Origin: Streptomyces hundungensis
GTDB lineage: Bacteria; Actinomycetota; Actinomycetes; Streptomycetales; Streptomycetaceae
Assembly (NCBI RefSeq): GCF_003627815.1
Contig: NZ_CP032698.1
Location: forward strand, 1,116,001-1,180,000
Direction of reading: 5' to 3'
Length of the DNA stretch: 64,000 bases
Shown here: positions 1 to 64,000 of the stretch, piece after piece
How positions within the stretch are numbered: the stretch's first letter is position 1
Layout: the number at the start of each line of letters is the position of its first letter
Made by a program: the position numbers and the translations under genes
Notes under the pieces: generated by a model
Seen by the model: the letters and a program-made list of their open reading frames with translations, nothing else
The model's database searches: none
Told to the model about the DNA's origin: nothing

Positions 1-1923
1 GCCTTCTTCGTCCGCAACCTGATCGTGGACCGGGACGGCTCCGCCTCCGTCCGCTTCGACCGCACGTACAAGGGCCTTCCCACCTATGGCGGCGACGTCG
101 TCGTGCGCCTGGACAAGGACGGTACGTACCGGTCGCTCGCCACCGGTTCGGGGACCTCGGCGTCGGTCTCCACCGAGCCCCAACTGGCCGCGTCCAGCGC
201 CGTGGACGCTTCGAAGGCCGTGTTCAGGGGACAGGTCGAGTCGGTGTCCGCCGCGCACCTCGCGGTGCGGATGGAAGGCACCGGGGCGACCTTGGTGTGG
301 GAGACGGTCGTCAGCGGCGTGCGCCCGGACCGTACGCCGAGCCGACTGCACGTCCTGGTGGACGCCCGTACCGGCAAGGTCGTACGGACCAGTGACGAGG
401 TGAGCACGTTCGCGGTCGAGGGGGCCGCGCGCGCCACCGCCTCGAAGGTCGGTGCGGCGGCGCGGGCCGCCGCACCGACGGCCGCCGGGACGGGCCAGTC
501 GATCTACAGCGGAAAGGTCGCGCTCGACGTCACCCAGAGCGGCAGCGGCTACTCGATGACGGACCCCGCGCACGGCAACGGCTACACCACCAACCTCAAC
601 CACGCCACCAGCGGCACCGGTTCGGTCTTCACCAGCTCCAGCGGCACCTTCGGCAACGGCTCCACCAGCGACCCCGCCTCGGCCGGCGCGGATGTGCACT
701 ACGGCGCGGCGAAGACGTTCGACTACTACAAGAACGTGCAGGGCCGCAACGGCATCTTCGGCGACGGCCGGGGCGTGCCGTCCCGCACGCACTACGGCAA
801 CGCCTATGTGAACGCGTTCTGGGACGGCACCCAGATGACGTACGGCGACGGCCAGAACAACGCGCGTCCGCTGGTCGAACTCGACGTCGCGGGGCACGAG
901 ATGAGCCACGGTGTCAGTGGCGCGCTCACCGGCTGGGACGAGACCGGTGAGACCGGCGGCATGAACGAGGGCACCAGCGACATCTTCGGCACGATGGTCG
1001 AGTTCTACGCCAACAACCCGGTGGACACGCCCGACTACACCATGGGCGAGCTCATCAACATCAACGGTGACAACCGGCCGCTGCGCTACATGTACAACCC
1101 CTCACTCGACGGCCAGTCCCCCAACTGCTGGAACAGCAGCAACGGCGGTCTCGACCCGCACTACTCGATGGGCCCGCTGAACCACTGGTTCTTCCTCGCG
1201 GCCGTCGGCAGCGGCGACCACGGCTACGGCTCCAGCCCCACCTGCAACAACTCGACGGTGACCGGCATCGGCAACGACAAGGCCGCCAAGATCTGGTACA
1301 AGGCGCTCGCCTCCTACGCCAACAGCAGCGAGAACTACCACCAGGCACGCACCGACTCGCTGCGCGCCGCCGCTGACCTCTACGGCACGCACTGCACCGA
1401 GTACAACACCATCGACGCCGCCTGGGCGGCGGTCAGCGTCACCGGCGCCGACCCCGTTCCCGGCAGCTGCAACAGCCAGCCGGGTTCGCCTTCGGTGACC
1501 AACCCGGGCAACCAGAAGGGCACGGTCGGCACCGCCGTCTCCGTGCAGATCCAGGCGAGCGACCCGGGCGGTCAGACGCTCACCTACAGTGCGACCGGCC
1601 TGCCCGCGGGTCTTTCGATCAACTCCTCCACCGGTCTCATCAGCGGTACTCCGACGACCGCCGGCACCTCGTCGGTGACCGTCACGGCGAAGAACACCGA
1701 CAACGCCACCGGCACGGCCTCCTTCACCTGGACGATCACCGACGGCGGCACGCCGCCCCAGGGCTGTGGCGATCTGCCGGCCTGGAGCGCCTCCCGCAGC
1801 TATGTGCCGGGCGACCAGGTCGCGTACAACGGCCACAAGTGGTCCTCGCAGTGGTACTCGACCGGCGCCGAGCCGGGCGCGCCCGGTTCCTGGGCCGTCT
1901 GGAAGGACGCGGGAGCCTGCTGA
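1..1923 (+). CDS. Secreted M4 (thermolysin-like) metallopeptidase, 5' end cut by window
   Basis: The frame is open from the first base, so the true start and signal peptide lie outside the window. The first ~50 residues resemble the fungalysin/thermolysin propeptide. The zinc site reads HEMSH at residues 299-303 of the visible part. The third ligand, Glu in NEGTSD at residue 323, lies 24 residues after the first His, the thermolysin spacing. After the catalytic domain come a putative Ig-like domain (about 490-580, with the repeated TGLPAGLSI-type strand) and a C-terminal chitin/cellulose-type binding module (about 590-640, WSASRSYVPGDQV). The family is made as a proenzyme, secreted and autoprocessed. 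The binding module suggests anchoring on insoluble polymer. Family call is firm; substrate is unknown. Confidence 0.93.
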   Translation, partial: AFFVRNLIVDRDGSASVRFDRTYKGLPTYGGDVVVRLDKDGTYRSLATGSGTSASVSTEPQLAASSAVDASKAVFRGQVESVSAAHLAVRMEGTGATLVWETVVSGVRPDRTPSRLHVLVDARTGKVVRTSDEVSTFAVEGAARATASKVGAAARAAAPTAAGTGQSIYSGKVALDVTQSGSGYSMTDPAHGNGYTTNLNHATSGTGSVFTSSSGTFGNGSTSDPASAGADVHYGAAKTFDYYKNVQGRNGIFGDGRGVPSRTHYGNAYVNAFWDGTQMTYGDGQNNARPLVELDVAGHEMSHGVSGALTGWDETGETGGMNEGTSDIFGTMVEFYANNPVDTPDYTMGELININGDNRPLRYMYNPSLDGQSPNCWNSSNGGLDPHYSMGPLNHWFFLAAVGSGDHGYGSSPTCNNSTVTGIGNDKAAKIWYKALASYANSSENYHQARTDSLRAAADLYGTHCTEYNTIDAAWAAVSVTGADPVPGSCNSQPGSPSVTNPGNQKGTVGTAVSVQIQASDPGGQTLTYSATGLPAGLSINSSTGLISGTPTTAGTSSVTVTAKNTDNATGTASFTWTITDGGTPPQGCGDLPAWSASRSYVPGDQVAYNGHKWSSQWYSTGAEPGAPGSWAVWKDAGAC

Positions 1924-2065
1924 GTCTCCTCTGACTCCGCTCATCGCCCGCTAGTAACTCCCGCTGGGAATCGGGCCGTTGGTCTTGCGACCGGCGGCCC
2001 GGTTCCGTGCGTGGGCGCCCGGCGTGCTCATGTGGAGGACCGGGCCGCCGGATCCTCGATTGGTC

Positions 2066-2095
2066 TTGACCTTTCGCCGACGGCGGTCCTACATT
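2066..2095 (+). promoter_or_regulatory. Candidate promoter of the LuxR-type regulator
   Basis: A TTGACC box (2066-2071) and a TACATT box (2090-2095) are 18 bases apart, a good fit to the HrdB-type -35/-10 pattern. Transcription would start near 2102, about 70 bases before the ATG at 2172. This is pattern recognition only. Confidence 0.45.
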
Positions 2096-2171
2096 CGGCG
2101 CGGCACCACCAAGGGCAGGTTCACGATCGATGTCCGGGGCGTGAACGAGGTTGCGTCCAAAGGGGCTTGCG

Positions 2172-5051
2172 ATGACCGAGCCGTCCACCCTGCCGACCGG
2201 CACACGGCCGCTCACCGTCGAGCGCGGTGGGATTCTCGACACCGTACGGGCCCAGCTGGCGCGCGGCGGCGGTGTCCTGCTCACCGGCCCCGCGGGCATC
2301 GGCAGGACCACGCTCGTGTCCCAACTCGCCGCGGACTTAACAGGTTTCGGGCAGACCATGATGCGCTGCTCGCCCTGCCCCACCGAGAGGAACACCCCGT
2401 TCATCGGGCTCATCGACCTGCTGTCCGATCTCCCCGACACCGCCCTCGACGTCCTGGCCGCCCACGAGAGGGCCGTACTCGAAGACACCCTGCTGCGCAG
2501 CGCCCGCGCCCTGGAGTGCGGCAGCGGCACGGAGGGCGGTCCGGCGGCCGGGCGTGACGCGCTGGTCCTGCGGATCGCCGTCCGCAAGGTGCTCGCGGTG
2601 CTGCGCGGCGCCGGTCCGCTCCTGCTGGTCGTGGACGACGCGCAGTGGCTCGACCAGCCGACGGCGGAAATCCTCAAGTACCTTGCGCGGCGCGGCGATC
2701 CGGGCCTGTCGGTGTTGGCCACCCTGTGCTCGGGAGAGGGCCCCGAGCCCTCCCTCGTCGACCCGGTCGGGGCGCTGGAACTGTGCCCGCGTCCGGTCCG
2801 CCGGGTCGTGGTCCCGCCCATGACGGCCCACGAGGTGGCCGAGCTCCTGGAACGGCACGACCATCCGTCCTGGCCCCGCGCGCTCGTCGCACGGCTGCAC
2901 CGGATGAGCGGGGGCAACCCCCGTACCGCACTGGAGCTCAGCGCCGCGCTCGACGAGCGCGTCCGAGTGGAGGGCGCCGACGTGCCCGACTGCGCCGAGC
3001 CGCTTCCCGTGCCGGACTCCCTGCGGCGGCCGATCCTCGACCGGCTCGGCGTCCTGCCCGCGCGGGCCCGTCACACGCTGGTCGTCGCGGCCACCGCCGC
3101 GCGCCCCACGGTGGAGTTGCTGCGCCGCGCGGGCTGCCCCCATGCCGCGGTCGACCTCGACGTCTGTGCTCGGCAGGGCATCATTCGCGCCCTCGCGGCC
3201 TCGGACCACGACACCATCAGGTTCCTCGATCCGCTGACGCCGATGGTGTTGTGCGCCGAGACCCCGTACGAACATCTGGTGGACGCGCACCAGGCCCTCG
3301 CCGACGCCTCCGACGACCCCGTCGAGCGCGCGCACCACATCGCCCGCCTGTCGGCGGGGCCCGATCCGGCGGTGGCGACCCGGCTCGTCGCGGCCGCCTC
3401 GGCCGCCCGGCGCCGGGGTGCGCCCAGGACCGCGGCGAGACTCGGCCGGCTGGCCGCCGAGTACACACCGGCCGGTCAGGCGTACGTCGACGTCGAGCGC
3501 AGGCTCACCGCCGCCGAGGACGGCATCGAGGCCGGTGACCTCGACTTCGCGCGGCAGCTCGCCCACCAGGTGCTGGGCGACGCCGACCGGCCGGCCGACC
3601 GGGTGCGCGCCTGGAACGTGGTCATCGACTCCTGCGGGCAGGCGATGGCCGAGATCGCGGACGTCTTCCCGGAGGCGGTGCGCGACGCGGCGGGCGACCC
3701 CGAACTGCTGGCCCAGTTGCACTACCGGATGAGCTGGCGCGCGTGGATGGTCGGCGGGTCCGCGGCACGAGCCCGTGACCACGCCGTCCGCGCCGCACGG
3801 CTCGCGGCGGGGACCGGAGACCGGCGCACCGAGCTCATGGCACTCACCCAACAGGCCTCCCTGGAACTCTTCCTGGGCCTGCCCGAAGCGGAGACGACCC
3901 TGGCCGCGGCCCTCGCCGCGCCGCACGATCCACACGCCATGGCCCATCACAACGGCCCCCTCTACCTCAAGCACCGCTTCCATCTGGTGCGCGACGAACT
4001 GGACGAAGCCAGAGCCGAGTTGCGCACCCTCGTCTACCGGCTGCGACAGCGCGGATCGGCCGACAGCCTGAGCCAGTGCCTCATCGGTCTCGCACAGGTC
4101 GAGATTCAGCGCGGACGGTGCCGGCCGGCCCTGACCCTCGCCCGGCAGAGCCTGCGCATCATCGAAGAGGCGGGCCTGAGCCAGGGTCCCGCCTGGTACG
4201 CGGTCTCGCTCGCCGAAACCGCCGGCGGCAGCTTGAGCCAGGCGCTCACCGCGGCCGAGGCGGCCGGACGGCACAGCGAGGACGACGACGACAGGCTCTT
4301 CCTGCCCCGGGCGCTGCACGCCGAGGGAAGGATCAGACTGTTCGCCGGGCAGACGGGCGCGGCGGTCGAACTCCTGCGCCGCGCGGGCCGGTTGGAGACC
4401 GCGCAGGGACAGCGGGACCCCGCGACCCGACGGTGGCACGCCGACCTCGCGGAGGCCCTGGCCGCCGACGGCGCCCCGGACGAGGCGGCGGCGGTCATCG
4501 CTCACGCCCGCGACCAGGCCGAGCGGCTCGGGCGGCCCGGCGTCCTGGCCGTACTCGGCCGGGCGTCCGCGGCGGTCGACGCGTCCCGAGGTGAACTCGC
4601 CCTGGCAGCACAGAAGTTGGAGAGTGCGGCGGTACGCCTGCGGGCCGCTGGATACCCGTGGGAAGAGGCCCGCACCAGGGCGGTCCTCGGCCGGGTCCTG
4701 CGCCGCGCCGGAGACGAGCCCGGCGCCCGCGCCGCCTTCGCGTCCGCCCTGCGCCTCTTCACCAGGGCCGACGCCCGACCGTGGATCGCGATGACCCGAG
4801 CCGAACGCGACCGCGCGGAGGACATCACGTTTCGCCCGCCCGAGGGCGGCTCGTGGTCGGATCCCCTCACGACGACGGAGCGCAGCGTCGTCGCCCGCGT
4901 CGCGCAGGGCGCGACCAACCGCGAGATCGCCACAGGTCTCGTCCTCAGCGTCAAGACCGTAGAAGCGGCTCTCACCCGCGCCTACCGCAAGCTGGGCGCG
5001 AAATCGCGGGTGGACATCACCCGCATGGTGATGGCGCCGCCCACGTCCTGA
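2172..5051 (+). CDS. LAL-type LuxR transcriptional regulator with AAA ATPase domain; contains a TTA codon
   Basis: A 959-aa protein with an N-terminal nucleotide-binding domain, a long helical TPR-like middle and a C-terminal LuxR helix-turn-helix (about the last 60 residues, TNREIATGLVLSVKTVEAAL). The ATG at 2172 is chosen because AGGGG lies 6 bases upstream; an in-frame TTG at 2151 lacks such a site. The P-loop reads GPAGIGRTT (39-47), with Arg where the usual Lys stands. Walker B-like LLLVVDDAQ follows near residue 155. Codon 56 (2337-2339) is TTA, the codon read by the bldA tRNA, so translation is probably tied to development. LAL regulators often activate secondary-metabolite or catabolic genes, but no obvious target cluster adjoins it. 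Confidence 0.92.
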   Translation: MTEPSTLPTGTRPLTVERGGILDTVRAQLARGGGVLLTGPAGIGRTTLVSQLAADLTGFGQTMMRCSPCPTERNTPFIGLIDLLSDLPDTALDVLAAHERAVLEDTLLRSARALECGSGTEGGPAAGRDALVLRIAVRKVLAVLRGAGPLLLVVDDAQWLDQPTAEILKYLARRGDPGLSVLATLCSGEGPEPSLVDPVGALELCPRPVRRVVVPPMTAHEVAELLERHDHPSWPRALVARLHRMSGGNPRTALELSAALDERVRVEGADVPDCAEPLPVPDSLRRPILDRLGVLPARARHTLVVAATAARPTVELLRRAGCPHAAVDLDVCARQGIIRALAASDHDTIRFLDPLTPMVLCAETPYEHLVDAHQALADASDDPVERAHHIARLSAGPDPAVATRLVAAASAARRRGAPRTAARLGRLAAEYTPAGQAYVDVERRLTAAEDGIEAGDLDFARQLAHQVLGDADRPADRVRAWNVVIDSCGQAMAEIADVFPEAVRDAAGDPELLAQLHYRMSWRAWMVGGSAARARDHAVRAARLAAGTGDRRTELMALTQQASLELFLGLPEAETTLAAALAAPHDPHAMAHHNGPLYLKHRFHLVRDELDEARAELRTLVYRLRQRGSADSLSQCLIGLAQVEIQRGRCRPALTLARQSLRIIEEAGLSQGPAWYAVSLAETAGGSLSQALTAAEAAGRHSEDDDDRLFLPRALHAEGRIRLFAGQTGAAVELLRRAGRLETAQGQRDPATRRWHADLAEALAADGAPDEAAAVIAHARDQAERLGRPGVLAVLGRASAAVDASRGELALAAQKLESAAVRLRAAGYPWEEARTRAVLGRVLRRAGDEPGARAAFASALRLFTRADARPWIAMTRAERDRAEDITFRPPEGGSWSDPLTTTERSVVARVAQGATNREIATGLVLSVKTVEAALTRAYRKLGAKSRVDITRMVMAPPTS

Positions 5052-5234
5052 ACACGGGACGCTCTCACCGACGTCCGTTCCCCGGAAGCCCGGCCATGCC
5101 ACGCGGCGGCGCGCGCGGTGCCAAGGGCCGCCGTCACCGACCGGCTTCGCCTCGACTACCCTCGGCGCCACTGAAGATCACTCCATCGATTCGGTCCGGC
5201 GGTCACCGAAGCACCGTCCAGGAGACGTCGACCC

Positions 5235-6386
5235 ATGACTGCGCCACCCTCGCCCACCGCGGCCGACCACCGGACGGGCACCCCGACCGTCCGGATCGGA
5301 GCTCTCGCACCTCTGACCCGACCCGGCTGGGCCGAGGCGGGCCACCACCTGCTCGCCGGGCTCGAGTTGGCCGTACACGACGTCAACGCGGCGGGCGGGG
5401 TTGGCGGCAGGCCTCTTGAACTGGTGGTCCGGGACACCGCGGCCGACCCCCGCGAGGCCGAGGCGGCCGTGGACGAACTGGCCCTCTTGGGCGTTGCGGC
5501 CCTGGCGGGCGAGTACCACAGCGTCGTCGCTCGCGCCGTCGCCGCCCGGGCCGACGCCCTCGGCGTGCCGTTCCTCTGCTCCTCTGCGGTTCTCGACGGG
5601 CTGACCGACCGGCCGACGGAGTGGGTCGCGCGGATCGCCCCGGCACAGTCCCACGGCTGGCGGCTGTACGCCGACTTCCTCCTCGGCGCGGGCCACACCC
5701 GCGTCGCCGTAGCGACACAGCCAAGCCTCTACTGGGCGTCGGGGACCCGCATCCTGCGCGACCATCTCACGCCGCGGGGCGGCAAGGTCATCGAGCTCGA
5801 CATGAGCGCACTCACTCCCTCGGCGCTCCCCGACCGGCTCGCCGAGGAGGGTGCCACGGCTCTCCTCCTCCTGGTCGGCCACCCGGAGCCGGCCGTACCG
5901 ATCGTCGAATCCGTCCGCGGCGACCGGCGCCTGAGCGGGATGCTGATCGGCGCTCCGGCCGGGCAGCCGGAGTTGCCCGAGTGGGCGACGCTCCTCGGCA
6001 CCGACGGCGCCTCGATCCCCTTCCTGCGCTACCTGCCCGAGCGACTCGGCCCCCTCGGCACCCGCGTCGAGGCGGCGCTGCGTGAACGGCTGGGCGCAGC
6101 GCCCTCTTTCGTCGCCTTCGAGGGGTACGACACGATCGCCGTCCTCGCCGAGGCGCTGCGCACGCACGGCACGGACCGGGCGCGCATCGCCGCGTCATGG
6201 CCCGGCATCGCGGTCGAGGGCACCCGCGGGACGATCCGGTTCTCCCGTCCGGCGGGCATCGACGTGTGGCAGTGGGGCTGGGCGCCGGTGCGGGTGGTGG
6301 ACCGGGACCCGAGCGCGACCGACCGCTTCAGAGTCCTGCACGAGGAGCGCGGACACCCCCGACCGCCCCTCGCCCCAGGGCGGTAG
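5235..6386 (+). CDS. Periplasmic-binding-fold (type 1, Leu/Ile/Val-type) protein without export signal
   Basis: A 383-aa protein with the type 1 substrate-binding fold of branched-chain amino acid ABC transporters and amide sensors: IGALAPLTRPG at the start, the LAVHDVNAAGGVGGRPLELVVRD-type helix and strand near residues 42-65, and a late AFEGYDTIAVLAEAL segment. The N-terminus is polar, with no hydrophobic stretch and no lipobox, so export is not evident. No permease or ATPase gene adjoins. A cytoplasmic ligand sensor working with the regulator upstream is possible but unproven. GGAGA lies 9 bases before the ATG. Confidence 0.75.
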   Translation: MTAPPSPTAADHRTGTPTVRIGALAPLTRPGWAEAGHHLLAGLELAVHDVNAAGGVGGRPLELVVRDTAADPREAEAAVDELALLGVAALAGEYHSVVARAVAARADALGVPFLCSSAVLDGLTDRPTEWVARIAPAQSHGWRLYADFLLGAGHTRVAVATQPSLYWASGTRILRDHLTPRGGKVIELDMSALTPSALPDRLAEEGATALLLLVGHPEPAVPIVESVRGDRRLSGMLIGAPAGQPELPEWATLLGTDGASIPFLRYLPERLGPLGTRVEAALRERLGAAPSFVAFEGYDTIAVLAEALRTHGTDRARIAASWPGIAVEGTRGTIRFSRPAGIDVWQWGWAPVRVVDRDPSATDRFRVLHEERGHPRPPLAPGR

Positions 6387-6396
6387 GGTCACCCGC

Positions 6397-6912
6397 ATGT
6401 CAGACGCGTTGGCGACCGCCATCACCGCCGCGGCGGGGCTCGGCGGGGCGCTCCTCGGCGCCGTGCTCCCGCAGCGTTTCAACGCCCGGGAACGAGCCGC
6501 CGAGGCCGAACTCGCCGCGCTGCGGCGGTCGTTCGACGAGCGGCGCGAGGCGTACACCGCCATGAACCGGGCGTCCGAGCAGTTCAACACGCTCCTCAAG
6601 GACGCCCTGCACCGGATGCGCGACGGCGTCTACGCCGCGGACGACCGCACGCGTCTGGAGGAGTCGCGGCGGGAGTACCGCGACCGTTACGCGGCGGCTC
6701 AGATGATCGTCCCGCTGCGGATCATGGAGGCGTCGCGGGAGCTGAACAAGGTGCTCGCGGAGGTCGACGCGGCGGCCAAGCGCCTGGACCGCGGCCTCGC
6801 CGAGGAGGGGGAGAGCGCCGCGCGCCTCATCGTGATGATGCGGCATGCGGAGCCCCGGCTCGTGGCCATGCGGACGCTGATGAGGAAGGACCTGGGGATC
6901 GAGGACAGCTGA
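6397..6912 (+). CDS. Small membrane-anchored coiled-coil protein of unknown function
   Basis: 171 aa starting 10 bases after the previous stop, so probably co-transcribed. Residues about 4-24 are Ala/Gly/Leu rich (AITAAAGLGGALLGAVLP) and look like one N-terminal membrane helix. The rest is strongly charged and helical (RERAAEAELAALRRSFDERREA), fitting a coiled coil. I do not recognise a named family. The start at 6397 is favoured because translation further upstream would overlap the preceding gene for over 300 bases. Confidence 0.7.
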   Translation: MSDALATAITAAAGLGGALLGAVLPQRFNARERAAEAELAALRRSFDERREAYTAMNRASEQFNTLLKDALHRMRDGVYAADDRTRLEESRREYRDRYAAAQMIVPLRIMEASRELNKVLAEVDAAAKRLDRGLAEEGESAARLIVMMRHAEPRLVAMRTLMRKDLGIEDS

Positions 6913-7070
6913 GACGGCCGACGGGCGAGCCCGAACGGGCCCTGCGCGAGCGCCAGTTGAGGTACGCCTCAGAACGCCGGGAACGCGCCGCCGGACCGAT
7001 GAAACGGCTCCCGCTCGTCCCGGAGGGCCCGTGAGGCGGCGGCCACCCCACCGGAGCGCCGCCGCACCGC

Positions 7071-7550
7071 TCACCCCTTGAATTCCGTGACTTCGAGGTA
7101 CGAGGCGAGGTGGGCCAGCGAGGAGGCGATGCCCGCTTCGTGCGCGGCCCGGTCGATACCCGGCGGTACATCCGTGGCGGTCACGGTCACCTCTGTTGTT
7201 CCGGCGCCGGCCCGGGTGAGGTCCCAGGTCATCGTCATGGTGCCCGCGTACGCCGGGTCGTCGGAGGCGAACTCCGCACGCTGCACCACGCGTTCCCCCG
7301 GCACCAGCGCGGCGAAGGCGACCTCGACGACATCTGTCGCCCCGGACGTCTTGCCCGGGCTGTCGGTGGGGTCGAGATAGGTGAGTACCATCCGGAACCC
7401 GCCGCCGGGACGCGGGTCCCACCGCTCGATCCGCCCGCGCATGCCGCCCGGCGGCAGCCAGCTCTCCAGGGCCTCGCGGTCGAGGAGCGCACGGTACACG
7501 GTCTCCGCCGGCGCGGCGATCACCCGGGAGCCGCGGTCTGTCCTGCTCAT
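7071..7550 (-). CDS. SRPBCC / AHSA1-type domain protein
   Basis: 159 aa with the START-like SRPBCC fold: an N-terminal strand and helix (RVIAAPAETVYRALLDREALESWLPPGG), a central FRMVLTYLD strand, and a terminal amphipathic helix with an AGIASSLAHLASYLE pattern. Members bind small hydrophobic ligands or act as chaperone co-activators. The specific role cannot be read from sequence. It is followed downstream by the convergent 6397-6912 gene. Start ATG at 7550. Confidence 0.8.
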   Translation of the reverse strand: MSRTDRGSRVIAAPAETVYRALLDREALESWLPPGGMRGRIERWDPRPGGGFRMVLTYLDPTDSPGKTSGATDVVEVAFAALVPGERVVQRAEFASDDPAYAGTMTMTWDLTRAGAGTTEVTVTATDVPPGIDRAAHEAGIASSLAHLASYLEVTEFKG

Positions 7551-7594
7551 GGGCCGAGTCTAGGCCGGGGCCCCACCTCGCCGGGTCTGATGTG

Positions 7595-7960
7595 TCAGGT
7601 GGCTATCGTGGTGACGGCCTCGACCCCGTATGTACGGGCATAGCCGTTCTCGGTCCCGACGAGGAGGTCCACCACCTCGAAGTAGCGGTCCCAGAACGGG
7701 GTTTCGCGCAGCGCGTCGATCAGGAGCCGGTAGGCGTGGTGGCTCTCCGCCTCCCACACCCAGACGTCGGTGACCCGCGCGGAGTAGAACTCCGTGTCGT
7801 AGAAGCGTGATCGGACACCGGTGGTCCTGGCTTTGATCACGGGCAGGACCTGGGTGGTGAAGGCATCCACCCGCTCCTGGACGGTGAGAGCGAGCCACTC
7901 GGGCGTGGTCTTGACCAGCATGAATGCTGTGACGGGCGGTTCGGTTTCCTCGATGGACAT
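7595..7960 (-). CDS. Darcynin-like small protein (dimeric ferredoxin-like fold expected)
   Basis: 121 aa beginning [16 protein letters not shown]. The pattern of a short strand, the helix [16 protein letters not shown], strands with [19 protein letters not shown], and a final [14 protein letters not shown] segment resembles the darcynin family (from memory), near antibiotic-biosynthesis-monooxygenase-type proteins. The ATG at 7960 shares one base with the stop of the upstream NmrA-like gene (TGATG), so the two are translationally coupled. Enzymatic function is unknown. Confidence 0.7.
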
Positions 7961-8865
7961 CAGGAAGCAACCTCGGAAAGGACGGCGGGCTTGAGGGTCT
8001 CGGCGCACCAGCGCTCGAAGGTGGTGGGCGTCGCCGTGGCCCGGGTGCGGGTGACGCCGGCGTCGAGGCCGTCGTCCTTGGCCCGCTTCATGTCGACGAC
8101 CCCTTGGGCGAACGCGTCGTTGAGCCCGTATCCGATGAGGGCGGTGTACAGCTCGTCGAACGGCTGGCGTTCGTAGCGGACAGGACGGCCGAGCTGCTCG
8201 GTCATGATGCGGGCCAGGTCGTTGGGCGACACGTCCTGGGGGCCGAGGACCGGCGCGCTGTCGACGCCGGTCCAGGAACGCTTGAGGAGGAGTCCGGCCG
8301 CGACGGCCGCGATGTCGGCGACCGCGACGAGCGGGGCCTTGTGGTCGGGGGCCACGACGTCCGTGAAGACGCCCTTCTCACGGATCGAAGCGGCCTCCTC
8401 CAGGAAGTTCTCGAAGAAGGACGGGCAAGCCAAGGCCCGGTAGGCCACGCCGCTCTCCGCGATGAGGTCGTCCATGGCGAGGGAAGCCGTGACGAGACCG
8501 GCCCGCTCGGCGACCGGCGTGCCACGGCCGAGCGCGGAAACGCCCACGACATGGCCGACTTGATGGGCGGCGAACGCCTTGACGGCAGGGAGGGCGAACG
8601 TGCTGTACGCGTCCTGCGGAGTCCGGGAAGCATCCGGCGGGACGAGCCAGAACACGGCGTCCGCACCCTCGAAGGCGCGGTCGACGACGTCGGCGTCCCC
8701 GTGCGATCCGGTGACCACCTCGACTCGTTCGCGCACCTGGTCCGGAAGCCGGGCGGGGTCGCGCACGACGACGCGCAGTTCCTCGCCGGCGGCAGGCGCG
8801 GTGTCGAGAAGGCTGGTGAGCAGATGACTGCCGATGTTCCCGGTGGGAGCGGTGATGACGATCAT
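7960..8865 (-). CDS. NmrA-like NAD(P)-binding oxidoreductase / sensor
   Basis: 301 aa starting [16 protein letters not shown], an N-terminal Rossmann fold with the GxxGxxG-like nucleotide loop typical of the atypical SDR (NmrA/HSCARG) group. No classical YxxxK catalytic pair is obvious, as is usual for NmrA members that act as redox sensors or quinone reductases. The ATG at 8865 has GAGG 9 bases upstream. It is coupled to the darcynin-like gene downstream, so the pair forms a two-gene operon. A homologous gene lies at 12601-13482. Confidence 0.86.
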
Positions 8866-8888
8866 GAAAACCTCGTGGCTCGTGCTGT

Positions 8889-8918
8889 TGGGTACGTCCC
8901 TCATCCTGCGGAGGTCAA
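8889..8918 (-). promoter_or_regulatory. Candidate promoter of the NmrA/darcynin operon
   Basis: On the minus strand TTGACC (8913-8918) is followed after 18 bases by TACCCA (8889-8894). This places transcription start about 15-20 bases before the ATG at 8865, leaving a very short leader that still contains the GAGG ribosome site. Confidence 0.4.
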
Positions 8919-9148
8919 CAGCACTGCCACAAGGGGAACTTCGGCACGGAATCATTGCCGGAAACGGAATAACCCTGGTGAGCAGGCCGGACGGGGAGGA
9001 CGGAGGCCGGGCGGTCCGTCCGCCAAGGGTCGCCCCCCGCCCCGGGCGTCCGCGCGAGCCATTCGCCTATTGCGCACCGGATTTCAGGGCGCCTCTCTTT
9101 ACCACATCACATTCGGCGGAAAAGCAATACGATGGCCGAGCGTACGTG

Positions 9149-9208
9149 AAATACGACGCGGCGCCTCCCGTCGGGATTTTCCGACGGAGATGGCGCCGCG
9201 CCGTATTT
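9149..9208 (-). terminator. Long stem-loop, probable terminator of the small secreted protein gene
   Basis: Nested arms pair: AAATACG with CGTATTT, CGCGGCGCC with GGCGCCGCG, and CCGTCGG with CCGACGG around a GATTTT loop, with small bulges. It lies about 55 bases beyond the stop of the minus-strand gene at 9263. The AT-rich outer ends give a short U-rich tail in either direction. Confidence 0.6.
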
Positions 9209-9262
9209 TAGGACCTCTTTATCGAGGCGTCAGGGACTCTTTGCGCGAGCCCGCCCGCGGTA

Positions 9263-9532
9263 TTAGCGGTCGCAGACCTTGTGCGCCTTGTGCCAGGTCT
9301 TGGTCCAGTACCCCGGGTGCACCTTGCCGTGCCGGTCGCGCGTCGCCCTGTGCCAGGTCTTCGTCCAGTGCCCCTTGACCACGTGGCACCGGTGCTTGCC
9401 GCCGTGATCCGCGACCGCGACCGTGTGCTGCGAAGCCGCTTCCGCGACGCCGACGGAGGAGAAGGCGACTCCTCCGGCCAGTGCGGCAGTAGCGGCCCCC
9501 AGAGCGATCACGCGCTTCACGCCTTGAATCAT
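9263..9532 (-). CDS. Small secreted protein with tandem WTKTWH motifs
   Basis: 89 aa. The N-terminus has a clear signal peptide: a KR charge pair, an Ala/Gly/Leu/Val core, and a likely cleavage after AEA near residue 31. The mature part is about 58 residues, rich in His, Lys and Trp, and repeats the hexapeptide WTKTWH twice (GHWTKTWHRA and GYWTKTWHKA). Two Cys residues (HRCHVV and near-terminal KVCDR) could form a disulfide outside the cell. A GTGGGG ribosome site favours ATG 9532. No family is recognised; metal or cell-wall binding through the His/Trp motifs is a guess. Confidence 0.72.
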   Translation of the reverse strand: MIQGVKRVIALGAATAALAGGVAFSSVGVAEAASQHTVAVADHGGKHRCHVVKGHWTKTWHRATRDRHGKVHPGYWTKTWHKAHKVCDR

Positions 9533-9574
9533 GACCCCACCATTCTGCTTTTTCAGCACCCGACGACTTGAACA

Positions 9575-9599
9575 GGGACATTTTTATCACTGATGTCCC
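9575..9599. promoter_or_regulatory. Inverted repeat upstream of the small secreted protein gene
   Basis: GGGACAT (9575-9581) and ATGTCCC (9593-9599) are perfect inverted arms with an 11-base AT-rich spacer. They lie about 45-65 bases before the ATG at 9532, in the expected promoter zone of that minus-strand gene. It could be an operator or an RNA stem. Confidence 0.4.
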
Positions 9600-9754
9600 G
9601 ATGAAATGTGGGTGCCGATCGGGCGCGCGGGAGCATTAAGCAGTTGCGAGTTAAACCACGCACGCCCCCGGAAAAGAGCGGTCCTATTGGGGGTTCACTT
9701 CGATTCCGTGTCCCATTGTGGCGGGGCTGCCGGAACGATGCCGCGCGGGCGCGC

Positions 9755-9928
9755 CTAGCGGCGACGGCGGCCCGCCCAGCCGTTGCCGATCCCCGCTACG
9801 TGCAGAGCCAGCAGGGCCAGCCCGATGAGCATGACGTTCGTGGACGTGAACACATCGTTGGTCGACATGTCCGCGGCGTTGATCAGAAACGCGATCGCGA
9901 ACAGAACGGCTGCGCCGATGGCCAGCAT
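9755..9928 (-). CDS. Small two-helix membrane protein
   Basis: 57 aa with two hydrophobic helices, about 2-18 (LAIGAAVLFAIAFLINAA) and 29-47 (NVMLIGLALLALHVAGI), and a basic end GRRRR. The short loop TNDVFTSTN joins them. Such small Streptomyces membrane proteins are common and mostly uncharacterised. The ATG at 9928 is preceded by AGGGGAGAT, a good ribosome site. Confidence 0.68.
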   Translation of the reverse strand: MLAIGAAVLFAIAFLINAADMSTNDVFTSTNVMLIGLALLALHVAGIGNGWAGRRRR

Positions 9929-10057
9929 GGCATCTCCCCTATCCGGTTGGTGCTCGCCGAGTACCCCCACGTCACCAGCGGGAACCCTCGGGAACCCCGC
10001 CGCGTTCGAGAGTTCGCCGAAGGCTGGTCGCGGCTCCAACCGGCGCTCCCTGTCGGG

Positions 10058-10831
10058 TCATTGCATGCTGGCGGCGGGGCGGACGACGATCTCGTTGACG
10101 TCGACCTGCGGGGGCTGCGCAAGGGCGTAGGCGATGGCGTCGGCGATGGCGGAAGCGGGCAGGGCCACGGCGCGGTACGTCTTCATGGCCTGGCGGGCGG
10201 CCGGGTCGGAGATGTGCTCGGCCAGTTCGGACTCGGTCACTCCAGGGGAGACGAGAGTGACACGGATGTCCCCGGTGGACTCCTGTCGGAGCCCTTCGGA
10301 GATCGCCCGGACGGCGAACTTGGTGGCGCAGTAGACGGCCGCGGTGGGCGAGATCTCGTACGCGCCCACGGAGGCGATGTTCACGAAGTGGCCCCCGCCC
10401 TGTGCGCGCATCACGGGCAGGGCGGCGGCGATGCCGTGCAGGACTCCGCGGACGTTCACGTCGAGCATGCGGTCCCACTCGTCGGTCCTGAGGGCGTCCA
10501 GCGGCGAGAGCGGCATCACTCCGGCGTTGTTGACGAGCACGTCCAGTCGGCCGTAGCGCTCGCGGGCGGCGTGCACGAAGCTGCGTACATCGGCCGCGTC
10601 CGTCACGTCCAGCCGCTGGAACACCGCTGTTCCGCCTGCCTCGTTGATCTCCTCGGCCAGCACATCGAGGCGGTCGGTGCGCCGCGCTCCGAGGAACAGG
10701 CGGTGCCCCTCGGCGGCAAGGCGGCGCGCGGTCGCCTCGCCGATCCCGCTGCTCGCCCCGGTGACGGCCACGGCCTTGGCCGTCGTCCCCGCCCTGCGTT
10801 CTGTCATGCGCGACGTCATGCGTGCTGTCAT
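10058..10831 (-). CDS. Classical short-chain dehydrogenase/reductase (SDR)
   Basis: 257 aa. The cofactor motif TGASSGIG is at about 18-25, NNAG in LVNNAGVM, and the catalytic Ser-Tyr-Lys set in NIASVGAY...YCATK. The basic residues after the second strand (GARRTDRL) suggest NADPH preference. Three in-frame ATG codons sit close together (10831, 10819, 10807); AGAGGA about 9 bases before the first makes 10831 the best start. The substrate is not predictable. Confidence 0.9.
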   Translation of the reverse strand: MTARMTSRMTERRAGTTAKAVAVTGASSGIGEATARRLAAEGHRLFLGARRTDRLDVLAEEINEAGGTAVFQRLDVTDAADVRSFVHAARERYGRLDVLVNNAGVMPLSPLDALRTDEWDRMLDVNVRGVLHGIAAALPVMRAQGGGHFVNIASVGAYEISPTAAVYCATKFAVRAISEGLRQESTGDIRVTLVSPGVTESELAEHISDPAARQAMKTYRAVALPASAIADAIAYALAQPPQVDVNEIVVRPAASMQ

Positions 10832-10955
10832 GCGTGGTTGTCCTCTCGGTACGGCCTGGTTGACCCGACCGAGTCTGGGCCGGTGGGAGACCCCGGACCA
10901 GGACGTGTCCCGACTGGGTGCCCCACACCCCGGCAGCCGGACGGCTGAGCATGCG

Positions 10956-10980
10956 AAAACCCCGCCGTCGACCGGGCGGC
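10956..10980 (-). terminator. Rho-independent-like terminator after the PAP2 gene
   Basis: On the minus strand the GC stem CCGCC/GGCGG (10975-10979 and 10962-10966) is followed by GTTTT. It lies about 85 bases beyond the stop of the PAP2-type gene at 11062. The stem is short, so confidence is moderate. Confidence 0.45.
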
Positions 10981-11061
10981 ATGTGCGGCGAGGAGCCGGA
11001 TGCGGGACGGTCGGGGCGGGGTGGCCCGGCAGAGAGCCGGGCGGCGGAGTCGGCCGGCGAC

Positions 11062-12417
11062 TCAGACGAGTTCGGGCTGCGGCCCTGCCTGCGGTTCCAG
11101 GTGCCGTACCGGTTCGGCCTGCGGCTCCCACATCCTGGTGGTCCGCACGAAGTAATGGATCACGGAGACCATCGCCAGAATCAGCAGCGGTCCGAACACC
11201 CAGGGGTGTTCGGCCATGGGCATCGACAGATAGCGATAGGACAGCAGGAGCGCGGCGAAGACCGTCGCACCGTAGGCGACCAGCTGCGTTCCCGACCGGT
11301 CCCAGCCACGGGCGAGCGAGCGCAGGGCGGCCTCGATCGTGAGCGCGAAGACCACTCCGGCGATGATGTCCGTGCCGTAGTGATAGCCGAATCCGAGCGT
11401 CGCGCCGAGGGTGGCGATCAACCAGAAGGCGCCCGCGTAGCGAAGGGCTCGGGGGCCCTTGCGGGAGTGAATGAAAATGGTGGTGGCCCACGCGGTGTGC
11501 AGGCTCGGCATGCAGTTGCGCGGGGTGAACTCATTGAACGGCATGTGGTGCGGGACGCTGATCGACGCCGAGTTCGGCCAGACATTGGCGACCGCCCAGT
11601 GCCCACCGTCGGCGCCATAGGCGAAAATGGGTCCGACCACCGGGTAAATCATGTAGAAGGCCGGCCCGAGAAGGCCGATCACCAGGAACGTACGCACCAA
11701 GTGGTGGGCCGGGAAACGGCGTTCGGTCGATACGTTGCGCAGCTGGTACAGGGCGACGATGACCGCCATCACGGCGAGCTGGATGTAGACATAGTCGAGA
11801 ACGTGGGCGCCGATCGGGCCGGTGGACCGGACGAATCGACCTATCAGCCACGACGGGTTGCCGAGGGCGTGGTCGGCGGTCGCCACGTACTGGTCGAGCA
11901 CCGTCGGGCGGGTCTTCGACGTGATGAGCAGCCAGGTGTCGCCCGTCTTACGGCCGGCCACGAGGAGCAGCCCGAGGCCGACGCCCTTCAGCAGCAGGAC
12001 GCGTTCCTGGCCCGTGCGGCGGGTGACCGCGATGACCACGCAGGCCAAAATCACCCACAGTGCGCCATTGCCGAACATCATCTTGGCGTCGACGGCCCAG
12101 CGCACCAGGAAGAAAACGATGTCGATGCCGATGGCGGCGGCGATCGCGATGAAGCGTTGCCGCCAGGTGAGCACAACCATCATCAATGCCATGCTGGCGT
12201 AAAGGAGGGGCCCGGACTTCGGAGCGAATATCACCTCTTTCGCCTGGTTGGTGATCGGCCCTGGCAGGCCGTAATGACGCGCGGCGATTTCCAGCGCGAC
12301 GAGGAACCCCAGGGCCACCACAGCCGCCGCAGTCCACAGCATCGCCCGTGGTTGACGCCACACGGAAGAAATTCTGCCGTTTATTCGCGAAGGGTTTCGC
12401 GATGATATCGATGTCAA
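11062..12417 (-). CDS. PAP2-superfamily integral membrane protein (inositolphosphotransferase/AUR1-like)
   Basis: About 451 aa with roughly ten hydrophobic helices. The C-terminal half contains the PAP2 signature: PSLHTAW, then HYGTDIIAG with the catalytic His. The CMPSLH context resembles the bacterial AUR1-like/inositolphosphoryl transferase branch rather than simple lipid phosphatases. It probably acts on a phospholipid or prenyl-phosphate head group at the outer face of the membrane. The start is uncertain: the longest frame begins with TTG at 12417 without a clear ribosome site; GTG 12363 and ATG 12342 are alternatives. No TTA codons are in frame. Confidence 0.82.
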   Translation of the reverse strand: MTSISSRNPSRINGRISSVWRQPRAMLWTAAAVVALGFLVALEIAARHYGLPGPITNQAKEVIFAPKSGPLLYASMALMMVVLTWRQRFIAIAAAIGIDIVFFLVRWAVDAKMMFGNGALWVILACVVIAVTRRTGQERVLLLKGVGLGLLLVAGRKTGDTWLLITSKTRPTVLDQYVATADHALGNPSWLIGRFVRSTGPIGAHVLDYVYIQLAVMAVIVALYQLRNVSTERRFPAHHLVRTFLVIGLLGPAFYMIYPVVGPIFAYGADGGHWAVANVWPNSASISVPHHMPFNEFTPRNCMPSLHTAWATTIFIHSRKGPRALRYAGAFWLIATLGATLGFGYHYGTDIIAGVVFALTIEAALRSLARGWDRSGTQLVAYGATVFAALLLSYRYLSMPMAEHPWVFGPLLILAMVSVIHYFVRTTRMWEPQAEPVRHLEPQAGPQPELV

Positions 12418-12495
12418 TTGATTGGCCGATTGCTAGAAGATTGTCGAGTAACAGGGTCACTCTTCGTGTTGGATTGCGTGGCTCCGGTGAAGGGC

Positions 12496-12523
12496 GGCGC
12501 CGATGACGGTTGTCATCAGCGCC
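12496..12523. other. Hairpin between the PAP2 and NmrA-like genes
   Basis: GGCGC-C-GATGAC, loop GGTT, GTCATC-A-GCGCC: near-perfect 11-bp paired arms with one internal mismatch. It lies 78 bases downstream of the minus-strand NmrA-like stop and 79 bases upstream of the PAP2 start. It could terminate the former, but no U tract follows. Confidence 0.45.
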
Positions 12524-12600
12524 GATCATGTTATCCGAGCGATCCGGGTGGGTTTCCCTGTCATGGGCAGCACATACCGATCGGCCCACCGGGCGGAGGC

Positions 12601-13482
12601 TCAGGACGCGTCCCGGAGGCGGTGACGGAGGTGGTCGTAGGCCCAGGCCGCCAGCGTGGTCGGGGTGGTGGTCTTGACGGTGCGGGGCTGCTCGGGGACG
12701 AACTCCTCGCGGAGCCCCGTCGACATTCCGAGCACGGCCTCGACCATCCCGTCGGGCATCCCGGCCTCGTGCAGTCGGGCGCGCATGTCATCGTCCGTGA
12801 TCCGCTCGACGCCGATTCGCCGTCCGGTCGCCGCGGTGAGGATGCTCGCCACCTGACGCCAGCTGAGGTCGGCCGGCCCGTGCACCGCCTGGACGCATCG
12901 GCCCGACCACGCGGAGGACAGCAGGCGGCCCGCGGCCACCTCCGCGATGTCGCGCGGCGCCACCCATGCCATCGGCTGGTCGAGCGGAAGGACCACCTGG
13001 AGGAGCCCGGCGCGTACGGCGTCCAGTTGCAGTTCGAGGTTGGTGAAGAAGTAGCCGCAGCGAAGATGGGTGACGTCCACGCTGGTGTCGTCCAGGGCCT
13101 GCTCCGTGTGGGCGAGACCGTCGATCTCGCCGGCCCCCCGACGCTTCTCGGCGCCGACGCTGCTCTGGAAGACGACCCGGCCGATCCGGTTCTCGGTGAC
13201 GGCGCGCACCACGCTCGTGGTGGCCCTGGTGTAGTCGGCGAGGGGGTCCTCGCCGCCGGTGCTCGGGTCCACCCAGTACAGGGCGTCAACCCCGCGGGTG
13301 GCGGCCACCACGGCATCGGCGTCGTACTGGTCGACCTTCACGGCGTCCACCTCCCCCGTGATCCCGGCGGCCAGACGGCTCGGATCGCGCAGCAGGACGC
13401 GCGGCCGCACCCCCGCCCGGACCAGTGCGGAGACGACATGGCGGCCGACGTTGCCGGTCGGTGTCGTGACGGCGATCTGCAT
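12601..13482 (-). CDS. NmrA-family NAD(P)-binding protein
   Basis: 293 aa beginning MQIAVTTPTGNVGRHVV, an NmrA-type Rossmann nucleotide loop. It has the later RVVFQSSVGAEKR strand typical of HSCARG-like redox sensors and quinone reductases. GGGAGG lies 8 bases before the ATG. It diverges from a WYL regulator gene (13624), which may control it. It is a paralogue in type of the gene at 7960-8865. Confidence 0.87.
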   Translation of the reverse strand: MQIAVTTPTGNVGRHVVSALVRAGVRPRVLLRDPSRLAAGITGEVDAVKVDQYDADAVVAATRGVDALYWVDPSTGGEDPLADYTRATTSVVRAVTENRIGRVVFQSSVGAEKRRGAGEIDGLAHTEQALDDTSVDVTHLRCGYFFTNLELQLDAVRAGLLQVVLPLDQPMAWVAPRDIAEVAAGRLLSSAWSGRCVQAVHGPADLSWRQVASILTAATGRRIGVERITDDDMRARLHEAGMPDGMVEAVLGMSTGLREEFVPEQPRTVKTTTPTTLAAWAYDHLRHRLRDAS

Positions 13483-13623
13483 GACTGCCTCCCATGCGAC
13501 GGACACACCCCGGCGCGGACCCGCCTGCCTCGCGCGGGGCCGACGCATCCCTTCGGGGACTCGGCCCCAGGTTAAGAGCAGAGGCGGCCGATACCTGTCC
13601 TCCTCTCCTGCGAGGCTTGACCC

Positions 13624-14364
13624 ATGGACCTCGATCCGGCGACCAGGACCCTGACCCTGCTGACCCTGCTGCGTTCGGGGGGCGAATGGACCGCCGCCGA
13701 CCTGGCCGAGCGGCTGGGGACCAGCGTCCGCACCGTACGGCGCGACGCCCAGCGGCTGCGTCGTCTGGGGTACGCGGTCGAGGCCCGTCCAGGGCCGGGC
13801 AGCGCCTATCGGCTGAGCCCCGAAGTCGCGCTCCCCCCGCTGCTGTTCACCGCCGACGAGGTCACCGCGATGGTGGCGGGGCTGCATCTGATCCGCGCCT
13901 GGTTCCCCCAGGAGTCCGTCGCGTCGAGTGCCCTGCTCAAGCTCGACCAGGTCCTGCCCCGCCCACTGCGCAGACGCGCCGCCGCCACCGACTTCGCGAC
14001 GGAGGTCCTTGAGCAGCCCGGTACGGGGCTCGCGGCGGCGACCGTCGGGGTGATCGCCGACGCGGTGGCCTCGGACGGGAGGCTGCGGTTCCGGTACGCC
14101 GACGGGCACGGCCGGCACTCGACCCGTCTGGTGGAGCCCTATCGGCACTTCCTGCGCGCGGGGCAGTGGTACCTCATCGCCTTCGACGTCGACCGGGACG
14201 ACTGGCGGACGTTCCGCCTGGACCGGATCACCGACATCACCACGGTGGCGGGCACGTATCAGCCCCATGCGTTCCCCGACGCGTCCATCGAGCACTGGCT
14301 GACTACGGACTTCGGCCGGGCGCCCGCGTCCTCGTCGGGGCCGGTCGCGCCGCCGGAACAGTAG
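13624..14364 (+). CDS. HTH-11 / WYL-domain transcriptional regulator
   Basis: 246 aa. An N-terminal winged helix-turn-helix (about 8-60, TAADLAERLGTSVRTVRRDAQRL) is followed by a WYL domain (about 130-215) with AGQWYLIAFDVDR and FRLDRI. WYL domains bind ligands, often nucleic acid or nucleotides, and tune the HTH. The gene diverges from the NmrA-like gene with a 141-base gap, the usual layout for a regulator and its target. Confidence 0.9.
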   Translation: MDLDPATRTLTLLTLLRSGGEWTAADLAERLGTSVRTVRRDAQRLRRLGYAVEARPGPGSAYRLSPEVALPPLLFTADEVTAMVAGLHLIRAWFPQESVASSALLKLDQVLPRPLRRRAAATDFATEVLEQPGTGLAAATVGVIADAVASDGRLRFRYADGHGRHSTRLVEPYRHFLRAGQWYLIAFDVDRDDWRTFRLDRITDITTVAGTYQPHAFPDASIEHWLTTDFGRAPASSSGPVAPPEQ

Positions 14365-14438
14365 AGCCGTCGAGAGCCGGGCACTTTGCCCGCGGGAGAA
14401 CGGCCGCTCCCCCGCGGCCCCGACGCGCGCATCCGTGG

Positions 14439-15584
14439 TCACCGCGCGGTGGGCAGCAGCCGTACGTCACCCTCGGGGAGCTTGACCCACCAGTGGTGGT
14501 AGCGGCTGTAGGGCGTCGGCTCGCGATCGGCGAGAAGGACGCCCAGGGACCGGGCCTCCTCGGCGAGCCCCTTCCACGTGGCCCGTGAGAGGGGGTGGAA
14601 GGCCGTCGCCTCGATGCCGTCGGCGAGTGGCCGCCACACCCCGGCGACATAGCCGTCCACCAGCAGGGTCGGCAGCACGTCGCCGTTATTCCTGATCACC
14701 AGCGGGCGGTACGCCGGCGGGATCACCCGGCCACGGTCGGCGTAGGCCAGCAGGACGCTGTCCCACATGGCCATGAGCCGGGGCGGGGCCGGGGTGTCCG
14801 AGGGCGGGCGGGGCGCGTCGGGAAGGTCGAACAGCGCGGTGCCGTCCGGCCCTTGGAGGTGCTCGACGGTGTCCTCCAGGGCGCGCAGGGCCTCGCGTAC
14901 CAGGGAGCGCTGCACCATCGCGAACTGTGCGACGTCCGCCACGGAGGCGGGCCCGAACCCGGCCAGATAGCGCAGGATCAGCGTCCTCAGGGCGTCCGGG
15001 TCCGCTGCCCGCCCGGTGGGGGCGGCGCCGGTGCCGGACGCGACGAACGACGGCCGGTGTCCGAAGGACCAGGGCGCGTCCGTCGCGGAGTGGAGCAGCG
15101 GCGCGTACGCCCTCAGCCCCCACCAGCACCCGTCCCGCTTCTCCGCTCCGACCCGCTCCTCGATCCATCCCCGCATCTCAGCCATGGTCCGCGGCCGGTC
15201 GGCGAAGGCGAGCAGCTCCGGCACCAGCGCCTCGGCGTCCTTGGGCGTCAGCCCCGCCGCGGCGAAGCGGTAGCCGAGCCGGGACCCGTACAGCGTCGCT
15301 TGCAGCGCCGCGCGGAGGTCCGGGTAGTCCTCGGCGAGCACCGCATGCAGGGTGAGCCGCATCAGCGTCGCCTTGACGACCGAGCGTCGCGCGAAGGCGT
15401 CGTCCAGCGCGGCCGGGTCGAAGCCGGAGAGGCGGTTCCACAGCGCGATGTACGGGGAGGCCGGCTGCTGCGCCTGGAGCGCCACCACCTGCCTCATGCC
15501 CTGCGCAACCGTCAACGGCGCTCGTTCCAGGAGGAGTTGGCGGCTCAGACCGGCCCTGTTGAGCTCCCGCTCGGTGATCTTCAT
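14439..15584 (-). CDS. AlkZ-like winged-helix DNA glycosylase (HTH_42 family)
   Basis: 381 aa. The N-terminal motif VALQAQQ places Gln at residues 37 and 39, the QxQ active-site pair described for Streptomyces AlkZ, which unhooks bulky alkyl lesions and interstrand crosslinks. The C-terminal DNA-contact region has YSRYHHWWVKL. The family protects producers against their own DNA-alkylating product or serves general repair; no alkylator cluster is visible nearby. The start at 15584 is chosen because upstream the frame runs into the pentanucleotide repeat. Confidence 0.82.
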   Translation of the reverse strand: MKITERELNRAGLSRQLLLERAPLTVAQGMRQVVALQAQQPASPYIALWNRLSGFDPAALDDAFARRSVVKATLMRLTLHAVLAEDYPDLRAALQATLYGSRLGYRFAAAGLTPKDAEALVPELLAFADRPRTMAEMRGWIEERVGAEKRDGCWWGLRAYAPLLHSATDAPWSFGHRPSFVASGTGAAPTGRAADPDALRTLILRYLAGFGPASVADVAQFAMVQRSLVREALRALEDTVEHLQGPDGTALFDLPDAPRPPSDTPAPPRLMAMWDSVLLAYADRGRVIPPAYRPLVIRNNGDVLPTLLVDGYVAGVWRPLADGIEATAFHPLSRATWKGLAEEARSLGVLLADREPTPYSRYHHWWVKLPEGDVRLLPTAR

Positions 15585-15640
15585 GGCGCCGGATTCTGCC
15601 CGAGCCCGACCCCACCCGCCAACGCCGACCGCCGCCGCGC

Positions 15641-15680
15641 CGCAGCGCAGCGCAGCGCAGCGCAGCGCAGCGCAGCGCAA
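15641..15680. repeat. Pentanucleotide microsatellite (CGCAG)n
   Basis: Seven perfect copies of CGCAG followed by one variant (CGCAA) stand between the divergent AlkZ-like gene and the MFS exporter gene. Simple repeats this long are unusual in Streptomyces intergenic DNA. Each unit is about half a helical turn. Confidence 0.9.
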
Positions 15681-15687
15681 TGAAACA

Positions 15688-15714
15688 GTCAAGCGTTTCT
15701 CATCCAGGTCAAGC
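15688..15714 (+). promoter_or_regulatory. Direct repeat GTCAAGC, candidate operator or -35 region
   Basis: GTCAAGC occurs at 15688-15694 and 15708-15714, exactly 20 bases (about two helical turns) apart, in the leader region of the MFS gene that starts at 15838. The arrangement fits a regulator binding one face of the helix. Confidence 0.35.
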
Positions 15715-15837
15715 TTCACTCTCGTCGGCACATCATCGAGGCTCGCCCGGAATAGTCGCCTGGGGAAACGGGTTCAACTCGTCCGTACCCCTCTCGGGGG
15801 CCGCCGCCGACCTCTCCCCGCCTCCGGAGGCTCCGTA

Positions 15838-17574
15838 ATGTCCCAGCCGACGACCGACCAGCAGACCGCACCGCGCGGCGTACGCGGTGTCGTCCCCGTA
15901 CTGGCCTTCGCAGGTATCACGGTCGCGGTGATGCAGACCCTGCTCGTGCCGGTCATCAAGGACCTGCCGACGCTGCTCGGCACCTCACCCTCCAACGCCA
16001 CCTGGGTCATGACCTCGACGCTGCTCGCCGGCGCCGTATCCACCCCGATCATGGGCCGGCTCGGCGACCTGTACGGCAAGCGCCGCATGCTCCTTGCCAG
16101 CCTCGCCATCATGGTCGTGGGCTCGCTGATCGCGGGCTTCACCAGTGAGCTCCTCGTGATGATCGGCGGCCGCGCCCTCCAGGGCTTCGCCATGGGCGCC
16201 ATCCCGCTCGGCATCGGCCTGATGCGTGACGAGCTGCCCCGAGAGAAGCTCGGCTCGGCGATGGCCCTGATGAGTTCCTCCATAGGCGTCGGCGGCGGGC
16301 TCGCCCTGCCGCTGGCGGCGCTGGTCGCCCAACACGCCGACTGGCACGCCCTGTTCTTCGCCTCGGCGGGCCTGGGCGTGGTGGCCATGGCGCTCACCCT
16401 CCTCTTCGTACCGGAGAGCACTGTGAAGGCCCAGGGCACCTTCGATGTGCTCGGCGCGCTCGGCCTCTCCGCGGGTCTGGTCCTGCTGCTGCTTCCGATC
16501 ACCAAGGGCAGCGACTGGGGCTGGGGCTCGGCCACCACGCTCGGCCTGCTCGGCTCGGCCGTCCTCGTGCTCGTCCTGTGGGGCGTGATGGAGCTGCGCG
16601 TCGCGGCGCCGCTGGTGAATCTGCGCACCTCCGCCCGGCGTGAGGTGCTGCTCACCAACCTCGCCTCGACGATGGTGGGAGTCGCCTTCTACGCCATCTC
16701 GCTCGTCCTGCCCCAGCTGCTCCAACTGCCCACCGCCACCGGGTACGGGCTCGGCCAGTCCATGGTCGTCGCCGGTCTGTGTGTCGCGCCGCTCGGTGTG
16801 ACGATGATGCTGACCGCCCCGATCTACGCCCGGCTCTCGGCCACGTACGGCCCGAAGACCACGCTGATCCTCGGCATGCTGATCATCGCGATCGGATACG
16901 GGGCGGGGCTCGGCCTGATGAGCGCCGCCTGGCAGACCATCGTGATCTCGGTGATCGTCGGCGCGGGCATCGGTCTCGCCTACTCCTCCCTGCCGGCGCT
17001 GATCATCGGAGCGGTCGACCCGTCCGAGACGGGCGCCGCCAACGGCCTCAACACCCTGATGCGCTCGATCGGCACGTCGGTGTCGAGCGCCGTCATCGGC
17101 ATGGTGCTCGCCAACACCTCGGAGAACTTCGGTCCGGTCCCGCTCCCGACCATGCACGGCTTCCGTGTCTCGTTCCTGATCGCGACCGGCGCGGTGGCCG
17201 GGGGCCTGCTGCTCGCCGTGTTCCTGCCCAAGGGCCGCCCCGCCCTCAAGCCGCAACTGCGGGCCAGCAGCGAGGAGGACGCGGTCCTGGAGCGGGTCAC
17301 CGAGGCGCTGGCCGCCTTCCACGGCCAGGTCGTCGGCGCGTCCGGCGCTCCGGTGGCCCACGCCAAGGTCACGTTGATCGACCACCACGGCCGCCAGGCC
17401 GGCGCCGCGCACACCGACGGGAGCGGCCGGTACGCGGTGCCGGTGCCCCGGGGCGGCGCCTATGTGCTGGCCGCGACGGCCGCGGGCCACGCGCCCCGGG
17501 CGTCCTCGGCCACCCACCATGGGGGCGACGGCCCGGTCACGGTGGACCTGGCGCTGCCGATGCCCGCTCTCTAG
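15838..17574 (+). CDS. 14-helix MFS drug exporter with C-terminal carboxypeptidase-regulatory-like domain
   Basis: 578 aa, DHA2-type major facilitator with about 14 membrane helices. Motif A reads GRLGDLYGKRRM near 74-85. After the last helix (about residue 465) a soluble ~95-residue tail resembles a carboxypeptidase regulatory-like beta-sandwich (VVGASGAPVAHAKVTLID, then DGSGRYAVPVPRGGAYVL). That tail is uncommon on transporters; it would sit on the cytoplasmic side if topology is standard. GGAGG lies 8 bases before the ATG. It probably exports a lipophilic compound by proton antiport. Confidence 0.9.
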   Translation: MSQPTTDQQTAPRGVRGVVPVLAFAGITVAVMQTLLVPVIKDLPTLLGTSPSNATWVMTSTLLAGAVSTPIMGRLGDLYGKRRMLLASLAIMVVGSLIAGFTSELLVMIGGRALQGFAMGAIPLGIGLMRDELPREKLGSAMALMSSSIGVGGGLALPLAALVAQHADWHALFFASAGLGVVAMALTLLFVPESTVKAQGTFDVLGALGLSAGLVLLLLPITKGSDWGWGSATTLGLLGSAVLVLVLWGVMELRVAAPLVNLRTSARREVLLTNLASTMVGVAFYAISLVLPQLLQLPTATGYGLGQSMVVAGLCVAPLGVTMMLTAPIYARLSATYGPKTTLILGMLIIAIGYGAGLGLMSAAWQTIVISVIVGAGIGLAYSSLPALIIGAVDPSETGAANGLNTLMRSIGTSVSSAVIGMVLANTSENFGPVPLPTMHGFRVSFLIATGAVAGGLLLAVFLPKGRPALKPQLRASSEEDAVLERVTEALAAFHGQVVGASGAPVAHAKVTLIDHHGRQAGAAHTDGSGRYAVPVPRGGAYVLAATAAGHAPRASSATHHGGDGPVTVDLALPMPAL

Positions 17575-17616
17575 GCGACGCTTCGGGCCGGCCCGCGAGC
17601 GCTCAGGACATCGTCC

Positions 17617-18807
17617 TCATGCGTTCTCCCGGACCGGCCTGCGGAGCAGGTAGACGGCCGCGACCGAGGCCAGGACCGCCATGCAGGCGATGAAGGCGAG
17701 CCCCGCCCCTTCCAGGCCGAGGGGCCCCACCAGTACGCCCACCCCGATCACCGGCACCGAGATGCCCGTGTAGGCCACCACGAAGAGCGTGGAGATCACC
17801 GCGGCGCGCCGGCCCTCGGGGGATGCCTCGGCCACCGCGGACAGGGCCGCGCGAAACGTCAGGCCCTGTCCGCAGCCGCCGACCAGCGCGCTCAGCACGA
17901 TGAGCGGCAGCAGGTCCCAGCGGAGGGCCCCCGCGAGCAGCGCGAGTCCGAGCAGCAGGGCGACACAGCCCAGGGGCAGGGACCGGCGCAGCCCCACCGT
18001 CCCGACGGCCAACTGCCCGCCGGTCGAGGCGAAGAAGGCGAGCGCGACGATCAGCCCGGTCACGGCATGGTTGTGGACGCTCAGCGACTCGGTGAGGAAG
18101 GCGGGGCTCACCGAGGTGAAGACCCCGAACAGCGCGAACCCCACGAACGAGGCGATCGCCGCGGGCACGAACACCGGACGCACCTGCGGGGGCAGCCCGG
18201 GGCGCTGGGCCCGCGCGCTGCTCAGAGCCTGTCGCTCGCGGACGGTTTCGGGAAGCCACAGCACCACCGCGGCCGAGCCGATCACCAGCGCCAGGTGCAC
18301 GACGAACGGCAGCACCAGCGGCCGGCCGGCGTACTGCGCGAGCAGGCCCGCGAGCAGCGGGCCACAGCCGAGGCCGCCCATGTTGGCGGCGGTCGCCACG
18401 AACGTGGCCCGCGCGGCGCCGTCGCGCGGCGCCAGGTCCATGACGTACGCCGTGGCCGCGCCGGTGAACAGGCCGGCTGAGAGTCCCGAGAACAGCCGGC
18501 CCGCGTACAGCCAGCCCAGTCCGTTCGCGCACAGGAAGCAGACCGCGCTCGCGGCCGCGAAGCCCAGGCCCCACAGCAGCACCGGGCGCCTGCCCACCGT
18601 GTCCGACACGTTGCCCGCCAGCAGGAGCACGCCGATGACCCCGAAGGCGTAGACGGCGTACACGACCGTGACGGTCAGTTCGGAGAACCCGAACTTGTCC
18701 TGGTAGAGGCCGTACAGCGGGGTCGGCAGCGTGGTGCCGGTCATGCACACGGCGAACACCACCCCGCCGAGCAGACATTGACGCCATCCTCGAAGATCAC
18801 CGTCCAT
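17617..18807 (-). CDS. 12-helix MFS transporter (sugar-efflux/drug-type)
   Basis: 396 aa with about 12 hydrophobic helices. Motif A-like GNVSDTVGRRPVLL lies between helices 2 and 3, with a long charged loop in the middle (LPETVRERQALSSARAQ). It is convergent with the exporter at 15838-17574, whose stop is 42 bases away, and divergent from the giant gene at 18986. Substrate unknown. Confidence 0.87.
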   Translation of the reverse strand: MDGDLRGWRQCLLGGVVFAVCMTGTTLPTPLYGLYQDKFGFSELTVTVVYAVYAFGVIGVLLLAGNVSDTVGRRPVLLWGLGFAAASAVCFLCANGLGWLYAGRLFSGLSAGLFTGAATAYVMDLAPRDGAARATFVATAANMGGLGCGPLLAGLLAQYAGRPLVLPFVVHLALVIGSAAVVLWLPETVRERQALSSARAQRPGLPPQVRPVFVPAAIASFVGFALFGVFTSVSPAFLTESLSVHNHAVTGLIVALAFFASTGGQLAVGTVGLRRSLPLGCVALLLGLALLAGALRWDLLPLIVLSALVGGCGQGLTFRAALSAVAEASPEGRRAAVISTLFVVAYTGISVPVIGVGVLVGPLGLEGAGLAFIACMAVLASVAAVYLLRRPVRENA

Positions 18808-18985
18808 GCCACCGAAGGTAGCGCCGCGAACCGCTCCGCTCCGGTCCGGCGGGAGGGGCGCGCCGACGGGGGGTTCGCCCGGGCGTGCCGCATCGTGTGG
18901 ATCGACGTATCCGCGCACTGCGCAGGCGGGTCGCCACGCCCACGGCCGGTCGGCCTGCCGCTCGCACTCCCCCGAGGCGTTGTCA

Positions 18986-21900
18986 GTGGCGCGTGCGACC
19001 ATCCAGTGCATGATCGTCTCGCTCGACTCCCTGGTGCCGACCGCCGGTACGCATGTCTCGACCACGTACGCCGACTGGGTCGCGGCCCACGACCCGGGCG
19101 CGGCCGGGGCCGCACGCGGCCTGGTCGAGGAGATGTCCCGCGAGCTCGGCCGGACCTGGGACAAGCCCGGCCGGTTCCTCGACACCATGACGGCCCGCGC
19201 ACGGCGGCTGCCGCCGGCTCATCTGCCGTGGTTCTGGGACACGGTGGGGCACCGCCTGATCGGTTACGGGAGCCGCCCGGGCGGGCGGGCCTACGCGGCG
19301 GCGCGAGCGGCCGAGGCCGAGCACGGGCTGCCGGTCGATCCGGGCTACCGCAGGGCCAACGCGCTGCTGTTCGCCGCGGGCGGTGCCATGCCCGCCAAGG
19401 AGTTCGGGGCGCATCAGCGCTTCCTGGCCGAGACGCTGGAGCCGGCCGCGGCCCATGCGGCGCTGGACGCGTTCCTGACGGCGTGGGCGAGCTCCGCCGC
19501 CGACCTGCCGGCGGATCTGGTGCGCCGGATACGGGCCTCGGCGAAGGCGGCCGGGCACGGGGACGAGGAGGTGGCACGACTGGTCGGCGCGATCTTGTCC
19601 GTCACCCGGAAGAAGTCGGTGCCCGACGCCCTCCTGACCGCCGCGCTCCCGATTCTGACGAACCATCAGCCGACGGACACGGTCGCGGCCGGTCTCATCG
19701 AGATGTTTCCGACCGGGACCACCGACGGCGGGCCGTGGCTGCGGATGCTCATCGGCTGCGGCGCGACGCGGGCCCTGGAGGACGGCCGGGTCGTCCCCGA
19801 GGGCGGTCCGCACCAGTGGGTCGGCATGTTCCTCCACATGTACCAGTACGCCGCGCAGCCGGGCGGCGGGGTGGCGCGGCAGCCGCTGCCCGTCGAATTC
19901 CTCGATCTGGTCGGCCGGTTGGGGCCCGGGCTTCGGGCGGCGGGCGCGCCGGTGACGGTGCACACCACCCGCCACCACCACCAGGGCGTCGACGCGGACG
20001 TGCTGGACGCCCTGCTGGCGGCGGGGGTGGCGGTCGTCGATCCGGGTCCGGAGATCCGCATGCGGTTCTGGGGCGAGCGGTCCCGGCGCGACCTCGCCGC
20101 ACTGGCCGCCGACCCGGTCTTCGGCCCCCGCCTCGAGGGGACCGTCCACCAAGGTCTCCTGCCGAACTGGTCGTCCGCGCACCGCAGGCCCGGATCGGCG
20201 GTGACGCTGCTTCCGGGCAACGAGGGCATCGCGCACGGGGTGGCCGCCCGGGTCGGCAAGCTCGTCGACACGGTGGCGGGCGGTGGCATGGCCGGCGCGG
20301 AGGAGGCGGTGGCCGAGCTGGAGACCCTGCTCGACCGGCCGACGGTGGGGGCGCTCGGCGGGATCGTCGACGCCCTCGCCGATGCGGGCGCGGCGGGCGC
20401 GCTGCGCCGTTCACTGGCGGCGGGCCTGCCCGAGGAACTGGCCTGGCCGGCCCTGGAGACGGTGTACGCGCGGTTCGCGGCGCAGGCCGGGCCCGAGGAG
20501 GCGGGGCGGGCTCTGCCCGGCGTGGCCGGGGTGACCTCCACCTGGCCGGTCCTGACGGTCTTCGGGTCCGACCGGGCGGTCGCCGTCGGCCCCGACGGGG
20601 AGCGCGGTTCGTGCCGCTTCACCGTGCCGTCGGACGCGACGATGTTCGCCGTTCACTACGTGGGCGGCTCGTTCCTGGTGAGCTGGACGACACGGCCCAA
20701 CCCCTACCACTGCGACACCGCCTTCTGGGCCGACCGCCCCGGCCAGCCGTTCACCCCGGACGAGACGGGGGGCCTGGTGCCGTTCGGCGGCCGGCTGGAC
20801 GGGGCGTACGGCTTCCAGTTCGAGACCGCCGACGGTCGCGGCCGGCACGGCGGCCTGCGGGTGCTGCGCGCGGGCGGCACGGAGGGCATCGACCGGGACG
20901 AGTTGCAGCTCGGCGACGGCTCCCGGGTGTGGACCAACGCCGTCTATGGGGGCCGCGCCTGGGAGGTGGTGGACCCGGCCACCGGGGAGCGCCGGGGTCC
21001 GGCGCCGCTGCCCGACTTCCCGGGCCGCGCCGTGGCCGACGACCCCTCGGAGGAGGGCATGACTCTCGCGCGAGAAGCCCTTCAACTGGCGCTGCTCCCG
21101 GCCGAGTTGACGGACTCGCCGCTGGGCTGCCGCAACGGGCTTGTCGGGACACGGGTGTTGTTCCGCACCCGGCACCGCGACCACGCGCCCGATCACTTCC
21201 TGGTGGAGAGCGTGGACGGACGCACCGCCCGCTTCGACATCGACCGCCCGGGACAGTCGCCCTGGGGGCTGTGGGCGCCGCCGGAAGGCGCCGCCGAGGA
21301 CGTGGTGCTGGCCGAGGCGGAGACCCGGACCGGGGTGCGCGCGTACGCGGCCGACGGCGTGCTGCTGTGGGAGCTCGACGGCCACCGCTCACCCCGCCAC
21401 CCCGAGGGGCGGCCCGCCCGACGGGTCACCGTGTCGACGGGCGTCGCCCTGCCCCCGGCGTTCTGGTACCTGCTGGTGACCCGGGACGCGGCCGGTTCCC
21501 GGGCGCTGAGAACCGTGCGGCACGAGACGGGGGACGCCCTGCTGACGGCCGCGTTCGACGGCGCGGAAGCGCTGCACGCGGCGGTGGCCCGGGAGTTGCC
21601 GGGGATCACGGATCCGGTGCTCGCCGGGGCCGTCGCGGCCGTGGCCTCGCGGGCCGCCCGGGTGGAGGAGCGTCGGCGCGCGCTGCACCGGCGGGCCGTG
21701 GTGCTCGCCGAGGCGCCCCCGGCCCTGCCGCGCGGTTCCGCGCCGGACACCGAGCTGATGCCGGCGCTCTTCGGGCTCGTCGAGGACGGCGAGCGTGACC
21801 CCTGGCGGCGGCAGCCGGACAGTACGCGGCCCGCGACGCTGAACGCGCTGGCCGCCGACGGCGCCTGCTTGGCGGGGACCATCACCGAGGAGGTGCGCCG

Positions 21901-23767
21901 GCTTTCGCCGCCCGCGCCGCCGTGCGACTGGTCGCAGTTGCTGGGCGCCATCGACGCCGCCGCGTGGCGCGCATGGGTGGCGCCGACCCCCGAGGCCGAG
22001 CGTGCCGCGCTGCTCGCGCTCCTCGACACCTGGGCCGAGCAGCCCTTCGCCCGCGCGGGCAGCCGGTGGTGGGTGGGCCGCACCTCCGATGCCGCAGCCC
22101 TGGACGGATGGCGGGCGGCCGGAACTCCCGTGACTTCGGCGGGAGTTCGGGCCGGTGGCGCGCAGCGCTGGTTCGTGGCGCCCGCGTCAAAGGATCCGGG
22201 TGACGACCCGGTGCCGACGGCCGTCCAGGCACGGCTGGTCACGGTGGAGCGGGACGACACCGCGCGGCTGCGGGCCCTGGTGGCGGCGGTCGGCACGCAC
22301 GGCCCGGTGCCGGTGCCCGAGTCGGCGGTCGCGCGCTTCGCCGAACTCACGGGCGTACGGCGCCCGGTGGCCCGGCTCGTGCTGGCCGGCTTCGTCGGCA
22401 GGCCGGACCGGGAGGAGGACACCGCCCTGGTGCGCAAGGCTCCCTACCGGGCGACGCCGCTGACGGCCGCCGCGTACGACCGTCTCCGCGCCCGGCTCGG
22501 CCCGGCCGGTCCCCGGGCCGTGCTCGCCGCCGCCCTGCCCGAGGAACCCGCGGAACTGTGGGCACCGGGCGGGGTCGAGGCGGCCGCGGAGCGGATGGCG
22601 GAGGTGTGGCGGGAGCTGGTCGGAGCGCTGCCCCCCGTGCACGACGAGGCGGCCGACACCCTGGAGGGCGCCCTCGGCCTCGGTGAGGTGTGGGCCCGTC
22701 GCCTCGCGGGCGGGTATGAGGCCGCCTCCGACGCCACCGTGGAAGCGGCCGGCTGGGAGCTGGCGGCGACGGCGTACAGCACGGGCGTCGAGGTGCGGGC
22801 CGTACCGCCGGCCGGGCGCCAACTGCCGTACGGCACCCGGGTGGGCGTGGCGTACCGGGACCTGGCGAGCGCGCTGGTGTGGGCGTGGACGGACCGGCCG
22901 GTGGGCGATCCCGCGGTGGCGGGGGCGACGGCCCTGTACGAGCGGCTGCGGGCCGAGCTGGATCGTCCGGAGCTGCTGATGGCGCTGACCCATGGGCGCG
23001 TCAAGGACACGCCGGAGCGGATCGCGGAGCGGTTCGGCCCCGCGCGGCTGCCGGTGGCCGCCGACACCCGTAAGGAGCAGGGCCCGGTCCCGTCGACCGC
23101 GTACGACTGGGGGCCGCTGGTGGTGTGCGCACCCGGTGGCGACAGCTTCCTGCGGCCCGCGGTCGCCGCCGACCCCGAGGTGTGGCAGCGGGTCGGGGAA
23201 GTCACCGATCTCGCCGAGGAACTCGACCGGGTGGCCCCCTTGCTGGCCGGTGGCGCTCTGGAGCGGATGATGCGGCGGTCGCGGTCGGGAGCGGTGCCGG
23301 TCGGGGCGTACGAGACGGATCCGCGCCAGTCCTGCCCGGGCCTGGTCGCCGAGGTGGCGCGGGAGCTGGGGGTCGGTGGGGACGCCGCGGCCCTCTACCT
23401 CCAATTGGCGACGCTCGCCGCACCCACCGACCGCGCCGTGCGGCGCTGGAACGGCTGGTCGGCCAAGCGCCACAGGGAGGTGTGCGCCGAGGTGCTCGGC
23501 ACGGGCAGGGTGGTTCAGGCCAAGCGGGCACGGGCCGGCCGGAGCCTGTTCCTGCCCGGCCCATGGACCGAACTCAAGGCCCCGCACCTGCCGTTGGAGA
23601 CCGCGAAGCTTGCCCCGCACGCGGTGCGCCCGCTGTGGGGCAACCAGATCCTCGCCCCGTTCGGCCGCGTCCTGCCGACGGCGCCGCTTCACGAGATGTT
23701 CGCTGACGCGTGGGCGCGGCTGGCGATGGCCGGCGGGGTGGGCGCTCCTGACATGGCGCCGTCGTAG
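18986..23767 (+). CDS. Very large (about 1,590 aa) cytoplasmic protein of unknown function
   Basis: No signal peptide, no membrane helix and no nucleotide-binding loop that I can see. The first ~490 residues look helical. Residues about 500-640 look beta-rich, with GSFLVSWTTRPNPYHCDTAFW and GRLDGAYGFQFETADG. A second beta-rich stretch is near 740-830. The last ~700 residues are helical again. The middle resembles nothing I can name with confidence. Two starts are plausible: GTG 18986 (GAGG 8 bases upstream, chosen) and ATG 19010 (MIVSLDSLVP, no ribosome site). It is convergent with the ProP-like gene, only 8 bases between stops. Base composition matches its neighbours, so recent transfer is not suggested. 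Confidence 0.85.
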   Translation: MARATIQCMIVSLDSLVPTAGTHVSTTYADWVAAHDPGAAGAARGLVEEMSRELGRTWDKPGRFLDTMTARARRLPPAHLPWFWDTVGHRLIGYGSRPGGRAYAAARAAEAEHGLPVDPGYRRANALLFAAGGAMPAKEFGAHQRFLAETLEPAAAHAALDAFLTAWASSAADLPADLVRRIRASAKAAGHGDEEVARLVGAILSVTRKKSVPDALLTAALPILTNHQPTDTVAAGLIEMFPTGTTDGGPWLRMLIGCGATRALEDGRVVPEGGPHQWVGMFLHMYQYAAQPGGGVARQPLPVEFLDLVGRLGPGLRAAGAPVTVHTTRHHHQGVDADVLDALLAAGVAVVDPGPEIRMRFWGERSRRDLAALAADPVFGPRLEGTVHQGLLPNWSSAHRRPGSAVTLLPGNEGIAHGVAARVGKLVDTVAGGGMAGAEEAVAELETLLDRPTVGALGGIVDALADAGAAGALRRSLAAGLPEELAWPALETVYARFAAQAGPEEAGRALPGVAGVTSTWPVLTVFGSDRAVAVGPDGERGSCRFTVPSDATMFAVHYVGGSFLVSWTTRPNPYHCDTAFWADRPGQPFTPDETGGLVPFGGRLDGAYGFQFETADGRGRHGGLRVLRAGGTEGIDRDELQLGDGSRVWTNAVYGGRAWEVVDPATGERRGPAPLPDFPGRAVADDPSEEGMTLAREALQLALLPAELTDSPLGCRNGLVGTRVLFRTRHRDHAPDHFLVESVDGRTARFDIDRPGQSPWGLWAPPEGAAEDVVLAEAETRTGVRAYAADGVLLWELDGHRSPRHPEGRPARRVTVSTGVALPPAFWYLLVTRDAAGSRALRTVRHETGDALLTAAFDGAEALHAAVARELPGITDPVLAGAVAAVASRAARVEERRRALHRRAVVLAEAPPALPRGSAPDTELMPALFGLVEDGERDPWRRQPDSTRPATLNALAADGACLAGTITEEVRRLSPPAPPCDWSQLLGAIDAAAWRAWVAPTPEAERAALLALLDTWAEQPFARAGSRWWVGRTSDAAALDGWRAAGTPVTSAGVRAGGAQRWFVAPASKDPGDDPVPTAVQARLVTVERDDTARLRALVAAVGTHGPVPVPESAVARFAELTGVRRPVARLVLAGFVGRPDREEDTALVRKAPYRATPLTAAAYDRLRARLGPAGPRAVLAAALPEEPAELWAPGGVEAAAERMAEVWRELVGALPPVHDEAADTLEGALGLGEVWARRLAGGYEAASDATVEAAGWELAATAYSTGVEVRAVPPAGRQLPYGTRVGVAYRDLASALVWAWTDRPVGDPAVAGATALYERLRAELDRPELLMALTHGRVKDTPERIAERFGPARLPVAADTRKEQGPVPSTAYDWGPLVVCAPGGDSFLRPAVAADPEVWQRVGEVTDLAEELDRVAPLLAGGALERMMRRSRSGAVPVGAYETDPRQSCPGLVAEVARELGVGGDAAALYLQLATLAAPTDRAVRRWNGWSAKRHREVCAEVLGTGRVVQAKRARAGRSLFLPGPWTELKAPHLPLETAKLAPHAVRPLWGNQILAPFGRVLPTAPLHEMFADAWARLAMAGGVGAPDMAPS

Positions 23768-23775
23768 GAGGGGCG

Positions 23776-25416
23776 TCAGCCGCGCCGGTCCTTGCGGTCG
23801 CGGCCGTCCGAGCGGTGGGGCAGGTGCGGCAGGTGGCCCTGGCGCAGCTGGAGCCAGATGTCGCGGGCCCGGCGGCCCGCATGGGTGCGGCTCTGGGCCA
23901 CCATCTCGCGGGCCTCCTCCTCGGTCTCGACCATCGCGGACGATCCCCGCAGCGGTTTGCCCGCGGTTTCGCGCAGGAACAGGGCCGAGATCACGCCGAT
24001 CACGCCCGCGGCCATGAGGTAGTAGGCGGGCACGAGTTCATTGCCGGTCGCGTCGACGAGGGCGGAGGCCACGAGCGGGGTGGTGCCGCCGAACAGGGAC
24101 ACGGAGAAGTTGAACGCGAGGGACAGCCCGCCGTAGCGCAGATGGGTCGGGAAGAGCGCGGGCAGGGTGGCCGCGCTGGTCCCGGCGAAGCACACCAGGA
24201 ACAGCCCGAGGACGGCGCAGCCGATGGCGGGCAGGACGACGCCGCCCTGGCGGATGAGCTGGAAGACGGGCACCGAGAAGACGACCATCGCGGCCCCGGC
24301 CCACAGGAAGAGCGGGCGGCGGCCGTAGCGGTCCGACGACCGGCCGACGACCGTGATGGTGAGGGCGACGAACACCATCGTGCCGAGGACGAGGAGCTGC
24401 GCGGTGAGCTCGGATTGGCCCAGCGTGGTGCTCATGTAGGTCGGCAGATAGGAGGTCACCATGTAGTTGGTGACGTTGTAGAGCAGCACCAGGCCGATGC
24501 AGACGAGCATGGCCTGCCAGTGGTGGGTGAAGACCTCCTTGAGCCGGCCCTTGCCCGACATGCGTGCCTGTTCCAGGCGTTCTTGCTCCTCGGGGGTGAC
24601 GCCGCCCCGCGCGGACTCCCGCCGTCCTCGCTCCTCGGCCTCCTGGAACGCGGGCGTCTCGTCCAGCTTGAGCCGCATGTAGAGGCCGATGAGCCCGAGC
24701 GGCCCGGCGACGTAGAACGGGATCCGCCATCCCCAGTCGACCATCTGGTCCTCGGTCAGGAGCCCGGTCAGAACGGTCACCATGCCGGAGCCGAGCGAGT
24801 AGCCGACGAAGGTGCCGAAGTCGAGCCAGCTGCCGAGGAAGCCCCGCATCCGGTCGGGCGAGTACTCGGCGATGTACGTGGTGGCACCGGCGTACTCACC
24901 GCCGGTCGAGAAGCCCTGCACCAGTCGGCAGGCCAGCAGCAGGATGGGCGCGGCGAGGCCGATGGACTTGTAGCCCGGCAGGAAGCCCACCGCGAAGGTG
25001 CTGATCGCCATCATGATCATGGTGACGGCGAGGACCTTCTGGCGTCCCACGCGGTCGCCGAGCGGGCCGAACACGAGCCCGCCGAGCGGCCGGACGAGGA
25101 AGGCGGCGGCGAACGTCGCGAACGTCGAGATGACCTGGGCGCCCGGCGAACTCGACGGGAAGAAGACCTTGCCGAGGGTGGCGGCGACATAGGCGTAGAC
25201 ACCGAAGTCGAACCACTCCATGGTGTTGCCGAGCGCGGCGGCCGACACGGCCCGGCGCACGGCGGGCTTGTCGGCCACCTTGACGTCGTCCGCGCTCAGG
25301 CTCTTCTTGCGACGGCGCAGCAGCGTCCGGACCATGCGTTCGGTCTGCGGGCTTCCCGAGCCGAACCCGCGACCTCGATCACCCGGGGGTGTGGGCCCCC
25401 GCCTGCTTGATTTCAT
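23776..25416 (-). CDS. ProP-like MFS osmoprotectant/metabolite:H+ symporter
   Basis: 546 aa from ATG 25416, or 519 aa from ATG 25335 (MVRTLLRRRKK). The first has CAGGTG 4-5 bases upstream; the second has no ribosome site but a more natural N-terminus. The metabolite:H+ symporter family is shown by GNTMEWFDFGVYAYVA in helix 1, GPLGDRVGRQKVL, and GFSTGGEYAGATTYIAE. Family members import proline, betaine, shikimate or dicarboxylates. The C-terminal tail is charged and may be the osmosensing extension known from ProP. Confidence 0.88.
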   Translation of the reverse strand: MKSSRRGPTPPGDRGRGFGSGSPQTERMVRTLLRRRKKSLSADDVKVADKPAVRRAVSAAALGNTMEWFDFGVYAYVAATLGKVFFPSSSPGAQVISTFATFAAAFLVRPLGGLVFGPLGDRVGRQKVLAVTMIMMAISTFAVGFLPGYKSIGLAAPILLLACRLVQGFSTGGEYAGATTYIAEYSPDRMRGFLGSWLDFGTFVGYSLGSGMVTVLTGLLTEDQMVDWGWRIPFYVAGPLGLIGLYMRLKLDETPAFQEAEERGRRESARGGVTPEEQERLEQARMSGKGRLKEVFTHHWQAMLVCIGLVLLYNVTNYMVTSYLPTYMSTTLGQSELTAQLLVLGTMVFVALTITVVGRSSDRYGRRPLFLWAGAAMVVFSVPVFQLIRQGGVVLPAIGCAVLGLFLVCFAGTSAATLPALFPTHLRYGGLSLAFNFSVSLFGGTTPLVASALVDATGNELVPAYYLMAAGVIGVISALFLRETAGKPLRGSSAMVETEEEAREMVAQSRTHAGRRARDIWLQLRQGHLPHLPHRSDGRDRKDRRG

Positions 25417-25695
25417 GGGCACCTGTGCGTCGTCGTCGGTGGTTGCACACCAGGCCTGGTGCGATGTACGGAGTGCTGCCGGGCCCCCGGACCGCGTGTC
25501 CCGTACCCGGCATACGTACATCAACTCTCCCCCGCGGACACGGTGCGCGCAGCGCAAGCGGGGCGGCGTGGGCGTGTCGGCGCGGACGCAGGCCGACGCG
25601 CCGGCTCGCGGCGCCGCCGCCGCGATCGTTGGCAGGGGGGTCTGTGGTCGCGCCCCCGTTCCGGCACCCCGAGCCGGGAATGATGGGGTTGCGCC

Positions 25696-26352
25696 ATGAC
25701 GACTCTGACGGTCCGTTTCTTCCAGGCCCTCGACCGCTTCCACGCCGCCCGCCCGTGGGACCACAACGCCCACTACCACCGATGGATCATGAGACAGCTC
25801 CCCCGGCGCTTCGCCAGCGCCCTGGACGTCGGTTCGGGCACGGGCGATCTGGCCCGGCTCCTGGCGGGCCGCGCCGCCTCGGTGCGGGGTCTGGACGCCG
25901 ACCCCGAGATCGTCGACAGAGCACGTGAGCTCACCCCGTCGGCGTCACGGGTGACCTTCGCCGTCGGCGACGCGCCGGGCGCGATCGCACCGGGCCCCTA
26001 TGACGTCATCACCTGCGTCGCCACCCTGCACCATCTGCCGTTCGCCGAGACCCTCGCCGCCTTTCGCCACCACCTGTCCCCCGGCGGCACGTTGGTCGTC
26101 GTGGGGCTCGCCCGCGCGCAGTCACCCGGCGACCATCTGCTGGGCGTCGCCGCCCTGGTGATGAACGTCGTCATGGCCTGGCTCAAGCACGGCGGCCGCA
26201 GGGCCGCGCGGCCGGCCTCCATGACCGCTGCCACCCGCCCGGCGACCATGACCTTCGCCGAGATCGTCGACGAGGCACGCGCGGTGCTGCCCGGAGCCCG
26301 TCTGCGGCGGCGCCTGTTCTGGCGCTACACGCTGGTGTGGCACAACCGCTGA
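25696..26352 (+). CDS. Class I SAM-dependent methyltransferase
   Basis: 218 aa. Motif I reads LDVGSGTGDLARLL (44-57); the acidic end of strand 2 is GLDADPE; motif IV is DVITCVATLHHLPF, of the UbiE/small-molecule type. A hydrophobic segment (LLGVAALVMNVVMAWL, about 150-165) may associate with the membrane. Substrate unknown. It diverges from the ProP-like gene with a 279-base gap in which I see no other gene. Confidence 0.88.
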   Translation: MTTLTVRFFQALDRFHAARPWDHNAHYHRWIMRQLPRRFASALDVGSGTGDLARLLAGRAASVRGLDADPEIVDRARELTPSASRVTFAVGDAPGAIAPGPYDVITCVATLHHLPFAETLAAFRHHLSPGGTLVVVGLARAQSPGDHLLGVAALVMNVVMAWLKHGGRRAARPASMTAATRPATMTFAEIVDEARAVLPGARLRRRLFWRYTLVWHNR

Positions 26353-26522
26353 CCCGGAGCGGGGGCGCGGGCCGGAACCTCATCCGCCCCCGAGCGGCGG
26401 GCGCACCCTGACGGCGCCGGTCAACCTACCCCGCGGCCGTGACGCCACCCCCATCCGAGCCGGGCGAGCGGTGGTCGGGCCCTGGGGCGCGTGAGCGGCG
26501 TCTTCCAGGGGACTCGGTGTTC

Positions 26523-27593
26523 ATGACAGAGACCTCGCACACCCGGAGTTCGTACTGGACCCGATTCCGCTCCCACCTGGCCGGCACCGCGCCACGGGAC
26601 ACGGCGGAGGCGGAGCCGGAGGAGGAACCCGGCGCCCCCACCGATCTTCCGGCCCGGTCATGGGGGGCGGTGCTGCGCCGTACCGGCCGCGAGTTCCTCG
26701 ACGACGACCTTCCCGACCGGGCGGCCGCGCTCACCTACTACGGGGTGCTGTCCCTGTTCCCCGCGCTGCTGGTGCTGGTGTCGATGCTGGGCGTCGTCGG
26801 CAGGAGCGCGACGCAGTCGCTCCTGGACAACCTGGGCCATCTCACGCCGGGCCCGGTGCACGATCTGCTCGACAGCGCCGTCCGTCAGTTGCAGGACAAC
26901 GGCGGCACCAGCGGGGTGATCGCGGTGGTGAGCCTGCTCGCCTCGATCTGGTCGGCTTCGAGCTATGTCGCCGCGTTCATCCGCGCCGCGAACGCCGTGT
27001 ACGACCTGCCGGAGGGCCGACCGGTGTGGAAACTGACGCCGCTGCGGCTGGCGTTGACGGTCACGCTGATGGTGCTGCTCGCGATCAGCGCGGTGATCGT
27101 GGTCTTTACGGGACCCCTGGCGCAGCGCGCGGGGGACGCGATCGGAGTGGGCGGCGCCGCGGTCATGACGTGGAACATCGCGAAGTGGCCGGTGCTGCTG
27201 GTCCTGGTGGTCCTCATGGTGGCTTTGCTGTTCTGGCGCGCCCCCAACGTCCATGGCCAGGGCCTGCGGTGGCTGAGCCCGGGCAGTCTGCTCGCGGTCC
27301 TGCTGTGGCTGGCGGCGTCGGGCGGCTTCGCGCTGTACGTGGCCAACTTCGGCTCGTACAACAAGACGTACGGCACGCTGGCGGGCCTCATCATCTTCCT
27401 GATCTGGCTGTGGCTGTCGAACCTGGCGATCCTGCTCGGTCTGGAGCTGGACGCGGAGCTGGCCCGTCAGCGCGCCATCAGCGACGGACTGCCCGAGGGC
27501 GAGGAGCCCTATGTGCAGCCCCGCGACACCCGGACGTGGCCGGACAAACTGCGGCGCAAGGTGAAGCGCCGCCACGGCGGACCCGGCGCCTGA
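26523..27593 (+). CDS. YihY/BrkB family inner-membrane protein
   Basis: 356 aa with about six membrane helices. Family features are FLDDDLPDRAAALTYYGVLSLFPALLVL near the first helix and GSYNKTYGTLAGLIIFLIWLWLSNLAILLG near the last. Length and topology match the UPF0761/BrkB family, whose function is not settled. The ATG at 26523 is chosen because the frame upstream reads as non-coding; AGGGGA lies about 12 bases before it. It ends in a shared terminator with the DUF5825-like gene. Confidence 0.88.
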   Translation: MTETSHTRSSYWTRFRSHLAGTAPRDTAEAEPEEEPGAPTDLPARSWGAVLRRTGREFLDDDLPDRAAALTYYGVLSLFPALLVLVSMLGVVGRSATQSLLDNLGHLTPGPVHDLLDSAVRQLQDNGGTSGVIAVVSLLASIWSASSYVAAFIRAANAVYDLPEGRPVWKLTPLRLALTVTLMVLLAISAVIVVFTGPLAQRAGDAIGVGGAAVMTWNIAKWPVLLVLVVLMVALLFWRAPNVHGQGLRWLSPGSLLAVLLWLAASGGFALYVANFGSYNKTYGTLAGLIIFLIWLWLSNLAILLGLELDAELARQRAISDGLPEGEEPYVQPRDTRTWPDKLRRKVKRRHGGPGA

Positions 27594-27610
27594 GTCGCAC
27601 CCCCGATGGT

Positions 27611-27651
27611 GCCGCCCCAACCCCCTTGTGCAGCAAGGGAATTGGGGCGGC
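27611..27651. terminator. Bidirectional terminator hairpin between convergent genes
   Basis: Outer arms GCCGCCCCAA (27611-27620) and TTGGGGCGGC (27642-27651) pair perfectly. Inside them CCCTTG and CAAGGG pair around a short loop. It fills most of the 63 bases between the BrkB-like gene (plus) and the DUF5825-like gene (minus). It seems to mark the end of the RiPP-like operon. Confidence 0.75.
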
Positions 27652-27656
27652 CGCAC

Positions 27657-28334
27657 TCAGATCGCCATGGCCTCCTGGATCCAGCGGTTCACCCGGTACG
27701 GCAGCCACCAGGCGAGCTCGCCGACCTCCAGGACCAGGCGTTCCCCCGTGAAGTCGGCCAGCACGGAGGCGGGTACCGAGGCCGCCGGGGCTCCGTAGGC
27801 GAGGGCCTCGATGGTTTGGCGGTACTCCGGCTCGTCGGCGGTGAAGCGGCGCAGGTCACCCCAGCGGCGGTCACGGATCTGGACGAAGCCCGGGCCCTGC
27901 CGCCACAGGCACTTGCAGAGGTAGTGGCCCTCGCGCCAGCGGCGCAGAGCGCCGGTCGCGTCGGCGGGGCCCTCCAGGCGTTGCGGCGGCTGGAGGTGGC
28001 TGAGGGTGCGCCAGGCGTCGTCGGCGGCCGTCGGGGCGAGGCGCAGTCTCCACTCGACGAGGACGGCCCGCGCGGTCAGGTCCCGCACCAGGCTCAGACC
28101 GCGTACGGCGCGCTCGGCCGCGCCGGGGGCGTCGAGTTCACCGAGGTCGATGGGTTCGGGCAGCCGTACCCGGCGGGCGCCGCTCTCCCACAGCCGGTCG
28201 CTCTCCTCGCCCATGGGGCCGGTCAGTTCCCGCTCTCCGAGGTACATCCCGGGCAGCGCGCACGCCTCGGGGTCGTAGTCGCGCCAGGCGGCGACCGTGA
28301 GGGACTCGGTCGTGGTGGTGAGGGTGGTGCTCAT
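27657..28334 (-). CDS. DUF5825-like protein, partner of the radical SAM maturase
   Basis: 225 aa. I recognise it as resembling the DUF5825 family, seen beside RiPP radical SAM proteins; this is from memory. Visible features are an Asp/Glu-rich N-terminus (AWRDYDPEACALPGMYLGE), a basic centre (DDAWRTLSHLQPPQRLEGP), CKCLWRQGPGFVQIRD with two nearby Cys, and a C-terminal EVGELAWWLPYRVNRW. No cofactor motif is evident. It starts 37 bases after the radical SAM stop, with AGGAGG upstream, so it is co-transcribed. It may help substrate recognition or modification. It is the last gene of the operon. Confidence 0.72.
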   Translation of the reverse strand: MSTTLTTTTESLTVAAWRDYDPEACALPGMYLGERELTGPMGEESDRLWESGARRVRLPEPIDLGELDAPGAAERAVRGLSLVRDLTARAVLVEWRLRLAPTAADDAWRTLSHLQPPQRLEGPADATGALRRWREGHYLCKCLWRQGPGFVQIRDRRWGDLRRFTADEPEYRQTIEALAYGAPAASVPASVLADFTGERLVLEVGELAWWLPYRVNRWIQEAMAI

Positions 28335-28371
28335 CGGTCCAGTCCTCCTGCTCCTGTGTCGGACACGCGGC

Positions 28372-30306
28372 TCAGACGCTCAACGGCTCCGGCCGGGCGG
28401 GCTGTTCGGCGTCGAGCGCGGCCTGCGCGTGACGCATGAAGTCCAGGCGCAGCAGGTCCTCGTTGACGGCCGAGGGCGCGATGTGGACGTACTGGCCGCC
28501 GTCGGTGAAGACCAGGCCGAGCGCGAGCCAGGAGTCGAGGAGGCGCTGGACCGCGCTCTCCTCGCGCTCGGCGCCCTGGGCGCGGGCGGCCGCCTTGCGG
28601 GTGAGCGCGGTGGCCGTGTGGGGCTGGTCGAGGAGTCGGAAGACGGCCAGTTCGAACGGGTCGGTCAGTTCCATCGCGCGCCAGTCGAAGGCGCGCCGCC
28701 TGCTCACCAGGACGATGCGGTCGCCGAGGTCGGTGTGGGTGAGCCGGGCGTCGGCGTGGTGTTTCTTCCAGGCGTCGAGGGCGTCGTTGAGGGCGGTGAC
28801 GGTGGGCTCGGTGATGCCGCGCTGGGGCGCCTCGAAGACGTAGGCGAGATCGTAGAGCTCCGACTCGGGCAGGTCGTAGGTGAAGCGGTAGTGCTCCTCG
28901 GGGCGCAGCCCGTCGAAGCCGAGCTCGGGCCGGTTGAAGTACGGGCTGAACCGCTCGATCGCGATCCGCGCGGACAGGTCGACCGGCGGGTTGAGGTGTT
29001 CGAGTGCGGGGATCTGCGCGATGACGGGGTCGTAGTCCTCGGCGGTCTCGCCGGGGAAGCCGTGGAGGTAGTTCCAGGCGACGGAGAGGCCGGTCTCGGC
29101 GCCGTCGCGGAGCATGCGGACGTTCTGGCAGCCGCTGACGCCCTTGTCCATCAGGTCCAGGACCCGGTTGTTGAGGCTCTCGATGCCCGGCTGCACGTAG
29201 ATCAGTCCGGCCTCGGCGAGCGTCCGCAGTTGGCTGCGACGCATGTTGGCCTTGATCTCGATGTGCATCCGCAGGTCGTAGCCGCTCTCCATGATGCGGG
29301 GCAGCACGGTGGTGAGGTAGCCCATGTCGAGGATGTTGTCGACGAGATACATGTCGAGGACCCTGTGGCGGCGGGCGAGTTCCATGATCTCTTCGAAGAA
29401 GGTGTCCGGGCTCTTGGAGCGGTACTGCATGAACGAGCCGTTGAGGCCGCAGAACGTGCAGTGGTGCTTCTCCCCCCACCAGCAGCCGCGCGCGCCCTCC
29501 ACCACCAGCTTGGGCTCGACCCAGTTGCGGGCCACGGAGGAGGCGAGGCGCTCGAAGTAGCCGCTGTAGTCGGGGGCGAGGATCGTGGCCGGCGGCAGGG
29601 GGCTCGTGGCCATCGGGTTGACGATGCTCGCGCCGTCGGCGTCCCGGTGGCACAGGCCCGGCACCTTGTCCAGGACGTCGCGCCCGGCCCCTTCGGCGAG
29701 GGCGGTCACCAGCTGGGGGAAGGCGGACTCGCCCTCGCCCCGGATGACGTGGTCGACGAAGGGGAAGTTGCGGTGGACGGCCTCGCCCTGCTCGCCGTCG
29801 CAGTTGGCGCCGCCCATGACGGTCACGATGTGCGGGGCGAGCCGTTTGACCTGCTGGGCGGCGGCGAGGGCGGCGGTGTTCTGCTGGAAGGTGGAGGTGA
29901 AGCCGACGACGTCGGGCGCGTACTCCACGATCCTCTGGGCGATCATCGCCACGAACTCCGGTACCTGGCGGTGCAGTTCCTGCGACATGCGAAGGCGTGA
30001 CTTGCGGAGTTTGCCCTTCATCGCAGTCGCGAACTCCTCGTCGCGCCAGGCGGGGTCGTCGTAGAGGGCGGAGGAGAACACCCAGTCGCCGCAGCCCATG
30101 AAATAGGAGGAGAGCGCGTAGTACTCGTAGTCGTCGGCGGTGAATTCGGTGCGCTCGGTGATCCAGTCGGTGAATTCGAGATTGGCGTGCAGTACTTCGG
30201 CGGTGGCGCCGGGCACGCGTTCGTCCACGCTGCGCTTGAGGATTCCCAGGGCCAGCGAGGGAAGGTCTATGGGCGACCAGGGCATATTGACCAGCAGGAC
30301 ACGCAT
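28372..30306 (-). CDS. Cobalamin-dependent-type radical SAM RiPP maturase (putative C-methyltransferase)
   Basis: 644 aa. The N-terminal ~200 residues resemble a B12-binding domain (VGFTSTFQQNTAALAAAQQV, then MGGANCDGEQGEAV and HVIRGEGESAFPQL). The radical SAM core follows from about 265. The iron-sulfur motif is Cys275-Cys283-Cys286, spacing CX7CX2C rather than CX3CX2C. The later IEIKANMRRSQL and LIYVQPGIESL strands fit the TIM barrel. The family resembles the RiPP maturation radical SAM C-methyltransferase group (TIGR03975-type, from memory), which would methylate unactivated carbons of the precursor peptide. GAGGAG lies 5 bases before the ATG. It follows the precursor gene after 109 bases containing a hairpin. 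Confidence 0.87.
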   Translation of the reverse strand: MRVLLVNMPWSPIDLPSLALGILKRSVDERVPGATAEVLHANLEFTDWITERTEFTADDYEYYALSSYFMGCGDWVFSSALYDDPAWRDEEFATAMKGKLRKSRLRMSQELHRQVPEFVAMIAQRIVEYAPDVVGFTSTFQQNTAALAAAQQVKRLAPHIVTVMGGANCDGEQGEAVHRNFPFVDHVIRGEGESAFPQLVTALAEGAGRDVLDKVPGLCHRDADGASIVNPMATSPLPPATILAPDYSGYFERLASSVARNWVEPKLVVEGARGCWWGEKHHCTFCGLNGSFMQYRSKSPDTFFEEIMELARRHRVLDMYLVDNILDMGYLTTVLPRIMESGYDLRMHIEIKANMRRSQLRTLAEAGLIYVQPGIESLNNRVLDLMDKGVSGCQNVRMLRDGAETGLSVAWNYLHGFPGETAEDYDPVIAQIPALEHLNPPVDLSARIAIERFSPYFNRPELGFDGLRPEEHYRFTYDLPESELYDLAYVFEAPQRGITEPTVTALNDALDAWKKHHADARLTHTDLGDRIVLVSRRRAFDWRAMELTDPFELAVFRLLDQPHTATALTRKAAARAQGAEREESAVQRLLDSWLALGLVFTDGGQYVHIAPSAVNEDLLRLDFMRHAQAALDAEQPARPEPLSV

Positions 30307-30369
30307 GTCGGCTCCTCGGGATGTGCGGAGACGTAGGGAGTGGGGCCCGGGGGGCCGGAGTTGGGGGGT

Positions 30370-30413
30370 CTTGCCGGCCGGCCCGGCGGCGAACCGCCGG
30401 GCCGGCCGGCAAG
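30370..30413 (-). other. Perfect 20-bp hairpin just after the precursor gene stop
   Basis: Arms at 30370-30389 and 30394-30413 are perfectly complementary over 20 bp, with a 4-base loop (TTCG on the minus strand). It begins 2 bases after the precursor stop codon and ends 64 bases before the radical SAM start. No U tract follows. It may partly terminate or stabilise the upstream mRNA, giving more precursor than enzyme. Confidence 0.88.
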
Positions 30414-30415
30414 GA

Positions 30416-30535
30416 TCAGTCCTCTTCGCCGTCCTCGGCGTTACGGAACGGGACCTTGATGGTCACGCCGACGCTCGGCTTGCGGTTTTCCTCGTCACCC
30501 GCGAGCGGGTCATTGTGGATGATGTCCTTCTGCAT
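30416..30535 (-). CDS. Putative RiPP precursor peptide, 39 aa
   Basis: A short frame of 39 codons, MQKDIIHNDP at the start and RNAEDGEED at the end, read in the operon direction. GAGAGGAG stands 8 bases before the ATG, among the strongest ribosome sites in the window. It lies directly upstream of the maturase. The N-terminal half is acidic/polar (leader-like). Residues 21-29 (SVGVTIKVP) are small and beta-branched, flanked by Pro20 and Pro29. The tail (30-39) is acidic. There is no Cys. Its first 26 bases overlap the end of the peptidase gene. No homologue could be searched, so the role rests on position, ribosome site and composition. Confidence 0.78.
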   Translation of the reverse strand: MQKDIIHNDPLAGDEENRKPSVGVTIKVPFRNAEDGEED

Positions 30536-32387
30536 GGCCGGAACTCCTCTCTGTGTGGGTGGTGCCTGTTCCGGCGGGCGCCGATGAGCGCACCCGTCCG
30601 GTCTCCCCGCCCCGGTCGGAGCGGGTTGTCCTGGGGGTGGTGGTGCCGGGCCGCCCGCGCCGCAGTTCGCGGTCGAGGAAGACCACCGCCCGGCGCAGCA
30701 CGGCCACGTGGTCGTCGGCCTCGTAGCCGTCGTGGCCGGTGTCCAGCCACATCGACTCGTGGCGTACGCCCGCGTGCCGAAGGGCTTCGAGGTAGTCGCG
30801 CACCTGGCCGGGCGGGCACTTGGCGTCCCGGGTCGCGGCGGCGACGAGCAAGGGGGCCTCGACGGCGGCCGCGTAACGCAGGGGCGAACTCCGCGCGTAC
30901 CGCTCGGGCACCTCCTCGGGGGTGCCGCCGAACAGCCGCTCGTCCAGGGCGCGCAGGGCCGCGGTGGTGGTGCGGTGGGCGGCCGCGCAGTCCGCGACGG
31001 GCTTGACGGCGACGCCCGCCTGCCACACGCCGGGGTGGACGCCGAGGGCGAGCAGGACCAGATAGCCGCCCCAGGAGGTGCCCCACAGTCCGGTCGCGTC
31101 CGCGCGGACCACCCCGCGGTCGACGAGGTCGGCGCGGACCGCGACGAGGTCGGCGACCTGGGTGAGCCCGACGCCCTCGCCGAACGCCCGCCGCCAGCGC
31201 GGCCCGTACCCGGTGGAGCCGCGGTAGTTGACGCGGACGACGGCGAAGCCGGAGGCGACCAGCGAGTGGACCACCCCGTCGTAGGCGTCCCGGTCGTGGT
31301 CGGCGGGGCCGCCGTGCACCAGGAACACCGCGGGCACCGCGCCCCGCCGCCCTTCGGGCAGGCTGATCAGCGAGTGCACCGGGCCGTCGGGTCCGGGGGT
31401 CCACAGGTCCCGGTGCTCGCCGGGCACCCGCTCGGGCAGCTCGTGGGTGGGAGGCAGCTCGATGCCGGCGGTGGAGACCATGCGGGGCGGTGTCGCCGTG
31501 TCCGTCCACAGGAAGTGCACATCGGATCCGGTGCGCGGCGCCGCGTCGAGAAGGGTTCCGCGCGGTGTCGGTACGGGCTCGACGGTGCCCTCCGTCAGGT
31601 GCACGCGGTGCAGGCCGCTGCGCCCGTGCCGGTCCTGGCGCACCAGGAGCGAGCGGCCGTCGGGGTGCCAGCGGGCGGTGATCTCGGTGTCGAAGCCGCA
31701 CCAGGAGTGCGTGACCACTCCCCTGTCGGGGCTCCAACTGGCCAGCAGATATTGGTCGTTGGTCTCGCGCACGAGGAGGAGTTCGACGCGGTCGGCGACG
31801 GGGGCGAACCCCAGCGACCAGAGCCGCCCTTCGGGGCCGTCCCCGGGTAGCACCGCGCATACGGCGCCGTCGTCGGCGAGGACGGTCACGGCCCACGCCG
31901 ATCCCGCGGCGCCGCTGAGCGCGAGGAGGCGGCCGTCGGGGGTGGTCCCGGACAGGGTGGCGTGCCCGTCGACGCGCGTCACTTCGCGGGCGGCGCCACC
32001 GCGCGGACCCACGTGGACGGTGGTCGACCGGGTGTCGCCGAGCCCCATCGCGACGCGGCCGCCGGCACCGACGGCGAGGCCACGCGGCTCGCCCTCGGCC
32101 ACACCGAGCAGGCCCGGTGCGTCCGGTCCGCCGTCGAAGGGCTGGTACCGCCAGCGCCCGACGCCGTTGGCGTCCTCGTCGAACCACCACACCCGTGCGT
32201 CCCGGTCGATCGCGCCGTGCAGGGTGCCGTGCGGGCGGTCGGTGACCTGACGGGCCCGGCGCGTGCTGGCGTCCCAGGTGAACACTTCGCAGCGGCCGTC
32301 GGCGTCGGCGGTGAACACCATCTTGGTGGGTTCACCGGCGCACACCTCGGGCAGCGCCGCGCGGTAGACCTGGTAGCTCCTGGTCAT
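30510..32387 (-). CDS. S9 (prolyl oligopeptidase-family) serine peptidase
   Basis: 625 aa. An N-terminal beta-propeller-like region of WD-type strands (WDASTRRARQVTD, RWHPDGRSLLVRQDR) covers about 1-360, then an alpha/beta-hydrolase domain. The triad is Ser in GTSWGGY, Asp in ATRDAKCP and His in DTGHDGY. The oxyanion segment is FLVHGGP. No signal peptide, so it acts in the cytoplasm. S9 enzymes cleave short peptides, often after Pro, which suits a precursor with prolines at 10, 20 and 29. Its start overlaps the exporter stop (ATGA), and its last codons overlap the precursor gene. The C-terminal ~45 residues are Thr/Arg/Gly rich and look disordered. Confidence 0.88.
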   Translation of the reverse strand: MTRSYQVYRAALPEVCAGEPTKMVFTADADGRCEVFTWDASTRRARQVTDRPHGTLHGAIDRDARVWWFDEDANGVGRWRYQPFDGGPDAPGLLGVAEGEPRGLAVGAGGRVAMGLGDTRSTTVHVGPRGGAAREVTRVDGHATLSGTTPDGRLLALSGAAGSAWAVTVLADDGAVCAVLPGDGPEGRLWSLGFAPVADRVELLLVRETNDQYLLASWSPDRGVVTHSWCGFDTEITARWHPDGRSLLVRQDRHGRSGLHRVHLTEGTVEPVPTPRGTLLDAAPRTGSDVHFLWTDTATPPRMVSTAGIELPPTHELPERVPGEHRDLWTPGPDGPVHSLISLPEGRRGAVPAVFLVHGGPADHDRDAYDGVVHSLVASGFAVVRVNYRGSTGYGPRWRRAFGEGVGLTQVADLVAVRADLVDRGVVRADATGLWGTSWGGYLVLLALGVHPGVWQAGVAVKPVADCAAAHRTTTAALRALDERLFGGTPEEVPERYARSSPLRYAAAVEAPLLVAAATRDAKCPPGQVRDYLEALRHAGVRHESMWLDTGHDGYEADDHVAVLRRAVVFLDRELRRGRPGTTTPRTTRSDRGGETGRVRSSAPAGTGTTHTERSSGHAEGHHPQ

Positions 32388-33667
32388 GCGGTCGCCCCCG
32401 TCAGCCGGCCGCGTACGACGGTGGTCCGCCAGGCCAGCGCCACGAGCAGGGCGGCGCAGACCGCGGCGGGCGCGGCCGTCCCGGCGCGGGTCACGAACAC
32501 CCCGGCCAGGACCGGCGCCAGCGCCGCCGAACCGCCCACCGCGCTCGCCAGCACCGCGCCCGTGCGGGCCTGGAGGGCGGGCGGGGTCTCCTGGAGGGCG
32601 CGGGACTGGAGCACGACGGCGACCAGCGGCATCAGCAGGCAGAACACCCCGAACAGCGCGCCGTACGTCCAAGGGCCCTCGGCGGTGGCGAGCCCGGCGG
32701 CGAGCGGAACGAGCAGCCAGGACACCGTCACCAGCAGCCGCGCCGCGCCGATCCGGCCCACGACACGCGGCGCGGCCAGCGACCCGATGAGACCCGCGGC
32801 GCCGGAGAGCGCGAGCACCAGGCCCATCGGTGCGCCGCCGTGGCCGCCCTTCTGGAGGGTGAACACCGCGCCGTAATAGAGCGCGACGATCACCCCGTTG
32901 ACGGTGGCGGTCCAGGTCAGGGCGAGCCGGAGGAAGGGCGAGGTGCGGACCAGGGCGAGCCCGGCCCCCAACTCGTCCCACATCCGGCGCGCGGGGCCGG
33001 TCCGGGGCGCGGGATCCGCATCGGGGGCGGCGCCGTCCTTCGGGGCCGTGCCGTGCCGCGGCCTCAGGTCGGAGCTCAACGCCCGTACGCATCCGGCGGC
33101 TACGGCGTACGACACCGCGTCCGCGAGGAAGGGCAGGGCGCGGGACGCCTGGTAGAGCGCGCCGCCGAGGGCCGGGCCCAGGATCAGTGCGCCCTGGTCC
33201 CCGGCCGAAAGCCCGGCCACCACGCGGGGGCAGTCGGCGGGCGGGGCGATCATCGCCACGGTGCCGGCGGCGGCGGCCTCGTACACCGCGGTGGAGAACC
33301 GTTCCACCAGGACCGTCCCGAGCAGCAGCGCGAGCGGCGGGTTCCCCCGGGTCACGGCGGCCGCAAGGCCGGCCATGGCGAGTGCCGAGACGGTCGCGGA
33401 CCAGAACATCACGGGTTTGCGCGCGCCCCGGTCGGCGGGGACGGCCGCGATCGGGGCGAGCAGCAGCCCGGCCGCCGTGGACACCCCCGCGATCAGGCCG
33501 ACGGTCGCCGCCGAGTGGCCGAGCCCGAGGAGCAGCAGGGGCAGGACGACGCCGGACGCCTGGGAGCCGAGGGCGTCACCGGCGCTCGCGCACCAGAACA
33601 GCCGGACGTCCCGGGAGATCGGCCGTCGGGCCGCCCGTCGGTCGGCGGCCGTGGTGCCGGGGGCCAT
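32384..33667 (-). CDS. MFS exporter, first gene of the RiPP-like operon
   Basis: 427 aa with about 12 helices, of the enterobactin-exporter/MFS_3 type (DVRLFWCASAGDALGSQASGVVLPLLLLGLG at the start, PADRGARKPVMFWSA as motif A). A charged loop of ~35 residues divides the halves (LRPRHGTAPKDGAAPDADP). It overlaps the peptidase start by 4 bases, so the two are coupled. The likely job is export of, or immunity to, the mature peptide. A perfect palindrome lies 22 bases before its ATG. Confidence 0.87.
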   Translation of the reverse strand: MAPGTTAADRRAARRPISRDVRLFWCASAGDALGSQASGVVLPLLLLGLGHSAATVGLIAGVSTAAGLLLAPIAAVPADRGARKPVMFWSATVSALAMAGLAAAVTRGNPPLALLLGTVLVERFSTAVYEAAAAGTVAMIAPPADCPRVVAGLSAGDQGALILGPALGGALYQASRALPFLADAVSYAVAAGCVRALSSDLRPRHGTAPKDGAAPDADPAPRTGPARRMWDELGAGLALVRTSPFLRLALTWTATVNGVIVALYYGAVFTLQKGGHGGAPMGLVLALSGAAGLIGSLAAPRVVGRIGAARLLVTVSWLLVPLAAGLATAEGPWTYGALFGVFCLLMPLVAVVLQSRALQETPPALQARTGAVLASAVGGSAALAPVLAGVFVTRAGTAAPAAVCAALLVALAWRTTVVRGRLTGATA

Positions 33668-33688
33668 CAGAGCGCCGCCCCTACAGAG

Positions 33689-33709
33689 GTCCCTGGAAGG
33701 CCCAGGGAC
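33689..33709. promoter_or_regulatory. Palindrome in the leader of the RiPP-like operon
   Basis: GTCCCTGG (33689-33696) and CCAGGGAC (33702-33709) are perfect 8-bp inverted arms with a 5-base spacer, 22 bases upstream of the exporter ATG. It could be a repressor operator or an RNA hairpin near the ribosome site. Confidence 0.5.
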
Positions 33710-34259
33710 TCCGGTTCACGCACAGCCACCCCACAGTTGGTCAAGTTGCGAAGAATATGTGCAGGAATCGAAACGAGCGGGAGCCTAACCAGGCGCCCGC
33801 TCGGCTCACAAGGGTTCCGCCATCGAGGCCGGAATCGAACTCCGTAAGGGCCAGGCAAAGAAACCGATTGCCCGCTCCCCGGGACGGCCCCGATCCGCCC
33901 CCGGCCCCGCCCGGGACGAAAGGGAAAAGGAGCGGGACCACCGCCGACCGCCGGATACCCCCGCCGCTCCCCCGCCTCCGCTTCGCAGCGGCGAACATCG
34001 GTCCCGCGCGCGGCAGTTCGCGCAGCACGTCCGGCATATGCGCCTTCCCGGCGGCGAACCTGCCGGTGTTCCCAGGCACCGGCAGGGCCCGGGCCGGCGG
34101 CTCACGACAACCGCCCGCCCCGGCTCGGGCGTCCTCGCGGCGGGCCCTGGGAGCGGGCGTGAGCGGAACGGTTCCCTCCGGTGCGCTCATTGGCCAAAAA
34201 CGTACGCACCGGATCGCCGCGCCGGGGGCGAACGAGCCCTCGAAGGAGGCTCCTGTTCG

Positions 34260-34291
34260 GTCAACTACCGCCCTTCCACAGCGCAGTTGAC
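34260..34291 (-). other. Inverted repeat just after the sigma factor stop
   Basis: GTCAACT (34260-34266) and AGTTGAC (34285-34291) are perfect arms with an 18-base spacer, 4 bases beyond the sigma factor stop. It may be a weak terminator or an unrelated protein site. Confidence 0.35.
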
Positions 34292-34294
34292 GGG

Positions 34295-35095
34295 TCAGGC
34301 GGCGTGGCGATATTCAGCGAGTGCCTGGTTCCGGATACGGGTGCAGGTGCTGCTCAGCAGACGCGAGACGTGCATCTGGGAGATCCCGAGTTCCGCGGCG
34401 ATCTGATGCTGCGTCATGTCCTGGAAGAACCGCATGTGCAGGATGCGGCACTCGCGTTCCGGGAGGGCGCGCAGGGCGGGCTTGACCGACTCGCGATCCA
34501 CGACCGTGTCGAATCCCCGCTCGGGTGTGCCGAGGGTGTCGGCCAGGGCCGGCCCGTCACCGTCGCCGCCCCGGGACTCGACGTCGAGCGACAGGCTGCG
34601 GTAGGACTCCAGCGCTTCGAGGCCCTCACGGACGTCCTGTTCGTCGAGCCCGCACCGGGCGGCGAGGTCGGCGATCGTGGGCTCGCCCGGCCGGACGTCC
34701 TGGAGATCGCGGCGGGCGACCCGCACCTTGTTGCGCAACTGCTGTACCCGGCGCGGGACATGGACCGCCCACAGGTGGTCGCGGAAGTGCCGCTTCAGTT
34801 CGCCGTCGATGGTCGGGATCGCGTACGCCTCGAACGCGCCGCGCGCGGCCTCGTAGCGGTCGACGGCCTTGACGAGACCCATCGCGGCGACCTGGTGGAG
34901 GTCTTCGAGCTCGGCGCCGCGGTTGCGGTAGCGGCCCGCGAGCCGCCGGGCCATGGGGAGCCACTGCGCCACGAGGTCGTCCCGCAGGGCGTCGTGCGCC
35001 GGACCCGGTTCGAGCGTCGTCAGACGCGCGAAGGCCTCCACCGTGTCGGGGGCGTCGTCGTGGTTCCTCGTACGCGTGCGGCCGGGGGTGGGCAT
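34295..35095 (-). CDS. Group 3 RNA polymerase sigma factor (SigB/SigF/SigG type)
   Basis: 266 aa. Region 2 has MARRLAGRYRNRGAELEDLHQVAAMGLVKAVDRY and TIDGELKRHFRD; region 3 has HVPRRVQQLRNKVRVA; region 4 is LPERECRILHMRFFQDMTQHQIAAELGISQMHVSRLL. There is no region 1.1, as expected for the stress/sporulation group, which is normally held by an anti-sigma kinase. GAGGAG lies 8 bases before the ATG at 35095. No anti-sigma gene directly adjoins it; the nearest candidate is at 45044. It is similar in type to the sigma factor at 44009. Confidence 0.93.
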   Translation of the reverse strand: MPTPGRTRTRNHDDAPDTVEAFARLTTLEPGPAHDALRDDLVAQWLPMARRLAGRYRNRGAELEDLHQVAAMGLVKAVDRYEAARGAFEAYAIPTIDGELKRHFRDHLWAVHVPRRVQQLRNKVRVARRDLQDVRPGEPTIADLAARCGLDEQDVREGLEALESYRSLSLDVESRGGDGDGPALADTLGTPERGFDTVVDRESVKPALRALPERECRILHMRFFQDMTQHQIAAELGISQMHVSRLLSSTCTRIRNQALAEYRHAA

Positions 35096-35234
35096 GGCGG
35101 AACTCCTCGGGCGTCGGGTCGGACTGTCACGGCCCCCACAGGGCCCCACCCCGACGACGCACCCGGACACGGCACGCCCCGGGCCGGAAGAACGGCCATG
35201 CGGGCGTGCCTCCGTTCCGAAGCACACAGCGCGC

Positions 35235-35259
35235 CTGCCCTGACCTTCACCACCCAAAC
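35235..35259 (-). promoter_or_regulatory. Weak candidate SigB-type promoter upstream of the sigma factor
   Basis: On the minus strand GTTT (35256-35259), 15 bases, then GGGCAG (35235-35240). The actinobacterial SigB/SigF pattern is GTTT-N14-16-GGGTA(C/T), so the -10 differs at two bases. The same GGGCAG variant with the same spacing occurs at 45505-45529. Confidence 0.25.
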
Positions 35260-35288
35260 GGCCCAGTGGCGCCCGGGCCGACACCGAC

Positions 35289-35321
35289 GCGTCCCCCCAC
35301 CCACGAAGGGTGAGGGGACGC
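35289..35321 (-). terminator. Hairpin after the DUF4142 gene
   Basis: GCGTCCCCCCACCC and GGGTGAGGGGACGC pair with one mismatch around a 5-base loop, 24 bases beyond the minus-strand stop at 35345. No U tract, as is common for Streptomyces terminators. Confidence 0.55.
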
Positions 35322-35344
35322 GCGAAGCAGAGCCGACGCCGGCG

Positions 35345-35923
35345 CTACTTGGGCGACGGGCTGCTGGAGCTGTGGGGCGACGCGCTGCTGCTCGGCGGCG
35401 AGGCGTGACAGACGCCGTCCTTCACCATGTCCAGGTGCGAGGCCACGATCGGCCGGGCCGCCTTGGCGGCGGCCTGGATGTCCTTGTCCTTGCCGGAGTT
35501 CAGCTCCTTGTCGATCAGCGTGAGCGCCTCTCGATGGCCGCTGCTCATCGCCTTCAGCCAGGCGCTGTCATAGGCGGCCGTGCCGTTCATCGGCTTCAGC
35601 GCGGCGAGCTGGCGCTGTTGCGCGGCGCTGGGCTCCTTCGGCATGGAGATGTTCTTGGTCTTGGCCAGGGCGGCGCCCTTGGCGTCCAGCGCGGTGTGGT
35701 CACGCACGAGGACGTCGGCGACCTGTTTGACGCAGTCGCTCTTGGCGTGTGCGCGGGCATCCTTGCCCGCGGCGATCTCGGTCAGGTTGGACTGGTGGAC
35801 CGCCTGGAGGAAGGCCGCGTCCGGGTTGGTGGCGGGGCCGGCCGCGCCGAACGCCGCGGTCGTTCCGGTGAGGGCGAGCGCCACGGCGGCGGCCGCTGTC
35901 GCGCAGGTGTGGGTGATTCGCAT
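35345..35923 (-). CDS. Secreted DUF4142 domain protein
   Basis: 192 aa with a signal peptide (RITHTCATAAAAVALALTGTTAAFGAA, cleavage near residue 27). A helical DUF4142 domain follows (DAAFLQAVHQSNLTEIAAGKDA, then LVRDHTALDAKGAALA), a ferritin-like-bundle relative. The last ~20 residues are a Ser/Pro tail (SSSASPHSSSSPSPK), perhaps a wall-spanning linker. Function unknown. GGAGG lies 5 bases before ATG 35923. Confidence 0.85.
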   Translation of the reverse strand: MRITHTCATAAAAVALALTGTTAAFGAAGPATNPDAAFLQAVHQSNLTEIAAGKDARAHAKSDCVKQVADVLVRDHTALDAKGAALAKTKNISMPKEPSAAQQRQLAALKPMNGTAAYDSAWLKAMSSGHREALTLIDKELNSGKDKDIQAAAKAARPIVASHLDMVKDGVCHASPPSSSASPHSSSSPSPK

Positions 35924-36094
35924 GGGACCTCCACGGGTGCGTGGATCGGATGAGGGCCGCTTCGGCATCCGGACCGCGCGTCAACGCCTGTCCGGGCAGG
36001 GCCCGACCCGAGTCATCCTAGGTCGGCTCCCCGACGCCCGCCTCTCCAGATCACCGTCCGTCACCATCGCCGTGCGGCGCCCGGGCCCGCCCGC

Positions 36095-36739
36095 TCAGGG
36101 GGCCGGGTAGGGGGCGTCCTTGAGGCGCCGGGCCAAGTGGCTGACGTTCGCGGCGAGGGCGACGGTGGTCTCGGCCGTGGACTTGGGCGTCGAGTCCAGG
36201 TCGAGGTAGTCGGTCTTCTGCATGGCCTCGCCGACCCAGTAGGTGACGGCTCCCGGCGCGAGGGAGAAGCCGATGTCGTTGAGGCCCTGGAAGATGTCGG
36301 CGCTCACCTTGTGCGCGCCGTCCTCGTTGCCCACCACGCACACCGCGGCGACCTTGCCGTACATCAACGGCCGTCCCTGGTCGTCCTGTTCGGACAACTC
36401 GGCGTTCAGACGCTCCATGACCTTCTGGGCGACGCTGGAGGGGTGGCCGAGCCAGATCGGCGTCGAGATGACGAGGATGTCCGCGCCCAGGACGTGGTCG
36501 CGGATCTCCGGCCAGGCGTCGCCGTCCCCCAGGTCCGTCGAGATGCCCGGCTTGACGTCGTGGTCCACCACGCGGATCACCTTGCCGCTCACGCCGTGAT
36601 CGGCGAGCGCGGCCATCGTCTGCTCGGCGAGGAGCTGGGAGCTGGATGGGGCGGGGGACGGGGAGAGGGTGCACACGAGCGCGACGGCACGCAGCGGTAC
36701 GCGGGTCGAGGCGTTGGCCTGGGTCTGAGTCGTATCCAT
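36095..36739 (-). CDS. Flavodoxin-like FMN (NADPH-dependent) reductase family protein
   Basis: 214 aa with the flavodoxin-like fold: a first strand and phosphate loop (VALVCTLSPSPAPSSSQLL), a central ILVISTPIWLGHPSSVAQKVMERL segment that contacts flavin, and GKVAAVCVVGNEDGAHKV. It resembles WrbA/NADPH-dependent FMN reductase relatives. It probably carries FMN in the cytoplasm and transfers electrons to quinones or other small acceptors. Confidence 0.85.
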   Translation of the reverse strand: MDTTQTQANASTRVPLRAVALVCTLSPSPAPSSSQLLAEQTMAALADHGVSGKVIRVVDHDVKPGISTDLGDGDAWPEIRDHVLGADILVISTPIWLGHPSSVAQKVMERLNAELSEQDDQGRPLMYGKVAAVCVVGNEDGAHKVSADIFQGLNDIGFSLAPGAVTYWVGEAMQKTDYLDLDSTPKSTAETTVALAANVSHLARRLKDAPYPAP

Positions 36740-36851
36740 ACGGATGCCTGTTCCCCGGCTCCCGCGTTCCTATCACTGTGGTACATACAGGATATTTCGC
36801 TCGAACGGCCTGCCGCTGACACGAGCGATCCCCGGGCCCAGCAGCCGGGGT

Positions 36852-38072
36852 TCACCCCCTGCGCGGGGTGGGCTTGGTGGTGGGGGGCCACCATTCGATG
36901 AGGAGCATGGTGGCGTCGTCCCGCAGGTCGCTGGCCTCGCCGTCGAGGATGGCGTGGATGAGGCGGCGCAGTGACTCGGCGGCCAGTTCGCCCGCGGCGG
37001 TGGCCAGGATGATGGAGTCCGTGAAGCGCTCCATGCCGAACTCCTTGCCGCCCGCGGTGCGCGCCTCGGTGACGCCGTCGGTGTAGAGCAGCACGCGGTC
37101 ACCGGGCTCCAGAACCACCTCGTGGACGGCTCTGGGCTCGTCGCTGAACCGGGCCGGCAGGCCCATCGGCGGCTGGGCGGTCCGTTCGAGGGCCCCGTGC
37201 ACCACTCCCCCGTCCCGGATCAGCACGGGCGGCGGATGTCCGCAGTTGCACCAGCGGAACGTCCCCGAATCCAGGTCGAGTTGGGTGAGGATGCCGGTGC
37301 AGTACTTGTCGGGCAACCACTGGGCGAGCGCCTGGTCGATGGTCTCGACGAGGTCGATCAGGCCGAGCCCGGCCCGCCGCGCGTTACGGCATCCGGCCAG
37401 GGCGACCGAGGTCGTCAGGCCCGAGGCCAGGTCGTGGCCCATCGCGTCGAGGATCGCCGCGTGCAGGGTGGACTGGGTGAGCGAGTGGTCGAAGGCGTCG
37501 CCGCCGATCTCATAGGCGGGTTCGAGGACCGCGGTGGAGACGACGTGGTCGTTGCCGATGGTGCGCGGCGGCAGGAAGGCCCGCAGCATCTCGGCGGGGA
37601 GCTGCATGCGTTCGACGCGGGCCCGGCGGGCGAAGCTGTCGCTGTAGGCGCGCTTGGAGGTGATGGCCATCGCCACGATCCCGGTCAGCATCCGGCAGCG
37701 GCGCAGCCGTACGGTGTCCGTGGAGCAGGTCCGTACGCCCATCACGCCGAGCCGTTCGGCTCCGTCGACCACGGGCAGCCACAGACACAGGACGCCGGTG
37801 TCCACGTCCTCCACCCGCAGCGAAACGGTCCGGTAGCACCAGCCGGCGACGGTCTCGTCGATGTCCAGGGCCGGCAGCCCGTCGGTGAGGGCGACCAGTC
37901 GGCGCTGCTGGAGGTCGGTCAGATAGATGACGACCTCGCCCAGGCCCAGCGCCTCGGCGCAGCGGTTGACCAGTACCGGTAGTCCCATCGGCGAGGCGCT
38001 GTGGGCCTGCGCGAGCAGCTCCTCCAGGAGACGCTCCCCGCCACCGGCCTGCCCGGCGTGGTGCCCGCTCAT
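36852..38072 (-). CDS. GAF - SpoIIE (PP2C-type) protein phosphatase
   Basis: 406 aa. The N-terminal ~160 residues look like a GAF sensor (LVNRCAEALGLGEVVIYLTDL). The PP2C-type SpoIIE domain follows, with metal-site signatures YEIGGDAFD, AILDAMGHDLASG, and LYTDGVTEART...DLRDDATMLLIE. Such phosphatases dephosphorylate anti-sigma antagonists (STAS proteins) in partner switching, releasing SigB-type factors. The ATG at 38072 is preceded by GGGAGG. Neighbouring sigma factors at 34295 and 44009 are possible final targets. Confidence 0.9.
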   Translation of the reverse strand: MSGHHAGQAGGGERLLEELLAQAHSASPMGLPVLVNRCAEALGLGEVVIYLTDLQQRRLVALTDGLPALDIDETVAGWCYRTVSLRVEDVDTGVLCLWLPVVDGAERLGVMGVRTCSTDTVRLRRCRMLTGIVAMAITSKRAYSDSFARRARVERMQLPAEMLRAFLPPRTIGNDHVVSTAVLEPAYEIGGDAFDHSLTQSTLHAAILDAMGHDLASGLTTSVALAGCRNARRAGLGLIDLVETIDQALAQWLPDKYCTGILTQLDLDSGTFRWCNCGHPPPVLIRDGGVVHGALERTAQPPMGLPARFSDEPRAVHEVVLEPGDRVLLYTDGVTEARTAGGKEFGMERFTDSIILATAAGELAAESLRRLIHAILDGEASDLRDDATMLLIEWWPPTTKPTPRRG

Positions 38073-38246
38073 GGCCGACCACCTCCCTCTTGTCAGGCAG
38101 TCAAACACCCCGCTCCCCGTCCCGCCTGTCGCGAGGGGCCCCGGCCGGCCGAGGGGGAGCCCGGGCGGCCCGGTGGCCCGTGCGGGACCGGCGCCGCGGG
38201 CCGGCTTCGGGCATCTCGGCCATCCGGGGAACGCCGGGCCCTTCGG

Positions 38247-40340
38247 TCAGGGCCCGCCGTGTACGCGGTCGGGGGTGAGCGGGAGTTCCCGATGGCGCAC
38301 GCCCGTGGCGTGGTGGACCGCGTTGCCGATGGCGGCGGCCGTGCCGACGATGCCGATCTCGCCGATGCCCTTGCTGCCCATCGGGTTGAGGTGGTCGTCC
38401 TTCTCGTCGATCCAGTGCGCCTCGATGGCGGGGACGTCGGCGTGCGCGGGCACGTGGTAGCCCGCGAGGTCGTTGCCGAGGAACGCGCCGGACGCCGGAT
38501 CCAGGCTGCCGCGCTCGGTGAGCGCCATGCCGAGTCCCATCACCATGCCGCCGATGAACTGGGACCTGGCGGTCCGCGCGTTGAGGATCCGCCCGGCCGC
38601 GTACACGCCGAGCAGCCGCCGCACCCGTACCTCACCGGTGTCCGTGTCGACCGCCACCTCCGCGAAGTGGGCGCCGAAGGCGTGCCGGGCGTACGGGGAC
38701 TCCGCGTCGGCCGAGCCCTCGGTGTCGGCGGAGGCCGTGAGGCCCTCGGGCGGCAACGGGCCGGTGCGCTCCTGGAGTTGGCGTGAGAGCGAGCGGCACG
38801 CCTCGTGTACGGCCCAGCCCCAGGAGGCGGTGCCGGAGGAGCCGCCGGCGAGCGGTGCCCGGGGCAGGCCCGTGGTGCCGATCTCGGTGCGGACCGCCTC
38901 CACGCCGACGCCGAGCGCCTGCGCCGCGACCTGAGCGAGGACGGTACGGGCCCCGGTTCCGATGTCGGTGGCGTTCACCCGCACCACATGGAGCCCGTCG
39001 GGGTGGGCGGTGACGGTGGCGCGGCTGGGCGAGACGAGGACCGGATAGGTGGCGGCGGCCACCCCGGTGCCCAGGAGCTGGTGGCCCGAACGGCGCCTTC
39101 CCGGCCGGGGGTCGCGCTCCGCCCAGCCGAACCGCTCGGCTCCCTCGCGCAGGCACTCCACGAGGTGGCGGCTGCTGAACGGCCGCCCGCTGTCCGGCTC
39201 TTGATCCGGTTCGTTGCGGATCCTGAGCTCGATGGGGTCCATGCCGAGGGCGTCGGCGAGTTCGTCGACCGCGGACTCCAGCGCGTACATGCCCGGTGCC
39301 TCTCCGGGCGCGCGCATCCAGGAGGGCGTGGGGACGTCCAGGGCGGCGACCCGGTGCGAGGTGAGGATGCTCCCGCCGGCGTACATGACGCGGGCGGGCA
39401 CGGCCGCCTGCTCGACGAACTCCTTGACCCGCGAGGTATGGGTGGTGACCTCGTGGATCACGGAGAGGAGGGTGCCGTCCGGTTGGGCGCCGAGCCGCAA
39501 CCGGTGGTCGGTGGGCGCGCGATGGCCGACCAGCTCGGGCAACAGCCGCCTGGCGAGGGCGAGTTTGACGGGCCGCCCGGTGTGCAGGGAGGCCATGGCG
39601 GCGAGCACGACGTGCGGCCTGGGCGTGCCCTTGGAGCCGAAGCCGCCGCCCACGTGCTCGCTGACGACCGTGACCCGGTCCTCGTCCAGCTTGAACAGCC
39701 CGGCCAGGACGGCGCGTACGGTGTCGGCGCCCTGGCTGGTGTCGTACGCCGTGAGGCGGCCGTCGTGCCAGCGGGCGGTCGCCCCGTGCGGCTCCATCGG
39801 GTGGTTGTGCAAAGGGGGCACCCGGTAGCGCACGTCGACGGTGACGGGCGCGGCGGCGAAGGCGGCTTCCGGGTCGCCCTGTCGGCGTTCCGCGGGGTGG
39901 CCGCCGTTGGCCTCCTCGGGGCGGTAGGCGTCCGCCAGATGGTCGTCGAGGACGGCGGCGTGCGGCTCGGTCTCGTACGTGACGCGCACGGCCTGCGCCG
40001 CGGCGCGCGCCGCCTCCAGGGTCTCGGCGACCACCAGGGCGATGGGCCATCCGTGGTGCGGGACCCGGAAGTCCTGGAGGACGGCGAGCGTCGGGTCGTC
40101 GGATTCGGCGAGCCGGGGCGCGGTGTCGGGGGTGAGGACGGCGAGCACACCGGGCAGGTCGAGCGCGGCCGCGGTGTCGAGCGAGCTGACCCGGCCTCGC
40201 GCGACGGTGGCCGTGACCGGCCAGGCGTGGACGCACCCCGGCGGTGTGTACTCGGTGGCGTACAGCGCCTCGCCGGTCACTTTCGCGTGGCCCTCGCGGC
40301 GTTCAATGGGTGCGCCGAGCGCGTTCGCTTGCGAAGCCAT
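38247..40340 (-). CDS. Molybdopterin-binding large subunit, xanthine dehydrogenase family (PaoC/YagR-like)
   Basis: 697 aa. It has a fused aldehyde-oxidase a/b-hammerhead domain (about 15-125) and molybdopterin-binding domains. Motifs include GGGFGSKGTPRPHVVLAA, PLAGGSSGTASWG and the C-terminal SKGIGEIGIVGTA, where Glu is the expected catalytic base. Length and motifs fit PaoC of the E. coli PaoABC aldehyde oxidoreductase. It is the last gene of a three-gene operon. No XdhC/MocA-type cofactor insertion gene is present nearby. Confidence 0.9.
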   Translation of the reverse strand: MASQANALGAPIERREGHAKVTGEALYATEYTPPGCVHAWPVTATVARGRVSSLDTAAALDLPGVLAVLTPDTAPRLAESDDPTLAVLQDFRVPHHGWPIALVVAETLEAARAAAQAVRVTYETEPHAAVLDDHLADAYRPEEANGGHPAERRQGDPEAAFAAAPVTVDVRYRVPPLHNHPMEPHGATARWHDGRLTAYDTSQGADTVRAVLAGLFKLDEDRVTVVSEHVGGGFGSKGTPRPHVVLAAMASLHTGRPVKLALARRLLPELVGHRAPTDHRLRLGAQPDGTLLSVIHEVTTHTSRVKEFVEQAAVPARVMYAGGSILTSHRVAALDVPTPSWMRAPGEAPGMYALESAVDELADALGMDPIELRIRNEPDQEPDSGRPFSSRHLVECLREGAERFGWAERDPRPGRRRSGHQLLGTGVAAATYPVLVSPSRATVTAHPDGLHVVRVNATDIGTGARTVLAQVAAQALGVGVEAVRTEIGTTGLPRAPLAGGSSGTASWGWAVHEACRSLSRQLQERTGPLPPEGLTASADTEGSADAESPYARHAFGAHFAEVAVDTDTGEVRVRRLLGVYAAGRILNARTARSQFIGGMVMGLGMALTERGSLDPASGAFLGNDLAGYHVPAHADVPAIEAHWIDEKDDHLNPMGSKGIGEIGIVGTAAAIGNAVHHATGVRHRELPLTPDRVHGGP

Positions 40341-40395
40341 GGCGGTTCTCCTCCCGGACGGGTCAGGGGGCGGGCCTCGTCGGAGGCGGCGGCGG

Positions 40396-41382
40396 TCAGG
40401 CCGAAGTGGTCAGCGAGCCCAGCACATGGGTGGCCAGGTCGCGGGCGAGCGTCACCTTGTAGGCGTTGTCCCGCAGGGGTACGGCCTCGTCGAGCTCGGC
40501 CCGCACCGCGTCCGCGAAGGCCTCGGGGCTCGGCCGGGTGCCCAGGAGCGCGGCCTCGGTGCGCCGGGCGCGCCAGGGCCGGTGGGCGAGGCCGCCGAAG
40601 GCGATGCCGGCGTGCCGGATCTCGCCGTCCTCCATGTGGAGCACCGCGGCCACGGAGGCGAGGGCGAAGGCGTACGAGGCCCGTTCGCGCACCTTGCGGT
40701 AGCGGGAGACGGCTCCGTCGGGGAGCGGAGGCACCAGGACGCCGGTGATCAGTTCCCCGGGGCGGATCACGGTGTCCTGTTCGGGGTGGTCGCCGGGCAG
40801 CCGGTGGAACTCGGTCACGGGGACGGTCCTGCCGCCTCCGGGTCCGGCCAGTTCCACGACGGCGTCGCTCGCCGCGAGCGCCACGCACAGGTCCGAGGGG
40901 TGGGTGGCCACGCAGTGCGGCGAGTGGCCGAGGACGGCGTGGTCGTGGTTGAGGCCGTCGATCGCCGCGCAACCGCTTCCCGGCACCCGTTTGTTGCAGG
41001 GTTGCGCCAGGTCCTGGAAGTAGGGGCAGCGGGTGCGCTGGAGGAGGTTTCCGCCGGTGGTGGCCATGTTGCGCAGCTGGCCGGAGGCGCCGCTGAGGAC
41101 GGCCTGCGAGAGCAGGGGGTGGCGCTCGCGGATCAGGGGGTGGGCGGCGAGGTCGCTGTTGCGTACGGTCGCCCCGATGCGCAGCGTGCCGTCGGGGCGT
41201 TCCTCCACCTGGTCCAGGGGGAGGCGGGTGATGTCGACGAGGACCTCGGGGCGTTCCACGCCTAGCTTCATCAGGTCGACCAGGTTGGTGCCGCCGCCGA
41301 GATAGCGGGCTTCGTCGCGGCCGCCGTGGGCTGCCGCGGCCTCTTCCACGCTGTGCGCGCGGAGGTAGGACACGGGCTTCAC
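40396..41382 (-). CDS. FAD-binding subunit with extra Fe-S motif, xanthine dehydrogenase family (PaoB/YagS-like)
   Basis: 328 aa from GTG 41382, which overlaps the upstream stop by 4 bases (GTGA). FAD signatures are YLGGGTNLVDLMKLGVE and MATTGGNLLQRTRC. The following Cys-rich segment (RCPYFQDLAQPCNKR, GSGC, HC, DLC) matches the insertion of PaoB that carries a [4Fe-4S] cluster in addition to FAD. This marks the complex as PaoABC-like rather than ordinary xanthine dehydrogenase. Confidence 0.9.
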   Translation of the reverse strand: MKPVSYLRAHSVEEAAAAHGGRDEARYLGGGTNLVDLMKLGVERPEVLVDITRLPLDQVEERPDGTLRIGATVRNSDLAAHPLIRERHPLLSQAVLSGASGQLRNMATTGGNLLQRTRCPYFQDLAQPCNKRVPGSGCAAIDGLNHDHAVLGHSPHCVATHPSDLCVALAASDAVVELAGPGGGRTVPVTEFHRLPGDHPEQDTVIRPGELITGVLVPPLPDGAVSRYRKVRERASYAFALASVAAVLHMEDGEIRHAGIAFGGLAHRPWRARRTEAALLGTRPSPEAFADAVRAELDEAVPLRDNAYKVTLARDLATHVLGSLTTSA

Positions 41383-41993
41383 GTGATCACGTCCCGCACC
41401 GCCTCGACGATGTGCGGATAGGCGCCGCACCGGCACAGGTTGCCGCTGAGCCGTTCGCGGATCTCCTCGTCGGTCAGCGGCACCGGGCCGCCGGGCGCCC
41501 GCTCCGGCTCGGTGACCACGGACGGCTCGCCGGACTCGGCCTCGGCCAGCATGCCGACGGCCGAGCACAACTGGCCCGGCGTGCAGTAGCCGCACTGGAA
41601 GGCGTCGCGTTCCAGGAAGGCGCGCTGGAGCGGGTGGAGGTCGCCGTTCGTGCCGTCCGTCTCCGCCAGTCCCTCGACGGTCACGACGTCGCAGCCGTCC
41701 ATCGCGACGGCGAGAAGGAGACAACTGTTGGCACGCCGGCCGTCCACCAGCACCGTGCACGCCCCGCACTGGCCGTGATCGCAGCCCTTCTTGGAGCCCG
41801 TCAGGGCGAGCCGCTCACGCAAGAGGTCGAGCAAGGTGGTGCGGTGGTCGACCTCGACCGCGTGGGAGGCGCCGTTCACGCGCAGGGTCACCTGCGATCC
41901 GGTGGCGCCGGAGGGGGAGTCCTTGGGGCGGGGCCAGGGCGCGTATCGCACCGCCGTCCCGGGGCCGCTGCGGGGCCCCTCGCTGCTTTCCAT
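41379..41993 (-). CDS. [2Fe-2S] small subunit, xanthine dehydrogenase family (PaoA/YagT-like)
   Basis: 204 aa. The plant-type cluster motif is GCDHGQCGACTVLVDG with a fourth Cys in NSCLLL. The second cluster uses CGYCTPGQLC and LCRCGAY. The first ~33 residues are polar and Pro/Gly-rich and do not look like a twin-arginine signal, unlike E. coli PaoA, so the complex is probably cytoplasmic. First gene of the operon; AGAGGA lies about 5 bases before the ATG. Confidence 0.9.
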   Translation of the reverse strand: MESSEGPRSGPGTAVRYAPWPRPKDSPSGATGSQVTLRVNGASHAVEVDHRTTLLDLLRERLALTGSKKGCDHGQCGACTVLVDGRRANSCLLLAVAMDGCDVVTVEGLAETDGTNGDLHPLQRAFLERDAFQCGYCTPGQLCSAVGMLAEAESGEPSVVTEPERAPGGPVPLTDEEIRERLSGNLCRCGAYPHIVEAVRDVIT

Positions 41994-42138
41994 CGTTCCT
42001 CTGTCTCTCGATCCGGACGGCCGGCCGCCGCCCGCACCACCAGCCTCGTACAGCCGGCCCCCTCCGGCATCCCGACGGCCCTTCGCCCGGGCGGGGGCGA
42101 CCCGTCCCGGATCGCCCCGTTCCGTGCGCCGCCGGCTC

Positions 42139-42609
42139 TCAGCTGCTCTCCGCCCGGAACATCCAGGCGTGCTTCTCCAGATCGCCCGTCACGGCGATGA
42201 GCAGGTCCTGGGTCACCGGGTCGGGCTCGTCGGTGGAGGCGATGCGTTCGCGCATCCGCTCCACGATCCTGCCGAGCGCCACGACCATGACCTCGACCGC
42301 TTCGGAGTCCTTGATCCAGCCCTCGGGCACCGTGCCGATCGCGCTGCTCCCGGCGACGGTCGCGGCGCGCCCGTCGGGGTTCACGCCGAGCGCGGAGGCA
42401 CGCTCGGCCACTGTGTCCGAGTGCTGGCGCGCCGTGGCCACCACATCGTCGAGCTGAAGGTGTACGGAGCGAAAGCGCGGGCCGACCACGTTCCAGTGCA
42501 CCTGCTTCGCCACGAGCGACAGGTCGACCAGATCGACGAGGGCGCCCTGGAGGGCCGGGCCGACAACCTTCAGTTCCGCATCCGACAGCGAACTCTTCAC
42601 GACAGACAC
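42139..42609 (-). CDS. Dps-family ferritin-like DNA-protecting protein
   Basis: 156 aa from GTG 42609 (VSVVKSSLSDAE), chosen because GGAG lies 7 bases upstream; an upstream in-frame GTG at 42642 has no ribosome site. The Dps signature is VAKQVHWNVVGPRFRSVHLQLDDVVATARQHSDTVAERASALG, with the intersubunit ferroxidase residues His, His, Asp and Glu. Dps dodecamers store iron and shield DNA in stress. An inverted repeat lies in its leader (42644-42662). Confidence 0.92.
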   Translation of the reverse strand: MSVVKSSLSDAELKVVGPALQGALVDLVDLSLVAKQVHWNVVGPRFRSVHLQLDDVVATARQHSDTVAERASALGVNPDGRAATVAGSSAIGTVPEGWIKDSEAVEVMVVALGRIVERMRERIASTDEPDPVTQDLLIAVTGDLEKHAWMFRAESS

Positions 42610-42643
42610 CGCTTCACTCCATTTCGCATGACGGCTATTCACC

Positions 42644-42662
42644 CGGACCGTTCACCGGTCCG
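42644..42662. promoter_or_regulatory. Inverted repeat in the dps leader
   Basis: CGGACCG (42644-42650) and CGGTCCG (42656-42662) are perfect arms with a 5-base spacer, 35 bases upstream of the dps start. It could be an operator or leader stem. Confidence 0.4.
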
Positions 42663-42699
42663 ATATGTCGCCTTCCTCGAAAAGCGGGACGCAAACCGG

Positions 42700-42747
42700 G
42701 GGCACGGAAAAAAGAAAGGTGGCCCGCCGGATGTCCGGCGGGCCACC
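42700..42747 (-). terminator. Rho-independent terminator after the PRC-barrel gene
   Basis: A 14-bp perfect stem (42718-42731 with 42734-42747; GGTGGCCCGCCGGA on one arm) is followed on the minus strand by a U-rich tail (TTTCTTTTTTCC). It lies 24 bases beyond the PRC gene stop, and is the most canonical intrinsic terminator in the window. Confidence 0.88.
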
Positions 42748-42771
42748 AACCATGCGGTGCGGCAAGGGAAT

Positions 42772-43122
42772 TCACAGAAGAGGAGCGCCGTAGTAACGGC
42801 CCACCAGATCGCGGTAACCGGGGTCGTCGAGATGGGTCGCGGGTTCGAACTCCGGGGAATCCTTCACCTGTTCCCGGGTGAGGGCGACATGGATCCGCTT
42901 GTCGTCCTGGTCGAGCCGGGTGACGGTGCCGGCCGGCAGCAAGACCCGCTTGCCGAAGATCCACGGCCCGGTGTCGACCACCAGGTGCGCGGAGCCGACC
43001 TCATCGGAGTGGTTGTCCACCTTGCCGATGTCGCCGTCCGCCGCCTCGACCTTCCAGCCGCGCAGATCCACCCCGGCGAGATGGCCGCTGGTGTCCTTGA
43101 AACCCCACAGGTCCTCGTTCAT
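42772..43122 (-). CDS. PRC-barrel domain protein
   Basis: 116 aa with the PRC-barrel start LRGWKVEAADGDIGKVDNHSDEVG and the WIFGKRVLLPAGTVTRLD strand pair. The C-terminus is a charged tail. PRC-barrel proteins of this size are abundant in Streptomyces stress regions; roles in RNA metabolism or photosynthetic assembly are known for other members only. AGAGGA lies about 11 bases before ATG 43122. Confidence 0.88.
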   Translation of the reverse strand: MNEDLWGFKDTSGHLAGVDLRGWKVEAADGDIGKVDNHSDEVGSAHLVVDTGPWIFGKRVLLPAGTVTRLDQDDKRIHVALTREQVKDSPEFEPATHLDDPGYRDLVGRYYGAPLL

Positions 43123-43227
43123 CGCAGGATGTCCTCTTTCCGTTTCGGGTATCGCGTCCGGGCGTGCGCCGCGTCCCCGATCGTCCGCCGCTCGCGCACG
43201 TCCGTCGGGTGGGCGCGTCGCCCGGGA

Positions 43228-43401
43228 TCAGCGGTGGTAGGCGTCGTTCGCCTTCTGCTTCTCCTCGCGGGTTTCGCCCTTGACCTGGTCGATACGACCC
43301 TCCGCGGTGAGCCGTTCGTTTCCCGTGATGCGGCCGATCAGTTCCTTGGCCTTGCCCTTGGCCTGCTCGGCCTTGGCACCGGCGTTCTCTTCGGCGGACA
43401 T
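43228..43401 (-). CDS. CsbD-family stress protein
   Basis: 57 aa, highly charged and helical: AKAEQAKGKAKELIGRITGN, then RIDQVKGETREEKQKANDAY. It matches the CsbD pattern, small proteins under general-stress sigma control in other bacteria. GGAGG lies 9 bases before ATG 43401. Confidence 0.88.
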   Translation of the reverse strand: MSAEENAGAKAEQAKGKAKELIGRITGNERLTAEGRIDQVKGETREEKQKANDAYHR

Positions 43402-43480
43402 GGCGTCGCCTCCAGAATGAATTCTTCGTAGGTACAGCTTGCGCCTGGCCGATTCGGCGGATTTCAAACGGGGTGGCGGG

Positions 43481-43900
43481 TCATCCGGCGGCCAGGACTT
43501 CGGCGAGAAAGGCATCGACGTCGACCGTTTCCGCGCCCCGGGGCACGATCTCGTACGCACGCTCCAGGAAGTCGCGCAGGGCGGGCTCCCAGGCGCAGAA
43601 CACCGCGCGGCCCCATTCGCCGTCGAGCCCGCATCCCGCGAGCTCGATACGCACCTCGCGCCGGCCCGCATCGGTGTGCGGAGCGACCCGGACGTCTCCG
43701 TCGCCGGCCTCCTGCCACAGGCCCCGGGCCAGCAGGTCCCGCTCGATCGTCCAGGCGACGGCCACGTCCTCCTGGAGCTCGAAGCAGACGCGGACCGCGA
43801 AGGGGTCGTCGGCCTCGTAGAGGAGCCGCGTCACCACGGGGACACGCTCCGATTGGTCGATCTCCAGGTTCATGAACACGGTCTCGCACAGGGAACTCAC
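43481..43900 (-). CDS. SsgA-family (SALP) sporulation/cell-division regulator
   Basis: 139 aa from GTG 43900, which has GGAGG 8 bases upstream; ATG 43873 has none. The SsgA-like pattern includes LLYEADDPFAVRVCFELQ, VAWTIERDLLARGL, GDGDVRV and FLERAYEIVPRGAE. SALPs occur in sporulating actinomycetes and guide septum and spore-wall formation. The middle is slightly divergent from SsgB, so I assign no specific member. Confidence 0.86.
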   Translation of the reverse strand: MSSLCETVFMNLEIDQSERVPVVTRLLYEADDPFAVRVCFELQEDVAVAWTIERDLLARGLWQEAGDGDVRVAPHTDAGRREVRIELAGCGLDGEWGRAVFCAWEPALRDFLERAYEIVPRGAETVDVDAFLAEVLAAG

Positions 43901-44008
43901 GGATCGCCTCCAGCATCCGGGCTCGGGCGGACGGCCACCCGCCCGTGGGGGAATCCATCCGCGGCGGGACCCGGCCCGCCTCGGGCCCCGCCGCGGCACC
44001 GCCTGAAC

Positions 44009-44917
44009 TCAGGCGTGTGCGGGCTGTTCCTCGGTCATTCCGGCACGGAGCTTGGTCAGGATGCGCGAGAGCAGGCGTGACACCTGCATCTGCGAGACAC
44101 CGAGTTCGGCGCCGATCTCGGCCTGCGTCAGCTCCTCGCCGAACCGCATGCTGACGATGCGGCGTTCGCGTTCGGTGAGTTCACCCATCAGCGGGGCCAG
44201 GGACCGGAGGTTCTCGACCTTCTCCATCCCCGGGTCCTCCGCGCCGATGAAGTCCACGAGCGTACGGCTGCGGCCCCCGGCCGTCCCGCCCGCCTCTTCG
44301 GCGTCGGCGGACATGTCGAGGGAGCCCGCGGTGTAGCCGTTGGCCGCGACCAGGCCCTCGACCACTTCTTCCTCGTCCCGGTTCAGATGCGCCGCCAGCT
44401 CGCGCACCGTCGGGTCGCGGTCCAGATCGCGGGCCAGGCTCTCCTTGGCCTTCGCGATGTCCACGCGAAGCTCCTGGAGGCGGCGCGGCACGTGCACGGC
44501 CCACGTGGTGTCACGGAAGAACCGCTTGATCTCGCCCACGATGTACGGCACGGCGAACGAGGTGAACTCCACCTCGCGCGACAGCTCGAACCGGTCGATC
44601 GCCTTGATCAGGCCGATCGTGCCGACCTGGATCACGTCCTCCATCTCGCCGCTTCCCCGGTTGCGGAAGCGGCCGGCCGCGAAGCGCACCAGCGACAGGT
44701 TCATCTCGATGAGCGTGTTGCGTGCGTACTGGTACTCCGCCGTGCCCTCTTCCAAGACCTGGAGCTGCTCGAAGAACACCTTGGAAAGCTCGCGGGCGTC
44801 CTTCGGCGCGACCTTCCCCGCATCCTCCACCCAAGGCAACTCCCCCACCCCGGGATCCATGGTCGTGGCTGCCGTCCGGTCCGTCCGCTCCGGTCCCGTC
44901 ACCTGCGCCGCTGCCAT
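44009..44917 (-). CDS. Group 3 RNA polymerase sigma factor (SigB/SigF/SigG type)
   Basis: 302 aa. Region 2 reads NLSLVRFAAGRFRNRGSGEMEDVIQVGTIGLIKAIDRFELSREV and FTSFAVPYIVGEIKRFFRD; region 3 HVPRRLQELRVDIAKAKESL; region 4 LTERERRIVSMRFGEELTQAEIGAELGVSQMQVSRLLSRIL. GGGAGG lies 8 bases before ATG 44917. The gene just upstream (45044-45454) encodes an RsbW-like ATPase, so the pair resembles an anti-sigma/sigma unit. Target genes may include nearby stress genes. Confidence 0.94.
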   Translation of the reverse strand: MAAAQVTGPERTDRTAATTMDPGVGELPWVEDAGKVAPKDARELSKVFFEQLQVLEEGTAEYQYARNTLIEMNLSLVRFAAGRFRNRGSGEMEDVIQVGTIGLIKAIDRFELSREVEFTSFAVPYIVGEIKRFFRDTTWAVHVPRRLQELRVDIAKAKESLARDLDRDPTVRELAAHLNRDEEEVVEGLVAANGYTAGSLDMSADAEEAGGTAGGRSRTLVDFIGAEDPGMEKVENLRSLAPLMGELTERERRIVSMRFGEELTQAEIGAELGVSQMQVSRLLSRILTKLRAGMTEEQPAHA

Positions 44918-45043
44918 GAGGACAACCTCCCTAGTCACCGTGATTCATCTGTCGAAGCCCTCGGGTGCCCCCTTCGATCGGGATCATGCACCGGGTCCCC
45001 CGACTGGCCGAAGGCGGTGTTCTGGGAGGTGATGTTCGGGGCG

Positions 45044-45454
45044 CTAGCGCGGCAGGGCGACGCAGACGTTCTTGCCGCCGTCGAGGCTCGGCGTGACGGC
45101 CACGCTGCGCGCCAGCTTGCGGACCAGGGGCCAGCCGAAGCCGCCCTCGTACCCGCGAAGATCGGGCACGCGCTCGTGCGGCGGTTCGGGGCTCGGGTCC
45201 CGGACGCTGATGTGCAGCGAGCGGCGGTCGGCGGCCAGGCGCAGCGCCGTGGCGCCGCCCGCGTGCCGCAGGGCGTTGGTGACGAGTTCGGAGACGACGA
45301 GCAGCACGTTCTCGGCGCTCTCCCGCGACGGCAGGGGCGCCAGCGCGGAGAGGAAGGTACGGGCCTCGTCGCGGGCCTCGGCCGGTGTGGCCGGCCCGGT
45401 GGTCAGTTCGACGGTGTCCGGTGAAGCGCCGGTGCTGGCAGGCGGGCGCGCCAT
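45044..45454 (-). CDS. RsbW-like HATPase, probable anti-sigma factor
   Basis: 136 aa, the size of a stand-alone GHKL ATPase of the anti-sigma kinase type. The N-box is LVVSELVTNALRHAGG; the G-box region is YEGGFGWPLVRKLA. Members bind SigB-type sigma factors or phosphorylate STAS antagonists. It lies 126 bases upstream of a group 3 sigma gene in the same direction, supporting a functional pair. Partner identity is inferred. Confidence 0.87.
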   Translation of the reverse strand: MARPPASTGASPDTVELTTGPATPAEARDEARTFLSALAPLPSRESAENVLLVVSELVTNALRHAGGATALRLAADRRSLHISVRDPSPEPPHERVPDLRGYEGGFGWPLVRKLARSVAVTPSLDGGKNVCVALPR

Positions 45455-45504
45455 GATCGAAACCCCCAGAGGATTTGCCCGTGGTTGTGGATGTACTGAG
45501 GCTT

Positions 45505-45529
45505 CTGCCCAACTTCCCCCTGGCCGAAC
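45505..45529 (-). promoter_or_regulatory. Weak candidate SigB-type promoter of the anti-sigma gene
   Basis: Minus strand GTTC (45526-45529), 15 bases, GGGCAG (45505-45510), leaving a ~45-base leader to the ATG at 45454. Same spacing and -10 variant as at 35235-35259. The -10 differs from the GGGTA(C/T) consensus. Confidence 0.25.
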
Positions 45530-45575
45530 GTGTGCGGTCGCCGTCGGACGGCCCGTCCGGGCCGCGGGGGCCGGC

Positions 45576-47117
45576 TCAGGGGCTCCGGTCCGACGCCCGC
45601 GACACCCGTCCGGCCTCGGATTCGGCGGCCTTCGCCATGTTGCGGGCCATCCCGCCGAACACGATCGCGTGGAAGGGCGACACGCTCCACCAGTAGGCGT
45701 GGCCGAGCAGCCCCCGCGGATGGAAGACCGCCCGCTGCCGGTACCGGCTGCGTCCCGGTCCGGCGTCCTCGACCGTCATCTCCAGCCAGGCGAGACCGGG
45801 CAGCCGCATCTCCGCGCGCAGGCGCAGCAGCCGGCCGGTCTCGATCTCCTCGACGCGCCAGAAGTCCAGCGAGTCCCCGACCCGCAGCCGGTGCGCGTCG
45901 CGCCGTCCACGCCGCAGTCCGACGCCGCCGACCAGCCGGTCGAGCCAGCCGCGCAGCGCCCAGGCCGCCGGGAAGGAGTACCAGCCGTGCTCGCCGCCGA
46001 TGCCCTCCACCACCCGCCACAAGGCATCGGCCGAGGCGTCCACGGCGCGCTCGCGGACATCGGTGTAGAGGCTGCCGCCCGCCCAGTCGGGGTCGGTGGG
46101 CAGCGGGTCGCTGGGGGCGCCGGGGACCGAGGCGTTGGACCAGCGCGTCACGACCTGGGCGTCGCGGACCCGCCGCAGCGCGAGGGCGAGCGCCTCGTCG
46201 AAGCCGAGCGGGGCGCCCGGTCCGTCGGGCACGTACCGCGCGATGTCGTGTTCGCCGCAGACCACCTCGTGGCGCAGCGACTCCGCGAGGGGTCGTGCGA
46301 TCGAGGCGGGCACCGGGGTGACCAGGCCGATCCAGTGACTGGAGAGCCGCGGGGTGAGCATGGGGACGGGCAGGATCAGCCGGTGCGGAAGACCCGCCAC
46401 CCTGGCGTAGCGCTCCATCATGTCCCGGTACGTCATGACGTCGGGCCCCGCGATGTCGAAGGAGCGGTTCACGTCGTCGGGCATGCGGGCGCCGGCCACC
46501 AGGTAGCGCAGGACGTCGCGGATGGCGATGGGCTGGATGCGGGTGCCGACCCAACTCGGGGTCACCATGACGGGCAGCCGCTCGGTCAGATAGCGCAGCA
46601 TCTCGAACGAGGCCGAGCCGGATCCGATCACGACCGCGGCCCGCAGCACGGTGGCCGGGACGGGGCGGGCGAGGAAGATCTCGCCCACTTCGGCGCGCGA
46701 GCGCAAGTGCGGCGACAGTTCCCGCACCGGCACGTCGGCGGGGGTCAGCCCGCCGAGGTAGACGATCCGCCGCACCCCGGTGTCGGCGGCCGTGTCGGCG
46801 AACAGCTCGGCCGCTTCGCGGTCGGTCCTCTCGAAGCCGGCCCCGGTGCCGAGCGCGTGCACCAGGTAGTACGCGACGTCGACGCCGCGCAGCGCCCGCG
46901 CCACGGAGTCCGGGTCGGTGACGTCGCCGCGCAACACCTCGACCCGCCCGGCCCACGGCTGGTCGCGGAGCTTCTCGGGGGAACGTGCCAGGCAGCGCAC
47001 GGTGTGGCCGGCGGCGAGGAGTTCGGGGACGAGCCTGCCGCCCACGTACCCGGTGGCGCCGGTCACCAGACAGGTGAGCGGCGCCCCGCCGTGCTGTGTC
47101 TCGTCTCCAGAAGGCAC
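45576..47117 (-). CDS. SDR-type oxidoreductase fused to a DUF2867 domain
   Basis: 513 aa from GTG 47117; start uncertain. The N-terminal half is an extended SDR/NmrA-like Rossmann domain with CLVTGATGYVGGRLVPELL and later YLVHALGTG. The C-terminal ~180 residues form a DUF2867-like/SRPBCC-like domain (GWYSFPAAWALRGWLDRLVGGVGLRRGRR, then WWSVSPFHAIVFGGMARNM). This two-domain layout is common in actinobacteria, but the substrate is unknown. Confidence 0.82.
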   Translation of the reverse strand: MPSGDETQHGGAPLTCLVTGATGYVGGRLVPELLAAGHTVRCLARSPEKLRDQPWAGRVEVLRGDVTDPDSVARALRGVDVAYYLVHALGTGAGFERTDREAAELFADTAADTGVRRIVYLGGLTPADVPVRELSPHLRSRAEVGEIFLARPVPATVLRAAVVIGSGSASFEMLRYLTERLPVMVTPSWVGTRIQPIAIRDVLRYLVAGARMPDDVNRSFDIAGPDVMTYRDMMERYARVAGLPHRLILPVPMLTPRLSSHWIGLVTPVPASIARPLAESLRHEVVCGEHDIARYVPDGPGAPLGFDEALALALRRVRDAQVVTRWSNASVPGAPSDPLPTDPDWAGGSLYTDVRERAVDASADALWRVVEGIGGEHGWYSFPAAWALRGWLDRLVGGVGLRRGRRDAHRLRVGDSLDFWRVEEIETGRLLRLRAEMRLPGLAWLEMTVEDAGPGRSRYRQRAVFHPRGLLGHAYWWSVSPFHAIVFGGMARNMAKAAESEAGRVSRASDRSP

Positions 47118-47265
47118 CGGACTCGCTCTCCGTACGGGCGGCCCCAGGCGTGCCCCGCGCCGTACGCCGGACCCGGGCACCGCTGTGGCGGGGCGCACGG
47201 CGCTGTCCCCGCTCCGGCGACGGCCGCACAGCACCCCTGGTGCCGATGATGCGCGGCCGGGCGCC

Positions 47266-49119
47266 TCAGCGCACGACGGCGCGTTCCACCAGGAGGCGTA
47301 CCGCCGCGGCGATCGACTCGGCGTCGATGCCCGCCAGGTGGAGCTGTTCCTCGGGGCTCGCCGAGGCCGGCATGTCCCGCACGCCGAGCCTGACCAGGCG
47401 CGGCACGGGGCGGCCGTCGGCGAAGGCCTCGGCCACCGCGTCCCCGATGCCGCCCTCGACGCGGTGGTCCTCCACGGTGACGAGGCATCCCGTCGCCTCG
47501 GCCGCGGCCCGCAGGGTGTCCGCGTCGACCGGCTTCACCGAGTACAGGTCGATGATCCGTACGGCGATGCCCTCCCGGTCGAGGAGTGCGCCCGCGCGCA
47601 GCGCCTCATGGACCGTGACGCCCGCCGCCACGACCGTCAGGCGGTCCTGGTCCGTGGAGCGCAGCACCTTGGAGCCACCGGGACGGAACTCCTCGTCGGG
47701 GCCGTAGATGACCGGGGCCTCGCCGCGGCCGGTGCGCAGATAGCGCACCCCCTCCAACTCGGCCATGGCGGCGACCAGTTGGGCGGTCTGGTTGGCGTCG
47801 CACGGATAGAGGACCGTGCTGCCGTGCACGGAACGGAACATCGCCAGGTCCTCGAGGCCCATCTGCGAGGGACCGTCCTGGCCGATGGAGACGCCGGCGT
47901 GCGAGCCGACGAGGTTGATGTCGGCCCGGCTCACCGCGGCCATCCGCACGAAGTCGTGGGCGCGGGTCAAGAAGGCCGCGAACGTCGAGGCGAAGGGGAG
48001 GTAGCCCCGGGTCTGGAAGCCCACCGCGGCCGCGACGAGCTGCTGCTCGGCGATGTAGCACTCGAAGTACCGCTCGGGGTGGTCCTTGGCGAAGAACTCG
48101 GTACGGGTGGAGTCCCCGACCTCGCCGTCGAGGGCCACCACGTCCTCGCGCGCCGAGCCGAGCGCGGCCAGCGCCTGCCCGTAGGCGTCACGCGTGGCCA
48201 CCGAGTCCCCGAGGTCGAAGCGCGGGAGTTCCAGGTGGCCGCCGTCGGCCGTGCGCCGGGGCCGGGCGGTGGGCGGCGGGGTGACCTCGACGCGGACGAA
48301 GCGGGGGCCGCCGAGCTCCTCGATCGCGGCGTCCGCGTCCGGCAGCGGCTTGCCGTGCTGGCCCTCCTGGTCCTCGACCCGCGCGACCCCCCGGCCCTTG
48401 TGGGTGCGGGCGATGATGGCGGTGGGCTGGGCCACCGTGGACGCCGCCTCGGCGAACGCGGCGTCCACCGCGTCGACGTCGTGTCCGTCGATCTCGATCG
48501 TGTGCCAGCCGAAGGCCTGAAGGCGGCGGGCGTAGGCATCGAGGTCCCAGCCGTGCCGGGTGGGGCCGCGCTGGCCGAGGCGGTTCACGTCGATGATCAG
48601 CGTGAGGTTGTCGAGGTGTTCGTACGCCGCGTGCTCGACGGCCTCCCACACGGAGCCCTCGGCCATCTCGCTGTCGCCGGACAGCACCCACACCCGGTAC
48701 GGCGCCTGTTCGAGCCGCTTGCCCGCGAGCGCCATGCCGACCCCGACGGGCAGCCCCTGCCCGAGCGAACCCGTCGCCACGTCCACCCAGGGCAGCCGGG
48801 GCGTGGGGTGCCCCTCCAGGAGGCTGTCGCGGCGGCGGAAGGTCAGCAGCTGCTCGTCGTCGACGACGCCCACCGCCCGGTACATCGCGTACAGCAGGGG
48901 CGAGGCGTGGCCCTTGGAGAAGATCAGCCGGTCGTTCCCGGGATGGTCGGGCTGGGCGAAGTCGTAGCGCAGATGGCGGGCGAGCAGGACGGCCGCCAGG
49001 TCGGCGGCGGACATCGAGGAGGTGGGGTGACCCGAGTTCGCCGCGGCGGCCGCGCGCACCGCGTCCACCCTCAACTGCTGTCCCAGATCGGCGAGTTCGA
49101 GCGCGGATTCGCGTTGCAT
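47266..49119 (-). CDS. Transketolase, short animal-type form
   Basis: 617 aa, close to the ~620-residue animal enzyme and shorter than usual bacterial ones. The thiamine pyrophosphate motif runs from GDSEMAEGSVWEA to LIIDVNRLGQ; the catalytic Glu lies in YIAEQQL; the His-rich loop has SKGHASPLLYA. It should transfer two-carbon units in the pentose phosphate pathway using Mg2+ and thiamine pyrophosphate. AAGGAG lies 5 bases before ATG 49119. It diverges from the photolyase gene. Confidence 0.92.
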   Translation of the reverse strand: MQRESALELADLGQQLRVDAVRAAAAANSGHPTSSMSAADLAAVLLARHLRYDFAQPDHPGNDRLIFSKGHASPLLYAMYRAVGVVDDEQLLTFRRRDSLLEGHPTPRLPWVDVATGSLGQGLPVGVGMALAGKRLEQAPYRVWVLSGDSEMAEGSVWEAVEHAAYEHLDNLTLIIDVNRLGQRGPTRHGWDLDAYARRLQAFGWHTIEIDGHDVDAVDAAFAEAASTVAQPTAIIARTHKGRGVARVEDQEGQHGKPLPDADAAIEELGGPRFVRVEVTPPPTARPRRTADGGHLELPRFDLGDSVATRDAYGQALAALGSAREDVVALDGEVGDSTRTEFFAKDHPERYFECYIAEQQLVAAAVGFQTRGYLPFASTFAAFLTRAHDFVRMAAVSRADINLVGSHAGVSIGQDGPSQMGLEDLAMFRSVHGSTVLYPCDANQTAQLVAAMAELEGVRYLRTGRGEAPVIYGPDEEFRPGGSKVLRSTDQDRLTVVAAGVTVHEALRAGALLDREGIAVRIIDLYSVKPVDADTLRAAAEATGCLVTVEDHRVEGGIGDAVAEAFADGRPVPRLVRLGVRDMPASASPEEQLHLAGIDAESIAAAVRLLVERAVVR

Positions 49120-49458
49120 GTCACTCCTTGCGTTCGACGGCCCGGCGGGCCGGTCGGTGCGGGCGATCGGTGGTGTCGGGGGCGGGGGCGGCCGCACGGC
49201 CGGGGCGCACCTCGTGGGTCCACCCGGATCGGCGGCCCTCTCGCGTCGGGTATCCCCGGGTTCCCGGGCCAAACGGTCACATACTGTCGTCAACCGGGAG
49301 CCTTCCCGGCGATCGGTCAACCTTCGCCACGCCCGCGTCGGATCACCCGAGTGGTGGCCGCCGTCCAGGAGGATCGGAGCAGCCGGTGACCCGCGCCCCG
49401 TCCCGGGTTCCGGCACCGCCCGTCCGACGCATGACGTACGCCTTGAGGAGCCGACCAA
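49120..49458. other. Divergent promoter region between transketolase and photolyase genes
   Basis: 339 bases without a gene. It must hold both promoters. The GGGTAT at 49248-49253 is a possible SigB-type -10 for the photolyase direction, but a matching -35 at the right spacing is not clear. I see no strong palindrome. Confidence 0.4.
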
Positions 49459-50817
49459 GTGACCGTGTCCGTAGTGCTGTTCACGTCAGATCTGCGGGTG
49501 CACGACAACCCGGTGCTGTCCGCCGCCGTGCGCGGGTCCGACCAGGTGGTCCCGCTCTTCGTCGACGACGACGGGGTGCGGGCGGCCGGATTCGACGCGC
49601 CCAACCGCCAGGCCTTCCTGGCCGACTGCCTGACCGATCTCGACGCCGCGCTGCGAGCGCGCGGCGGCCATCTGGTGATCCGCAGCGGCGATGTCGTGGA
49701 CGAGGTCTGCGCCGTGGTGTCCGCCACGGGGGCGCGACAGGTGCATCTCGCGGGAGGCGTCAGCCGCTACGCGGCGCGACGCGAGGGGCGGCTGCGGGCC
49801 GCGCTCGACACGATCGGTTGCGCGCTGTCGGTCCACGACGCCGTGGTGACCGCGCTGGCGCCGGGCGCCGTCACCCCGGCGGACCGGGACCACTACACCG
49901 TGTTCACGCCGTATCTACGGCGCTGGTCCGAAGCGGGCGTACGCGAGGTGGCGGCGGCGCCCCGGAAGATCGCCACGCCCGAGGTGGCGCCCGGCACCCT
50001 GCCCCGGCGCGCCTCGGTGGCCGGGGTCTCGCCGGGTCTGATGGCGGGCGGTGAGACGGAGGGCAGGAAGCGGCTTCGGCAGTGGCTCTCCGGCGGCATC
50101 GCCGGATACGAGGAGGGCCACGACGATCTGGCGGGCGATGCCACCTCGCGCCTGTCGCCCTTCCTCCACTTCGGCGCCCTGTCCGCGGTGGAACTGATCC
50201 ACGCGGCGCGGCGGGAGGGCTCCCCTGGGGCGCAGGCGTTCGTGCGGCAGCTGGCCTGGCGGGACTTCCACCACCAGGTGCTCGCGGCCCGCCCCGCCTC
50301 GGCGCACCAGGACTACCGGCCGCGCGGCGACCGGTGGCGCGACGACGAGCGGGAGATCGCCGCCTGGCGCGCGGGCCGCACCGGCTATCCCCTGGTGGAC
50401 GCGGCGATGCGGCAGCTCGCCCACGAGGGGTGGATGCACAACCGGGGCCGGATGCTGACGGCGAGCTTCCTCACCAAGACCCTGTACGCGAACTGGCGGA
50501 CCGGCGCCCGCCACTTCCTCGACCTGCTGGTCGACGGGGATCTCGCGAACAACCAGCTCAACTGGCAGTGGGTGGCCGGGACCGGCACCGACACCCGCCC
50601 CAACCGGGTGCTCAACCCGGTGGTCCAGGGCAAACGCTTCGACCCGCTCGGGACCTATGTGGGCCGCTGGGTGCCCGAACTCGCGGGCCTGGCACGCGGG
50701 GTCGTCCACGAGCCGTGGAAGCTGGAGCCGGCGGAGCGGGCCGCGCTCGACTACCCCGAGCCGATCGTGGACCTCGCCGAGGGCCGCGCCCGCTTCGAGC
50801 GGGCCCGCGGGGTCTGA
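49459..50817 (+). CDS. phr: Deoxyribodipyrimidine photolyase (cryptochrome/photolyase family)
   Basis: 452 aa. The N-terminal antenna domain begins VVLFTSDLRVHDNPVL. The FAD domain has LAWRDFHHQV, TGYPLVDAAMRQL, GWMHNRGRMLTASFLTK and NNQLNWQWVAGTGTDTRPNRVLNPVVQGKRFD. These are classic CPD-photolyase signatures: light-driven repair of pyrimidine dimers with FADH-. The GTG at 49459 has GAGGAG 8 bases upstream. Placement in a stress region fits UV protection. Confidence 0.93.
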   Translation: MTVSVVLFTSDLRVHDNPVLSAAVRGSDQVVPLFVDDDGVRAAGFDAPNRQAFLADCLTDLDAALRARGGHLVIRSGDVVDEVCAVVSATGARQVHLAGGVSRYAARREGRLRAALDTIGCALSVHDAVVTALAPGAVTPADRDHYTVFTPYLRRWSEAGVREVAAAPRKIATPEVAPGTLPRRASVAGVSPGLMAGGETEGRKRLRQWLSGGIAGYEEGHDDLAGDATSRLSPFLHFGALSAVELIHAARREGSPGAQAFVRQLAWRDFHHQVLAARPASAHQDYRPRGDRWRDDEREIAAWRAGRTGYPLVDAAMRQLAHEGWMHNRGRMLTASFLTKTLYANWRTGARHFLDLLVDGDLANNQLNWQWVAGTGTDTRPNRVLNPVVQGKRFDPLGTYVGRWVPELAGLARGVVHEPWKLEPAERAALDYPEPIVDLAEGRARFERARGV

Positions 50818-50886
50818 CGGACGGCGCCCCGCGCCGGGGTGTCGCAGGTCACACGCATGGAGCGGGGGCGCCGGGGCACTCGATAG

Positions 50887-50945
50887 GCAAGCCCCCCTCA
50901 GGGCCCCACAGGACCAGGCGTCCCCCCGACCTGGTCCGGGCTTGC
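50887..50945. terminator. Nested inverted repeats between convergent photolyase and phosphatase genes
   Basis: Outer arms GCAAGCCC (50887-50894) and GGGCTTGC (50938-50945), and inner arms GGACCAGG (50911-50918) and CCTGGTCC (50930-50937), are perfect. The structure lies in the 213-base gap where the two transcripts meet, so it probably terminates both. Confidence 0.65.
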
Positions 50946-51030
50946 GGCCCCGCCGTCCCTCCCCTCCGGACGCGCGGGGCCGTTCCATGTCCGGCCCGGC
51001 TGGGCCCGGCCCCGCTCGGCCTGGCCCCCG

Positions 51031-53598
51031 CTAGCGCACCGTGACACCGATGAGACAGGTGTCGTCGTCCGTGTCCGCGTTGGTGTAGCGCAACAGATGG
51101 TCGAGCTGGTCCTCCAGATACCCCTCACGCCCCAACTGGCGTGGCTTGCGGGCGACTTGGAGCAGACTCTCCAGGGAGTCCTGCACCGACCGGTCCCGGC
51201 GCTCGATCAGCCCGTCCGTGTACATCAACAGGGTGTCGCCGGTTTCCAGTTGCGTATGGCCCTCTTCGTACGTGGCCTGGGGGACGGCCCCCAGAAGGAT
51301 GCCGCCGAGCTTGGGCAGCGTCGCCGCCTTGCCTTCGCGCATCAGGACGGGCGGCAGATGCCCGGCCCTGGCCCAGCGCAGTTGGCGCGAGCCCGGGTCG
51401 TAGAGGCCGCACACCGCGGTGGCCGTGACGTTGTCGGTGAGGTGGTGGGTGACGGTGTTGAGCCACGCCAGGAGCTGCGCGGGACCGGCCCCGGTGGTGG
51501 CGAGGCCGCGCAGCGCGTTGCGCAGCGCGACCATGCCGGTCGCCGCCTCGATGCCGTGCCCGGCCACGTCGCCGACGCACAGCAGCACCTGGCCCGAGGG
51601 GAGCGCCACGGCGTCGTACCAGTCGCCGCCGACGAGGTGGTCCTTCTCGGCGGGCCGGTAGCGGACGGCCACACTGAGGTTGTGCAGGTCCACGGGTCCG
51701 TGGCTGGGCGGCATGATCGCGTGCTGCAACCGGAGCGCCAGCCGGTTGCGTTCGGCCGTCTCCTGCTGGCTCTGGGCGAGCTGGTCCCGGGTGGCCGCGA
51801 GCGCGACCTCGGTCCAGTGCTGGGCGGAGACGTCCTGGTAGGCGCCGCGCACCGCGGTGACCCGGAGGTTGTCGTCGAGGACCGGCTCGGCGACCACCCG
51901 GATGTGCCGGGCCACGCTGTCGGCGCGCTGGAGCCGGAAGGCGGTGGACGCGGGCCGCTGATGATGCAGCAGCGAGCGCAGGAACCGGCCGATGGAGTGG
52001 GCGTCGTCGGGGTGGACGTGCGCCGCCAGATGCTCCAGGGGAATGGGTTCGGCGGTGGGCAGCAGGCCGTGGAGTTCGAAGAGCGTCTCGTTCCAGGCGA
52101 TGTCGCCGGTGAGGAAGTTCTCCTCGAACCCGCCGATCCGGCCCAGGCGTTGGGCGTGCTGCAACAGGCTGGCGACCTTCGGTGTGCCGTCCTCCAGACG
52201 CAACACCACGAGCACGTGGTTGCCCTGGCGGCTGATGCTGACCTGGGCCTGTGTGGTCAGCGCGATGGTGTCGACCACGGCCGCGAGCCGCATCCGCTCC
52301 GTGCGGAAGGGTTCGCCGGTGGCGAGGACGTGCTCCACCTTTTCGAAGAGTCCTCCGGGCTCCGCCGCGAGCGGGTACGCGTCCAGGAGGAGGGCGCCCG
52401 CGATCGCGTTGCGGGGCCGGCCGGCGAAGTCGACGAAGCTCGCGTTGACGTGCCGGATCAGGAAGTCGGCCGGGGTGTCCGCCGTGTCGAGGAGCGGCTG
52501 GAGCACCAGGCAGGGGTCGTTGAGCCCGTCGGTGAGGTCGAGCAGTTCGGTGAGCCGGGGGTCGGTGGGCTCCTTGGACCGCGGGTCCTCGTCGGCGGAG
52601 TGGCTCTCCAGGGCGATCGCGCACAGTTCGGCCAGCACCTGCACCTGGCGCTCGATGGACTGGGACTGCTCGGGGAGCCGGTTGGGCCAACAGATTTCGA
52701 GTACGCCGATGATGCGGCCGCCGGCGCCGGCCGGAACGGCGACCCGGCCGCCGCCCACCTCGCGCAGCCCGATCGAGGGCAGCGCCGCTTCGGCGAGCAT
52801 GTCGTAACTCACGGTCGCGCGTTCGTCGAGGGCACGCCGGGCCGGGGTGGGTACGCCGGGCGGCACATGGCGCCAGCGGGCCGGCTCCTCCTCGGTGAAC
52901 CCGGCGCTGCCGGCCAGGGACAGGGACTGGTCGGCGTGTGCGGCCCAGATGGCCACGGCGACCGCGCCCAGGGGTGCCAGCGCGTGCTGGAGGATCGACT
53001 GCGCCACGGACTGCGCGTCACCGGCGGCGAGGGCGCCCGCCTCGGCGCTGCGCAGGCGCAGGCCCACCGAGGCCCTGGCCGGCTGGACGGCGTCGGTGAC
53101 GAACTCCCGGGCCACGTCGGCGATCTTGTCGCGGGTCGCCTGGTTGACGAGGTCGGCGGCCAGTTCGAGCGTGGACAGGCCCGACTGCTCGGCCAGGGTG
53201 TCCAGTTGGGCCGCGGCTTCCACGGGGCTGCAACTCAGGCGCTCGACGAGGATGCCGCAGGCCAGATCGACGAGGGCGCGCCCGTCGGCCTCGGCCTGGG
53301 CGCGCTGGAGCTGGTCCTGCAACCGGCGCACGCTGTCCGCGAGCCGGCCCACGGCGCCCGCGCCCTCGGCCAGGTCGGCGCCCGTCGCCACGTCGGCTCC
53401 CGACGCCAGGTCGTCACCTGTCAGCACGTCGGCTCCCGATGCCGGGCCGGCACCTGTCGCCAGGTCGGCGCCCGTCGCCGGGCCGGGTCCGTCCGCGGGA
53501 TCCGCGCCGGACGCCGCGGTCTGGGCCGGCAGGGAACCGCCCGGCTTCAGACGGCTGCCGCCCCCGTGCGCGTCCCCGGGGTGTTGGGGCTTGGACAC
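51031..53598 (-). CDS. Multidomain SpoIIE-type phosphatase (ANTAR-like/GAF/PAS/PP2C)
   Basis: 855 aa. Residues ~35-85 are a low-complexity Ala/Gly/Asp repeat of the type (A/S)TGADLA, then an ANTAR-like helix set (LVDLACGILVERLSCSPVEAAAQL), a GAF domain (~185-330), PAS domains (~340-590) and a SpoIIE phosphatase (~640-855) with DHLVGGDWYDAVAL, VGDVAGHGIEAA and LLMYTDGLIERRD. It starts 51 bases after the hybrid kinase stop, so the two share an operon. GTG 53598 has AAGGAG upstream. It probably signals to STAS antagonists, such as the one at 58484. Confidence 0.92.
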   Translation of the reverse strand: MSKPQHPGDAHGGGSRLKPGGSLPAQTAASGADPADGPGPATGADLATGAGPASGADVLTGDDLASGADVATGADLAEGAGAVGRLADSVRRLQDQLQRAQAEADGRALVDLACGILVERLSCSPVEAAAQLDTLAEQSGLSTLELAADLVNQATRDKIADVAREFVTDAVQPARASVGLRLRSAEAGALAAGDAQSVAQSILQHALAPLGAVAVAIWAAHADQSLSLAGSAGFTEEEPARWRHVPPGVPTPARRALDERATVSYDMLAEAALPSIGLREVGGGRVAVPAGAGGRIIGVLEICWPNRLPEQSQSIERQVQVLAELCAIALESHSADEDPRSKEPTDPRLTELLDLTDGLNDPCLVLQPLLDTADTPADFLIRHVNASFVDFAGRPRNAIAGALLLDAYPLAAEPGGLFEKVEHVLATGEPFRTERMRLAAVVDTIALTTQAQVSISRQGNHVLVVLRLEDGTPKVASLLQHAQRLGRIGGFEENFLTGDIAWNETLFELHGLLPTAEPIPLEHLAAHVHPDDAHSIGRFLRSLLHHQRPASTAFRLQRADSVARHIRVVAEPVLDDNLRVTAVRGAYQDVSAQHWTEVALAATRDQLAQSQQETAERNRLALRLQHAIMPPSHGPVDLHNLSVAVRYRPAEKDHLVGGDWYDAVALPSGQVLLCVGDVAGHGIEAATGMVALRNALRGLATTGAGPAQLLAWLNTVTHHLTDNVTATAVCGLYDPGSRQLRWARAGHLPPVLMREGKAATLPKLGGILLGAVPQATYEEGHTQLETGDTLLMYTDGLIERRDRSVQDSLESLLQVARKPRQLGREGYLEDQLDHLLRYTNADTDDDTCLIGVTVR

Positions 53599-53649
53599 AA
53601 GCTCGCTCCTTGGGAGGTGGACTGAGGTAGACGTGGTGGCCGGACGGGA

Positions 53650-56600
53650 TCAGGGGTTCAACTGCCGCTTGATCCGTGCGACCAGCTCGTGCGCGTCCAC
53701 GGGCTTGGTGACGTAGTCACTCGCTCCGGAGGCCAGACTCTTCTCCCGGTCACCGATCATCGCCTTGGCGGTCACGGCGATGATCGGAAGGTCGACGTAT
53801 TGGGGCATGGACCGGATGACCGCAGTGGCCGTGTACCCGTCCATCTCCGGCATCATCACATCCATCAGGATGAGATCGATCGCGGGGTGCGCGGCCAGGG
53901 TGTCGATCGCGACCTTGCCGTTCTCGGCTTGCAGGACCGTCATGCCGTGCAGTTCGAGGATGCCGGTGATGGCGTACAGGTTGCGGTCGTCGTCGTCCAC
54001 GACCAGCACCGTGCGCCCGCCCAGCGAGGAGTCGACGTCGTGGCTGACCGCGACCGGCTCGTCGGCCCGGACCAGCGGGAGCACGTCCCCGGGCTGATCA
54101 GCGCTCAGGTGCAGGGCGATGCGCTCGCGCAGTTCGTCGAGGCTGGAGATCAGCTCCAGCGGCTGGGAGGCGGCGCGCTTCTGGAGGATCTGCTCCTGCT
54201 CCGTACCGAGCCGACGGTTGTTGTGGGCCAGCACGGGCACCCCGCGCAGCGCCGCGTCGCGCGCCATCTCCTCCAGGAACCGCAGCGCCGCGTCGTCCGG
54301 CAGGTCCAGTTCGAGGACCACGCAGTGGCAGGGCATCTCGGCGAGCGCCGCCGCGGCTTCGCTCACGCCGACCGCCGCGGTGATCTCGACCGGGCCGCGC
54401 GGGTCCCCGAGGTCGGGGTGGGCGGCCAGATCGCCCACCGCGCTCTCCGCGACCAGCGAGAGCAGTCCGCGCGAGCGCTCCTCGACGACCAGCAGCCGCT
54501 TGGGCTGCACGACCTCCGGGGCCGGGGCGGCCGCGCTGTGCGGCTCGGGCTCGGCGGCGACCTCCTCCTCGGGCGCGGCGGCCGGGAGGGCCGGGCGCCC
54601 GGCCGGGGCATTGAGGTCGGCGTAGTCGGGCCGGGCGACCGGCAGGTAGAAGGTGAAGGTGCTGCCCTGGCCGAGGACGCTCTCGGCCGTGATCGCGCCG
54701 CCGAGCAGGAAGGCGATCTCCCGGCTGATGGACAGGCCGAGGCCGGTGCCCCCGTACTTGCGGCTCGTCGTCCCGTCGGCCTGCTGGAAGGCACCGAAGA
54801 CGGTCTCCAGGTGCTGCGGCGCGATGCCGATGCCGGTGTCCATCACATGGAAGGCGATCACCGGGCCGCCACGCCGGGCGGCATCCGGGGCGAGGTGCTC
54901 GGCGAGCAGTTCGATCCGCAGCTCCACACCGCCCTTCTCGGTGAACTTGACGGCGTTGGAGAGCAGGTTGCGCAGCACCTGCCGCAGCCGGTAGTCGTCG
55001 GTGAGCAGTTCGGCCGGCAGCGTATCGGCGGTGCTCACCGTGAACGTCAGGCTCTTCTGGCTGGTCACCGGGCGGAAGGTGGCCTCGATGTAGTCGAGGA
55101 GCTTGCGCAGTGAGATCCGCTCGGGGCTGACGTCCATCTTGCCCGCCTCGACCTTGGACAGGTCGAGGATGTCGTTGATGAGCTGGAGCAGGTCGGACCC
55201 GGCGGAGTGGATGATGCCGGCGTACTCGACCTGCTTGGGGGTGAGGTTGCGGCTCGGGTTCTGGGCGAGCAACTGGGCCAGGATGAGCAGGCTGTTGAGC
55301 GGGGTGCGCAGCTCGTGGCTCATGTTGGCCAGGAACTCGGACTTGTACTTGGAGGCGAGGGAGAGCTGGTGGGCGCGGTCCTCCAGCTCTTGGCGGGCCT
55401 GCTCGATCTCCAGGTTCTTGGTCTCGATGTCGCGGTTCTGCGCGACGAGGAGTTCGGCCTTCTCCTCCAACTCGGCGTTGGAGGACTGGAGTTCCTCCTG
55501 CCGGGCCTGCAACTCCTGGGAGCGGGTCTGGAGTTCGGCGGTCAGGCGCTGCGACTCACCGAGCAGCTCGTCGGTGCGGGCGTTGGCGGTGATGGTGTTG
55601 ACGTTGACGCCGATGGCTTCCATCAGCTGTTCCAGGAAGTCGCGGTGGATCGGCGTGAAGGCGTGCACGGTGGCGAGTTCGATGACGCCGAGCACCTGCT
55701 CCTCGACCACGATGGGCAGCACCAGCAGGCCGACCGGCTGGGTGCTTCCCAGGCCCGAGGAGACGGACACGTAGTCGGCCGGCAGGTCGTCGACGGCGAT
55801 GGTGCGCCGGCTGCGGGCGGCCTGGCCGACGAAGGACTGGCCGAGCTTGAAGCGGGCTTCGAGGGTGGCGTCCGGCCGGGCGTAGGAGCCGATGAGGTTG
55901 AGGTAGACCCCCTCCGGTGCCTCTTCGGCGAGGTAGAAGGCGCCGTACTGGGCGGAGACGAGGGGAGTGAGCTCGTCCATGATGAGTTCGGCGACGACCG
56001 TGAGGTCGCGGCGGCCCTGCATCAGGCCGGAGATCCGGGCCAGGTTGGACTTGAGCCAGTCCTGTTCCTCGTTGGCCCGGGTGGTCTCGCGGAGCGACTC
56101 CACCATGAAGTTGATGTTGTCCTTGAGGTCGGCGACCTCTCCGGAGGCGTCGACGGTGATCGACCGGGTCAGGTCGCCCTCGGCGACGGCGCCGGTGACC
56201 TCGGCGATGGCACGGACCTGGCGGGTCAGGTTGCCGGCCAGTTCGTTGACGTTCTCGGTGAGCCGCTTCCAGGTGCCGGATACGCCCTCGACCTCGGCCT
56301 GCCCGCCGAGCCGGCCCTCGCTGCCGACCTCGCGCGCGACCCGGGTGACTTCGGCGGCGAACGAGGAGAGCTGGTCGACCATCGTGTTGATGGTGGTCTT
56401 GAGCTCCAGGATCTCGCCGCGCGCGTCCACGTCGATCTTGCGGGTCAGATCGCCCTGGGCGACGGCGGTGGTGACCTGCGCGATGTTGCGTACCTGGCTG
56501 GTCAGGTTGTGCGCCATGAAGTTGACGTTGTCGGTCAGGTCCTTCCAGGTCCCGGCGACGTTCGGTACGCGGGCCTGGCCGCCGAGCGTGCCCTCGGTGC

Positions 56601-58230
56601 CGACCTCGCGGGCCACTCGGGTCACCTCGTCCGCGAACGCGGAGAGGGTGTCGACCATCGTGTTGATGACACCGGCGAGCGCGGCGACCTCGCCCTTCGC
56701 CTCGACGTTGATCTTCTGCGACAGGTCACCCTTGGCGACCGCGGTGGCGACCTGGGCGATCGAGCGGACCTGTCCGGTCAGGTTGGACGCCATCACATTG
56801 ACGTTGTCGGTGAGGTCCTTCCAGGTGCCCGAGACGCCCCGGACGGTGGCCTGGCCGCCGAGGTTGCCCTCGGTGCCGACCTCGCGGGCGACCCGGGTCA
56901 CCTCGTCGGCGAAGGCGCCGAGCTGGTCGACCATCGTGTTGATGGTCTCCTTCAGCTCCAGGATCTCGCCGCGCGCGTCCACCCGGATCTTCTGCGAGAG
57001 GTCGCCCTTGGCGACCGCCGTCGTCACCTCGGCGATGGAGCGGACCTGGGCGGTCAGGTTGTCGGCCATGACGTTGACCGACTCGGTCAGGTCCCGCCAC
57101 GTACCCGACACATCACGCACGTCGGCCTGCCCGCCGAGCCGGCCCTCGGTACCGACCTCCCGCGCGACCCGGGTCACCTCACCGGCGAAGGAGGAGAGCT
57201 GGTCGACCATCGTGTTGATGGTCTCCTTCAGCTCCAGGACCTCACCGCGGGCGGTGACCGTGATCTTCTGCGACAGGTCGCCCTTCGCCACGGCGGTGGC
57301 CACCTGGGCGATGGAACGGACCTGCGCGGTGAGGTTGCCGGCCATGCCGTTCACGGAGTCCGTGAGGTCGCGCCAGGTGCCCGAGACGCCCTTGACGTCC
57401 GCCTGCCCGCCGAGGATGCCTTCGGTGCCGACCTCGCGCGCCATGCGCGTCACCTCGTCGGCGAAGGCGGAGAGCTGGTCGACCATGGTGTTGACGGTGT
57501 TCTTCAGCTCCAGGATCTCGCCCCGGGCGTCGACGGTGATCTTCTGCGAGAGATCGCCCCGGGCCACCGCCGTCGTCACCTGGGCGATGTTGCGGACCTG
57601 GTCGGTGAGGTTGCCCGCCATGAAGTTGACCGAATCGGTCAGATCCCGCCAGGTGCCGCCCACTCCGGGCACCTGCGCCTGACCGCCCAGACGGCCCTCG
57701 CTGCCCACCTCGCGGGCGACGCGGGTGACCTCGTCGGCGAAGGCGGAGAGCTGGTCCACCATGGTGTTGACGGTGTTCTTGAGTTCGAGGATCTCGCCCC
57801 GGGCGGCCACGTCGATCTTCTGCGACAGGTCACCCTGGGCGACCGCCGTGGCCACCTGGGCGATGTCACGGACCTGGCTGGTGAGGTTGCCGGCCATCGC
57901 GTTGACCGAGTCGGTCAGGTCCTTCCAGGTGCCGGAGACACCCGGCACATCGGCCTGGCCGCCGAGCCTTCCGTCGGTGCCGACCTCGCGGGCGACGCGG
58001 GTCACCTCCGAGGTGAACAGCGAGAGTTGGTCGACCATCCCGTTGAAGACGACGGCGATCTCCCCCAGGAGGCCGTCCGCCTCACCGGGCAGACGCGTGC
58101 CGAAGTCGCCGTCGCGCACCGCGGTCAGGCCCGCCAGCAGCTGGCGCAGCTCCGATTCGCCGGCCTGAGCCGAACCGCGCGTTCCCGAGGTCCGCTGCTG
58201 AGCAACGGTGGGTTTCGTCGAGCCAGCCAT
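53650..58230 (-). CDS. Poly-HAMP GAF hybrid histidine kinase with receiver domains
   Basis: 1,526 aa, no membrane segment. The first ~730 residues are tandem ~92-residue HAMP-type repeats ([21 protein letters not shown] units). A GAF domain (~760-905), a coiled coil, then HisKA with [10 protein letters not shown] (His972) and a HATPase domain (NLLSNAVKF) follow. Two receiver-like domains end the protein: the first (~1235-1350) lacks a clear acidic pair and may be degenerate; the second has Asp1457 in [13 protein letters not shown]. The layout recalls fungal Nik1-type group III osmosensing kinases. GGAGG lies 9 bases before the ATG. Confidence 0.93.
56092..58045 (-). repeat. Tandem 276-bp coding repeats (HAMP units)
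   Basis: The segment encoding MVDQL-type sequence recurs at a period of 276 bases (near 58024, 57748, 57472, 57196, 56920, 56644, 56368), with a diverged eighth copy near 56092. Units are highly similar at DNA level and could recombine to change repeat number. Confidence 0.9.
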
Positions 58231-58483
58231 CGAACTTCGCCTCCGTCATACCCCAGGCCAACGGCCCACCATTACCGTCCCGTCCGCGCCTGCCCCCCCT
58301 CAGGCATCCTCACGGGATCCACACGGCGGGCACACGCACCGCCGAGGAGGTTATCCCACCGCCTCCACCACCCGGGCCCGGCTGGGGGCCGTCGTGACCA
58401 GGCACACTCTGGGCGGATGTCGGCCCGGCCCGCTAGGCTCATCACCGTTTCGTGCCCGTGTCGACGCCTCGAAGGGAGGCCAC

Positions 58484-59350
58484 GTGTCCACATCCCGTGG
58501 CCCCGCGCCGGTCGCCGAGGGTGACCACTCCTTCTTCGCGTACGACGACGACACCGAGTGGGCGGACGTGGTGCTGCGTTCCGTGCACGCGGGACTGGGC
58601 AGCGGCCGACGGGTCCTGTGCGACGTCGACGCCAAGCCGACGGGTGTGGTCCTCGACGTGCTGAGGAGCGGCGGCATAGACGTGACCGCGGCCCAGGAGG
58701 GCGGGCGGCTGAGGGTGGCCACCTCGGGCGGCTTCTTCCGCCGGCATCTGCCCTTCGATCCGGACCGGGTCATCCCCCTGGTGCGTGCCGCGTGCGCCGA
58801 GGCCATCGCCGACGGGTTCGCCGGTCTGACGGTCCTCGAGGACAAGTCCTGGTGTGCCCGGGGGGTCCCCGGCGCGGAGCGGCTGCTGGAGTACGAACTG
58901 CGTCTGGATCGCGAGGTCTACGCGGATCTGCCGGTGACGGGGCTGTGCATGTTCGACCGCCGCGTCGTGCCCGCGCGCCTGGCGGGGCTCCTGAGCGGTG
59001 CGCACCACAGCGCGGTGTCCGCGACGGCGGAGCCCGAGCCGCGGCCCTTCACGGTCAGCGCCCTGCGGGACGGCGCGGGTGTCCGGCTCAGCGGCAGCGC
59101 CGATCTCGACAGCCGGTCGGACCTGGCCGCGGCGCTGGCCGCGATCACCGGGATTCCGGGGCCGACGGTCCAACTCGACCTGACCCACGCGACGTTCATC
59201 GACGCGGAGGCGGTCGCCGCCCTCGTCGAGGCGACGCATCGACTGCGCCGCCAGGGGCGACGCCTGATGCTCCACAACCCGCCCTACTCGCTGCGCCGGG
59301 TCGCGCAGCTGTTCCCGGACGAGTGTGGCGCGTTGGAGGTGCCCGTATGA
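58484..59350 (+). CDS. MEDS domain - STAS domain protein (anti-sigma antagonist-like)
   Basis: 288 aa. The N-terminal ~190 residues match the MEDS/DcmR-type sensory domain (HSFFAYDDDTEWADVVLRSVHAGLGSGRRVL, later WCARGVPGAERLLEYE). The C-terminal ~100 residues are a STAS domain (RLSGSADLDSRSDLAAAL, LDLTHATFIDAEAVAAL) in which the usual phospho-Ser region is AEAVAAL-like, so phosphorylation is uncertain. GTG 58484 has GGGAGG 5 bases upstream. The stop overlaps the next start (ATGA). It diverges from the hybrid kinase. Confidence 0.87.
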   Translation: MSTSRGPAPVAEGDHSFFAYDDDTEWADVVLRSVHAGLGSGRRVLCDVDAKPTGVVLDVLRSGGIDVTAAQEGGRLRVATSGGFFRRHLPFDPDRVIPLVRAACAEAIADGFAGLTVLEDKSWCARGVPGAERLLEYELRLDREVYADLPVTGLCMFDRRVVPARLAGLLSGAHHSAVSATAEPEPRPFTVSALRDGAGVRLSGSADLDSRSDLAAALAAITGIPGPTVQLDLTHATFIDAEAVAALVEATHRLRRQGRRLMLHNPPYSLRRVAQLFPDECGALEVPV

Positions 59351-60306
59351 CCGACACCATCACCACGCGCCCCGAGGCGGAGACGTTCGTCCACCCCGCC
59401 CTCTTCTACCAGGGCCTGGAGGAGTACGTACGGGAGACGGGCAGCTTCGTCCGGGGCGCTCTCGCCGCCGACGAGCCGGTCTTCGTCGCCGTCCCGACGT
59501 CCCGGCTGGATGCCCTGCGCCAGGAACTGGGTCCGGACGCCGCCTCGGTCGACTTCGCCGACATGACCGAGCTCGGCCGCAACCCGGGCCGCATCCTCGC
59601 CGCCCTCCAGGGCTTCGCCGACCGGCACCCGGGCCGGGCCGCCCGGATCATAGGCGAGCCGATCTGGGCCGGCCGTTCGCGGGCCGAGATCTTGGAGGCG
59701 ACCCGGCACGAAGCCCTGATCAACACCGCGTTCCACGACCGCAGGGCCACGATTCTCTGCCCGTACGACACGAGCTGTCTGCCTTCCTCGGTGATCGCCG
59801 ACGCGAGACGCACCCATCCCACGCTGATCGAGAACAGCCGGACCGGGTCCAGTTCCGCGTATACCGCCGCCGAGGTCGTGTGCGCGGACTGCGATGTGCC
59901 GCTGCCCGAGCCGGATGCGGCCGAGGTGTGTCTGGAGTACGCGGCCGGTGACCTCGGCGAGGTCCGCGAGCAGGCGGACGCCTGGGCACGGCGGATGGAG
60001 CTGAGCCCCGCGCGCCGCGGTGACCTGGTCATCGCCATCAGCGAGGCGGCCGCCAACTCCGTCGCCCACGGCGGCGGAAGCGGCACCCTGCGCCTGTGGA
60101 CCAGCGCGTGCGGCACAGCGGTCGCGGAGGTCCGCGACGGTGGCCGGCTGAGCGATCCACTGGCGGGGCGCCGTCGCCCTTCGCTGGCCTCCAGCAACGG
60201 CGGTCGCGGTCTGTGGATGATCCACCAGCTCTGCGACCTCGTCGAGGTCCGGGCCCAGGAGACCGGCCTCACCCTGCGTCTGCACGTCTCCCCCGCACAC
60301 GTCTGA
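59347..60306 (+). CDS. MEDS domain - HATPase protein (anti-sigma kinase-like)
   Basis: 319 aa. The N-terminal ~180 residues form a second MEDS domain (HPALFYQGLEEYVRETGSFVRGAL, later ATILCPYDTSCLP). The C-terminal ~120 residues form an RsbW-like ATPase with N-box LVIAISEAAANSVAHGGGSG and G-box GGRGLWMIHQLCDLV. It is translationally coupled to the MEDS-STAS gene. A kinase and an antagonist with the same sensor domain imply ligand-controlled partner switching. Confidence 0.9.
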   Translation: MTDTITTRPEAETFVHPALFYQGLEEYVRETGSFVRGALAADEPVFVAVPTSRLDALRQELGPDAASVDFADMTELGRNPGRILAALQGFADRHPGRAARIIGEPIWAGRSRAEILEATRHEALINTAFHDRRATILCPYDTSCLPSSVIADARRTHPTLIENSRTGSSSAYTAAEVVCADCDVPLPEPDAAEVCLEYAAGDLGEVREQADAWARRMELSPARRGDLVIAISEAAANSVAHGGGSGTLRLWTSACGTAVAEVRDGGRLSDPLAGRRRPSLASSNGGRGLWMIHQLCDLVEVRAQETGLTLRLHVSPAHV

Positions 60307-60445
60307 GGCCCCGCCGCGCCGCCCGCCCGGGCCGTTCGCCCCGGCCGCGGCGCCCTCGCCACCCCTGCCCCACCGCCTCCTCGCACCCCAGGGGAAATCT
60401 CCCTTCCACCCCGCATCAACAGGCTTTCTCGGGGCACCTGTCGAA

Positions 60446-60463
60446 CACGGTGTACGCACCGTG
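60446..60463. promoter_or_regulatory. Palindrome upstream of the methyltransferase operon
   Basis: CACGGTG (60446-60452) and CACCGTG (60457-60463) are perfect 7-bp inverted arms around TACG, in the 263-base gap before the gene at 60570. Fits a dimeric repressor site. Confidence 0.45.
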
Positions 60464-60506
60464 ACGACTCAAATGGACGTCGTGGAGAAAGCGAGGAACG
60501 CTGGTG

Positions 60507-60523
60507 GAGGATTCGGAATCCTC
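60507..60523. promoter_or_regulatory. Second palindrome upstream of the methyltransferase operon
   Basis: GAGGATTC (60507-60514), one base, GAATCCTC (60516-60523): a perfect 17-bp palindrome about 46 bases before ATG 60570. An in-frame GTG at 60504 overlaps it but lacks a good ribosome site, so I read this as regulatory rather than coding. Confidence 0.45.
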
Positions 60524-60569
60524 GATTCCTACGGCAAGCGCTTCACCCACGGACTTTGCGAGGCCCGCC

Positions 60570-61268
60570 ATGGCACGGTTGATCACCCCCGACGCGCCGC
60601 CGGCCCGGTTCGGTGCCGCGGACCGGATGTGGCGCCTGCCCGGTGTGTACGCCCCGCAGGAAGACACCCGGCTGCTTGCCGACACCCTGCGCCGCGAGGG
60701 ATCGCTGGCCGGAATGAACGTGCTGGACATCGGGACGGGCAGTGGCGCCCTGGCCCTGTGCGCGGCCCATCTGGGCGCGCGGGTGACGGCTCTGGACGTC
60801 GCTCGCCGGGCGGTGTGGAGCACCCGGATCAACGCCTGGCGCGCGGGGCTCTCCGTCGACGCCCGCCGCGGCAGCGTGGAAGACCTCGCCGGTCAGCGCT
60901 TCGACCTGATCCTCAGCAACCCGCCCTATGTGCCCGCCCCGCACCCCCTGCCGCCCGGCCGGGGCGCCGCGCGGGCCTGGGACGCCGGGGTCGACGGCCG
61001 CCATGTCCTGGACCGGCTGTGCGAGACCGCCCCCGCCCTGCTGGGCCCGCACGGTGTGTTCCTTGTGGTGCAGTCCGCCCTGAGCGGCACCGAGGCGACG
61101 GTGAGCAGGCTGGAGGCGGCCGGCATGCGGGCCAAGGTGGCCGACCGGACCCTCATTCCCTACGGGCCGGTCCTGCGCTCGCGCCTGGACTGGCTGCGCG
61201 ACCGGCGCCTGGTCGGCCCGCACGACACGATGGAGGAGCTGGTGGTGATCCGTGCCGAACACACCTGA
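60570..61268 (+). CDS. HemK2/MTQ2-like N5-type methyltransferase
   Basis: 232 aa. Motif I is LDIGTGSGALALC (52-64), the catalytic loop NPPY at 117-120, and the N-terminal VYAPQEDT segment is typical of the HemK2 group. NPPY enzymes of this fold methylate Gln/Asn amides or other planar nitrogens. In an operon with redox genes, a small-molecule substrate is also possible. ATG 60570 has GAGG 7 bases upstream. Confidence 0.85.
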   Translation: MARLITPDAPPARFGAADRMWRLPGVYAPQEDTRLLADTLRREGSLAGMNVLDIGTGSGALALCAAHLGARVTALDVARRAVWSTRINAWRAGLSVDARRGSVEDLAGQRFDLILSNPPYVPAPHPLPPGRGAARAWDAGVDGRHVLDRLCETAPALLGPHGVFLVVQSALSGTEATVSRLEAAGMRAKVADRTLIPYGPVLRSRLDWLRDRRLVGPHDTMEELVVIRAEHT

Positions 61269-61494
61269 CCGGCTCGACACCGACACCACGGCCCGGCGGG
61301 TCATGGTCGACCCGGGCGGCCCCGTCCTGATCGAGGGGCCCGTCGAGGTGACGGCGGCCGATGGCACGGTCGCCCGCTCGGACCGCTTCGTCGTCGCCGT
61401 CTGCACCTGCCGGCGCACCCGCACACCACCCTGGTGCGACACCAGCCACCGCCGTCGCACCCGCACCTCCGAGGCCCCGAAGGACACGCCGTGA
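61252..61494 (+). CDS. CDGSH iron-sulfur domain protein
   Basis: 80 aa. The cluster motif is CTC...WCDTSH: Cys51, Cys53, Cys62 and His66, the 3Cys-1His ligand set of CDGSH [2Fe-2S] proteins, with Thr in place of the Gly. Soluble, no membrane anchor. The GTG at 61252 overlaps the upstream gene by 17 bases, and its stop overlaps the next start (GTGA). It could donate electrons to the downstream diiron protein. Confidence 0.87.
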   Translation: MPNTPDRLDTDTTARRVMVDPGGPVLIEGPVEVTAADGTVARSDRFVVAVCTCRRTRTPPWCDTSHRRRTRTSEAPKDTP

Positions 61495-62495
61495 CCGTCC
61501 TGCCCACCCCCCGCGGCCCCCTGTCGCACGCCGTGATCACCGCTCTGGCCGACGGCCCGGGCGAAGGGCTGCCGGACACCTCCGCCGTCGACGCCGCCGA
61601 TCCGTATGGCGACGACGCCCAACTCGCCCTGTACGCGCTGTACGAACAGCACTACCGCGGCTTCGACGGCGTACCGGACGAGCTCGAATGGGACCCGGCC
61701 CTGCTCGCCGTGCGCCGCGAACTGGAGCGCTCCTTCCTGGCCGCGCTGCGGGCCGACACCCCGGGCGGCCGCACCGCGGAGCAGGCGCTCGACGAGCTCC
61801 TCGTCGAGCCCGTCGACCAGACGGGCAGCGTCAGCCACCACCTGGCCGGCGAGGGCGAGTCGTGGCAGATGCGGGAGTACGTGATGCTGCGCTCGCTCTA
61901 CCACTTGAAGGAGGCCGACCCCCATCTGTGGGTCGTGCCCCGGCTGCGCGGGCGCGCCAAGGCGGGCATGGTGGCCATCGAGTACGACGAGTTCGGCGCG
62001 GGCCGGGCCGACCGCATCCACTCCCAGCTCTTCGCCGACCTCATGGACGACCTGGGCCTGAACACCGACTACGGCCACTACCTCGACGCGGCGCCGGCCG
62101 AAGCGCTGGTGACGGTCAACCTCATGTCGCTGTTCGGTCTGCACCGCGCCCTGCGCGGCGCCCTGGTCGGTCACTTCGCGGCCGTGGAGATCACCTCCTC
62201 CCCCGGCTCGCGCCGGCTCGCCGCCGCGATGCGCCGACTGGAGGCAGGTCCGGCCGCCGAGCACTTCTACGCCGAGCACGTCGAGGCCGACGCGGTGCAC
62301 GAACAGGTGGTCCGGCACGAGGTGGTGGCCGGTCTCCTCGCCGACGAGCCCTTCCTCGACGCCGATGTCGCCTTCGGCGCGGACGCCACGGGCTTCGTCG
62401 AGGACCGCCTGGCCCGCCACCTCCTCGCCGCCTGGGAAGAGGGACGTTCGGCCCTGTACGAAGGCCACGCCGTCTCGGCCGCGCGCCCCCGATAG
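61491..62495 (+). CDS. Haem-oxygenase-fold iron-containing redox enzyme (HDO-like)
   Basis: 334 aa, all-helical by pattern. Candidate diiron ligands occur in VAIEYDEFGAGRADRIHSQL (Glu164, Glu167, His177) and in AEHVEADAVHEQ (Glu262, His263, Asp267, His270), matching the HDO layout of carboxylate and His residues on three core helices. Known HDO enzymes oxidise fatty acids, arginine or other amines with O2. The overlap with the CDGSH gene suggests a joint reaction. Substrate unknown. Confidence 0.83.
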   Translation: MTVLPTPRGPLSHAVITALADGPGEGLPDTSAVDAADPYGDDAQLALYALYEQHYRGFDGVPDELEWDPALLAVRRELERSFLAALRADTPGGRTAEQALDELLVEPVDQTGSVSHHLAGEGESWQMREYVMLRSLYHLKEADPHLWVVPRLRGRAKAGMVAIEYDEFGAGRADRIHSQLFADLMDDLGLNTDYGHYLDAAPAEALVTVNLMSLFGLHRALRGALVGHFAAVEITSSPGSRRLAAAMRRLEAGPAAEHFYAEHVEADAVHEQVVRHEVVAGLLADEPFLDADVAFGADATGFVEDRLARHLLAAWEEGRSALYEGHAVSAARPR

Positions 62496-62523
62496 CCCGG
62501 GGCGGCGCGCCGGGCACCGGCGT

Positions 62524-63102
62524 TCAGGAGCGATAGCGGTACGAGGCCACGCGGGAGCGGGCCTCCTGCTCGGTCAGGCCCAGCGCCTGGCCCACCGATT
62601 CCCAGGACACCTCGTCGGCCCGGGTGTGGAAGGCGGCCACCATGCCGATGCGGCCGGTGAGGCGTTCCAGGGCGGCCACCACGCGCAGCGCGGCGAGCGG
62701 GGCGTCGTCGGCCAGCACGCTCAGGCGGGCGTCCAACTGGCCCACCAGATCGTCCAGTTCGACCGGGACGGGGACGGTCCGGGCCTCGACGTGCTGGATG
62801 TGGTTCTGCCAGTCGGCGTACGGGCCGGGGACGACGGTGTCGTACGGCCGCTCGTCGTCCACCTGCGTCCAGTCGACGGGGTAGAGGGCGCTGCCGCGCC
62901 ATCCGCAGGCGCACACACCGCGCAGATGGGTGGCGAGCGGGGCGTGCAGGGTGCCGTCGTAGAGCCACCAGTCGCTGGACGTGTAGCCGAACGAGCCGCT
63001 GCTGGCGTCGAAGTACAGCGGTTCGGGCTCGCTGCCGTCGGCCAGGACCGCACCCGCTCGGCCCGCGTGCGATGCCCCGAACTCATCGCTCTGCCACTCC
63101 AT
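62524..63102 (-). CDS. Uncharacterised protein with Cys pair and C-terminal HTH-like helices
   Basis: 192 aa. A strand-rich N-terminal half contains DWWLYDGTLHAPLATHL and the Cys pair GVCACGWRG. The C-terminal helices SWESVGQALGLTEQEARSRV resemble a helix-turn-helix. I do not recognise the family. ATG 63102 has AAGGGG about 6 bases upstream. It is convergent with the HDO-like gene (28 bases between stops). Confidence 0.72.
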   Translation of the reverse strand: MEWQSDEFGASHAGRAGAVLADGSEPEPLYFDASSGSFGYTSSDWWLYDGTLHAPLATHLRGVCACGWRGSALYPVDWTQVDDERPYDTVVPGPYADWQNHIQHVEARTVPVPVELDDLVGQLDARLSVLADDAPLAALRVVAALERLTGRIGMVAAFHTRADEVSWESVGQALGLTEQEARSRVASYRYRS

Positions 63103-63198
63103 GGCACCCCTTTCCGGCGGGGCCGCGGTGCGGCCCACCTCACCGAGGATGCCCGAACCTCCGTGGCGACAACCGGCGAACGGAGACTCCCGGCCACC

Positions 63199-63225
63199 GG
63201 GGCCCCGTCAGGACGACGGGACCCC
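63199..63225 (-). terminator. Hairpin after the AhpD-like gene
   Basis: GGGGCCCCGTC (63199-63209) and GACGGGACCCC (63215-63225) pair with one mismatch around a 5-base loop, 72 bases beyond the minus-strand stop at 63297. No U tract. Confidence 0.45.
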
Positions 63226-63296
63226 GTAGGGAAGGCGCATACCTGACGATCCGTCACGTTCTGTGCAGGAAAGGCGCTTTGGCCCGCCCACTCCGG

Positions 63297-63782
63297 TCAG
63301 TGCACCAGGGCGGCGAAGGTACCGGCCTCGTACGCACCTCCCTGCTGGTGCAGGATCACGGCGAGCCGGTTGGCCGCGTTGATCAGGGCGACCAAAGAGA
63401 CAAGGGCGGCGACCTGGTCGTCGTCGTAGTGCTTGCGGACCTGGGCCCAGGTCTCGTCGGAGACGCCCTGGTGGGCGTCGGCGAGCCGGGTGCCCTCCTC
63501 GCTCAGCGCGAGCGCGGCGCGCTCCGCGTCGGTGAACACGGTGGATTCGCGCCAGGCCGCCACCAGATGGAGGCGGACCGCGCTCTCGCCGGCGGCCGTG
63601 GCCTCCTTGGTGTGCATGTCGATGCAGTGCCCGCAGCCGTTGATCTGGCTCGCTCGCAGCGCCACCAGCTCCTGCGTGGACTTCGGGAGCGTCGACTGCT
63701 GGATCACCAGGCCGGCGTTGGCGAACCGCTTGGCGAACTTCGAGCCGAGCTCGTTCTCGAACAGGTTCAATCGAGCGTCCAT
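63297..63782 (-). CDS. AhpD-like / carboxymuconolactone decarboxylase family protein
   Basis: 161 aa. The redox pair is Cys-Gly-His-Cys in SQINGCGHCIDMHTKEA, with the following His as in AhpD alkylhydroperoxidases. The ATG at 63782 has GAGG 8 bases upstream; ATG 63800 has none. It diverges from a gene at the window end. Genes of this family are the usual neighbours and sole targets of ECF41 sigma factors, and the promoter at 63847-63873 supports that link. Confidence 0.9.
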   Translation of the reverse strand: MDARLNLFENELGSKFAKRFANAGLVIQQSTLPKSTQELVALRASQINGCGHCIDMHTKEATAAGESAVRLHLVAAWRESTVFTDAERAALALSEEGTRLADAHQGVSDETWAQVRKHYDDDQVAALVSLVALINAANRLAVILHQQGGAYEAGTFAALVH

Positions 63783-63846
63783 GACGTCGTCCTCACTCAT
63801 CGTCGTTGGTGGTGCGTCGTTGGCGCCGTGCGCCGAACGAACACAA

Positions 63847-63873
63847 GACGCCGCCCGGCCGCACGCTGTGACA
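63847..63873 (-). promoter_or_regulatory. ECF41-type promoter of the AhpD-like gene
   Basis: Minus strand TGTCACA (63867-63873), exactly 16 bases, then CGTC (63847-63850). This equals the published ECF41 consensus TGTCACA-N16-CGTC as I recall it. Transcription would start near 63840, giving a ~58-base leader. Confidence 0.75.
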
Positions 63874-63907
63874 GACCGGGGATGTGACGCAGCCCACTGC
63901 CAACGGA

Positions 63908-63934
63908 TGTCACAGCGGGGCGGGAGGCGGCATC
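63908..63934 (+). promoter_or_regulatory. Near-match ECF41-type promoter of the gene at the window end
   Basis: Plus strand TGTCACA (63908-63914), 16 bases, then CATC (63931-63934), one base off CGTC. It would start transcription near 63941, about 38 bases before GTG 63979, and suggests autoregulation. Confidence 0.55.
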
Positions 63935-63978
63935 TTGTGGGCGTGACACCCTCGGCAGCCAACAGACAGGAGCGGCCA

Positions 63979-64000
63979 GTGACGAGCGAGCACAGCGGAG
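63979..64000 (+). CDS. 5' end of a gene cut by the window; probable ECF41-type sigma factor
   Basis: Only seven codons are visible (V/M-T-S-E-H-S-G). A GTG with AGGAG 6 bases upstream opens a frame to the window end. The sequence itself does not identify it. The call rests on the divergent AhpD-like gene and the two ECF41-type promoters between them. Confidence 0.55.

Follow-up and report, generated by a model that had tools for sequence, protein, structure and literature searches.

What does the compact operon on the minus strand of this Streptomyces hundungensis window (the whole 64-kb stretch of DNA analyzed) produce, and what is the DUF5825 protein that it encodes beside a B12-dependent radical SAM (rSAM) enzyme?

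Gene set and its conservation

The five ORFs proposed by a first-pass annotation of the 64-kb window were confirmed, all on the minus strand and at the positions given there. The gene at 32384-33667 encodes a 427-residue MFS exporter (Pfam MFS_1, E = 4.2e-24), and its stop overlaps, as ATGA, the start of the gene for a 625-residue S9 prolyl-oligopeptidase (30510-32387; Pfam Peptidase_S9, E = 1.6e-34). The start codon of the 39-residue precursor peptide MQKDIIHNDPLAGDEENRKPSVGVTIKVPFRNAEDGEED (30416-30535) sits within the 3' end of the peptidase gene. The remaining two genes encode a B12-dependent rSAM C-methyltransferase of 644 residues (28372-30306) and a DUF5825 partner protein of 225 residues (27657-28334; Pfam DUF5825, 265 bits, cut-off 25). 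These coordinates confirm the one-direction layout described earlier, with both the ATGA overlap and the precursor start inside the peptidase gene, and the strong hairpin placed at the operon end was recovered as well (27611-27651, minus strand; -39.6 kcal/mol, z -5.3).

The rSAM scored 612.4 bits against TIGR03975 (curated cut-off 281.85 bits) and matched Pfam Radical_SAM and B12-binding (B12-binding, E = 2.5e-11). Its Cx7Cx2C iron-sulfur motif CWWGEKHHCTFC (residues 275-286; 29449-29484, minus strand) was identical in 81 of 81 loci (L003-L083). Review passages give this same motif for PoyB/PoyC and the bottromycin C-β-methylases.

Because 72 of the 80 Streptomyces loci related to this one preserve the order and strand of all five genes, their grouping is not due to chance. 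The eight exceptions comprised five loci at contig ends (L010, L016, L040, L043, and L057), one with an N gap (L031), and two in which no MFS gene was detected (L009 and L055; the peptidase match in L009 was also partial). Taken singly, the exporter was matched in 74 of the 80 loci (E ≤ 1e-3) and the peptidase in 78. Outside the five genes, no window ORF between 22000 and 42000 matched more than 8 of the 80 loci; this comparison covered ORFs of at least 120 residues that are not antisense to the five genes, matched at E ≤ 1e-10 over half of the ORF length, with locus flanks of up to 8 kb on each side. Wherever the sequence at its position is readable (77 loci), the peptide was present, L016, L031, and L043 being left out of the count. 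One pattern detected it in 75 of the 80 loci; L010 carries it as MEKD..., and L026 has only the part that precedes a run of N. In a survey of 246 Streptomyces genomes, the precursor profile found 36 places in 35 genomes, and 35 of these had a same-strand DUF5825 gene within about 3.1 kb (distances read by eye). For the 36th (G524), DUF5825 was on a different contig of an assembly of 1010 contigs.

The suggestion that this is a RiPP cluster in which genes for maturing, cleaving, and exporting one peptide are grouped around it is thus supported by the synteny, by the peptide in every readable locus, and by the Cx7Cx2C rSAM, and the co-occurrence of all five genes was borne out among Streptomyces. 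An rSAM gene lacking a small peptide, or a peptide not conserved in related loci, had been named as evidence against such a system. Neither was found among the near relatives, whereas results varied across the 26 rSAM/DUF5825 loci, more distant or paralogous, that were scanned for peptides. A different conserved peptide class was present in 10 of them, a clavusporin-like peptide of divergent sequence in 4, and a thiopeptide precursor in 1, and in 11 the peptide scan yielded no assignable precursor. The rSAM/DUF5825 pair thus recurs beside other precursors, a thiopeptide cluster of the same S. hundungensis genome among them.

Relation to clavusporins and the proposed pathway

Clavusporins, published as development-promoting peptide surfactants, are referred to as characterized in papers of 2025 and 2026. 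According to citing descriptions, their C-methylation is assigned to a B12-rSAM + DUF5825 pair, and their leader is removed by the prolyl-oligopeptidase MpcP (Zhang et al., Nat Chem Biol 2025, 10.1038/s41589-025-01882-8). The window operon likewise has adjacent B12-rSAM and DUF5825 genes and a prolyl-oligopeptidase gene. As far as these descriptions go, the gene set fits a further clavusporin-type locus. The view that the system is undescribed is therefore not supported, since the published work gives clavusporins such a pair and a prolyl-oligopeptidase, and neither is the statement that this exact gene set has no characterized product. The same operon is present on pSCL4 of S. clavuligerus, with an rSAM 84% identical and a closely similar precursor.

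We put the probability that this is a clavusporin-type (mpc-like) RiPP operon, working by the steps below, at roughly 85%. The leader (residues 1-20, MQKDIIHNDPL...NRKP) would be bound by putative winged-helix (RRE-like) domains, C-terminal in the rSAM and/or in DUF5825. The rSAM would then methylate unactivated side-chain carbons, most likely C-β, of the Val/Ile residues at positions 22, 24, 26, and 28, and perhaps also Pro29/Phe30. The predicted leader peptidase, an S9 prolyl-oligopeptidase with the nucleophile motif GTSWGGY, would cut after Pro20 and possibly after Pro29 too, and the MFS protein would export the mature peptide. DUF5825 would act as a substrate-recognition or scaffolding subunit; it is probably a tandem copy of the rSAM's C-terminal half that is truncated and no longer catalytic.

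The predicted core of the peptide is SVGVTIKVP(F) (residues 21-30, SVGVTIKVPF; 30446-30475, minus strand). Among 60 distinct precursors, residues 22, 24, and 26 were exclusively Val or Ile, and residue 28 was Val or Ile in 55 and a gap in 5. Alternating Val/Ile was also seen in SVEVSVSVSVGF, a precursor from an operon of another bacterial family. Residue 27 is Lys in this operon and Thr in 52 of the 60, and the core SVGVTIKVPF was found elsewhere only in L003-L005, L008, and L009. Pro20 was replaced by Val in 3 of the 60 precursors, so that cleavage may not need Pro. The median dN/dS of the precursor gene was 0.41 over 1167 pairs, with 121 pairs above 1.

By analogy with clavusporins, we expect the operon to yield a peptide that is hydrophobic or amphipathic. 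It is possible, and we propose it tentatively, that the mature product is not a hydrophobic peptide of 9-10 residues but a block amphiphile of residues 21-39, cut at Pro20 only, in which a methylated hydrophobic block is joined to an acidic tail. A surfactant needs a polar head, and the 60 distinct Streptomyces precursors share an invariant Arg31 followed by a Glu/Asp-rich tail (read from the alignment, with no cut-off applied). However, the tail (residues 31-39) is absent from the distant precursor of L103, which ends in ...VSVGF, and from the divergent precursors MEKTVVDNDPQTEGTESATITIPIITGRF and MRKAVVHNDPLDLKNQTRANRPIVVIIVSS.

A second hairpin, absent from the first-pass annotation and stronger than the one at the operon end, begins two bases past the precursor stop, between the precursor and rSAM genes (30370-30413, minus strand; 20 bp, -51.7 kcal/mol, z -8.2). 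A stem of at least 12 pairs was found in this gap in 62 of 78 loci, compared with 1 of 390 single-base shuffles; it was not found in the other 16 loci, including S. clavuligerus. Compensatory changes were observed in 11 of 16 hairpin pairs, counted in 20 loci that we chose from the 78. This hairpin is likely a 3' stabilizer or attenuator and, within the proposed pathway, probably serves to maintain more mRNA for the precursor than for the enzyme.

Origin of the DUF5825 partner

DUF5825 shows collinear homology with the C-terminal half of the rSAM (residues ~357-613; hhalign, E = 3.3e-11). Both halves of DUF5825 matched when aligned alone: the N-terminal half, which is not the winged helix, matched rSAM residues 357-443 (E = 6.3e-7; score 51.9, with none of 60 permuted controls above 17.0), and the C-terminal half matched residues 508-613 (E = 5.3e-8; score 56.7, compared with at most 21.6 in permuted controls). 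These E-values refer to single comparisons, and the alignments retained 36 DUF5825 and 40 rSAM rows plus those of the window, after rows outside the length range had been dropped. The rows of protein alignments A2 (39 rows) and A3 (17 rows) were hand-picked from longer lists. DUF5825 followed directly after a TIGR03975-type rSAM in 38 of 38 loci, which were DUF5825 places fetched by genome coordinates with their flanks.

Since DUF5825 matches only the C-terminal half of the rSAM, it is at most a derivative of the radical SAM superfamily. No Fe-S cysteine motif was found in its 37-row alignment, where no column is more than half Cys, and in the clavusporin-type subgroup a CKC pair occurs (within HYLCKC) but neither CX3CX2C nor CX7CX2C. 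DUF5825 also lacks the B12 domain of its partner. Given this homology and the absence of both Fe-S motif and B12 domain, DUF5825 probably represents an inactive tandem copy that has been retained to recognize the substrate. We favor, with some reserve, the view that the C-terminal half of the rSAM encoded directly upstream (last barrel strands + winged-helix domain) was duplicated and broke off to give DUF5825, which is catalytically dead and is now required for leader recognition as one subunit of a two-protein C-methylase, a module plugged into several RiPP types (clavusporin-like peptides, the "KKVVVRE...LEKRP" peptide class, and thiopeptides). It is unlikely that the two proteins share only a small common winged-helix domain recruited independently by each, because both halves of DUF5825 match the rSAM separately and collinearly, the non-winged-helix half included, and because the two genes are adjacent in all fetched loci.

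Comparison with other systems and meaning

Bottromycin is a macrocyclic product. Its enzymes BotRMT1-3 resemble the rSAM studied here in being Cx7Cx2C B12-rSAM peptide C-β-methylases, which act on Val, Phe, and Pro, but they are three separate enzymes, and the passages on them do not mention DUF5825. PoyB/PoyC of polytheonamide are likewise described as Cx7Cx2C B12-rSAM enzymes, with Val/Ile C-β-methylated, but on a proteusin precursor, and again DUF5825 is not mentioned in the passages on them. FlaP is described as an S9-type RiPP leader peptidase too, although of another RiPP class (class III lanthipeptide). In the descriptions seen, biphenomycin-like clusters (YHxYxY precursors) have a second B12-rSAM and a DUF5825 gene but contain an MNIO and have another precursor. 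No mention of the residues 22, 24, and 26 restricted to Val/Ile, of the precursor hairpin, or of the DUF5825-rSAM homology was found in the literature searched.

It is very improbable that the operon has no relation to clavusporin and represents a new class of RiPP, with an rSAM that cross-links or cyclopropanates the peptide instead of methylating it: the B12-rSAM PbsB is reported to make a C-C cross-link (ortho-tyrosines, biphenomycin-like peptides), but neither Cys nor an aromatic pair is conserved in the core across the 60 distinct precursors, its Val/Ile repeats resemble the C-β-methylation substrates described for PoyC, the rSAM lies far over the TIGR03975 cut-off and carries the Cx7Cx2C motif, and the homologous B12-rSAM + DUF5825 pair is described as C-methylating.

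The clavusporin-type operon is itself one among many such loci, and the explanation of DUF5825 is what could matter. If DUF5825 is a truncated rSAM copy, this would explain the origin of the partner dependence and where the leader may bind. If true, it would also guide the finding and use of a portable module that forms tert-butyl-type residues by C-methylation of unactivated carbons, for which several divergent cores, the second conserved precursor class, and the thiopeptide would be ready test substrates.

Composition and conservation of the operon

The operon consists of five genes on the minus strand, encoding an MFS exporter (32384–33667), an S9 peptidase (30510–32387), a 39-aa precursor peptide (30416–30535), a B12-dependent radical SAM enzyme (rSAM, 28372–30306), and its partner protein DUF5825 (27657–28334). 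An ATGA overlap joins the exporter gene to the peptidase gene; the precursor start codon lies within the 3′ end of the latter. The unidirectional, overlapping arrangement described in the first-pass annotation is present. A precursor start inside the peptidase ORF was also found in 28 of the 51 relatives in which the peptidase stop was located by script. Family scans returned MFS_1, Peptidase_S9, TIGR03975 (612 bits), and DUF5825 (265 bits), whereas for the 39-aa peptide the NCBIfam and Pfam scans gave no hit with E ≤ 0.1.

A scan with the rSAM, using one genome per species, yielded 515 relatives. The best 80 of the 515 loci were retained; all are from Streptomyces, with rSAM identities of 72%–98%. 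The order and strand of all five genes were kept in 72 of these 80 loci. The eight exceptions were five loci at contig ends, one with an N gap, and two (L009 and L055) in which no MFS gene was detected. Among the other window ORFs of at least 120 aa between 22000 and 42000, antisense frames excluded, 8 of the 80 loci was the upper limit for matches to any one ORF, and the conserved unit is therefore these five genes.

Precursor peptide and its hairpin

The precursor was intact in 76 of the 80 loci (75 by one search, plus L010). Only part of it could be read in L026, and none in L016, L031, or L043. Assembly gaps in L026 and L031 fall between the precursor or peptidase and the rSAM. Among 49 equal-length precursor sequences, with the window peptide as reference, codon differences numbered 451 at position 3 versus 244 at position 1 and 170 at position 2. 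The median pairwise dN/dS was 0.41 (1167 pairs, 121 of them >1).

All 60 distinct precursors share residues M1, K3, D4, P10, L11, R18, and R31. Positions 22, 24, and 26 hold exclusively V or I (60/60), as does position 28 in 55 precursors, the other five having a gap; Pro20 and Pro29 occur in 57 and 55, respectively. The residues between the V/I positions are mostly small or polar (G/S/T), with Lys27 in the window precursor. Every second core residue is probably the modified one, which would create one bulky hydrophobic face. Locus L011 carries two tandem precursors (at 7599 and 7785), both without Pro20.

A 20-bp hairpin without a T-run (30370–30413; −51.7 kcal/mol, z −8.2) directly follows the precursor stop. 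A stem of at least 12 pairs was present in the precursor–rSAM gap of 62 of 78 loci, compared to 1 of 390 shuffles, and was not found in the gap of the other 16. In 58 of the 62 it lay within 20 nt of the precursor stop, and compensatory changes affected 11 of 16 pairs across 20 chosen loci. We read this hairpin as an attenuator or 3′ stabilizer raising precursor mRNA. The hairpin previously claimed at the operon end proved real on folding.

Distribution and other uses of the rSAM/DUF5825 pair

DUF5825 was detected in 59 of 246 Streptomyces genomes (58 above the family cut-off; 64 places), and the precursor profile matched in 35 (36 places). A profile precursor accompanied 36 of the 37 DUF5825 places scoring at least 220 bits, 35 of them within about 3.1 kb; that of genome G524 was on another contig. 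The one remaining place (genome G573) carries a divergent precursor, MRKAVVHNDPLDLKNQSRANRPIIVIIVSS. None of the 27 places below 220 bits in these 246 genomes had a profile precursor. Among those fetched, L163, L165, and L167 have divergent clavusporin-like peptides, so the strong and weak DUF5825 groups are not cleanly parted. The HYLCKC motif is kept in clavusporin-type DUF5825 proteins and is not conserved in distant ones.

Among 394 genomes drawn from the class, 16 encode DUF5825 (15 above the cut-off, 5 outside the genus). At locus L103, from another family, the genes for exporter, peptidase, rSAM, and DUF5825 keep their order, and a divergent peptide, MRKRVIKNDPISGNRDQSRSVEVSVSVSVGF, occupies the precursor position; its core keeps the V-x-V-x alternation. 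The divergent clavusporin-like precursors of L103, L163, L165, L167, and L169 have a common K-x-V-V/I-x-x-D-P-like leader motif, differ in their cores, and lack the acidic tail. Two TIGR03975 rSAM genes of another family (L170 and L171, genome G095) have no DUF5825 gene in the fetched stretch; the partner is thus not universal.

The genome that contains the window has a second rSAM/DUF5825 pair (L084; G000:C1:3231000–3250000, about 2.1 Mb from the window), whose rSAM is 54% identical and lies within a thiopeptide cluster with the precursor core SCTTSGCACSSSSSSSS. The precursor scored 71.5 bits against NF033401 (cut-off 37.5), and TIGR03891 matched a thiopeptide-type biosynthesis protein with 81.6 bits (cut-off 48.45), which suggests a C-methylated thiopeptide as the product. 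Furthermore, a conserved short peptide, MEIKKVVVRE...RRPAILEKRPTR, occurs just upstream of the rSAM in 10 of 26 loci scanned (L105, L106, L148, L149, L150, L152, L154, L155, L156, and L159). This 'IKKVVVRE...EKRP' peptide (about 27–40 aa, start codon uncertain) represents a second precursor class for the pair. No peptide was assigned at 11 of the 26 loci.

Relation to clavusporins

The abstract of Zhang et al. reportedly describes the clavusporin operon as widespread in actinomycetes. The same operon as in the window is found on S. clavuligerus pSCL4 (rSAM 84% identity), where the precursor is missing from the PLSDB gene table. Citing passages in PMC12026744 and PMC12257519, two versions of one work, name DUF5825 and ascribe the C-methylation of clavusporins to a B12-rSAM/DUF5825 pair, and a passage in PMC12951456 describes removal of the clavusporin leader by the prolyl-oligopeptidase MpcP. 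The gene assignments in these passages therefore identify the gene set as clavusporin-type. By synteny and these passages, the operon is a new, well-conserved member of the clavusporin type; its candidacy as an undescribed system, put forward in the first-pass annotation, is not supported.
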